This document shows, piece after piece, positions 1 through 32,625 of a stretch of DNA of 32,625 nucleotides. The notes beneath the pieces are model-generated. The model was not told the origin of the DNA and made no database searches. It was given only the letters and a program-made list of their open reading frames with translations. This DNA is from Actinomycetes bacterium (lineage in GTDB: Bacteria > Actinomycetota > Actinomycetes > JAJZTN01). Made by a program: the position numbers and the translations under genes. The stretch's first letter is position 1. Every line of letters begins with the position of its first letter. The stretch is taken from assembly GCA_021848885.1 (NCBI GenBank), contig JAJZTN010000009.1:1-32625 (forward strand), written 5' to 3'.

Positions 1-255
1 GGACCACCACGCCAACGAACCCAACGCATCAACACCCGCGCACACACCCGCCAAGGCCACCGCCAACGGTGTGGCCCCCGCCTCAGTCGGGTCACCCGCC
101 ACCCACGACGGCACACCCGGCGCACGCGCCGCACCCGGGTGAGGCGCCACCCACGACGCCGCACCCGGGGCACCCGGCACACCCGGGGCCGCAGGCGCCA
201 GCGCGGCACCGCGCTGTTCCTCAGCCACCAGCAGACCCGCCTGCCCGACCTCCAT
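1..255 (-). CDS. Partial protein of unknown function, cut by the left window edge
   Basis: An open frame of 85 codons runs from ATG at 255 off the left edge without a stop. It reads MEVGQAGLLVAEEQRGAA and continues through a Pro/Gly/Ala-rich stretch containing two copies of an SWVA motif. It then reaches a segment (ALAGVCAGVDALGSLAWW) that resembles the N-terminal part of actinobacterial DUF222/HNH endonuclease proteins; that resemblance is from memory and weak. No Shine-Dalgarno precedes the ATG. TAGCGT lies exactly 6 nt before it, as expected for a leaderless actinobacterial mRNA. Third positions are GC-rich with an unusual number of GGT codons. The antisense frame is less convincing because it stops at 138. 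The product cannot be named with confidence from this fragment. Confidence 0.45.
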   Translation of the reverse strand, partial: MEVGQAGLLVAEEQRGAALAPAAPGVPGAPGAASWVAPHPGAARAPGVPSWVAGDPTEAGATPLAVALAGVCAGVDALGSLAWWS

Positions 256-261
256 GACAGC

Positions 262-267
262 ACGCTA
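262..267 (-). promoter_or_regulatory. Candidate -10 element of a leaderless promoter for the left-edge gene
   Basis: On the minus strand TAGCGT is followed by six bases (GCTGTC) and then the ATG at 255. The same hexamer at the same distance precedes the Nudix regulator gene at 18482. No convincing -35 is visible. Confidence 0.4.
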
Positions 268-306
268 GAACCGAGCACCGACAAACCCGCCCGAACCCAC
301 CCCCAT

Positions 307-362
307 GTGCACAAGAGGGTGGGCACAAGAGGCTGTGCACAAGAGCTTGTGCACAAGAGGAC
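307..362. repeat. Four tandem 14-bp repeats with core GTGCACAAGAGG
   Basis: Copies start at 307, 321, 335 and 349, an exact 14-bp period. Copies 1 and 4 are GTGCACAAGAGG, copy 2 has GGGCAC at its start and copy 3 ends in GAGC. Read on the minus strand, copies 1, 3 and 4 contain TTGTGCACA, one mismatch from the actinobacterial DnaA box TTGTCCACA. At 346-357 the sequence CTTGTGCACAAG is a perfect palindrome. The array lies between the start of the left-edge gene (255) and the stop of the Asp-box protein (537), so it could be an upstream control region for the former. Confidence 0.75.
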
Positions 363-536
363 CCGGCCACCCGAACCACCCAGCCGAGCCCGCGCCCTCA
401 CACCCGCCCGCGACCGGCTGCGACCCCTATCCCCCGGCTGCCAGACACCCCCGCGCAGGCAGGCAGCACTCGAGGCGGGCCCGCAGCCGGCACCGGCACA
501 GATACCTGCCCCACGCCATCGTCAGCAGGCCCATCG
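363..536. other. Non-coding stretch, no clear content
   Basis: GC-rich sequence beyond the 3' end of the Asp-box protein gene. Overlapping open frames exist on both strands but none has a credible start or a recognisable product. I see no strong hairpin. Confidence 0.5.
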
Positions 537-2213
537 TCAGGGGGAGGGTGCCGGGATGAGGCTGACGTAGACGTCGGTGTTGCCGAACTGCCTGCCCGCC
601 GCATCAGGTGAGCAGTCCGACCTAGGCGCCGGCTTCACCGTCGACGTCCCGTCAACAAGAGCCTGCTGGTATGCGTCAACCGCCCGGCAGCCGACTCCGT
701 TGCGGCTGTCGGTGTAGATGAACCAGGCCCCCGACTCGTTCGAGACGAGGGTGTTGTAGTCGCCCCAGAACTGGCGGGCCAGATTGTTCTGCGCACTCGC
801 GGCCGGGTCCGAGGAGGCCGCCGACACCCTCAGGGGAGTCGACCACGTCGTCCCGCCATCACCCGACTCGGAGTACCAGGAGTCGATGACGGCATTGCCG
901 GTACCAAAGGACCCCGGGTCGGTTGCGGTCAGGCTCTGCCAGCCCAGGTCGACCCGACCGTTCGGTGCTACCCCGAGACCCTGGAAGAACGGGAATCCGC
1001 TGCTGGTCGTGCCCGAGTACGGCGTGGCCACGAGGCTCCAGCGGGACCCGCCGTCCTTCGTCTGGTAGACGACAAGGTCGGCGCTGGCGGCCCCGGTGGT
1101 GGTCGCGCCGGTCGACGAGACCCAGGCGGCGTACGCGGTCTGGCCTGTGCTGTCGCTCGGGTCAGCGGCCAGGGACAGGAAGCTGTCGGTGCGGAAGTTC
1201 GCCCCCGGGATCGGGTCGGGGATGTCGGTGACCGGGCCGAGGATGATTGGCCGGCTCCACCGGACCCCACCGTCGTGGCTGATGGCCACTACCTGGTTGA
1301 AGCCCTGCTCGAAGGCGACCATGATGGACCCGTCAGGGGTGACGGCGATCGCCGAGCCCTGCCGACCGTTGCCGGTGACGTTGTTGCCCGCCGGGGACAG
1401 CTGCTTGGGCGAGCTCCACGTGTCAGCACCGTCGGTCGAGAACGACACCATGATCGGCTCGTTGCCGTACCCGGCGCCGCGGAAGGCGGTCCAAGAGACG
1501 TAGACCCGCCCGAAGTAGGGGCTTGTCGGGTTGGTGTCGACGCCGAGGGCGTTCTTGTCGTTGAACGTTATCGGGTTGTCCCTGTTCACCACGACCGGGG
1601 TGCTCCACGTGACACCGTTGTCGTCGCTGTGCGTGACGATCTGGAACTCGTTGTACCCGAAGCCACCCTTGTAGGGGCTGGAGCCGGGCCGGTAGGACAT
1701 CAGGCTTGCGTAGTAGACCCGCGTCCCGTCGTAGCTGAACCCACCGTGGCCATCGGGCTTGGGGCCATAGGCGATGGTCGGGTCACCGTCGCTGACGAAG
1801 TCGTGGTTCCACGTCGACTGGTCATCGAGCAGACCCCGGTTCGTCCAGGTCAGTCCCCCATCGCTGGAGGTGTAGACGCCGTCCGTACCCACGCCGGGGA
1901 AGAATGAGCAGTCGCTGGGCGAGGCCTCGGAGCCGCGCACCGTTCCCGGCCCGCAGGCGGGCTGCTGCTGCTCGTCATTGGCCCCGGCGACCAGCAACTG
2001 CGGATCCACCGGATTGACGGCGATCGAGGGCTCGTTCTGCTTATTCGTCGGGAAGAGTGCCGATGTGTTGCTGCCCGTGGATCCGGCCACTTGGGGGTTG
2101 TTGGCCTGCACATCGGTCACACCCACCGCATACGCCGCCAGCGTCCCCACAGGTACGGCGAGAGCCATGGCCGAGACCCCGGCCACCAGCATTCGACGAG
2201 CGGATCCTCTCAT
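537..2213 (-). CDS. Secreted sialidase-fold (Asp-box/BNR repeat) protein
   Basis: The 558-residue product starts MRGSARRMLVAGVSAMALA, a signal peptide with basic residues, a hydrophobic core and a small-residue cleavage region near residue 30. At least six Asp-box motifs (S-x-D-x-G-x-T-W type) are spread along the chain: SSDGGLTW, HSDDNGVTW, STDGADTW, SHDGGVRW, TKDGGSRW and SGDGGTTW. This pattern defines the six-bladed beta-propeller of the sialidase/BNR superfamily. Many such actinobacterial proteins are not true sialidases, and I see no clear arginine triad, so the substrate is unknown. The ATG at 2213 is chosen because AGGGGG lies about 8 nt upstream. A longer open frame to 2333 would place 40 non-signal-like residues first. 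The gene lies downstream of the sigma factor gene on the same strand but behind a hairpin, so it is probably transcribed separately. Confidence 0.85.
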   Translation of the reverse strand: MRGSARRMLVAGVSAMALAVPVGTLAAYAVGVTDVQANNPQVAGSTGSNTSALFPTNKQNEPSIAVNPVDPQLLVAGANDEQQQPACGPGTVRGSEASPSDCSFFPGVGTDGVYTSSDGGLTWTNRGLLDDQSTWNHDFVSDGDPTIAYGPKPDGHGGFSYDGTRVYYASLMSYRPGSSPYKGGFGYNEFQIVTHSDDNGVTWSTPVVVNRDNPITFNDKNALGVDTNPTSPYFGRVYVSWTAFRGAGYGNEPIMVSFSTDGADTWSSPKQLSPAGNNVTGNGRQGSAIAVTPDGSIMVAFEQGFNQVVAISHDGGVRWSRPIILGPVTDIPDPIPGANFRTDSFLSLAADPSDSTGQTAYAAWVSSTGATTTGAASADLVVYQTKDGGSRWSLVATPYSGTTSSGFPFFQGLGVAPNGRVDLGWQSLTATDPGSFGTGNAVIDSWYSESGDGGTTWSTPLRVSAASSDPAASAQNNLARQFWGDYNTLVSNESGAWFIYTDSRNGVGCRAVDAYQQALVDGTSTVKPAPRSDCSPDAAGRQFGNTDVYVSLIPAPSP

Positions 2214-2376
2214 CACCGAACCCCCTTGATGCCTCAACCGAGTGGTGGGCTGCGCGCACCGCGACAGGGGCGCGATGGTGCGGCCGTCAGGGCGAACGTA
2301 GCCCCGCGCCCCTGCCCGCGGACCCGGTTTCACCCGACCGGAGCATCAGGCCTCCGTCCGCGACCGTCCGCCAGCC

Positions 2377-2408
2377 CCGACCCGCACGGTCCTGGCCCTG
2401 CGGGTCGG
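2377..2408 (-). terminator. Hairpin terminator directly after the sigma factor gene
   Basis: Ten-base inverted arms at 2377-2386 and 2399-2408 (CCGACCCGCA / TGCGGGTCGG) are separated by 12 bases. They begin immediately after the stop codon at 2409-2411. There is no T tract, which is usual in high-GC actinobacteria. Confidence 0.7.
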
Positions 2409-4232
<1,824 letters not shown>

Positions 4233-4434
4233 GAACAACCTCTCGACGCACGAACGACGGGCGTGACCCAGGAACCGTCGTGCGGAGATGGACGGCTCTC
4301 AGATCGGGGGGACGCGATCACACGGTCGCGTGTAACACAGCATTGTGACACGTCCGGGCACTGCCCTGACCCAGCAGGCGGCTTCGGCAGGTCGTTCCTG
4401 TGCCGCCCGGAGACCACCGGCCGGCCGGGATCCC

Positions 4435-4836
4435 CTACTCCTCGGCCTTGACCGCCAGCACGGGACACGGCGCATCCAGCAGCACGCGCTGCGCGTTCGA
4501 GCCGAGGATGAGCTTGCCCACCGGGCTGCGTCGGCGGAGCCCGATGACGATGAAGTCGGCCCCGACCTCCTCGGCGACGGCGATGAGGTCCTCGGCCGGC
4601 TCCATGCCGCGGACGAGCTGGCGCACCTCGTGCTCGACCCCCTCGCCGTCGAGCTCGTCGCGGATGTCCTTGAGCTCGCGCTCATAGAGCAGCGCGTCCT
4701 CGTCGTCGAGCTCCTTGCCACCGCGGTTGGAGTTGATCACGACGAGCCGGGTGTGCCGGAGCCGGGCCTCCTCGACCGCCCGACGCAACGCGGCCCGCCC
4801 CTCTGGTTTCGGGACGTAGCCGACGACGATGGTCAT
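4435..4836 (-). CDS. Universal stress protein (UspA family, single domain)
   Basis: A 133-residue single-domain cytoplasmic protein with the UspA Rossmann-like fold. The first strand is MTIVVGYVPKPEG, the middle holds the FIVIGLRRRSPVGKLILGSN segment, and it ends VLLDAPCPVLAVKAEE. The G-2x-G-9x-G-(S/N) nucleotide-binding pattern typical of ATP-binding members is only partly kept (IGLRRRSPVGKLILGSNAQ), so ATP binding is uncertain. ATG at 4836 is chosen because GGAAGGAG lies 5-6 nt upstream; a longer frame to 4887 has no such site. In mycobacteria several genes of this family belong to the DevR regulon, and a DevRS-like pair is encoded at 10181-12535. Confidence 0.85.
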   Translation of the reverse strand: MTIVVGYVPKPEGRAALRRAVEEARLRHTRLVVINSNRGGKELDDEDALLYERELKDIRDELDGEGVEHEVRQLVRGMEPAEDLIAVAEEVGADFIVIGLRRRSPVGKLILGSNAQRVLLDAPCPVLAVKAEE

Positions 4837-4945
4837 GAGGACTCCTTCCGGGATCGTGCCGGCGACGCTACCGGACACGACACACAACCGGCGCGCGCGG
4901 CCCGTGAAGCAGGAAGATCATGCCGCGCCCACGGCCTGGGCACCA

Positions 4946-4960
4946 GGGACCAGGGTCGCC
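4946..4960 (-). promoter_or_regulatory. Weak DevR-box-like sequence upstream of the stress protein gene
   Basis: GGGACCAGGGTCGCC resembles the DevR/DosR box core GGGACTWWAGTCCC but has several mismatches and an extra base in the right half. It lies about 110-125 bp upstream of the ATG at 4836. In DNA this GC-rich it may be chance. Confidence 0.15.
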
Positions 4961-5060
4961 CCGTCGAGGCATCCTGTCCCCACAATGGGCCAGAAGCCGT
5001 CCGGCGCAGGCCCGGTCAGCCCTGCTGGCCCGGTCAGCCCTGCCGGACTTGTCAGACCCG

Positions 5061-6242
5061 TCAGCTCGACGCCGAACCGGCGGCAGGGTCACGCCCCGTC
5101 GAGCGCCCGGTCGAGCCCCGGGTCGAGCCTCGGGTCGAGCGCCCCGTCGAGCGCCCGGTCGAGCCCCGGGTCGAGCGCCCCGTCGCGCGACCCATGTCGG
5201 TCCCCAGCTCGGTCATCGCCTCGGTCTCCAGCTCGCTCATCGCCTCGAGCACCTCGCCGAGCACGCTCGGAGGAACCGCGGCCTCAAGACCGGTCCGCAG
5301 CAGAACGGCCAAGGAGTACGTCGGATCGGCCGTCTGGGCGCGGTCCAGGGCAGCGGCCGCCAGGCATCCGTCACCGGCCAGGTAGGCGTGCCAGGCCAGC
5401 GCGGCACCGGCTGCGGCCAGCTGCTGGGGCCCGGCGCCGCGCACCACCTCGACCAGCGCCGCGACCGCGACGCTGGGACAGTGCTCGGCCGCTGTCAGCA
5501 GCATGGCGTCGCGGGTTGCCACGTCGCCCAGCCCGACGAGCAGCATGGCGATCTGCTCGGCCGAGCCGGCCCAGTCGCCAGCCTCCACCTCGCGCAGCGT
5601 CACCCGCCAGTGCTCCAGCACCTCCTGACGCACTCGCGTCAGCGGCTCCCCGGCATCGAGCCGCTCGGCCAGACTCCGTTCGGCGCGGGCGAGCGCCGCG
5701 GCGACCGCGCGCAGGAAGGCCGGCTCCGCCGGGTCGATCGAGGCGAGCACCGCATCGCGGTCGGGCAGCACCGCCCGGCCGGTCAGCACCGTCCCGGCGG
5801 CCAGCGGTGAGGCGGCCGGGTCGGGCGCCGGACGCCCCTCGGGTGGGCAGCACCTGGGGTCCTCGCACACCAGTGAGCGGAACCGACCCGACCACACCAG
5901 CAGCACGTCGCGAGTCGCGATGCCGCGGGACTGCAACCGCGCCCGCATGCGTGAGCCCAGTCCGGCCAGGCCAGACCCCTGCGGGTCCTCCACGTAGAAC
6001 AGCAGCACGGCGGCCTGCGCGCCGCTTCGCGCCAGGCCGGTGACCATCCGGTCCAGCAGGGCGGGCGGGGGGCGTCGGCCGGGGGGCAGGTCGACCCGTG
6101 CGGTCAGCTTGACCCGACCACTCGACCCGTCCACGCCCACGAGCACGAGGCTGTCGCGGGGCACGAAGCCGAGCAGGTGCGGCACGGCGGCGACGAGGTC
6201 GGCTGGGCCGGAGACCCGGACGGTGGGCTGTTGGGTGTCCAT
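5061..6242 (-). CDS. DUF4192 family protein with a low-complexity Arg/Ser/Thr/Gly tail
   Basis: The 393-residue product begins MDTQQPTVRVSGPADLVAAV and continues PHLLGFVPRDSLVLVGVDG, the N-terminal signature of the DUF4192 family, which is widespread in actinobacteria and of unknown function. An alanine-rich helical part follows (residues about 150-340, with AALARAERSLAERLDAGEPL and ALVEVVRGAGPQQLAAAGAA). The last 45 or so residues are a repetitive RSTG/RGST tail encoded by the 12-bp repeats at 5098-5193. The ATG at 6242 gives the family-like N-terminus. It has no good Shine-Dalgarno, but CAGGCT lies exactly 6 nt upstream, suggesting a leaderless start. An upstream frame to 6356 reads through non-family sequence. 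The gene diverges from the mprA-like gene. Confidence 0.85.
   Translation of the reverse strand: MDTQQPTVRVSGPADLVAAVPHLLGFVPRDSLVLVGVDGSSGRVKLTARVDLPPGRRPPPALLDRMVTGLARSGAQAAVLLFYVEDPQGSGLAGLGSRMRARLQSRGIATRDVLLVWSGRFRSLVCEDPRCCPPEGRPAPDPAASPLAAGTVLTGRAVLPDRDAVLASIDPAEPAFLRAVAAALARAERSLAERLDAGEPLTRVRQEVLEHWRVTLREVEAGDWAGSAEQIAMLLVGLGDVATRDAMLLTAAEHCPSVAVAALVEVVRGAGPQQLAAAGAALAWHAYLAGDGCLAAAALDRAQTADPTYSLAVLLRTGLEAAVPPSVLGEVLEAMSELETEAMTELGTDMGRATGRSTRGSTGRSTGRSTRGSTRGSTGRSTGRDPAAGSASS
5098..5193. repeat. Eight 12-bp tandem repeats inside the DUF4192 gene
   Basis: Eight contiguous units of the type GTCGAGCSCCSG (GTCGAGCGCCCG, GTCGAGCCCCGG and close variants; the last is GTCGCGCGACCC) occupy 5098-5193 with exact 12-bp spacing. 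Being a multiple of three, the repeat keeps the frame and encodes the RSTG/RGST tail. Confidence 0.9.
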
Positions 6243-6433
6243 CGCTGCAGCCTGCGCGCTGACCCCGACCGGATGGGCGCGCTGGTGCCGGCCTGGGGAT
6301 CGCGGAGCGAGGCGAGCTGGCTGTGCATGACTGGTTGTGCATGGCTGGCTGTGCATCCATCCAGGCCCTGACCGTTCCCCTCACCGAGACGACCGCGCCC
6401 GGGGCAGCCCGCCCAACGCGGCACACTGAGGGG
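6243..6433. promoter_or_regulatory. Divergent promoter region between the DUF4192 and mprA-like genes
   Basis: Both divergent genes lack a usable Shine-Dalgarno and both have a -10-like hexamer exactly 6 nt before the start: CAGGCT before ATG 6242 on the minus strand, and CACACT (6422-6427) before GTG 6434 on the plus strand. Leaderless transcription in both directions is inferred. I found no CTCTCAG repeat here like the one before pepD. Confidence 0.4.
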
Positions 6434-7117
6434 GTGCGCATCCTGGTGGTCGACGACGACCGGTCGGTTCGAGAGTCGCTGCGCCGGTCCCTGTCCTTCA
6501 ACGGCTACACCGTGGACCTGGCCGCCGACGGTGCCCAGGCACTGGAGCGGGTCGCCGCCGTCCAGCCCGACGCCATCGTCCTCGACGTGATGATGCCGCA
6601 GCTGGGCGGGCTCGACACGGCCCGGGCCCTGCGCGCGGCCGGCAACGACGTACCCATCCTCGTTCTCACCGCTCGCGACGCGGTCGCCGACCGGGTCGCC
6701 GGGCTGGATGCCGGGGCCGACGACTACCTGACCAAGCCGTTCGCGCTGGAAGAGCTGCTGGCCCGGCTGCGCGCGCTGCTGCGCCGCTCCGCACCGGGCC
6801 CGGCAGGGGCCGGCCCGCTCACCTTCGCCGACCTCAGCCTCGACCCGGCCTCCCGCGAGGTGGCCCGCGCTGACCGGGGCATCCGCTTGACCCGGACCGA
6901 GTTCGCGCTGCTCGAGCTGCTGCTGCGCAACCCGCGGCGGGTGCTGACCCGCGAGCGGATCCTCGAGGAGGTCTGGGGCTATGACTTCCCGACCACGGCG
7001 AGCTCGCTTGAGGTCTACATCGGCTACCTGCGCCGCAAGACCGAGGCGGGCGGGGAGCCACGTCTCATCCACACCGTGCGCGGTGTCGGCTACGTGCTGC
7101 GCGAGGACCCGCCGTGA
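6434..7117 (+). CDS. mprA: OmpR-family response regulator, MprA-like
   Basis: A 227-residue two-domain regulator. The receiver domain (1-115) has the acidic pocket D8/D9, phospho-acceptor D51 ([12 protein letters not shown]), T79 and K101 (TKPFALEEL). The C-terminal OmpR/PhoB winged helix (about 130-225) includes [20 protein letters not shown] and [12 protein letters not shown] and ends [13 protein letters not shown] at 6434 gives the standard VRILVVDDD start. Its only purine run, GAGGGG, touches the start codon, so a leaderless start is likely. The stop overlaps the start of the kinase gene by 4 bp (GTGA at 7114-7117), indicating translational coupling. The order regulator-kinase-HtrA protease matches mycobacterial mprA-mprB-pepD, the envelope-stress system; the symbol rests on that synteny and overall similarity. 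Confidence 0.9.
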
Positions 7118-8628
7118 CCGAGCCTGATCGCGCCGCCGCGCCGCCCAGACCCGGGCCCGGGCCCCGGCCCGGCGAGACCGGAGCAGTCCCGCGGCCGCGG
7201 GCTGCCTGGGCAGGACTGCAGTCGCTGAGCCTTCGGGCCAGGTTGAGCCTGCTGGCCGCCGTCGGCGTGGGGCTGGCCGTCGCGCTGGTCTCGGTGGCGG
7301 CGTACGCGACGCTGCGCGTGCAGCTGCAACACAACCTGGACCAGGCCCTGCTGGACCGGGCCCGTGCGGCGGTGAGCTCCCCCTTGGGGGACCCGGCGGC
7401 GCTGGCCCAGATCCCGCCGGGGGCTCTGGCCGCTGCCGATCTCCGGATCGCCCTGCTGCGCGCCGACGGGCATGCCATCTCCGCCGAGGGAGCAGCCAGC
7501 GCACCACCGCTGGGTCCGGCCGAGCTGGCTGTGGCCAAGGGCCATGCGAGGCAGTCGACGCGCACCGCCGACCTGCGGGGCGTGCCCTACCGGGTGGTGG
7601 CGGTGCCGGCCGCACCCGGTTTCGCCCTGGTCCTCGCCCAGCCGCTGGCCGACGCCAACCGCACACTTGACCGGCTCGGCCTGGTGCTGCTGATCGTCGG
7701 CGGGCTCGGCGTGGCAGGTGCCGCCTGGGCCGGGCTGCTCATCGGCAGAGCCGGGCTGCGGCCGGTGCAGCGGCTCACTCAGGCCGCAGAGCACGTCGCG
7801 CGCACGGGGCAGCTGGACCCGATCGCGGTCAGCGGGGAGGACGAGCTGGCCCGGCTGGCCCGGGCCTTCAACGCGATGCTGGCCGCGCTGGCGCAGAGCC
7901 AGGAGCAGCAGCGCCGGCTGGTGGGCGACGCCGGGCACGAGCTGCGTACGCCGCTGACCAGCCTGCGCACCAACCTCGACCTGCTGGCGCAGAGCGACCA
8001 GCAGGGCGGGATGAGCCCCTCCGACCGGGCCGACCTGCTCGCCGACGTGCGGGCCCAGGTCAGCGAGCTGGGTGACCTCGTCGGTGACCTCGTGGAGCTG
8101 GCGCGGGAGGACCCGCCCTCCTCAGCCGACACCGACGTCGACCTGGGCGACGTGCTCGCCCAGGCCGTCGAGCGGGTCCGCCGTCGCGCGCCCCTGGTGA
8201 GCTTCCAGGTCGACTCGACCCCGTGGGTCGTGCACGGCGACGCGCACTCGCTGGAGCGGGCAGTGACCAACCTGCTGGACAACGCCGCCAAGTGGAGCCC
8301 ACCGCACGCCACCGTGCGGGTCGCCCTCATCGACGGAGCCCTGCACGTCGCCGACGAGGGCCCCGGGATCGCCGACGCCGACCTTCCGCACGTCTTCGAC
8401 CGCTTCTACCGCTCCCCCGAGGCGCGCAGCATGCCTGGATCCGGTCTTGGGCTGGCCATCGTCCGGCAGGCCGCCGAGCGGCACAACGGCACGGTCAGCG
8501 TCGCCCGGGCTCCGTGGGGTGGGGCGTGGTTCACCCTTCGGCTTCCCGGCCGGCCCGCGCTGACCCAGCCTGTCCCCGCAGCGGCAGGGACCCGCTCACC
8601 GTGGGGCCGCTGGCACCGCGAACACTGA
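7114..8628 (+). CDS. mprB: Membrane sensor histidine kinase, MprB-like
   Basis: A 504-residue kinase. After a Pro-rich cytoplasmic N-terminus comes TM1 (about 45-70, [20 protein letters not shown]), an extracytoplasmic sensor of about 110 residues, and TM2 (about 190-216, [20 protein letters not shown]). HAMP follows ([19 protein letters not shown]). The HisKA domain has phospho-acceptor H275 in [17 protein letters not shown]. The HATPase domain has an N box ([10 protein letters not shown]), G1 (DEGPGI), F box (FDRFYRS) and G2 (GSGLGLAIV). All catalytic boxes are intact. It overlaps the regulator gene by 4 bp and ends 101 bp before the proposed pepD start. In mycobacteria MprB senses envelope stress and interacts with chaperone and PepD; the same role here is inferred from gene order. 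Confidence 0.9.
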
Positions 8629-8688
8629 AGAGCGCCAAGGCACGCCGAGCGGGGCCACCGGGGGAGTTCTTCGGGTCCTCTTGGATCA

Positions 8689-8707
8689 CTCTCAGCCTGC
8701 TCTCAGG
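8689..8707 (+). promoter_or_regulatory. Candidate MprA-like activator box before pepD
   Basis: Two exact copies of CTCTCAG (8689-8695 and 8700-8706) are spaced by 4 bp, an 11-bp period typical of tandem OmpR/PhoB-family binding. Mycobacterial MprA is known to bind two loosely conserved 8-bp direct repeats separated by 3 bp, which fits CTCTCAGC-CTG-CTCTCAGG. The box ends 9 bp before a -10-like CAACCT (8717-8722), the spacing seen at PhoB-activated promoters, where the box replaces the -35. Confidence 0.65.
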
Positions 8708-8716
8708 CCGCATGGG

Positions 8717-8722
8717 CAACCT
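8717..8722 (+). promoter_or_regulatory. Candidate -10 element for pepD
   Basis: CAACCT lies 7 nt before ATG 8730, which would make the transcript leaderless. It is preceded by the direct-repeat box instead of a -35. Confidence 0.4.
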
Positions 8723-8729
8723 TCCTGTC

Positions 8730-10094
8730 ATGGACGAGACCAACAGCAGCACGCTCCCGATCGAACCGCTCCGGCCGGCACAGGGTGCGGCGCCCTGGTG
8801 GACCGCCCCGACCCGCCCCGAGCCTGGCCCGCAGCTGTCTGCCACGACGGTGCTCGACCCCTACCAGGTGCCCTGGCAGACCGGCGACCCCCAGACCCAG
8901 CCCGGGGATGCGGCGGGGGGGCCACCGTCAGCACCGCAGGCCCCTGCCGGCGGTGGTGGTGGTCGCCGTCGCGGGATCACCGGGCTGGTCGCCCTGGCGT
9001 TGGCGGCCGGTCTCTTCGGCGGTGCCGGTGGGGCCGCGGCCACCTACGCGATAACCCAGCACGACGCGAGACCCACCACGGTCAGCTCGCTGAGCGCACC
9101 GCCGGTGACCGCAGCGGCCAGCAAGAACCTCGGCCCGGTCAGCCAGGTGGCAGCTGCGGTGCTGCCCAGCGTCGTGTCGATAACGGTGCTCACCGGGCAG
9201 GGCGGTGACACCGGCAGCGGGGTGATCCTGTCCGCCAACGGGGACATCGTCACGAACAACCACGTGATCGCGGCCGCCAACGGTTCGGGCGGGACGATCT
9301 GGGTGACGTTCAGCAACGGCAAACGGGTCCAGGCCAAGGTGCTGGGCGCCGACCCGGTGACCGACATCGCGGTTATCCAGGCGGCGGGGGTCAGTGGTTT
9401 GAAGCCGGCCGCGCTTGGCAACTCCTCCTCCCTCGTCGTGGGCCAGCAGGTCGTGGCCATCGGCTCCCCGCTCGGGCTCTCCGGCACCGTCACCAACGGC
9501 ATCGTCAGTGCGCTGAACCGGCCGGTCAGCACCGGCGGCCAAGGGGGCCGCACCAACCAGTCCACGGTGATCGACGCGATCCAGACCGACGCCCCCATCA
9601 ACCCGGGCAACTCCGGTGGCCCGCTGGTCAACATGTCCGGCCAGGTCGTCGGGATCAACTCGGCGATCGCAACCCTGGGCTCCTCATTCGGCGGGCAGAG
9701 CGGCTCGATCGGGCTGGGCTTCGCGATCCCCATCGACCAGGTCCGACCCATCGCCCAGCAGCTGATCACCCGGGGTGTGGCCACCCACGCCCTCATCGGG
9801 GTCTCGGTGACCGACGCGACCCAGCAGGGGCTTCCCTTCGGTGCGGCCGTGCGGGCGGTCTCCCCCGGCAGCGCCGCCGCGGCGGCCGGGCTACAACCAG
9901 GCGACGTCATCACCTCTGTCAACGGTCAGGCGGTGGACAGCGCCGACGCGCTGGTCGCCCAGATCCGCGCCCAGCGACCGGGTGACATGGTGAGGATCAC
10001 CTGGCTGCGCGGTGTCGGGTCCAACGGATCGGGTGGCACCTCGATGTCGGCCACTGTCACCCTCGGGTCCGACCGGGCCAGCTCGGGCGGCTGA
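8730..10094 (+). CDS. pepD: Membrane-anchored HtrA/DegP-type serine protease with PDZ domain (PepD-like)
   Basis: The 454-residue protein starts with a Pro/Gly-rich cytoplasmic segment, then one transmembrane helix (about 80-105, [20 protein letters not shown]). The trypsin-like domain has His in VTNNHVIAAANG, Asp in DPVTDIAVIQA and Ser in NPGNSGGPLV. A C-terminal PDZ domain runs from ALIGVSVTD through VSPGSAAAAAGLQPGDVIT. ATG 8730 (MDETNSS) is preferred over ATG 8712 because the candidate -10 lies 7 nt upstream and the regulatory box would otherwise abut the start. Two in-frame stops end the gene (TGA TAA). It follows the mprAB-like pair. In mycobacteria PepD is an envelope quality-control protease under MprA control, so the same feedback loop is expected. 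Confidence 0.93.
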   Translation: MDETNSSTLPIEPLRPAQGAAPWWTAPTRPEPGPQLSATTVLDPYQVPWQTGDPQTQPGDAAGGPPSAPQAPAGGGGGRRRGITGLVALALAAGLFGGAGGAAATYAITQHDARPTTVSSLSAPPVTAAASKNLGPVSQVAAAVLPSVVSITVLTGQGGDTGSGVILSANGDIVTNNHVIAAANGSGGTIWVTFSNGKRVQAKVLGADPVTDIAVIQAAGVSGLKPAALGNSSSLVVGQQVVAIGSPLGLSGTVTNGIVSALNRPVSTGGQGGRTNQSTVIDAIQTDAPINPGNSGGPLVNMSGQVVGINSAIATLGSSFGGQSGSIGLGFAIPIDQVRPIAQQLITRGVATHALIGVSVTDATQQGLPFGAAVRAVSPGSAAAAAGLQPGDVITSVNGQAVDSADALVAQIRAQRPGDMVRITWLRGVGSNGSGGTSMSATVTLGSDRASSGG

Positions 10095-10103
10095 TAACGG
10101 CCC

Positions 10104-10178
10104 GCCCGCCAGGCCTGCAGAGCCCGGCAGCGCCGGGCAGAGCCCGCCAGGCCTGCAGAGCCCGGCAGCGCCGGGCAG
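10104..10178. terminator. Duplicated hairpin between convergent genes, probable bidirectional terminator
   Basis: A 37-bp sequence at 10104-10140 is repeated exactly at 10142-10178. Each copy contains the palindrome GCCCGGC-AGC-GCCGGGC (7-bp stem, 3-nt loop). The pair fills the gap between the stops of pepD (plus) and the DevS-like kinase gene (minus). Confidence 0.75.
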
Positions 10179-10180
10179 CG

Positions 10181-11824
10181 TTACCGGGGGACTCGCCAGA
10201 CCAGGCGGGTCCCCCGGCCGTGCCCTGCCACCGCGGTCGCGCTGAACTGCCCACCAAGGGCCTCCGCCCGCTGGGTCAGGTTGCGCAGCCCGCTGCGCCG
10301 CCCGCTGGGCTCAAGACCGACACCGTCATCGACCACGACGAGCGCTATCGCCTCGTCATCGACCTGGACAGTGATGTGCACCCGGGCCGCCTCGGCGTGG
10401 CGGGCCACGTTGGTCAGCGCTTCACGCAGCGCCGCCACAAGGTCGTCGGCGACGCCGTCGGGAACGGCGCTGTCGATCGGCCCGATAAGGGTCATCGTCG
10501 GCTCGAAGCCGAGAGCCTCCGCGACCTCACTTGCCTCTCGGCGCACCCGCTGGCGCAACGACCCGTCATCCTCGGTCGGGGTCTGCAGCTGGAAGATTGC
10601 CGAGCGGATCTCCCGGATGGTGGCGTCAAGGTCCTCGACCGTCTGGTTGATCCGAGTGCCCACCTGGGCCACCTTGGTCAGCTGTGCGACCGCCTGAAGC
10701 CCTAGCCCCGTGGCGTAGAGCCGCTGGATGACCAGGTCGTGCAGGTCCCGGGCGATGCGCTCCCGGTCGGCGTGCACGGCCAGCTCCTGGCGGTCGTGCT
10801 GGGCCTGACCGAGCAGCAGCGCGACGGCCGCCTGGGCGCCGAAGGCCTCCAGCGTGGCCACCGTGTCGGAGGGGAAGCGCGGCTCGGGGCGCGGGCCGAT
10901 AACCGCGAGCACCCCGATGCTGCGGTCCTCGGCGACCAACGGCACGTACGCCGCCGCAGCCTCGGCCAGGGGCCCGGCGCCGGGCAGGCCGGAGCCGAGC
11001 GCGTCGACAACCAGCGGGATTCGGGTGCGGGCGACCTCGGCGACCGGGCTCGCCTCGGCGGCCACCGCACCCAGCATGCCGAAAGTGCCCGACCCGGAGA
11101 CCACCTCGACGACCAGGTAGCCGGCACGCTGCGGCAGCAGCACGACGGCCTGCTCAGCCCCGGAGATCACCCTGGCCCGGTCCACCACGAGCTGGAGCAC
11201 CGCACGGGTCTCCCGGCCGCTCAGCACGGCCTGCACGATCTCGGCGTTGGCCCGCGCGGAGCGGGCCCGGCGCTCGGTCTCGGCCAGCAGCCGGGTGTTC
11301 TCGATCGCCGCACCGGCCGCCGCGGCCAGCGCGACGACGACGCGTTCGTCGTACTCGGTGAAGGCCCCGCCGCCGCCCTTCTCGGTCAGGTAGAGGTTGC
11401 CGAATACCTCACCGCGGGCCCGCACCGGGACACCGAGGAAGGACTCCATCGGCGGGTGGTGCTCAGGAAACCCGACCGAGGCGGGGTGCTCGGAGAGGCG
11501 AGCGAGCCGGATCGGCTCGGGATGCTCGATGAGCAACCCGATCAGACCGTGGCCCTGTGGCGTCGGACCGATCTTCTCGGCCAGCTCGGCGGAGATCCCG
11601 TGCGTGACGAAACGGTCGATGCGCCCGCCGGGCCCCAGCACACCCAGGGCGGCGTAGCGGGCATCGACAAGCGCCGCGGCGGCCTTGACGATGCGCCCCA
11701 GGACGGTGTCCAGCTGCGGCTCGCTGGACAACGAGGCCACCACACCGAGGAGCACCTCGGCCCGCGCGGCATCCGTCGAGGGCACGGCGATGCCGTCAGC
11801 CAGCATCGGGTCGGCCCCACTCAC
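10181..11824 (-). CDS. devS: DevS/DosS-like two-GAF sensor histidine kinase
   Basis: A 547-residue soluble kinase. GAF-A (about 25-180) contains GFPEHHPPMESFLGVPVRAR and EVFGNLYLTEKGGGGAFTEY, very like mycobacterial DevS/DosT. GAF-B (about 200-345) follows. The HisKA_3 dimerisation domain has H362 in RERIARDLHDLVIQRLYATG. A NarX/DevS-type HATPase follows (EALTNVARHAEAA, VVVDDGVGLE, GLRNLTQRAEALGG). In DevS, GAF-A binds heme and senses O2/NO/CO; which histidine here would be the proximal ligand needs an alignment. GTG 11824 is the outermost start and ATG 11806 (residue 7) is an alternative; neither has a clear Shine-Dalgarno. It lies about 46 bp downstream of the cognate regulator gene, so a devRS operon is inferred. 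Confidence 0.88.
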   Translation of the reverse strand: MSGADPMLADGIAVPSTDAARAEVLLGVVASLSSEPQLDTVLGRIVKAAAALVDARYAALGVLGPGGRIDRFVTHGISAELAEKIGPTPQGHGLIGLLIEHPEPIRLARLSEHPASVGFPEHHPPMESFLGVPVRARGEVFGNLYLTEKGGGGAFTEYDERVVVALAAAAGAAIENTRLLAETERRARSARANAEIVQAVLSGRETRAVLQLVVDRARVISGAEQAVVLLPQRAGYLVVEVVSGSGTFGMLGAVAAEASPVAEVARTRIPLVVDALGSGLPGAGPLAEAAAAYVPLVAEDRSIGVLAVIGPRPEPRFPSDTVATLEAFGAQAAVALLLGQAQHDRQELAVHADRERIARDLHDLVIQRLYATGLGLQAVAQLTKVAQVGTRINQTVEDLDATIREIRSAIFQLQTPTEDDGSLRQRVRREASEVAEALGFEPTMTLIGPIDSAVPDGVADDLVAALREALTNVARHAEAARVHITVQVDDEAIALVVVDDGVGLEPSGRRSGLRNLTQRAEALGGQFSATAVAGHGRGTRLVWRVPR

Positions 11825-11869
11825 GGGCGCGCCCGGGCCGGGGCGACGACGGTGCGGCAGCCTCGCGGC

Positions 11870-12535
11870 TCAGCGCAGCGTGCCGCTTCGACGTGCCTCC
11901 GTGACGTAGATGGCCGCCTGGGTACGCCGGTGCACCCCCAGCTTGGCGAGCAAGCTGGTGACGTAGTTCTTGACCGTCTTCTCAGACAGGTGCATGCGCT
12001 GGCCGATCTCACGGTTGGTCAGGCCCTCCCCGATCAGCTCGAGCACCGAGCGCTCCTGATCGGTGAGCGTAGCGATCCTCTCGTCGCGGGGCCTACCGCG
12101 CCGGACCCGGTCCAGCACCCGGGCCGTGGTCGCCTGGTCCAGCAGCGACCGACCCGCGGCAACCTCGCGGATCGCCCCGACCAGGTCGCCGCTGCGGATC
12201 TCCTTGAGCACATAGCCGGAGGCACCGGCCATCACCGCGTCGAAGAGTGCCTCGTCGTCGGCGAACGAGGTGAGCATGAGGGCCTGCAGGCCGGGGATCT
12301 GGTCGCGCAGCTCACGGCAGGCCTCGACCCCGGAGCCGTCGGGCAGCCGGACGTCAAGCACCGCCACGTGCGGGTTCACCAGCGGGGCACGGGTCAGTGC
12401 CTCGGCCATCGTGCCAGCCTCGCCGACGATCTCCATGTCCGTCTGCGCGCTGATCAGCTGCGCCAGGCCGCGGCGCACGATCTCGTGGTCATCGAGCAGG
12501 AAGACCCGGATGGGCCCAGTGCGGTCAACTGCCAT
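11870..12535 (-). CDS. devR: NarL/DevR-family response regulator
   Basis: A 221-residue regulator. The receiver domain has D15/D16, phospho-acceptor D61 (VAVLDVRLPDGSGVEA), T in LMLTSFADDE and K in YVLKEIRSGD. The LuxR/NarL helix-turn-helix is LTDQERSVLELIGEGLTNRE then KTVKNYVTSLLAKLG, matching the DevR recognition helix pattern. ATG at 12535 (MAVDRTGPIRVFLLDDHE) is preferred. It has no Shine-Dalgarno, but CACCCT lies exactly 6 nt upstream, suggesting a leaderless message. The gene is followed by the DevS-like kinase gene. The DevRS role (hypoxia/NO dormancy response) is known from mycobacteria; the symbol is by similarity and gene order. Confidence 0.88.
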   Translation of the reverse strand: MAVDRTGPIRVFLLDDHEIVRRGLAQLISAQTDMEIVGEAGTMAEALTRAPLVNPHVAVLDVRLPDGSGVEACRELRDQIPGLQALMLTSFADDEALFDAVMAGASGYVLKEIRSGDLVGAIREVAAGRSLLDQATTARVLDRVRRGRPRDERIATLTDQERSVLELIGEGLTNREIGQRMHLSEKTVKNYVTSLLAKLGVHRRTQAAIYVTEARRSGTLR

Positions 12536-12660
12536 GTGAGCAGGGTGACACATCAGGTCCCGGGACCCCGAGGACCTTCGTCCCAGCGACACGGCCCCGC
12601 GGGTGGCTGGGCGGCACGAGCATCGCCCCGGTGGCCGGGGGTCAGACCCGGTGGGGCAGG

Positions 12661-13308
12661 ATGGCGGTCGTGCGTCTCGACCACGTCTCCTACGCCGCAG
12701 GCCCGGATGGACTGGCCGCCGCGGTCCAGCGGATCGGCTCGATGCTCGGCGCGGGCCTCGTCGACGGGGGCCTGCACCCGCGGTTCGGGACCCGCAACTT
12801 CACCCTGCCGCTGGCCGGTGGGACCTACCTGGAGGTGGTCGGGGCGCTGGACCACCCGGCCACCGACAAGGAGCCCTTCGGTCAGGCGGTCAAGCGCCGC
12901 GGTGCCGAGGGCGGGGGGTGGATGGGCTGGGTCGTCGCCGTCGATGACATCAACGACGTCGAACAGCGGCTCGGCCGGCCCGCGGTGCCAGGCAACCGGC
13001 ACCGCCCAGATGGTCACGAGCTGCACTGGCGCCAGATCGGGGTGCGCGACCTGATGGCCGACCCTGCCCTGCCCTTCTTCGTGCAGTGGCTGGGGGACTC
13101 CAGCGATCACCCCTCGGCCGGGGCCAGCCCCTCGATCGGGATCGAGCGGCTGGAAATCTGCGGGGACCCTGCGGCGCTGTCTCGCTGGCTGGGTGAGCCG
13201 GCCAGCCATCCGCTCGAGCGTGTCGCGGTCGACTGGGTCAGCGCCGAGGGGCCGGGCCTGGTGGCGGTGCACTTCGCCACCGCGCACGGCAGCGTCCGCA
13301 TCGACTGA
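12661..13308 (+). CDS. Glyoxalase-like (VOC superfamily) protein
   Basis: The 215-residue protein begins MAVVRLDHVSYAAGPDGLAA, the start typical of the glyoxalase-like domain found in many actinobacteria. A second half (about 150-215, SIGIERLEICGDPAALSRWL) gives the paired beta-alpha-beta-beta-beta modules of the VOC fold. H8 and E62 (YLEVVGALDHP) are candidate metal ligands; the substrate is unknown. Start choice is uncertain: ATG 12661 abuts GGGGCAGG, which is too close for a Shine-Dalgarno. GTG 12670 lies 9 nt after it and would give VRLDHVSY. The gene diverges from devR across a 125-bp gap and converges with the acetyl-CoA hydrolase gene. Confidence 0.75.
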   Translation: MAVVRLDHVSYAAGPDGLAAAVQRIGSMLGAGLVDGGLHPRFGTRNFTLPLAGGTYLEVVGALDHPATDKEPFGQAVKRRGAEGGGWMGWVVAVDDINDVEQRLGRPAVPGNRHRPDGHELHWRQIGVRDLMADPALPFFVQWLGDSSDHPSAGASPSIGIERLEICGDPAALSRWLGEPASHPLERVAVDWVSAEGPGLVAVHFATAHGSVRID

Positions 13309-13343
13309 GCCCCATCGACCCACCCCGGTGCCTGAACCCGGTG

Positions 13344-14588
13344 TCAGGGTGCCCCGGCCGGGGCGGTCAGCCCCAGCTCGACCGCCTCCTCCCACAGCTC
13401 CTCTCGCGCCGAGGGGTGCGCGGCCTGCTCGATCAGGTTGCGGGCCTGGGCGAACTGGTCGTGGCCGAAGAGCTCGGCCGTGCCCTGCTCGGTCACCACG
13501 GCGCTGAACTGGAAGCTGGTGACCGGCTCGTCCACCAGCGGGATGATCGTGGAGCAGTCCGCCCGCGGGTGCCAGGAACGCAGCGCGATGATCGCCTGCC
13601 CGCCTCGGGAGTGCAGCGCCCCGACGATGAAGTCGGTCTGCCCGCCGAACCCGGAGTAGATGCGACCACTCACCCGCGAGGCGTTGGCCTGCCCGAACAG
13701 GTCGACCTGCAGGGCTGAGTTGATGCTGGTCATCGCGGGGTTGCGCGCGATGAGCGCCGGGTCGTTGGTGCGCTCGGTGCGCAGCACGCGCACTCCAGGG
13801 TTGGCGTCCACCCACGCGTAGAGCTCAGAGGAGCCGAAGACGAACGAGGACGTGATCGGCGTGGACTCCTCAAGCGCGCCGCGCCGGGCCAGGTCGAGCA
13901 CCCCGTCGCTGAACATCTCCGACCAGATCCGCAGGCCACGACGGTCCGCCAACCCGTGCAGCACCGCGTCGGGCACCATGCCGATGCCCATCTGCAACGT
14001 CGCCCCGTCACCGACCCGGGAGGCCACCCGCTCCCCGATCGCCGCGGAGACCTCGTCCAGCGGGGGCAGGGTCGGGCTGGCCAGCGCCTGGTCGACCTCC
14101 ACGGCGTAGTCGATGTCGTCCACGTCGAGCACCCCGTCGCCGTACGTCCATGGCATCCGTGGGTTCAGCTGGGCCACGACCAACCCGCCGCGCCCACGGA
14201 CCGCCTCCAGCGCGGCCGGCAGCACGTTGACCTCCACCCCCATCGACACCGCGCCGGAGCGCTCCGGGGTGGTGTGCAGCGCCACGACGTCGGGCGGGCA
14301 GGTGCTGGTGAACAGCAACGGCACGGTGGACAGCCGAGCCGGCAGGTAGCGCAGCCGGGGATGACGGCGCATCCCGTCGCCAACGAAAGGTGTCTCGTAG
14401 ACGACCCCGTCGCGGTCCGGAAGACCACGCTGGGCGTTGAGCACGAACAACCGGTACGCCGGCACAACCGCATCCAGCTGCGCCAGCAGCGGCCAGGGGG
14501 TGGCGAAGTTGCCGGCTGTGACGATGCGCGGCTCCTTCGGCAGCCCGGACAAGATCCGGCCCAGGTGCTCAAGGGAGACGACTCGCAC
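13344..14588 (-). CDS. Acetyl-CoA hydrolase/CoA-transferase family protein
   Basis: A 414-residue class I CoA-transferase-fold protein, related to acetyl-CoA hydrolase and 4-hydroxybutyrate/succinyl-CoA:acetate CoA-transferases. Recognisable segments are GVEVNVLPAALEAV, the glycine-rich LQMGIGMVPDAVLHGL, IWSEMFSDGVLDL (carrying the glutamate conserved in the family) and GFGGQTDFIVGA near residue 310. GTG 14588 (VRVVSLEHLGRIL) is chosen because GGCAGG lies 8 nt upstream; the frame stays open to a TTG at 14648 but has no site there. It could release acetate from acetyl-CoA or move CoA between short acids; the sequence does not settle the substrate. Confidence 0.85.
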   Translation of the reverse strand: MRVVSLEHLGRILSGLPKEPRIVTAGNFATPWPLLAQLDAVVPAYRLFVLNAQRGLPDRDGVVYETPFVGDGMRRHPRLRYLPARLSTVPLLFTSTCPPDVVALHTTPERSGAVSMGVEVNVLPAALEAVRGRGGLVVAQLNPRMPWTYGDGVLDVDDIDYAVEVDQALASPTLPPLDEVSAAIGERVASRVGDGATLQMGIGMVPDAVLHGLADRRGLRIWSEMFSDGVLDLARRGALEESTPITSSFVFGSSELYAWVDANPGVRVLRTERTNDPALIARNPAMTSINSALQVDLFGQANASRVSGRIYSGFGGQTDFIVGALHSRGGQAIIALRSWHPRADCSTIIPLVDEPVTSFQFSAVVTEQGTAELFGHDQFAQARNLIEQAAHPSAREELWEEAVELGLTAPAGAP

Positions 14589-14703
14589 GAGCAGAGCCTG
14601 CCAGCCCCGGTGGCCGGCGTCAGCGCACGGCGGGGTGAGGTTGGTCAAGTCGAGGCCGCGACCTGCCGATCAGGCCTGGACGAGACGATGTGCGGAGGTG
14701 CTC

Positions 14704-15474
14704 ATGCGCGGCGCCCGACCCACCGTGTGGCGGGAGGCGCTGATCTTCGGCGGGCGGCACAGCCCCCAGATCCTGGCAACCGGTGCCGTGCTGGCGGTGA
14801 CCGGTGCACTGGCCTACACCCGGCTGGCCCCGACCAGGCCGCTGCTGGCCGGAGCCGTCATGGGAGTGCTCGGCACGGTCTTCGTCTGGACCATCGTGTG
14901 GCTCACCTGGGTCTCCAGCGGCCTGTCCCAGCGGCTGCAGGGCGCGCTGGCCGACGAGTGGACCGCGACCGCGCTGCACCGGTTGCGGCTGCGCGGCAAC
15001 TGGCACCTGGTGAGCGCGGTTCGGGCCGGGGACGAGCTGGTGGACCTCGTGCTGACCTGCCCGGCTGGTGTCGTGGCCATCGACTCGAAGTGGTCGGTGC
15101 AGCCGTGGGTCTCCGACGACGTCAACCGGGCCGCGGAGCGTGCCGCCACCGCCGCCGGTGAGATCGAGCGGCACCTGCAGGCCACGGGGCTGCAGGCGCC
15201 GGTCAGCGCCGCCATCGTGGTGTGGGGGCCGGCCGCCAGCGGGCTGGTACGCCGCCAGGTGCCCATGGGCCGCCACCTCGTCGACCTCGTCCCGGCCCGC
15301 GACCTGAAGGCCTGGTCGCGGGCGCAGCGGAGCGGCCCCGTCGAACGTGACGAGTCGGCCCGGCTGGCCACGGTGTTCGCGGACCTGCTCGCCAAGCAGG
15401 CGGCCATCGAGGCGGCCGAGCGGGCCCGCCTACGCCCGGGCGTGGTGCTGCGCTGGCTCACCCGGCCGCGCTGA
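14704..15474 (+). CDS. Membrane protein with NERD-like (nuclease-related) domain
   Basis: The 256-residue protein has two transmembrane helices (about 22-41 and 46-70) followed by a cytoplasmic domain. That domain holds ELVDLVLTCPAGVVAIDSKW (about 110-130), which fits the NERD pattern of an Asp, then a hydrophobic strand and a D/E-x-K, as in restriction-like nuclease folds. The segment SAAIVVWGP is a later core strand. A basic C-terminus (RARLRPGVVLRWLTRPR) ends the chain. Nuclease activity is not established for most NERD proteins. ATG 14704 is clear: GGAGG lies 6 nt upstream. The gene is divergent from the CoA-transferase gene and convergent with the EcsC-family gene. Confidence 0.7.
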   Translation: MRGARPTVWREALIFGGRHSPQILATGAVLAVTGALAYTRLAPTRPLLAGAVMGVLGTVFVWTIVWLTWVSSGLSQRLQGALADEWTATALHRLRLRGNWHLVSAVRAGDELVDLVLTCPAGVVAIDSKWSVQPWVSDDVNRAAERAATAAGEIERHLQATGLQAPVSAAIVVWGPAASGLVRRQVPMGRHLVDLVPARDLKAWSRAQRSGPVERDESARLATVFADLLAKQAAIEAAERARLRPGVVLRWLTRPR

Positions 15475-15527
15475 GCCCACCGAGGGGGTCGGCCAGGCGG
15501 CGCAGCTGGGCGGTCCGACTGGGTGGT

Positions 15528-16229
15528 TCAGGCACCTATCTGCCCTCGCGGTCGGCGCCGGTTCGGGGGAAAACGCCGGTCGGCCTCGGCGGCGATGCCG
15601 CGCAGCATGAGGGTGTCCAGCCCCGCCCCGATCAGCCCGCCCGCCAGCGGGAGCGCCCGGCCCAGCCGGGACAGGCTGCGCTCGCCCAGGCTGACCATGA
15701 TCCGGAAACCGACGGCCTTGTTCACCACCATGAGGGTCGGCCCGCTCAGCCGGGACAGCACCGCCTCGGTGACCGGTCCGGTCACGTGCACCCCGCTGCG
15801 TCGGAGCAGGTCGGTGGCCTCCGAGCCAACCAGGCTGAGAAGCACACCGGTGCGCACCCCGGGTCGGTCGACGTCGTAGCCGCGGACCACGGCCGTTGTG
15901 GCGACCATCCGGGTGGCCAGCACATAGAAGCCGGCCACGTTGGCCGGCATCGCCACCGGCAGGGTGATGAACCCGCCCAGGCCGGTGACGAAGCCGGAGG
16001 CGGCGGCCAGCCGGGTGTGCAGCCCGACGTTGCGACCCACGGCATCCTCGAGCGACACCGAGCCGACCTCCAGCCGGCCGGCCAGCTGCACCGCACCCTG
16101 GAACGGGCCCCTCCCGTCCACGCCGACGTCGAGCAGGGTGCGCAGCAGACGCTCCACCCGCGCCTGGGCGGCACCGGGCTCGAGCCGATGTGGCGGCCGG
16201 TCGGCTCCGTCCGAGGACGCCTCGCTCAC
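15528..16229 (-). CDS. EcsC family protein
   Basis: A 233-residue alanine/glycine-rich protein with several amphipathic or hydrophobic helices. Examples are the GLGGFITLPVAMPANVAGFY region and GRALPLAGGLIGAGLDTLML. These match the EcsC family, which is named after a Bacillus protein of unknown function near an ABC exporter. No enzymatic residues are recognisable. GTG 16229 (VSEASSDGADRPP) is chosen because GGGGGAG lies just upstream; the frame extends to 16274 without a better start. It is divergent from guaB1 across an 84-bp gap. Confidence 0.75.
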   Translation of the reverse strand: MSEASSDGADRPPHRLEPGAAQARVERLLRTLLDVGVDGRGPFQGAVQLAGRLEVGSVSLEDAVGRNVGLHTRLAAASGFVTGLGGFITLPVAMPANVAGFYVLATRMVATTAVVRGYDVDRPGVRTGVLLSLVGSEATDLLRRSGVHVTGPVTEAVLSRLSGPTLMVVNKAVGFRIMVSLGERSLSRLGRALPLAGGLIGAGLDTLMLRGIAAEADRRFPPNRRRPRGQIGA

Positions 16230-16232
16230 TGA

Positions 16233-17750
<1,518 letters not shown>

Positions 17751-17777
17751 GTTCGCCCCCCGGGTTCGTCGCGCCGC

Positions 17778-18482
17778 TCAGGGACGGGTGATCGGTGGGT
17801 CCAGCCGGGTCACCGACCCGGTGCGGTAGAGCCGGGCCGGTCGCCCGCCGTGCCGGGTGGTGACCTTCCGGGTGGCCGCCAGCAGCCCCGGGGTGCCGGT
17901 GAGCTTGCGGTGGAAGTTGCGCGCATCCAGCTCGGCGCCCCACACCGTCTCGTAGACCCTGCGCAGCTCCCCGACGGTGAAGTCGCGCTGGCACAGCCCG
18001 GCACCCAGGGTGCTGGACTGCATCGCTGCGCCCAGGCGTGCGATGCCCTCGCGCACGATGGCGGCATGGTCGAAGGCCACGCCGCGGGGCCGGGCGAGCA
18101 GCTCGGCGACCGGCACCCACCGCCCTCCCCCGCCGTCGCTGGCCTCGACCGCCTCAGGGCGGGCCAGGCCGAGGAAGGCGACACTGAGCACCGGCCCGCG
18201 CGGGTCCCGGCGTGGGGAGCCGAATGCGGCGATCTGCTCGAGGTGGGCCAGCGAGCGATCCGACCCGAGCGCCTCGCGCAGGCCCCGGCGCGCCGCGGTG
18301 AGGAGGTCCTCGCCCGGCTGCATGCTGCAGCCGGGCAGTTCCCAGCGCCCGGGATAGGGCGCGCTGAGGCGGCGGCGGACGAAGGTGAGCAGCTCCGCGT
18401 CGGGCGCGGCGAGCAGGACGGTGTCGGCCGAGACGGCGAAGGCGGGGCGGAGCGCACCAGAACGTGCCATGTCGGACACCAT
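17778..18482 (-). CDS. Nudix-domain transcriptional regulator (NrtR-like, with C-terminal winged helix)
   Basis: The 234-residue protein has an N-terminal Nudix fold (about 12-145) and a C-terminal winged-helix segment: FTVGELRRVYETVWGAELDA, then RNFHRKLTGTPGLL and GGRPARLYRTGS. The latter is the hallmark of NrtR-type regulators of NAD or sugar metabolism. The Nudix box is degraded. In LPGCSMQPGEDLLTAARRG followed by LREALG, the conserved Gly is Cys, the Glu after the second conserved Arg position is Gly, and one of the paired Glu is Ala. Catalysis is therefore doubtful and ligand sensing likely. ATG 18482 has no Shine-Dalgarno; TAGCGT lies exactly 6 nt upstream, suggesting a leaderless message. 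It converges with guaB1. The target genes are not identifiable here. Confidence 0.82.
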   Translation of the reverse strand: MVSDMARSGALRPAFAVSADTVLLAAPDAELLTFVRRRLSAPYPGRWELPGCSMQPGEDLLTAARRGLREALGSDRSLAHLEQIAAFGSPRRDPRGPVLSVAFLGLARPEAVEASDGGGGRWVPVAELLARPRGVAFDHAAIVREGIARLGAAMQSSTLGAGLCQRDFTVGELRRVYETVWGAELDARNFHRKLTGTPGLLAATRKVTTRHGGRPARLYRTGSVTRLDPPITRP

Positions 18483-18487
18483 GAGGA

Positions 18488-18494
18488 CACGCTA
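18488..18494 (-). promoter_or_regulatory. Candidate -10 element of the Nudix regulator promoter
   Basis: On the minus strand TAGCGT stands 6 nt before ATG 18482 (within 18489-18494). The arrangement is identical to that of the left-edge gene. Confidence 0.4.
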
Positions 18495-18560
18495 TCCCGA
18501 TGGGTCCTGTCCGGCCCGTGGAAGGGGGTCCGGCGCGTCGTCCTGACGCCTCCGGCGGGC

Positions 18561-18695
18561 GGGGCGGAGCGGTGCGGTGTGCGGCGGTGCGGCGTTCGGG
18601 GTGGGGCCGCCTGCGGCGGTGCGGCGTTCGGGGTGGGGCCGCCTGCGGCGGTGCGGGGCGGAGCGGTGCGGTGTGCGGCGGTGCGGCGTTCGGGG
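18561..18695. repeat. GC-rich direct-repeat block upstream of the Nudix regulator gene
   Basis: A 41-bp sequence at 18561-18601 recurs exactly at 18655-18695. Between them a 32-bp unit (18581-18612) is repeated in tandem at 18613-18644, and its first half recurs inside the second 41-bp copy. The units are made of GCGGCGGTGCGG and GTTCGGGG blocks. No protein-like reading frame is convincing. Confidence 0.85.
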
Positions 18696-18697
18696 AG

Positions 18698-18750
18698 TGC
18701 CACGGTGTGACACCGTGCCAATAGGAATGCCGCAGCGTGACGTCGTGGCA
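18698..18750. promoter_or_regulatory. Two related 23-bp dyads with 30-bp spacing, candidate operators
   Basis: The first site (18698-18720) contains the perfect inverted repeat CACGGTGT-G-ACACCGTG (18701-18717). The second (18728-18750) is an imperfect dyad running from TGCCGCAG through CGTGACG to GTGGCA. The two agree at 17 of 23 positions and share TGCC, GTGAC and CGTG. Centres are 30 bp apart, close to three helical turns. They lie between the stop of rpf (18771) and the start of the Nudix regulator gene (18482), both on the minus strand. Confidence 0.55.
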
Positions 18751-18770
18751 TACGCGGGCCCGGCGGTTGC

Positions 18771-19880
<1,110 letters not shown>

Positions 19881-19912
19881 GCCGATCGTCCACAACGGGC
19901 CCACCCGACCAC

Positions 19913-19968
19913 CTCGCGGCACCGGGCTCGCGGCACCGGGCTCGCGGCACCGGGCTCGCGGCACCGAG
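19913..19968. repeat. Four tandem 14-bp repeats (CTCGCGGCACCGGG)
   Basis: Exact copies at 19913-19926, 19927-19940 and 19941-19954, and a fourth with one change (CCGAG) at 19955-19968. They lie between the rpf promoter and the SpoIIE phosphatase gene, outside any convincing coding frame. Confidence 0.9.
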
Positions 19969-20029
19969 CGCGGGGACCGAGCGCGGGAGAGATTCGCCAT
20001 GACCCCACGGGCCGTGCAAGTCTGCTGGG

Positions 20030-21280
20030 GTGGCCGGCTCACGCTCCGCCGGGCGCTGGTCGCGACCGGCGCTCCCACTGCCACCCCGGTTGGCGTGGCT
20101 GGGAGTCGCGCTTCCGCTGGCCGTGGTGGCCGCCCTGCTCACCCTGGACCTGCGCGCGGGCCCCACGCCGCACTATGTCGGGCTGCTCGTTGCCGCGCCG
20201 TTCCTGGCCTCTGCCCTGACCGGTGCCACCCCCACGGCGTTCGTCGGGGCGCTGACCCTGGCCTCGGCCGCCGTGGTTGGTTTCGTCCAGCGCGACGACA
20301 CCTTGACGCGTCCGGCCGCGACGAGCACGCCACAGCTGGTGCGACTGGGCTTCATCCTGGCCTCGGTGCTGCTCGCCACGACCCTGGCGGCCCTGACCCG
20401 TTCCCGAGACGCACGCATCGACCGGCTACGCAAGATCTCCGAGGTCGCCCAGCGCACCATCCTGCGTGAGCTGCCGGCCCGGGTGGGCTGGCTGGACTGC
20501 GCGGCCCGCTACCACTCGGCCAGCAGCGAGGCGCGCGTGGGCGGAGACCTCTACGAGGTCCTGCTCACCCCGTTCGGGGTGCGGGCGGTGGTCGGCGACG
20601 CCCGCGGCAAGGGGCTGGCCGCGGTGCGGCTGAGTGGCTATGTGCTCGGCAGCTTTCGGGAGGTCGTCTGGACCGAGCGCGACCTGGCCCGGGTCGCCGT
20701 GGCGCTGGACCGGGCCGTGGCCCGGGTGGCCGGCCCGGAGGACTTCCTCACCGCGACACTGGTCGAGGTCGGCCCGGACGGCGAGGTGCGCACGGTGCTG
20801 TGCGGACACCCGGCTCCCCTGCTGGTCGCGCCACCCGGGGCCGCGGGCCCGCCTCGCCGGTCGCGAGGGCGGATGCGCCTTCGCCGCCGCCCGGACCCGG
20901 TGGTGGTGCCCGAGGTGCGCGCCGTGCGCTGCGCTCAACCGGCACCGCCGCTGGGGCTGCTCGACGCCACGCCCGCGGTGGGCGTCGACCACCTGGACCC
21001 AGGACACCGTCTGCTGCTGCTCACCGACGGGGTGCTGGAGGCTCGCCGGCGGGGGCGCTATCTCGATGTCGGTGCCGCCGTTCAAGCGGCGTTTCGTGCC
21101 ACCGAGCTTGACGCCGCCCTCGACGGGCTCATCCGGCAGGTGCACCGGCACGTGCGGGGGCGGGTCACCGACGACCTGGCGCTGCTGGCCCTGCAGCTGC
21201 CCCGCACTCCCCCGGCGCAGCTGAGGGCCCTGGGGCGACTGTCCGGCCAGCCCCACGACCTGCTAGAACCCAGCGCATGA
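20030..21280 (+). CDS. Membrane-bound SpoIIE/PP2C-type serine phosphatase
   Basis: The 416-residue protein has four predicted transmembrane helices in residues 20-125 (WLGVALPLAVVAALLTL; YVGLLVAAPFLASAL; the AFVGALTLASAAVVGFV stretch; LGFILASVLLATTLAAL). A short helical linker with ISEVAQRTILRELPARV precedes the SpoIIE catalytic domain (about 160-400). Metal-binding motifs are intact: RVGGDLYEV, VVGDARGKGL, TVLCGHPAPLL, LLLLTDGVLEAR and VTDDLALLAL. Such enzymes dephosphorylate anti-anti-sigma proteins in partner-switching cascades; no anti-sigma or STAS gene is in this window. Start is GTG 20030 (VAGSRSAGRWS), with only a weak upstream purine run, so it may lie a little downstream. The stop overlaps the next ATG by 3 bp (ATGA at 21277-21280). 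Confidence 0.88.
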   Translation: MAGSRSAGRWSRPALPLPPRLAWLGVALPLAVVAALLTLDLRAGPTPHYVGLLVAAPFLASALTGATPTAFVGALTLASAAVVGFVQRDDTLTRPAATSTPQLVRLGFILASVLLATTLAALTRSRDARIDRLRKISEVAQRTILRELPARVGWLDCAARYHSASSEARVGGDLYEVLLTPFGVRAVVGDARGKGLAAVRLSGYVLGSFREVVWTERDLARVAVALDRAVARVAGPEDFLTATLVEVGPDGEVRTVLCGHPAPLLVAPPGAAGPPRRSRGRMRLRRRPDPVVVPEVRAVRCAQPAPPLGLLDATPAVGVDHLDPGHRLLLLTDGVLEARRRGRYLDVGAAVQAAFRATELDAALDGLIRQVHRHVRGRVTDDLALLALQLPRTPPAQLRALGRLSGQPHDLLEPSA

Positions 21281-22179
21281 GTGCAGAACCGCTGGGCACG
21301 GCCGATGCCGTTCCGCGCGACGTCACCCTGCCGGACGGGCGGGCGCTGCGGGCCTACCTGACCGGGGATCCGGCCGGGCTGCCGGTGATCGTGCACCACG
21401 GCACTCCGTGCTCGGGCCTGCTCGCGCCCGCCTGGGCCGCCGACGCGGCCGCCCGCGGCATCCGGCTGATCGGCTTCGACCGGGCTGGGTACGGCGGCTC
21501 CAGCCGGCAGCCCGGGCGTGGGGTGGCGGAGGTGGCCGCGGACACCGCGGCACTCGCCGACACGCTGGGGGTGCACCGCTTCCGCACCTGGGGGGTCTCC
21601 GGTGGTGGGCCGCACGCCCTGGCCTGCGCGGCGCTTCTGCCCGACCGGGTCATCGCGGTGGCCAGCGTGGCCGGGATCGCGCCGCGCGAGGCGGACGGGC
21701 TGGACTGGCTGGCCGGCATGGGTCAGGACAACCTCGACGAGTTCGGTGCGGCGCACCGGGGCGAGGTGGCCCTGCGCGCCTACCTCGCCTCGGTGCGGCA
21801 GGCCCTGCTGTCCGCCACGCCGGCCTCGCTTGCCGACGCGATGGACTCCCTGCTGCCCGAGGTGGACCGGGCGGCGCTGGCCCACGGCATGGACCAGTTC
21901 GTGCACGCCTGGATGGCCACCGGGATCCGTGAGAACGCCGATGGCTGGGTGGATGACGACCTGGCGTTCGTGCGCGACTGGGGCTTCGACCTCGGGCAGG
22001 TCAACGTGCCCACCCTGGTGCTGCAGGGTGAAGCCGACCTCATGGTGCCCAAGGCACACTCCAGCTGGCTGGCTGCACACGTGCCCGGCGCCCAGCTGCG
22101 GCTCGAGCCCGGGCACGGGCATCTGTCGCTGCTGGACAGCATCGGCACCGTTCACCAGTGGCTGCTGGCGCACGGCTGA
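21277..22179 (+). CDS. Alpha/beta hydrolase-fold protein
   Basis: The 300-residue protein has the alpha/beta hydrolase layout. The oxyanion-hole region is IVHHGTPCSG near residue 37, and the strand LIGFDRAGYGGSSR follows. The nucleophile Ser lies in GVSGGGPHALA near residue 110. The acid Asp is probably in LVLQGEADLMVP near 252, and the catalytic His is in EPGHGHLSLLD near 280. Substrate is unknown. The ATG overlaps the stop of the SpoIIE phosphatase gene, so the two are translationally coupled. That pairing resembles the RsbQ-RsbP energy-stress module of Bacillus, where an alpha/beta hydrolase activates a PP2C phosphatase; whether this is functional here is inference. Confidence 0.85.
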   Translation: MSAEPLGTADAVPRDVTLPDGRALRAYLTGDPAGLPVIVHHGTPCSGLLAPAWAADAAARGIRLIGFDRAGYGGSSRQPGRGVAEVAADTAALADTLGVHRFRTWGVSGGGPHALACAALLPDRVIAVASVAGIAPREADGLDWLAGMGQDNLDEFGAAHRGEVALRAYLASVRQALLSATPASLADAMDSLLPEVDRAALAHGMDQFVHAWMATGIRENADGWVDDDLAFVRDWGFDLGQVNVPTLVLQGEADLMVPKAHSSWLAAHVPGAQLRLEPGHGHLSLLDSIGTVHQWLLAHG

Positions 22180-22219
22180 GCTCTGGGCACCGGCCGGGAA
22201 GGCTCACGGCCGCGAAGGT

Positions 22220-22750
22220 TCAGATGAACAGCAGCTGCGCTCCGGCCGTCTTCTCGATGAAGTCGCTAGCGTTGATGATCCCCTCGACGTCGTCACGCAG
22301 GGCGCTGGCGTCCAGGTGCATCATCTCCGCGGACAGCCGGCAGGCCCACAGATGGCCGCCGGCCCCGACGATCTGGTCGAGGAAGGCGGGCACCTCAGGA
22401 ACGCCGAGGTCGGCGATCTGCTTCTTCAGCATCTTCGTCGCCGCGCCGGTCATCGCTGGCGCCAACGCCTGCGGAAGGTGAATGTCCTTGAACGGCAGGT
22501 GCATCGCGGCGTTGCCGGCCGGGCTGAACTGCAGGTTGTTCATCCGGGACTTCACGATCATGTCGAAGCCCCAGAAGGTGAAGAACAGGTGGGTCTCGAC
22601 GCCCTCACCCAGAGCGGCGTTGCCCAGGATCAACCCCGGGTAGGCCATGTCCAGGTTGCCCTTGGAGCAGATGATGGCCAGCTTGCGGCCGCTGTCCTCC
22701 TCGTCGTCGAAGGACGGGACGATCGCCGGTGCGGACTCGGTGGCGGTCAT
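22220..22750 (-). CDS. DsrE2-like sulfur-relay protein
   Basis: A 176-residue DsrE/DsrF-superfamily protein of the DsrE2 type. C28 lies in KLAIICSKGNLDMAY, at the end of the first strand. A hydrophobic segment follows (LFFTFWGFDMIV, about 54-65). A second cysteine, C137, is in HLWACRLSAEMM, the position used for persulfide transfer in related proteins. The acidic N-terminal 20 residues look disordered. ATG 22750 has GAGGAG about 9 nt upstream. It is the last gene of the sqr-DUF1641-tusE-like-dsrE2 operon, 30 bp after the previous stop. DsrE2 proteins accept and donate persulfide sulfur in sulfur oxidation and tRNA-thiolation relays; here it presumably handles sulfane sulfur made by SQR. Confidence 0.85.
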   Translation of the reverse strand: MTATESAPAIVPSFDDEEDSGRKLAIICSKGNLDMAYPGLILGNAALGEGVETHLFFTFWGFDMIVKSRMNNLQFSPAGNAAMHLPFKDIHLPQALAPAMTGAATKMLKKQIADLGVPEVPAFLDQIVGAGGHLWACRLSAEMMHLDASALRDDVEGIINASDFIEKTAGAQLLFI

Positions 22751-22780
22751 GATGTGGTCTCCTCGCGCTCGTCGTGCCGG

Positions 22781-23095
22781 TCAGACGCAGCCGTGCGGCT
22801 TGGGCAGCCCGGCGATATAGGCCATCTTCTTGGCCGGCTTCTTCGGGAACAGCTGGAACTGCTCCTTGGTCGGGAAGCCCCCGACGGTGTCGACCCGCCG
22901 CGTGGTGGCGGTCTCGCCCTGCTTGGCGTAGTCCGCGCGCAGGAAGCGGATGATCTCCCAGTGCCGGTCGGTCAGGTCGATGCCGATGTTGGCGGCCAGG
23001 GTCTTGGCCAGCTCCTCGGTCCACTCGTCGTACTGGGTCAGGAAGCCCTCGTCGTCGACGTGGACCTCGTGCCCGTTCATCGTGGTAACAGGCAT
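22781..23095 (-). CDS. TusE/DsrC/DsvC-family sulfur-relay protein with a single C-terminal cysteine
   Basis: The 104-residue length is typical of DsrC/TusE. Family motifs are DEGFLTQYDEWTEELA near the N-terminus, LTDRHWEIIRFLRADY in the helical core, and the C-terminal swinging arm IAGLPKPHGCV. The penultimate cysteine (CysA, C103) is present. The second arm cysteine of true DsrC (CysB, 11 residues earlier) is Ala92, so by cysteine content it is TusE-like. TusE normally serves tRNA 2-thiouridine formation with TusABCD, but here the partners are SQR and DsrE2 and no dsrAB is present. ATG 23095 lies 1 nt after the DUF1641 stop, and GAAAGGA about 11 nt upstream is the likely ribosome site. Confidence 0.9.
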   Translation of the reverse strand: MPVTTMNGHEVHVDDEGFLTQYDEWTEELAKTLAANIGIDLTDRHWEIIRFLRADYAKQGETATTRRVDTVGGFPTKEQFQLFPKKPAKKMAYIAGLPKPHGCV

Positions 23096-23096
23096 G

Positions 23097-23789
23097 TCAG
23101 CTCAGTCCTTTCTTGGGTGCCACGCTGGGCTGCTCCTCACCGAGGGTGCGGAGCATGGACAGGGTGCGGGCCATGCCGCGGCGCACCTCAGGCTCGCGCA
23201 TCTGCCGCAGCAGGCCGATCGTCGAGGGCGGGGTGACGGGCAGATCGGCCTGCTGGGCGGTGACGGTACGGCGCAGCATGGTCATGACCTCTGGCTGGGT
23301 CATCTCCTTGACCGTCTGCAGGATCAGCACGATGTTGTCCCCGAGCGCGCGCACGTCGTCCTCGCTGAAGGAGGTCACGACGTTGTCGGCGATGACACCA
23401 CCCTGTCGGGCGAAGGAGAAGTAGCCCTTCTGGTCCAGGATGGCCAACCGCTCGGTCAGCGCGGACATCGCCGGGCCGGCAAGGCGGGTCAGCTCCTCGC
23501 CGAGCTGGGCCAGGCTCTCCAGCTGCACCAGCAGCGCATCCAGCCGCGCCGCCGATGCCGCCGCGTGCCGGGCCAGGCGGCCAAGCTCGGCCAGGCTGAC
23601 CTCGGCATCAATTTCGCCCAGCTCGTCGCTGACCTTCTGCATCGCTGCGGACAGCACCGGGGTGAGGTCGTGGCTCAGCTCGGCCCAACGCTCCCGCGCG
23701 GCGCGCTGAGCCCGCAGCTCCTCCGCGATCGCCTCAACCTGCTCACTGAGCCGGTCAAGCTTGTCGACGTCGGAGGCGGTGCTTCTCAT
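23097..23789 (-). CDS. DUF1641 domain protein, SQR-associated
   Basis: The 230-residue protein has a long N-terminal helical, coiled-coil-like region (residues 5-115, rich in Leu, Glu, Arg and Ala). A DUF1641 segment follows around 150-200 (DDVRALGDNIVLILQTVKEM then TQPEVMTMLRRTV). DUF1641 genes commonly sit beside sulfide:quinone oxidoreductase or formate dehydrogenase genes and their biochemical role is unknown. I see no transmembrane helix and no cysteine, so it is unlikely to carry sulfur itself; a scaffold or membrane-docking role for SQR is only a guess. Its ATG overlaps the sqr stop (ATGA, 23786-23789) and it ends 1 nt before the TusE-like start, so the set is tightly coupled. Confidence 0.82.
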   Translation of the reverse strand: MRSTASDVDKLDRLSEQVEAIAEELRAQRAARERWAELSHDLTPVLSAAMQKVSDELGEIDAEVSLAELGRLARHAAASAARLDALLVQLESLAQLGEELTRLAGPAMSALTERLAILDQKGYFSFARQGGVIADNVVTSFSEDDVRALGDNIVLILQTVKEMTQPEVMTMLRRTVTAQQADLPVTPPSTIGLLRQMREPEVRRGMARTLSMLRTLGEEQPSVAPKKGLS

Positions 23790-25024
23790 GACAGCTCCTC
23801 GACCTGCTTGCCAGCCATCGACATCAGGGCAGGCAACGGCAGCTCCTTGCCCGGCAGCAGCAGGTTCCAGTACATCCAGCGGAACATCAACTTGCCCCAG
23901 TGGTTGAGCTCGGTCTCCTTGAGCAGGCTGAAGGGCCCGACACCGGGCAGCGGGTACTTGCCCGGCAGCGGCTCGGTGTCGTAGTTGAAGTCGATGAGCA
24001 GGCCCTTGCCGTGCCCGGACTCGATGAAGCAGTTGGCGTGACCGTCGAACTTCTCCGTCATGGGCAGGCCCTGGACATGGCGGAGGAAGTTGTCCGGGAA
24101 CAGGTCCATGGCGAAGTGGGCCACCGAGCCAGCCTTGGACGCCGGGATGTTGGAGGCGTCACCGACGGCGAAGATGTTGTCATAGGCCGTTGACAGCAGC
24201 GTCTCCTTGTCCACCGGGACGTAGTTGAGGTCGTCACCCAGCCCGGAGCGGGCGACGAAGTCCGCACCCATGTTGATCGGGATGGTCACCAGCAGGTCGT
24301 AGGGCACCTCGCGCTCGTCGAAGGAGACAAGCTTGCGGGCCTCGGCGTCGACCGACTCCACCATGAAGTCCGGCTCGAGCTGAATCTTGCGCTCCTCGAG
24401 CATGCCGCCGAGGTGCCGGGAGGCGACCGGCTTGGTGAAGGCACCCTCCAGCGGCGTCACGTAGGTGATCTCCACCCGGTCCCGCATGCCCTGCTCGGTG
24501 AAGAACGCGTCGGCGAGGAAGGTGAACTCCAGCGGGGCGACCGGACACTTGATGGGCATCTCGGTGAGCTGGACGACGAGCTTGCCGCCTTCCCAGGTCT
24601 TGAGCTTCTCGGCCAGGCGCGTCGCGCCCTCGAGGGTGTAGAACTCGTGCACGTTCCCACCCATGTCATCGGCCATGCCCGGAGTCTGGTCCGGGCGCGG
24701 CGAGGTCCCGCTGGCAATGACAAGGAAGTCGTAGCCGAGCTCGCGGCCGTCGGCGAGCAGGACCTTGTTGTCCTCGGGCACGACCCGCTCGATCGTGCCG
24801 AGCACGAGGTCCACCCCGTCGGGGATGAACCGGTGCCGGGGCTTGGTGACCTCGTGGGGCTGGTAGATCCCGAAGGGGATGAACAGGTACCCGGGCTGGT
24901 AGTGGTGGACGTCGTCCTGGTCGACGATCGTGATCGACCACTGCGCGGCGTCCAGGCGGGGGCGCAGCTTGTTGACCGCCATCGTTCCCGCGGTGCCCGC
25001 ACCCAGGACCAGCAGTTTCCTCAT
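23786..25024 (-). CDS. sqr: Sulfide:quinone oxidoreductase-like FAD protein
   Basis: A 412-residue flavoprotein of the SQR/FCC family, peripheral at the membrane, oxidising sulfide and passing electrons to quinone. FAD-binding GAGTAG is at 8-13, the second flavin strand is YDFLVIASGTSPRPDQ, and the C-terminal FAD motif is NIFAVGDASNIPASKAGSVA. Two cysteines fit SQR redox positions: C160 in MPIKCPVAPLEF and C332 in HANCFIESG. The C-terminal part has the amphipathic or hydrophobic helices expected for membrane attachment (NHWGKLMFRWMYWNLLLPG). ATG 25024 is fixed by GAGGGAGAG upstream; the frame continues open far upstream but only through non-homologous sequence. First gene of a four-gene operon. 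Confidence 0.9.
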   Translation of the reverse strand: MRKLLVLGAGTAGTMAVNKLRPRLDAAQWSITIVDQDDVHHYQPGYLFIPFGIYQPHEVTKPRHRFIPDGVDLVLGTIERVVPEDNKVLLADGRELGYDFLVIASGTSPRPDQTPGMADDMGGNVHEFYTLEGATRLAEKLKTWEGGKLVVQLTEMPIKCPVAPLEFTFLADAFFTEQGMRDRVEITYVTPLEGAFTKPVASRHLGGMLEERKIQLEPDFMVESVDAEARKLVSFDEREVPYDLLVTIPINMGADFVARSGLGDDLNYVPVDKETLLSTAYDNIFAVGDASNIPASKAGSVAHFAMDLFPDNFLRHVQGLPMTEKFDGHANCFIESGHGKGLLIDFNYDTEPLPGKYPLPGVGPFSLLKETELNHWGKLMFRWMYWNLLLPGKELPLPALMSMAGKQVEELS

Positions 25025-25233
25025 GTCGCTCTCCCTCGCACCGAATCTGTCGAAACCGAGGCTAGGTGGGGGTGTCCGCACGAGCCCGTGACGAAGGTCC
25101 CCAGCGTGGTGAGACGTGGGGCACATGCCCGACGGGGTATACCCGGACGAGGTCTGCGGGGTTGTCGGTCCCGGTGGCGCGAGCCATTGGGCATGGCAGG
25201 TGCCGGTCTGCGGGAGGGGTCCCCGGCCGGGGG
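25025..25233 (-). promoter_or_regulatory. Upstream region of the sqr operon with candidate -10 and palindrome
   Basis: On the minus strand TAGCCT (25059-25064) is a candidate -10 about 35 bp before the ATG. At 25135-25144 lies the perfect palindrome GGGTATACCC. G-tract/TATA/C-tract dyads recall operators of CsoR-family repressors, some of which (CstR) sense persulfides, but the half-site orientation here does not match the usual one exactly. No strong terminator for the upstream desaturase gene was seen. Confidence 0.35.
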
Positions 25234-26172
25234 TCAGTCGGCAAGGGCCACCCGCCGCGCCTGCAGCCGGGCGCGCCTGTCCTCGAACGCCGAGGCGGTG
25301 ACCTCCAGCCTGTCCAGGAAGGCGGCGAGCTGCTCGCGGGCCTGCTCGGCCGGGCCGTCCAGCCCCTCGATGTCCCACAGCCGCCAGTGCTTGAGCACCG
25401 GGGCGAGAACCTCGTCGCGGTGGATGCGCAGGTCGTAGATACCGGCCATGGCGATCTGCACCGAGCGGCGGGCGAAACCGGCCATGCCCGCTCCCGGCAT
25501 CTGGAAGTCGCGGACCACGTCCCAGACCGCCTGGACGGTCGGGGACGGGGCAACCTGTAGGGCGCCGGCGAGCAGGTTGCGGTAGAAGACCATGTGCAGG
25601 TTCTCGTCGGTGGCGATGCGGGTCAGCAGCGCGTCGGCGACCGGGTCCTGGGTGTAGCGACCGGTGTTGCGGTGCGATATCCGGGTGGCCAGCTCCTGGA
25701 AGGTCACGTAGGCCACCGTGTGCAGCATGTCCAGCTCGTTGGCGCCCTCGTAGCCGGCGCTCATGTGCGCCATGCGCTCGCGCTCGAGCGCGACCGGGTC
25801 GACCGCCCGGGTGGTCAGCAGGTAGTCGCGGATCGCGATGCCGTGCCGGCCCTCCTCTGCCGTCCAGCGGCCCACCCAGGTGCCCCAGGCCCCGTCGCGG
25901 CCGAAGACCCGGTAGATCTCCCGGTGGTAGCTGGGCAGGTTGTCCTCGGTCAGCAGGTTGACCACCAATGCGGTGCGGGCCACCTCCGACAGCCTGGACT
26001 GACCCTCGTCCCAGCCGCGGCCACCGAGGGGGCCGTCGAAGTCCTCGCCCTGCGACCACGGCACGTAACCGTGCGGGAACCACTCGCGGGCCACACCGAG
26101 GTGCCGGTCAAGCTCGACGCCGACGACCGGCTCGAGCTCGCGCATCAGGTCTGCCTGGTCGAACTGGCCCAC
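25234..26172 (-). CDS. Acyl-ACP desaturase (ferritin-like diiron, DesA type)
   Basis: A 312-residue soluble diiron desaturase introducing a double bond into acyl-ACP. The iron-ligand helices are visible: VVNLLTEDNLPSYHREI (first Glu), RWTAEEGRHGIAIRDYLL (ExxH), VTFQELATRISHRN (third Glu and His region) and IATDENLHMVFYRN (ExxH). This spacing is that of mycobacterial DesA1/DesA2 and plant stearoyl-ACP desaturases. GTG 26172 is chosen because GGAGG lies about 7 nt upstream. The gene is on the same strand as the sqr operon but separated by 209 bp, so independent transcription is likely. An electron donor (ferredoxin and reductase) is not encoded nearby. Confidence 0.9.
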   Translation of the reverse strand: MGQFDQADLMRELEPVVGVELDRHLGVAREWFPHGYVPWSQGEDFDGPLGGRGWDEGQSRLSEVARTALVVNLLTEDNLPSYHREIYRVFGRDGAWGTWVGRWTAEEGRHGIAIRDYLLTTRAVDPVALERERMAHMSAGYEGANELDMLHTVAYVTFQELATRISHRNTGRYTQDPVADALLTRIATDENLHMVFYRNLLAGALQVAPSPTVQAVWDVVRDFQMPGAGMAGFARRSVQIAMAGIYDLRIHRDEVLAPVLKHWRLWDIEGLDGPAEQAREQLAAFLDRLEVTASAFEDRRARLQARRVALAD

Positions 26173-26496
26173 GCGGCCACCTCCCCGGGGTCGCCCCCGT
26201 GGTTACGGTTGCGTAGGTTGACCCTACGGCAGCCACGCCACCGTGGTCGACCCGTGGCATGCGTGAGGGTGGCTCGAGACCGGTTACCCGCCAGGTCCTC
26301 AGCGCCCGCGTCGCCGCGGGATGTGGCTTTCGGTCACTGTCCTGGGTGAGCCGGATCTCGAACCACCGCCACCATGCTCACCCCGACCGGCTCGGCACGG
26401 AAGGGCCGAACGTCCCACCCGGGGTCTCGCCAGCCGTTGTCCCGAAGGCCGCAGTGACCTAGCGTCGGGGAAGCAACCTCGCGACGGCAGGCAGGG
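26173..26496. other. Divergent intergenic region with an inverted repeat, otherwise no gene
   Basis: Between desA (minus) and the IclR gene (plus). At 26212-26228 CGTAGG-TTGAC-CCTACG is a 6-bp-arm inverted repeat about 40 bp upstream of the desaturase start, a plausible operator for that gene. The rest contains no convincing coding frame. A TCGAACC-like stretch near 26358 does not fold as a tRNA. Confidence 0.4.
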
Positions 26497-27255
26497 ATGC
26501 ACCCAGTGGCTGAGCAGCCAACCCTCATCTCCTCGGTGCGCCGCGCGCTGCACCTGCTCGACGCGGTGGCCGCCTCACCGCGGCCGGCCACCGCGAAGGC
26601 CCTGTCAAGGGCGACCTGCCAGCCGCTCCCCACGACCTACCACCTGCTGCGCACCCTGGTGCACGAGGGCTACCTGCGCCGCGTCGACGGCGGGTATGTC
26701 ATCGGTGCCCACGTGGCCACATTGGGGACCCAGGCGCGGGCCCAGCTGCGCACCGAGCGGATGCGCACGAGCCTGCAGGACCTGCACGACCAGCTTCGCG
26801 CGGCCGCCTACCTGACGCTTTACCAGGACGGTGAGATCCGCCTGCTCGACGTGGTGGACTCCTCCTCCGCCCCGCGGGTCGACCTGTGGGTGGACCTGCG
26901 CGACTCCGGGCACGCGACGGCGCTGGGCAAGGCTGTGCTGGGTGCCCTGGACCCCCTCGAGCGGGCCGACTACCTGGACCGGCACCGGCTGCCCGACCTC
27001 ACCCCGTACACGCTCACGGACGAGCGCGAGCTGGTCCGTCGGCTCGAGCACCAGCACGGCCCCGCGGTGGACCGGCAGGAGTACAGCCTGGGCACTGCTT
27101 GCGTGGCGACCCCGTTGCGCATCGGCATGCCCGAGGGCGTCGTGGTCGGCGCGGTCGCCGTCTCGGTCCCCTCAGCCCGGCTGGCCCGCACGCTGCTGCG
27201 GGTCGACGCGCTCATCAGCACGGCCCGCTCGGTCGAGCTGGCCCTGGTCGGCTGA
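26497..27255 (+). CDS. IclR-family transcriptional regulator
   Basis: The 252-residue protein has an N-terminal winged helix (residues 8-65: LISSVRRALHLLDAVAASPR, then LPTTYHLLRTLVHEGYLRRV) and a C-terminal IclR effector domain (about 75-250). That domain contains the characteristic GHATALGKAVLGALDP, DRQEYSLGTACVATPLR and VVGAVAVSVPSARL. The ligand is unknown. It is the nearest regulator to the E1 operon, on the same strand but behind a strong terminator, so it is a candidate controller of that operon. ATG 26497 follows GGCAGGCAGGG; GTG 26506 is an alternative with better spacing. Confidence 0.9.
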   Translation: MHPVAEQPTLISSVRRALHLLDAVAASPRPATAKALSRATCQPLPTTYHLLRTLVHEGYLRRVDGGYVIGAHVATLGTQARAQLRTERMRTSLQDLHDQLRAAAYLTLYQDGEIRLLDVVDSSSAPRVDLWVDLRDSGHATALGKAVLGALDPLERADYLDRHRLPDLTPYTLTDERELVRRLEHQHGPAVDRQEYSLGTACVATPLRIGMPEGVVVGAVAVSVPSARLARTLLRVDALISTARSVELALVG

Positions 27256-27287
27256 CAACGGCCCGCTCGACCGGGCGGGCCGTTGTC
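27254..27287 (+). terminator. Strong hairpin terminator after the IclR gene
   Basis: Perfect 13-bp arms GACAACGGCCCGC (27254-27266) and GCGGGCCGTTGTC (27275-27287) with an 8-nt loop. The left arm starts inside the IclR stop codon (27253-27255). Confidence 0.85.
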
Positions 27288-27308
27288 ACCATCTGAAAAC
27301 CCCGCCGT

Positions 27309-27328
27309 TGCTGGTGCGGTACGCAGCA
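27309..27328 (+). promoter_or_regulatory. Possible operator upstream of the E1-alpha gene
   Basis: TGCTG (27309-27313) and CAGCA (27324-27328) form a short interrupted inverted repeat about 80 bp before ATG 27404. It is the only dyad seen in the 115-bp promoter gap and could serve the IclR protein; support is weak. Confidence 0.2.
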
Positions 27329-27403
27329 GGCACGTTCTGGGCAAGGGCGACGCCACGCCGCCCGGTTCTGTCGCGTCCACCTTGCACCACCAGGGAGGCA
27401 GTC

Positions 27404-28411
27404 ATGACCGTGACAGCCCCCGGCACGGCGAGCAGGCTCGATGCCGCCGTACGCCGGGACCTCTACAGCCAGATGGTGCTCATCCGCACCTTCGAGGAAG
27501 CGCTCCTGCGCGACTACCACGCGGACAAGAAGCCCGTTTGGGACATCGCCGCAGGCCTGATCCCCGGGGAGATGCACCTGTCAGCCGGTCAGGAACCGGT
27601 CGCCGCGGGGGTGTGCGCGCACCTGAGCACCGCTGACGCGATCACCGCCACGCACCGGCCGCACCACCTGGCCATCGCCCACGGCATGGACCTGGGCGCC
27701 CTCGCCGCCGAGATCTTCGGCCGCGAGACCGGCCTGGGCCGCGGGCGCGGCGGGCACATGCACCTGTTCGACCCGGCGACGCACTTCTCCTGCTCCGGCA
27801 TCATCGCCGAGGGCTACCCGCCTGCGCTCGGCCAGGCCTTCGCCTTCACCCGCCAGGGCAGCGACCGCATCGCCGTGGCGGTGACCGGGGAAGGCGCGGC
27901 CAACCAGGGGGCCTTCCACGAGGCGATCAACCTCGCCGCGCTGTGGAAGCTGCCGGTGGTCTTCGTGGTCGAGGACAACGACTGGGGCATCTCCGTGCCG
28001 CGCAGCGCATCCACCTCGGTGCCCTCCAACGCCACGCGGGCCGCCGCCTACGGCATCCCCGGGGAGCGGATCGAGGACAACGCCGTCGAGGCTGTCTACG
28101 CCGCGGCCGGACGGGCCGTCGCCCGGGCCCGCGCGGGCGAGGGGCCCAGCCTCATCGAGGTCCACACCCTTCGGCTGTGGGGGCACTTCGAGGGCGACGC
28201 CCAGGGCTACCGCACCGACCTCGACGGGGTCCCTGACCGCGACCCGCTGCCCACCTACGAGCTCACGCTGCGCGAGGCCGGGCTGCTCGACGACGAGCGC
28301 GTCGCCGCCATCCGCGCCGAGGCCGCCGCGAAGGTGGAGGCGGCCATCGACTTCGCGAAGTCCAGCCCGGTCCCGGACCCCGCGTCCGCGACGTCGTACG
28401 TGTTCGCCTAA
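27404..28411 (+). CDS. TPP-dependent 2-oxoacid/acetoin dehydrogenase E1 component, alpha subunit
   Basis: A 335-residue E1-alpha. Early conserved segments are LYSQMVLIRTFEEALLRDYH and GEMHLSAGQEPVAAGVCAHL, followed by THRPHHLAIAHGMD and GRGGHMHLFDPATHFSCSG. The TPP/Mg motif runs from GEGAANQGAFHEAINLAA to VVFVVEDNDWGIS. The usual GDG is GEG and the usual ENN is EDN, conservative changes at the cofactor site. The phosphorylation-loop-like region (RLWGHFEGDAQGYR) resembles acetoin dehydrogenase AcoA more than pyruvate dehydrogenase. ATG 27404 has GGGAGG 6 nt upstream. The beta subunit gene follows after 17 nt. Substrate (acetoin, pyruvate or branched-chain oxoacid) is not settled by sequence. 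Confidence 0.88.
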   Translation: MTVTAPGTASRLDAAVRRDLYSQMVLIRTFEEALLRDYHADKKPVWDIAAGLIPGEMHLSAGQEPVAAGVCAHLSTADAITATHRPHHLAIAHGMDLGALAAEIFGRETGLGRGRGGHMHLFDPATHFSCSGIIAEGYPPALGQAFAFTRQGSDRIAVAVTGEGAANQGAFHEAINLAALWKLPVVFVVEDNDWGISVPRSASTSVPSNATRAAAYGIPGERIEDNAVEAVYAAAGRAVARARAGEGPSLIEVHTLRLWGHFEGDAQGYRTDLDGVPDRDPLPTYELTLREAGLLDDERVAAIRAEAAAKVEAAIDFAKSSPVPDPASATSYVFA

Positions 28412-28428
28412 GCGATGAGGAGGATGAC

Positions 28429-29478
28429 GTGACCGCGACCACCAGCGACACGCTGACCGTGCAGGCCCCCGGGCGCCGGCTGACCACCGCGAAGGCGATG
28501 GTGGAAGGCATCTCCCAGGAGATGGAGGCAGACCCGACGGTCTTCTACCTCGGCGAGGACGTCGGGGCCTACGGCGGGATCTTCAGCTCGACCACAGGGC
28601 TGCTCGAGCGCTTCGGGCCGAAGCGGGTGATCGACACACCGATCTCGGAGACCGCCTTCATCGGGTTGGCGATCGGTGCCGCCGTGGAGGGCATGCGCCC
28701 GATCGCCGAGCTGATGTTCGTCGACTTCTTCGGCGTCTGCTTCGACCAGATCTACAACCACATGGCCAAGATCCACTTCGAGTCCGGCGGCAACGTCAAG
28801 GTGCCCATGGTGCTCACCACGGCGGTCGGCGGGGGCTACTCCGACGCCGCCCAGCACTCGCAGTGCCTGTGGGCCACGTTCGCCCACATGCCGGGGATGA
28901 AGGTCGTCGTGCCCTCAACGCCGTACGACGCGAAAGGCCTGATGATCTCCGCCATCCGCGACGACAACCCCGTGGTCTACATGTTCCACAAGGGCGTCAT
29001 GGGGCTGCCCTGGATGACCAAGAGCCAGCGCACCAACGACGTGGTCCCCGAGGACCCCTACGAGGTGCCTATCGGCAAGGCAAGGCTGGCCCGGGCAGGC
29101 AAGGACGTCACCGTGGTGACACTGTCGCTGTCGGTGCACGACGCCCTCGATGTCGCCGACCGGCTGGGTGCCGAGGGGGTGCTCGACGCGGAGGTCATCG
29201 ACCTACGCAGCCTCGTCCCCCTGGACCGCGAGGCCATCCTGACCTCGGTGGCGCGCACCGGCCGGCTGGTCATCGTCGACGAGGACTACCAGTCCTTCGG
29301 CCTGTCCGGGGAAGTCGTCGCCACGGTGACCGACCACGACCCCAGCATGCTGCGCGCCCCAGCGATCCGGGTGGCGGTGCCGGATGTGCCGATCCCCTAC
29401 GCCCACGGCCTGGAGGAGGCCGTGCTGCCGGGACCGGCCCGCATCGAGGCCGCACTGCGAAAGGTGACCGGTGCCTGA
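28429..29478 (+). CDS. TPP-dependent 2-oxoacid/acetoin dehydrogenase E1 component, beta subunit
   Basis: A 349-residue E1-beta. The pyrimidine-binding domain has VFYLGEDVGAYGGIF and RVIDTPISETAFIGLAIGAA, whose Glu activates TPP. It continues MRPIAELMFVDFFGVCFDQI, and the SDAAQHSQ segment carries the active-site His. The C-terminal transketolase domain includes VEVIDLRSLVPLDREA-like sequence (AEVIDLRSLVPLDRE) and VPDVPIPYAHGLE. GTG 28429 has GAGGAGG 7 nt upstream. It follows the alpha gene by 17 nt and overlaps the lipoyl-domain gene by 8 nt, so the three are one operon. With E1-alpha it forms the alpha2beta2 decarboxylase of a 2-oxoacid or acetoin complex. Confidence 0.9.
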   Translation: MTATTSDTLTVQAPGRRLTTAKAMVEGISQEMEADPTVFYLGEDVGAYGGIFSSTTGLLERFGPKRVIDTPISETAFIGLAIGAAVEGMRPIAELMFVDFFGVCFDQIYNHMAKIHFESGGNVKVPMVLTTAVGGGYSDAAQHSQCLWATFAHMPGMKVVVPSTPYDAKGLMISAIRDDNPVVYMFHKGVMGLPWMTKSQRTNDVVPEDPYEVPIGKARLARAGKDVTVVTLSLSVHDALDVADRLGAEGVLDAEVIDLRSLVPLDREAILTSVARTGRLVIVDEDYQSFGLSGEVVATVTDHDPSMLRAPAIRVAVPDVPIPYAHGLEEAVLPGPARIEAALRKVTGA

Positions 29479-29761
29479 CCCCTCATCCGGTGGGCCCGGC
29501 GCGACACCCCAGCCGGTGGAGTCGGCTGGGACGGTGGTGGTCTTCCCCGTCCTGTCCCGCTCCGACCCGCAGGCCGAAGGAGTGCTGTCCACCTGGTTCG
29601 TCCGCGAGGGCGAGCCGGTCAAGGCCGACCAGCTCATCGCCGAGGTCGCCGTGGACAAGGTCTCCGTCGAGGTGCCCGCCCCGCGCGCCGGCACCGTGCA
29701 CCTGCTGGTCGAGGAGGAGGCGGTGGTCCGGCAAGGAGCCCCCATCGCCCGGGTGGACTGA
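29471..29761 (+). CDS. Stand-alone lipoyl-carrier protein (E2-type lipoyl domain)
   Basis: The 96-residue protein has a Pro/Gly-rich leader of about 20 residues followed by a single lipoyl/biotinyl domain. That domain includes EGVLSTWFVREGEPVKADQL, then IAEVAVDKVSVEVPAPRAGT. The lysine in VDKVSVEV is the expected lipoylation site, and the domain ends VVRQGAPIARVD. There is no peripheral-subunit-binding or acyltransferase domain; the stop at 29759-29761 is followed by repeats and a terminator, not by a broken E2. GTG 29471 overlaps the E1-beta stop by 8 nt. It may act as a mobile acyl carrier for E1 with an E2/E3 encoded elsewhere. A relic of a longer E2 is possible but no E2-like sequence is seen downstream. 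Confidence 0.85.
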   Translation: MPDPSSGGPGATPQPVESAGTVVVFPVLSRSDPQAEGVLSTWFVREGEPVKADQLIAEVAVDKVSVEVPAPRAGTVHLLVEEEAVVRQGAPIARVD

Positions 29762-29772
29762 ACCAGCATCCC

Positions 29773-29805
29773 GGCCAGGCACAGGCCAGGCACGGGCCAG
29801 GCTTG
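29773..29805. repeat. Three 11-bp tandem repeats (GGCCAGGCACR)
   Basis: GGCCAGGCACA, GGCCAGGCACG and GGCCAGGCTTG follow one another at 29773, 29784 and 29795. The same GGCCAGGC core recurs in the arms of the terminator at 29821-29857. Confidence 0.75.
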
Positions 29806-29820
29806 CACGTGCTGGTCGCG

Positions 29821-29857
29821 GCGGCCAGGCTCGCCCTGCGGTGGTGAGCCTGGCCGC
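29821..29857. terminator. Bidirectional hairpin terminator between convergent genes
   Basis: Perfect 12-bp arms GCGGCCAGGCTC (29821-29832) and GAGCCTGGCCGC (29846-29857) with a 13-nt loop. It lies directly between the lipoyl-carrier gene (plus) and the Gfo/Idh/MocA gene (minus, stop at 29858). Confidence 0.85.
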
Positions 29858-30913
29858 TCAGCCCACCCGCACGACGGTGCCACCGGCCGCCGAGGCCCGT
29901 GCCGCCTCGAGCAGCTCGAGCACCGTCACGGCATCGCGAGCCGGCACGGGCACCGGGGCGCCCTCGCGCAGTGCCGCGACGACGCCCAGGTAGAAGGTGT
30001 CCCAGCGCCCCCGCTCGCTCGGCACCGGGACCGACTCCTCGCCGCGCACCAGCCACCCGCAGCGTCCCGCCGGTTCGACTCCCCAGTCCGCCCCGTCATC
30101 GGGGCGACGCCCCGCCCGCAGGGCCTCCTCCTGGCTGTCCAGCTCGGGTACGACGAAGGCCCCCGCCGTCCCGAGCACGCGCAGCCGGGGCCCAGGCGAG
30201 CCGGCCAGCGCTCCGGCCCACAGGTGGGCGCGGACCCCGCTGGCGTGGGTCAGCGCGACGAAGACGTCGTCATCTGCCCCGCCACGGCGCTGGTCGATCT
30301 CGGCGTAGACGGCGGCAACCGGGCCGAACAGCGTCACGGCCTGGTCGACCAGGTGCGTCCCCAGGTCCAGCAGCAGACCGCCGCCGGCCGCGGCCGGGCG
30401 CACCTCACGCCACTTGCCGGTGTCCAGCTGGGGACGCCATCGCTCGAAGCGAGACTCGTAACGCAGCACCTCGCCGAGCTCCCCGGAGCCCATGAGCCGG
30501 CGCAGGGTGAGCTGGTCGCAGTCCCAGCGCCGGTTGTGGAAGACGGTAAGGATGACGCCGGCATCCTCGGCCTGGGCCACCAGGGCCGCCGCGGATGCGG
30601 CGTCGGGGGCCAGTGGCTTGTCCACCACGACGGCAACGCCGGCCTCGACGGCGGCGCGGGCCAGCGGGACGTGCGTGTCGTTCGTCGTGGCGACCACGAG
30701 AAGGTCCAGCCCGCCGGCCAGCGCATCGGGCACGCTGGCGTGCACGGCCACCCCGGGGTGATCGGCACGGGCCTGCTCGGCCCGCACCGGGTCGCGGGTC
30801 ACCACGGCGGCCACCCGGGCTCCCGGTGTGGCGGCCACCAACGGCGCGTGGAAAAACCGCCCGGCCAGCCCGTAGCCGGCGATGCCGACCCGCAGCGGCG
30901 TACCAAGATCCAC
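29858..30913 (-). CDS. Gfo/Idh/MocA-family oxidoreductase
   Basis: A 351-residue NAD(P)-dependent dehydrogenase. The N-terminal Rossmann domain (1-120) has [20 protein letters not shown] and [30 protein letters not shown] holds the family lysine of the EKP/DKP motif. The C-terminal alpha/beta domain includes [20 protein letters not shown] with the catalytic Asp/His pair. The family acts on sugars, inositols or related cyclitols; the substrate is unknown. GTG 30913 has no Shine-Dalgarno, but TAGGCT lies exactly 6 nt upstream, indicating a leaderless message. It diverges from the phosphoglucomutase gene across a 78-bp gap, which may hint at a role in sugar metabolism. Confidence 0.9.
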
Positions 30914-30919
30914 CTCGCG

Positions 30920-30925
30920 AGCCTA
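30920..30925 (-). promoter_or_regulatory. Candidate -10 element for the Gfo/Idh/MocA gene
   Basis: On the minus strand TAGGCT is followed by CGCGAG and the GTG start, the same 6-nt spacing seen at five other starts in the window. Confidence 0.45.
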
Positions 30926-30991
30926 CGCCGCCGGCGTGAGTGCTCCCGGGCAGGTGGCGGCGCTGTCCCGACAGTGCACCAGGATGAGTGG

Positions 30992-32625
<1,634 letters not shown>

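Follow-up and report, generated by a model that had tools for sequence, protein, structure and literature searches.

The window analysed here, a 32,625-nt stretch of DNA from an Actinomycetes bacterium (contig JAJZTN010000009.1 of assembly GCA_021848885.1), carries an mprA-mprB-pepD gene cluster, which raises the question of whether pepD has a promoter of its own and, if so, which regulator controls it.

The mprA-mprB-pepD locus and its repeat box

All three genes lie on the + strand. The mprA ortholog (6434-7117) encodes an OmpR/PhoB-family response regulator with 76% identity to Mycobacterium kyorinense MprA, the only match of that level in the genome (next paralog, 47%). The mprB ortholog (7114-8628) encodes a HAMP/HisKA/HATPase sensor kinase, and the pepD/htrA-like gene (8730-10094) a serine protease with trypsin-like and PDZ domains. 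The gene order mprA-mprB-pepD supports the identification of the linked regulator as MprA. Its recognition helix region (13 residues) is conserved across nine diverse loci and includes the LRxK motif, on which DNA binding by MprA depends in M. tuberculosis (PMC4867592). In M. tuberculosis, pepD has been reported as a direct MprAB target (PMC3062566), and MprA control of pepD is thus already published for that species. No terminator was found between mprB and pepD. Just past the pepD stop codon, a stretch of ~38 bp is directly duplicated (10103-10178), and directly downstream, on the minus strand (10181-12592), the translations resemble DevS/DevR, with a GAF-like sensor kinase and a LuxR-type regulator.

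A sequence-only reading had described a CTCTCAG-N4-CTCTCAG direct repeat with an 11-bp period in front of pepD. This repeat is present on the + strand at 8689-8706, its half-sites being R3 (8689-8695) and R4 (8700-8706, within the -35 region and just past it). The probability that some 7-mer would recur by chance at a distance of 10 or 11 bp anywhere in the 101-bp mprB-pepD gap was p ~0.03, so that within the gap alone the repeat is suggestive but falls short of proof; cross-genome conservation is what decides whether it is real. The genome scan that had been proposed for the full pattern recovered the pepD site and no other exact match in the 2.68-Mb assembly. The shorter pattern TCTCAG-N5-TCTCAG occurred twice, compared with once for the reversed pattern. 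Its second exact copy (G000:C44:204-220), some 130 bp ahead of an RbpA-like gene but in the opposite orientation, lacks a -10 element and was rejected as a further site because its occurrence is within the chance rate; RbpA belongs to the SigE regulon in M. tuberculosis (PMC10027907). Composite sites with 2-3 mismatches in the same genome were mostly noise and were also set aside.

Conservation of the box and the leaderless pepD promoter

Eighty pepD/htrA loci were taken from public genomes, and 75 upstream regions were scanned for the spacing of the YTCAG core. YTCAG-N6-YTCAG was found in 51 of the 75, while every other spacing tested (0 to 24) was found in 0-4 loci, and no YTCAG repeats were detected on the opposite strand of these 75 regions. 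Presence of the YTCAG core was the criterion by which the aligned loci behind the R3/R4 spacing had been chosen. When a less strict box score was combined with the two -10 bases, 65/72 loci were positive, against 0/70 background stretches. Screening 297 genomes of the class for box-N10-CANNNT returned 64 sites, compared with 5 for the backward control; of the 30 sites that were fetched, 25 were located at one of two genes, mprA or pepD. Outside the mycobacteria, these sites had a start codon at +38 to +40. The -10 counts among loci selected with this composite pattern are circular and were excluded as evidence for the -10 element. The same direct-repeat box lies upstream of pepD in two Mycobacterium loci (L022 and L027), the former in the 8-3-8 form TCTCAGTC-GAT-TCTCAGTC; mycobacterial DNA itself thus bears out the claimed match to the MprA box form of two 8-bp direct repeats with a 3-bp gap. 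Judged by these sequence comparisons, the repeat box before pepD is a genuine conserved operator, whose position is kept in many actinobacterial families. Four CTCTCAG copies in a row with an 11-bp period were also seen in a distant member of the class (L126 ~1501-1540, G008:C445), where the 3 kb fetched contained no mprA or pepD match.

The candidate -10 element of pepD, CAACCT (8717-8722, + strand; consensus CANNST), lies 7 nt ahead of ATG 8730, as had been stated, but 10 nt after the box rather than the 9 bp originally counted. When 25 dissimilar loci chosen on the box alone were anchored at the box, 24 had A at +27 and all 25 had T at +31. No -35-like hexamer was found upstream of this -10 element. 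Relative to the predicted start at 8730, R3 and R4 occupy -40 to -24 and the -10 element -13 to -8. The box therefore stands in place of a -35 element, at a fixed 10 nt before a -10 element with near-invariant A and T, which is the class II layout; footprints in other families likewise support the PhoB-box-like geometry first proposed.

No Shine-Dalgarno sequence was found ahead of ATG 8730. If this ATG is disregarded, the pepD reading frame remains open back to 8223. The start codon is placed by its distance from the box: in Actinopolymorpha, Kribbella, Jiangella, Phytoactinopolyspora and several MAGs, an ATG follows CTCAG by 38-39 nt, and in the window by 39 nt. This conserved distance argues for ATG 8730 as the start codon, as the earlier reading held, and for a leaderless mRNA. 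The pepD transcript thus probably begins at the A of ATG 8730, 7 nt past the -10 element, and conserved footprints in other families favour CAACCT as a leaderless -10 element. In Mycobacterium, Nocardia and Rhodococcus, a longer leader mostly precedes the pepD start codon. A leaderless MprAB-dependent transcript has been described at sigE in M. tuberculosis (PMC10027907).

A four-unit array at pepD and the missing box at mprA

The original description was limited to a two-unit box. R3 and R4 are present, but two weaker in-phase units further upstream had been overlooked. Conservation was scored at 43 offsets upstream of the box in 22 dissimilar loci in which mprB ends before the site. The two highest-scoring offsets were -23 (z=4.0) and -12 (z=2.6), both exactly in the 11-bp phase. 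In the window, they correspond on the + strand to R1 (TCTTCG, 8668-8673, -62 to -57 from the predicted start) and to the weak half-site R2 (TCTTGG, 8679-8684), which matches the box pattern with two mismatches. Conservation of R1 as plain mprB coding sequence was rejected, because R1 is still kept where mprB ends upstream of it. Additional in-phase units were visible by eye in Kribbella. Since R1 and R2 both keep the 11-bp phase, the putative operator is best read as an array of four units in tandem, of which R3 and R4 are strong and R1 and R2 weaker.

The mprA promoter differs. In 55 of 71 loci, an mprA box scoring at least 10 of 12 was found at the same -38 to -41 position, and in some others further upstream, whereas the best score in the 130 bp upstream of the window mprA was 6 of 12, the lowest of the 71 loci. 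A -10-like element, CACACT (6422-6427, + strand), lies 6 nt before the mprA start codon GTG 6434, with no recognisable MprA box upstream. This lowest score suggests that the autoregulatory mprA box has been lost in the window lineage, a lead that comes from one genome of that lineage. The pepD promoter had been presented as a second MprA promoter inside the locus: footprints elsewhere support the promoter between mprB and pepD, but the implied first one, at mprA, lacks a recognisable box. Upstream of mprA, three head-to-tail copies of a 14-bp sequence (CTGGCTGTGCATGA, CTGGTTGTGCATGG and CTGGCTGTGCATCC) were noted at 6317-6358, possibly inside the start region of a divergent gene. We propose, giving it an even chance of being right, that in the MprA circuit ancestral to the class Actinomycetes a single promoter layout served mprA and pepD alike: an in-phase 11-bp repeat box, then 10 nt, CANNNT and a start codon at the transcription start, with the box lengthened to four repeats at pepD. 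Loss of the mprA copy in the window lineage would then have converted the positive-feedback switch to a plain line from sensor to output.

Candidate mechanism, alternatives and known systems

From the observed sequence, spacing, conservation and orthology we infer binding, activation, the start site and the signal, and we consider it very probable that 8668-8706 is an operator through which the linked MprA activates a leaderless pepD promoter in the class II manner. Phosphorylated MprA dimers would bind head-to-tail on the 11-bp direct repeats, with R3-R4 as the strong sites and the weaker R1-R2 probably occupied co-operatively. With the core repeat straddling the missing -35, MprA would act as a class II activator that brings RNA polymerase to the -10 element at 8717-8722, and transcription from the A of ATG 8730 would yield a pepD mRNA without a leader. 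By this route, envelope stress perceived by MprB could raise PepD without depending on mprAB read-through.

The neighbour-encoded MprA is most likely the protein that binds the box. Linkage itself was uninformative on this point, because loci without a linked mprA often still carry the box (Fisher p=0.10). Another OmpR-family regulator might own the box or share it with MprA, a paralog such as that encoded at C79:4080-4730 being an example. This closest MprA paralog (47%) carries a TTCAG-N6-CTCAG box with a possible GTG start of its own 38 nt further on (G000:C79:4758-4789, minus strand, L188), another paralog (L221) retains most of the recognition helix (11 residues), and in relatives boxes also occur near other regulators of ~47% identity. 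We regard this as unlikely, since composite sites in relatives concentrate at mprA and pepD and no other gene in the genome matches the 76% identity of its MprA. The box of the C79 paralog carries a GACAAT -10 element in the same geometry as the pepD promoter.

The sign of regulation could also be reversed, with the core repeat, which overlaps the core promoter, serving to repress pepD. A response regulator bound across a core promoter can act as a repressor, as CutR does (PMC12802291), and one assay in C. glutamicum showed higher htrA expression in the mprAB mutant (PMC12113857). The missing -35, which makes the promoter look activator-dependent, the fixed 10-nt distance between box and -10, and the description of MprA as raising pepD expression in M. 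tuberculosis (PMC3062566) make repression improbable, more so than binding by a paralog. Least credible of all is a chance or decayed repeat, with pepD expressed only via mprAB read-through. The p of ~0.03 for the repeat alone and the terminator-free mprB-pepD interval would fit, but the word, the spacing, the -10 element and the start distance are conserved across families, intergenic cases included.

Activation of pepD by MprA is preferred. The operator is well conserved, its anatomy is sharper than first described, and it comes with one unusual lineage feature. The comparison yields a consensus for the MprA operator and promoter that is resolved to single bases and holds across the class, so that the start codons of pepD and mprA can be fixed in genomes lacking annotation. 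In the accessible literature, we found no description of the class-wide footprint, the four-unit array, the leaderless geometry or the missing mprA box. A role in shaping the mycobacterial stress switch is attributed to feedback loops at mprA; the window lineage appears to run the same output without such a loop.

PhoB/PhoP pho-box class II promoters have repeats of 7 bp separated by 4 bp in place of the -35 element, ~10 nt before the -10, and the contact at the -35 is supplied by the regulator instead. The window promoter has the same layout, but its half-site (CTCTCAG) and its regulator differ. Two-component control of an HtrA protease, as proposed here, is also known from Streptomyces (CutR-htrA3) and C. 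glutamicum (MprA-htrA). The CutR motif TAWATAAA (PMC12802291) and the C. glutamicum MprA motif TKTTAAGAAM (PMC12113857) do not fit the window box, and the latter difference counts against reading the box as an MprA operator. The M. tuberculosis mprAB-pepD locus shares with the window the gene order, an orthologous regulator and a direct repeat with an 11-bp period. The mycobacterial relatives, however, have a leader of ~50 nt or more between the -10 element and the pepD start codon, whereas the window pepD is predicted to be leaderless, and the mprA box, which is present in the mycobacteria examined, is not recognisable in the window.

Follow-up and report, generated by a model that had tools for sequence, protein, structure and literature searches.

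The four genes between positions 22,220 and 25,024 of the window (the whole stretch of 32,625 nucleotides that was analysed) form a compact operon, which on balance we believe encodes a menaquinone-coupled sulfide oxidase together with a relay that off-loads its sulfur, with the sHdr system as the likely endpoint in this organism. Each part of the operon is a member of a known family, and the features are as follows:

23786..25024, minus strand: sqr, predicted type III sulfide:quinone oxidoreductase (NF049943, 645 bits against a cut-off of 525; its best solved relatives are SQRs)
23097..23789, minus strand: DUF1641 protein, proposed membrane/menaquinone coupling subunit (PF07849 at residues 187-217, 29.7 bits against a gathering cut-off of 21)
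22781..23095, minus strand: dsrC/tusE-like putative sulfur carrier with a single penultimate cysteine, C103 (PF04358, 113 bits; TIGR03342, 85 bits)
22220..22750, minus strand: dsrE2-like putative sulfurtransferase, likely active residue Cys137 (PF13686, 99 bits)

An earlier note on the same DNA had proposed a four-gene operon at this location, and its layout is borne out. All four ORFs lie on the minus strand, wherein sqr and the DUF1641 gene share a 4-base ATGA overlap, a single base separates the DUF1641 gene from dsrC, and 30 bases separate dsrC from dsrE2. A fatty acid desaturase family gene (PF03405) on the 5' side of sqr ends at 25234, some 210 bases away, and an alpha/beta hydrolase gene occupies the opposite strand on the 3' side of dsrE2. 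This upstream spacing and the change of strand downstream indicate that the four genes are one unit. The window DUF1641 protein is also free of cysteine, as had been noted.

The product of sqr matches Pyr_redox_2 in addition to the type III model, and it carries its catalytic cysteines within the motifs KCPVAP and HANCFIE. Both cysteines are kept across the full-length SQRs of the module. NDH-2, a flavoprotein related to SQR, appears among the weak matches of this protein to solved structures. In the mechanism that we propose, SQR would oxidise sulfide and keep the resulting sulfane sulfur on its catalytic cysteines.

There are 48 genomes with relatives of the window DsrC among 397 Actinomycetota genomes drawn evenly, and at 27 of these 48 loci, as in the window, SQR and DsrE2 adjoin DsrC in the same order. 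A scan of named genomes supplied 80 further loci. The earlier note had suggested that conservation of the gene order be sought in this way, and the order sqr-(DUF1641)-dsrC-dsrE2 is indeed kept on one strand in 101 of 107 loci, a few of which represent the same genome reached twice. These loci were picked by DsrC similarity alone, and thus the gene linkage is far above chance. Among the six exceptions, three run off the end of a contig, one involves a DsrC which the search used did not pick up, and two are isolated DsrC genes. The full set was absent from those genomes with a DsrC of lower identity that were inspected.

Representatives of the module are found in Actinomycetota, Chloroflexota, Deinococcota, Acidobacteriota and KSB1. 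Its carriers include Nocardioides, Terrabacter, Kribbella, Streptomyces, Micromonospora, Cellulosimicrobium and Acidimicrobiia, as well as Anaerolineae, Thermoflexus, Trueperaceae, KSB1 and Acidobacteriota. The survey thereby marks many aerobic actinobacteria as carriers of a conserved module that joins SQR to a putative sulfur relay, and the description of the window organism as apparently aerobic agrees with its Huc-type hydrogenase genes and its aerobic named relatives. Of the 101 modules, 30 have the DUF1641 gene and 71 do not, and those that have it are confined to a single region of the SQR tree. An association between DUF1641 and an HTH_17-PocR regulator (raw Fisher p = 5e-11) was not separable from shared ancestry and was dropped as evidence; no PocR gene was found in the window's genome with a Pfam model that scores some subfamily members weakly. 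The SQR-DsrC-DsrE2(-DUF1641) set seems to be undescribed as a unit, since a literature search that took in few subscription papers and no preprints returned neither a paper on the SQR-DsrC-DsrE2 module nor one pairing DUF1641 with SQR or DsrE2.

The two small proteins of the module quite probably act as a sulfur relay, judging from their conserved cysteines and from the known transfer between DsrEFH and DsrC. In A. vinosum, the passage of sulfur from the DsrE-type proteins DsrEFH to the penultimate cysteine of DsrC has been demonstrated (PMC3397948). By analogy, Cys137 of DsrE2 would accept sulfane sulfur and hand it on to Cys103 of the TusE-like DsrC. The earlier note had named C28 and C137 of DsrE2 and C103 of DsrC as persulfide-carrier residues, and two of these three are well conserved. 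C103 is invariant in 28 aligned sequences, and C137, which aligns with a cysteine of solved DsrE-like proteins, is kept in 27 of 28. In contrast, C28 is not conserved and is therefore unlikely to be a general carrier site.

The PF04358 and TIGR03342 matches and the penultimate cysteine identify the window DsrC as a member of the DsrC/TusE family. The position of the second DsrC cysteine is occupied by alanine, such that only the penultimate cysteine is left, and this single-cysteine pattern has been reported for organisms that lack DsrAB (PMC3397948). Since this site holds alanine and the genome yields neither NIR_SIR nor dsrA, the protein does not group with the two-cysteine DsrC of sulfite-reductase systems. 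It also falls short of the TusE equivalog (70 bits versus a cut-off of 191), and there is no tusBCD set to be seen. Similarly, the window DsrE2 scores 89.9 bits versus the 210 bits set for the NCBIfam DsrE2 equivalog NF047629, and is placed in the wider PF13686 family (DrsE_2).

Like the DsrEFH-DsrC and TusBCD-TusE relays, the module combines a DsrE-family protein with a DsrC/TusE-family partner that has a penultimate cysteine. Unlike these relays, it has a single DsrE2-like protein, it is linked to SQR, and it is accompanied by neither DsrAB nor TusBCD. One possibility is that the TusE-like protein passes SQR-derived sulfur to MnmA for tRNA thiolation, as the E. coli TusE does. Although the single-cysteine TusE pattern of the carrier and its TIGR03342 match would suit such a supply role, we consider it very improbable given the low score on the TusE equivalog model and the lack of any recurrent thiolation gene next to the module. 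In addition, the other DsrE-family matches of the window's genome occur singly and on different contigs, so that no tusBCD set was seen.

The endpoint of the relay is the weakest step of the model. The earlier note had seen no dsr, sHdr, tus or rhodanese gene nearby, and this holds for the window, where no dsr, sHdr, tusA, DsrE-family or rhodanese gene beyond the operon itself was found among the ORFs scanned; nor do any of the genome-wide TusA, CCG and DsrE matches fall on the window contig. It does not hold for the genome, whose 2.68 Mb assembly is 97.7% complete and whose gene content was tested family by family. An sHdr cluster is located on two other contigs (C16/C203), unlinked to the operon, and comprises genes for an ArsR-type regulator, tusA, dsrE, hdrC1, hdrB1, hdrA, a hypothetical protein, a fused hdrC2B2, an lplA-like protein, lbpA, lipS and lplA. 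The arrangement hdrC1-B1-A-hyp-C2B2, along with lbpA, lipS, lplA, tusA and dsrE, identifies the cluster as an sHdr system, a kind of system that draws on TusA and DsrE carriers upstream of it. Selenocysteine was not seen around the CCG motifs of the sHdrB1 homologues. The NIR_SIR family has no match in this genome, which thus gave no sign of dsrAB or of any other siroheme sulfite reductase.

The presence of the sHdr cluster and the absence of any sulfite-reductase-type gene suggest that the relay may feed sHdr in this organism. A route from SQR to sHdr is the simplest reading of this gene content for the window organism, and we give it a little under an even chance. Sulfur would then likely end at the TusA, DsrE and sHdr proteins encoded elsewhere in the genome, yielding sulfite. 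The earlier note had held that its proposal would be undermined by dsrAB, sHdr or tusBCD genes elsewhere that use these carriers; of these, only sHdr is present, as gene content, and dsrAB and a tusBCD set were not seen.

A different picture emerges from the relatives. Only three of 68 module-bearing genomes gave an sHdrB1 match, and the nearest relative by SQR (L091) is without sHdr. Because sHdr is absent from most carriers, including this one, a link between the module and sHdr is not obligatory. Likewise, dsrA scores above its cut-off in only 1 of the 68 genomes, versus all four of the control genomes with a lower-identity DsrC. Some of the 68 genomes are incomplete, and single-genome absences thus weigh little, whereas the pattern over all 68 does carry weight. 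Since nearly all tested carriers lack dsrA, the sulfur is not generally bound for dissimilatory sulfite reductase. The earlier proposal of an acceptor other than sulfite reductase gains from this result and from the conserved linkage, but it is weakened in the window organism by the sHdr genes.

Perhaps the module serves in detoxification and persulfide homoeostasis, as do the cst genes of Staphylococcus and the yrk genes of Bacillus. SQR would clear sulfide that the cell makes itself or meets from outside, while DsrE2 and its TusE-like partner would buffer sulfane sulfur and deliver it to rhodanese, persulfide dioxygenase or small thiols. Even the window organism would then have no route dedicated to sHdr. 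We regard this as a realistic alternative, albeit one with somewhat less than an even chance of being correct. Most carriers have neither sHdr nor dsrA, many of them belong to ordinary heterotrophic genera, and a minority of loci have rhodanese, thioredoxin, OsmC or DUF302 genes in the vicinity of the module. Moreover, the DsrE, TusA and rhodanese genes of B. licheniformis are transcribed together with sqr and pdo, and they confer protection from both sulfide and sulfane sulfur (PMC9918477).

The cst cluster and the yrk-sqr-pdo cluster (PMC9918477) resemble the module in that SQR is encoded with DsrE-type sulfane sulfur carriers. However, they include rhodanese, TusA and persulfide dioxygenase, none of which is encoded in the module operon, and by their descriptions they are without the DsrC/TusE partner that the operon has. 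No persulfide dioxygenase family is recurrent next to the module, and the full sHdr set in the window's genome also argues against a purely detoxifying function there. A conserved acceptor gene was sought downstream of the module and none was found, nor is any other gene on that side conserved. We still favour sHdr as the endpoint in the window organism. Most relatives have neither sHdr nor dsrAB, and there the relay would end elsewhere, probably in the clearance of sulfane sulfur.

In Actinobacteria, mycothiol usually takes the place of glutathione. SQR may therefore be without the small thiol that usually accepts its sulfur, and a protein would take over that function. A more speculative proposal, which we find rather doubtful at present, is that SQR physiologically hands its sulfane sulfur to a protein pair, DsrE2 and the TusE-like DsrC, in place of glutathione, CoA or sulfite, and that one branch of these enzymes reaches menaquinone via DUF1641.

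An SQR with DsrE-type carriers is already known from the cst and yrk clusters (PMC9918477), and the interest of the operon lies mainly in its link to DUF1641. This domain is common to characterised menaquinone-linked enzymes, which suggests a likely role for the second gene of the operon. The ForE proteins of B. subtilis belong to the DUF1641 family and purify together with formate dehydrogenase, and ForE1 is essential for the activity of the menaquinone-linked enzyme (PMC8808070). In M. smegmatis, HucM forms the menaquinone stalk of the Huc hydrogenase, wherein its C-terminal stalk extends to the membrane and has been proposed as a conduit for menaquinone (PMC10017518). The window's genome has a second DUF1641 gene directly upstream of hucS-hucL, which is the position that hucM occupies in M. 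smegmatis (PMC10017518). A HucM homologue beside the Huc genes of another genome (L191) matches the solved HucM with an E-value of 7e-41 and has PF07849 at residues 147-183.

A profile of the SQR-linked DUF1641 proteins finds its best solved match in ForE1 (E-value of 1e-7), and scores 94.7% against HucM, of which the C-terminal 60 residues are the only strongly shared part. Its matches to the NDH-2 partner YjlC of B. subtilis and to a chain titled NDH-2 membrane coupling protein are weak (E-values of 0.04-0.07). A phmmer search of the PDB with the single DUF1641 sequence returned chance matches only. Among 297 Actinomycetota genomes, 15 of 22 DUF1641 matches neighbour an SQR-type gene, six neighbour hucSL, and one is unassigned.

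From this homology and partnership, DUF1641 is probably the subunit that couples SQR to the membrane and to menaquinone. As a helical subunit without cofactor, it would dock SQR to the membrane and open access to menaquinone, as has been proposed for HucM with Huc and is probably true of ForE with formate dehydrogenase. The window protein resembles HucM (PDB 7utd, 7uus) in having a C-terminal DUF1641 segment, in being cofactor-free and in its place beside an enzyme that would reduce menaquinone, but its partner is SQR instead of a [NiFe]-hydrogenase and the N-terminal parts have no detectable similarity. It resembles ForE (YjgD/YrhD; PDB 8rqz) as a cofactor-free DUF1641 protein encoded beside a catalytic gene, but has a longer helical N-terminal part, and ForE is partnered with formate dehydrogenase. 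An AF2 model of the window protein is all-helical, in which two helices span 55-57 residues each and shorter ones come after them. With respect to a tetrameric, hydrophobic-lined tube of the HucM type, the monomer shows long helices at a pTM of 0.31, and a Foldseek search of the PDB with this model gave no structural match.

Alternatively, DUF1641 might be only an oligomerisation scaffold or a chaperone of SQR, with no role in quinone access. Deletion of HucM abolishes the Huc oligomer while the enzyme is still active (PMC10017518), and the long helices of the model would suit any scaffold. However, the segment common to HucM, ForE and the SQR-linked proteins is the C-terminal tip, which is the membrane end in HucM, and every known partner of DUF1641 is a quinone-linked enzyme. 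We therefore consider a scaffold without a quinone role to be unlikely, and retain the coupling subunit as the preferred function. It would be an accessory of one SQR branch, since most modules do without it and SQR must function there in its absence. By-eye comparison for a missing membrane anchor found the C-terminal ends of SQRs to be alike with and without DUF1641, which indicates that DUF1641 is no simple substitute for a lost anchor.

DUF1641 thus gains a testable role in tying soluble or peripheral oxidoreductases to menaquinone, extended here to the oxidation of sulfide. On the more speculative proposal above, it would serve peripheral menaquinone oxidoreductases in general as their coupling subunit, for H2, formate and sulfide and perhaps also for NADH. 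There are 11 SQR neighbours of DUF1641 that lie outside of the module, eight of which were read, and all eight keep both catalytic positions. Two of these eight have an in-frame TGA at the second catalytic position.

In 21 related loci, the gene immediately 5' of sqr, which has the same orientation, encodes a regulator that combines an HTH_17 domain with a PocR sensory domain; DUF1641 is also present in 19 of these loci. Two cysteines of this protein are almost invariant. Its gene is located as follows in two of the 21 loci, both from other genomes:

L075, 3285-3995, + strand, HTH_17-PocR regulator
L119, 3224-3988, + strand, HTH_17-PocR regulator

This regulator is a candidate sensor of sulfide or sulfane sulfur. 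It was not found in the genome that contains the window. Two genes of two-component type are present in the window, and they have no linkage to the sqr operon:

Window 10181-12592, - strand, GAF-domain histidine kinase (547 aa) with a LuxR-type response regulator gene upstream

In three SQR genes, the position of the second catalytic cysteine is occupied by an in-frame TGA:

L071, 8271-9800, + strand, SQR gene with TGA
L188, 5633-6778, + strand, SQR gene with TGA, adjoining a DUF1641 gene
L189, 5813-6970, + strand, SQR gene with TGA, adjoining a DUF1641 gene

Judged from sequence, this is the pattern expected of a putative selenocysteine SQR. The DUF1641 protein of L188 and that of a further locus, L190, are 370 residues long, and the N-terminal part of each contains a number of mutually similar repeats, each about 65 residues in length, which look like the lengthening of a stalk:

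L188, 6788-7897, + strand, DUF1641 protein with repeats, adjoining the SQR gene with TGA
L190, 7896-9005, - strand, DUF1641 protein with repeats

A second gene order, wherein a small DsrE-like gene is followed by SQR and then DUF1641 and DsrC is absent, is found in five loci of other Actinomycetota (L197-L201), although the DsrE-like gene of L201 scored below the search threshold.

Two further gene sets lie on other contigs of the window's genome:

L182 (contig C16), 1-9283, and L183 (contig C203), 1-1326, both - strand, sHdr sulfur-oxidation cluster
L184 (contig C209), 7191-10089, - strand, hucL and hucS (Huc-type [NiFe]-hydrogenase) with a HucM-like DUF1641 gene upstream

The sHdr cluster, whose two contigs overlap inside a single tusA gene, also holds dsrE, lbpA, lipS and two lplA-like genes, with an ArsR-type regulator gene upstream. 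The huc gene set is interrupted by the end of its contig, and its presence suggests that the organism uses H2.
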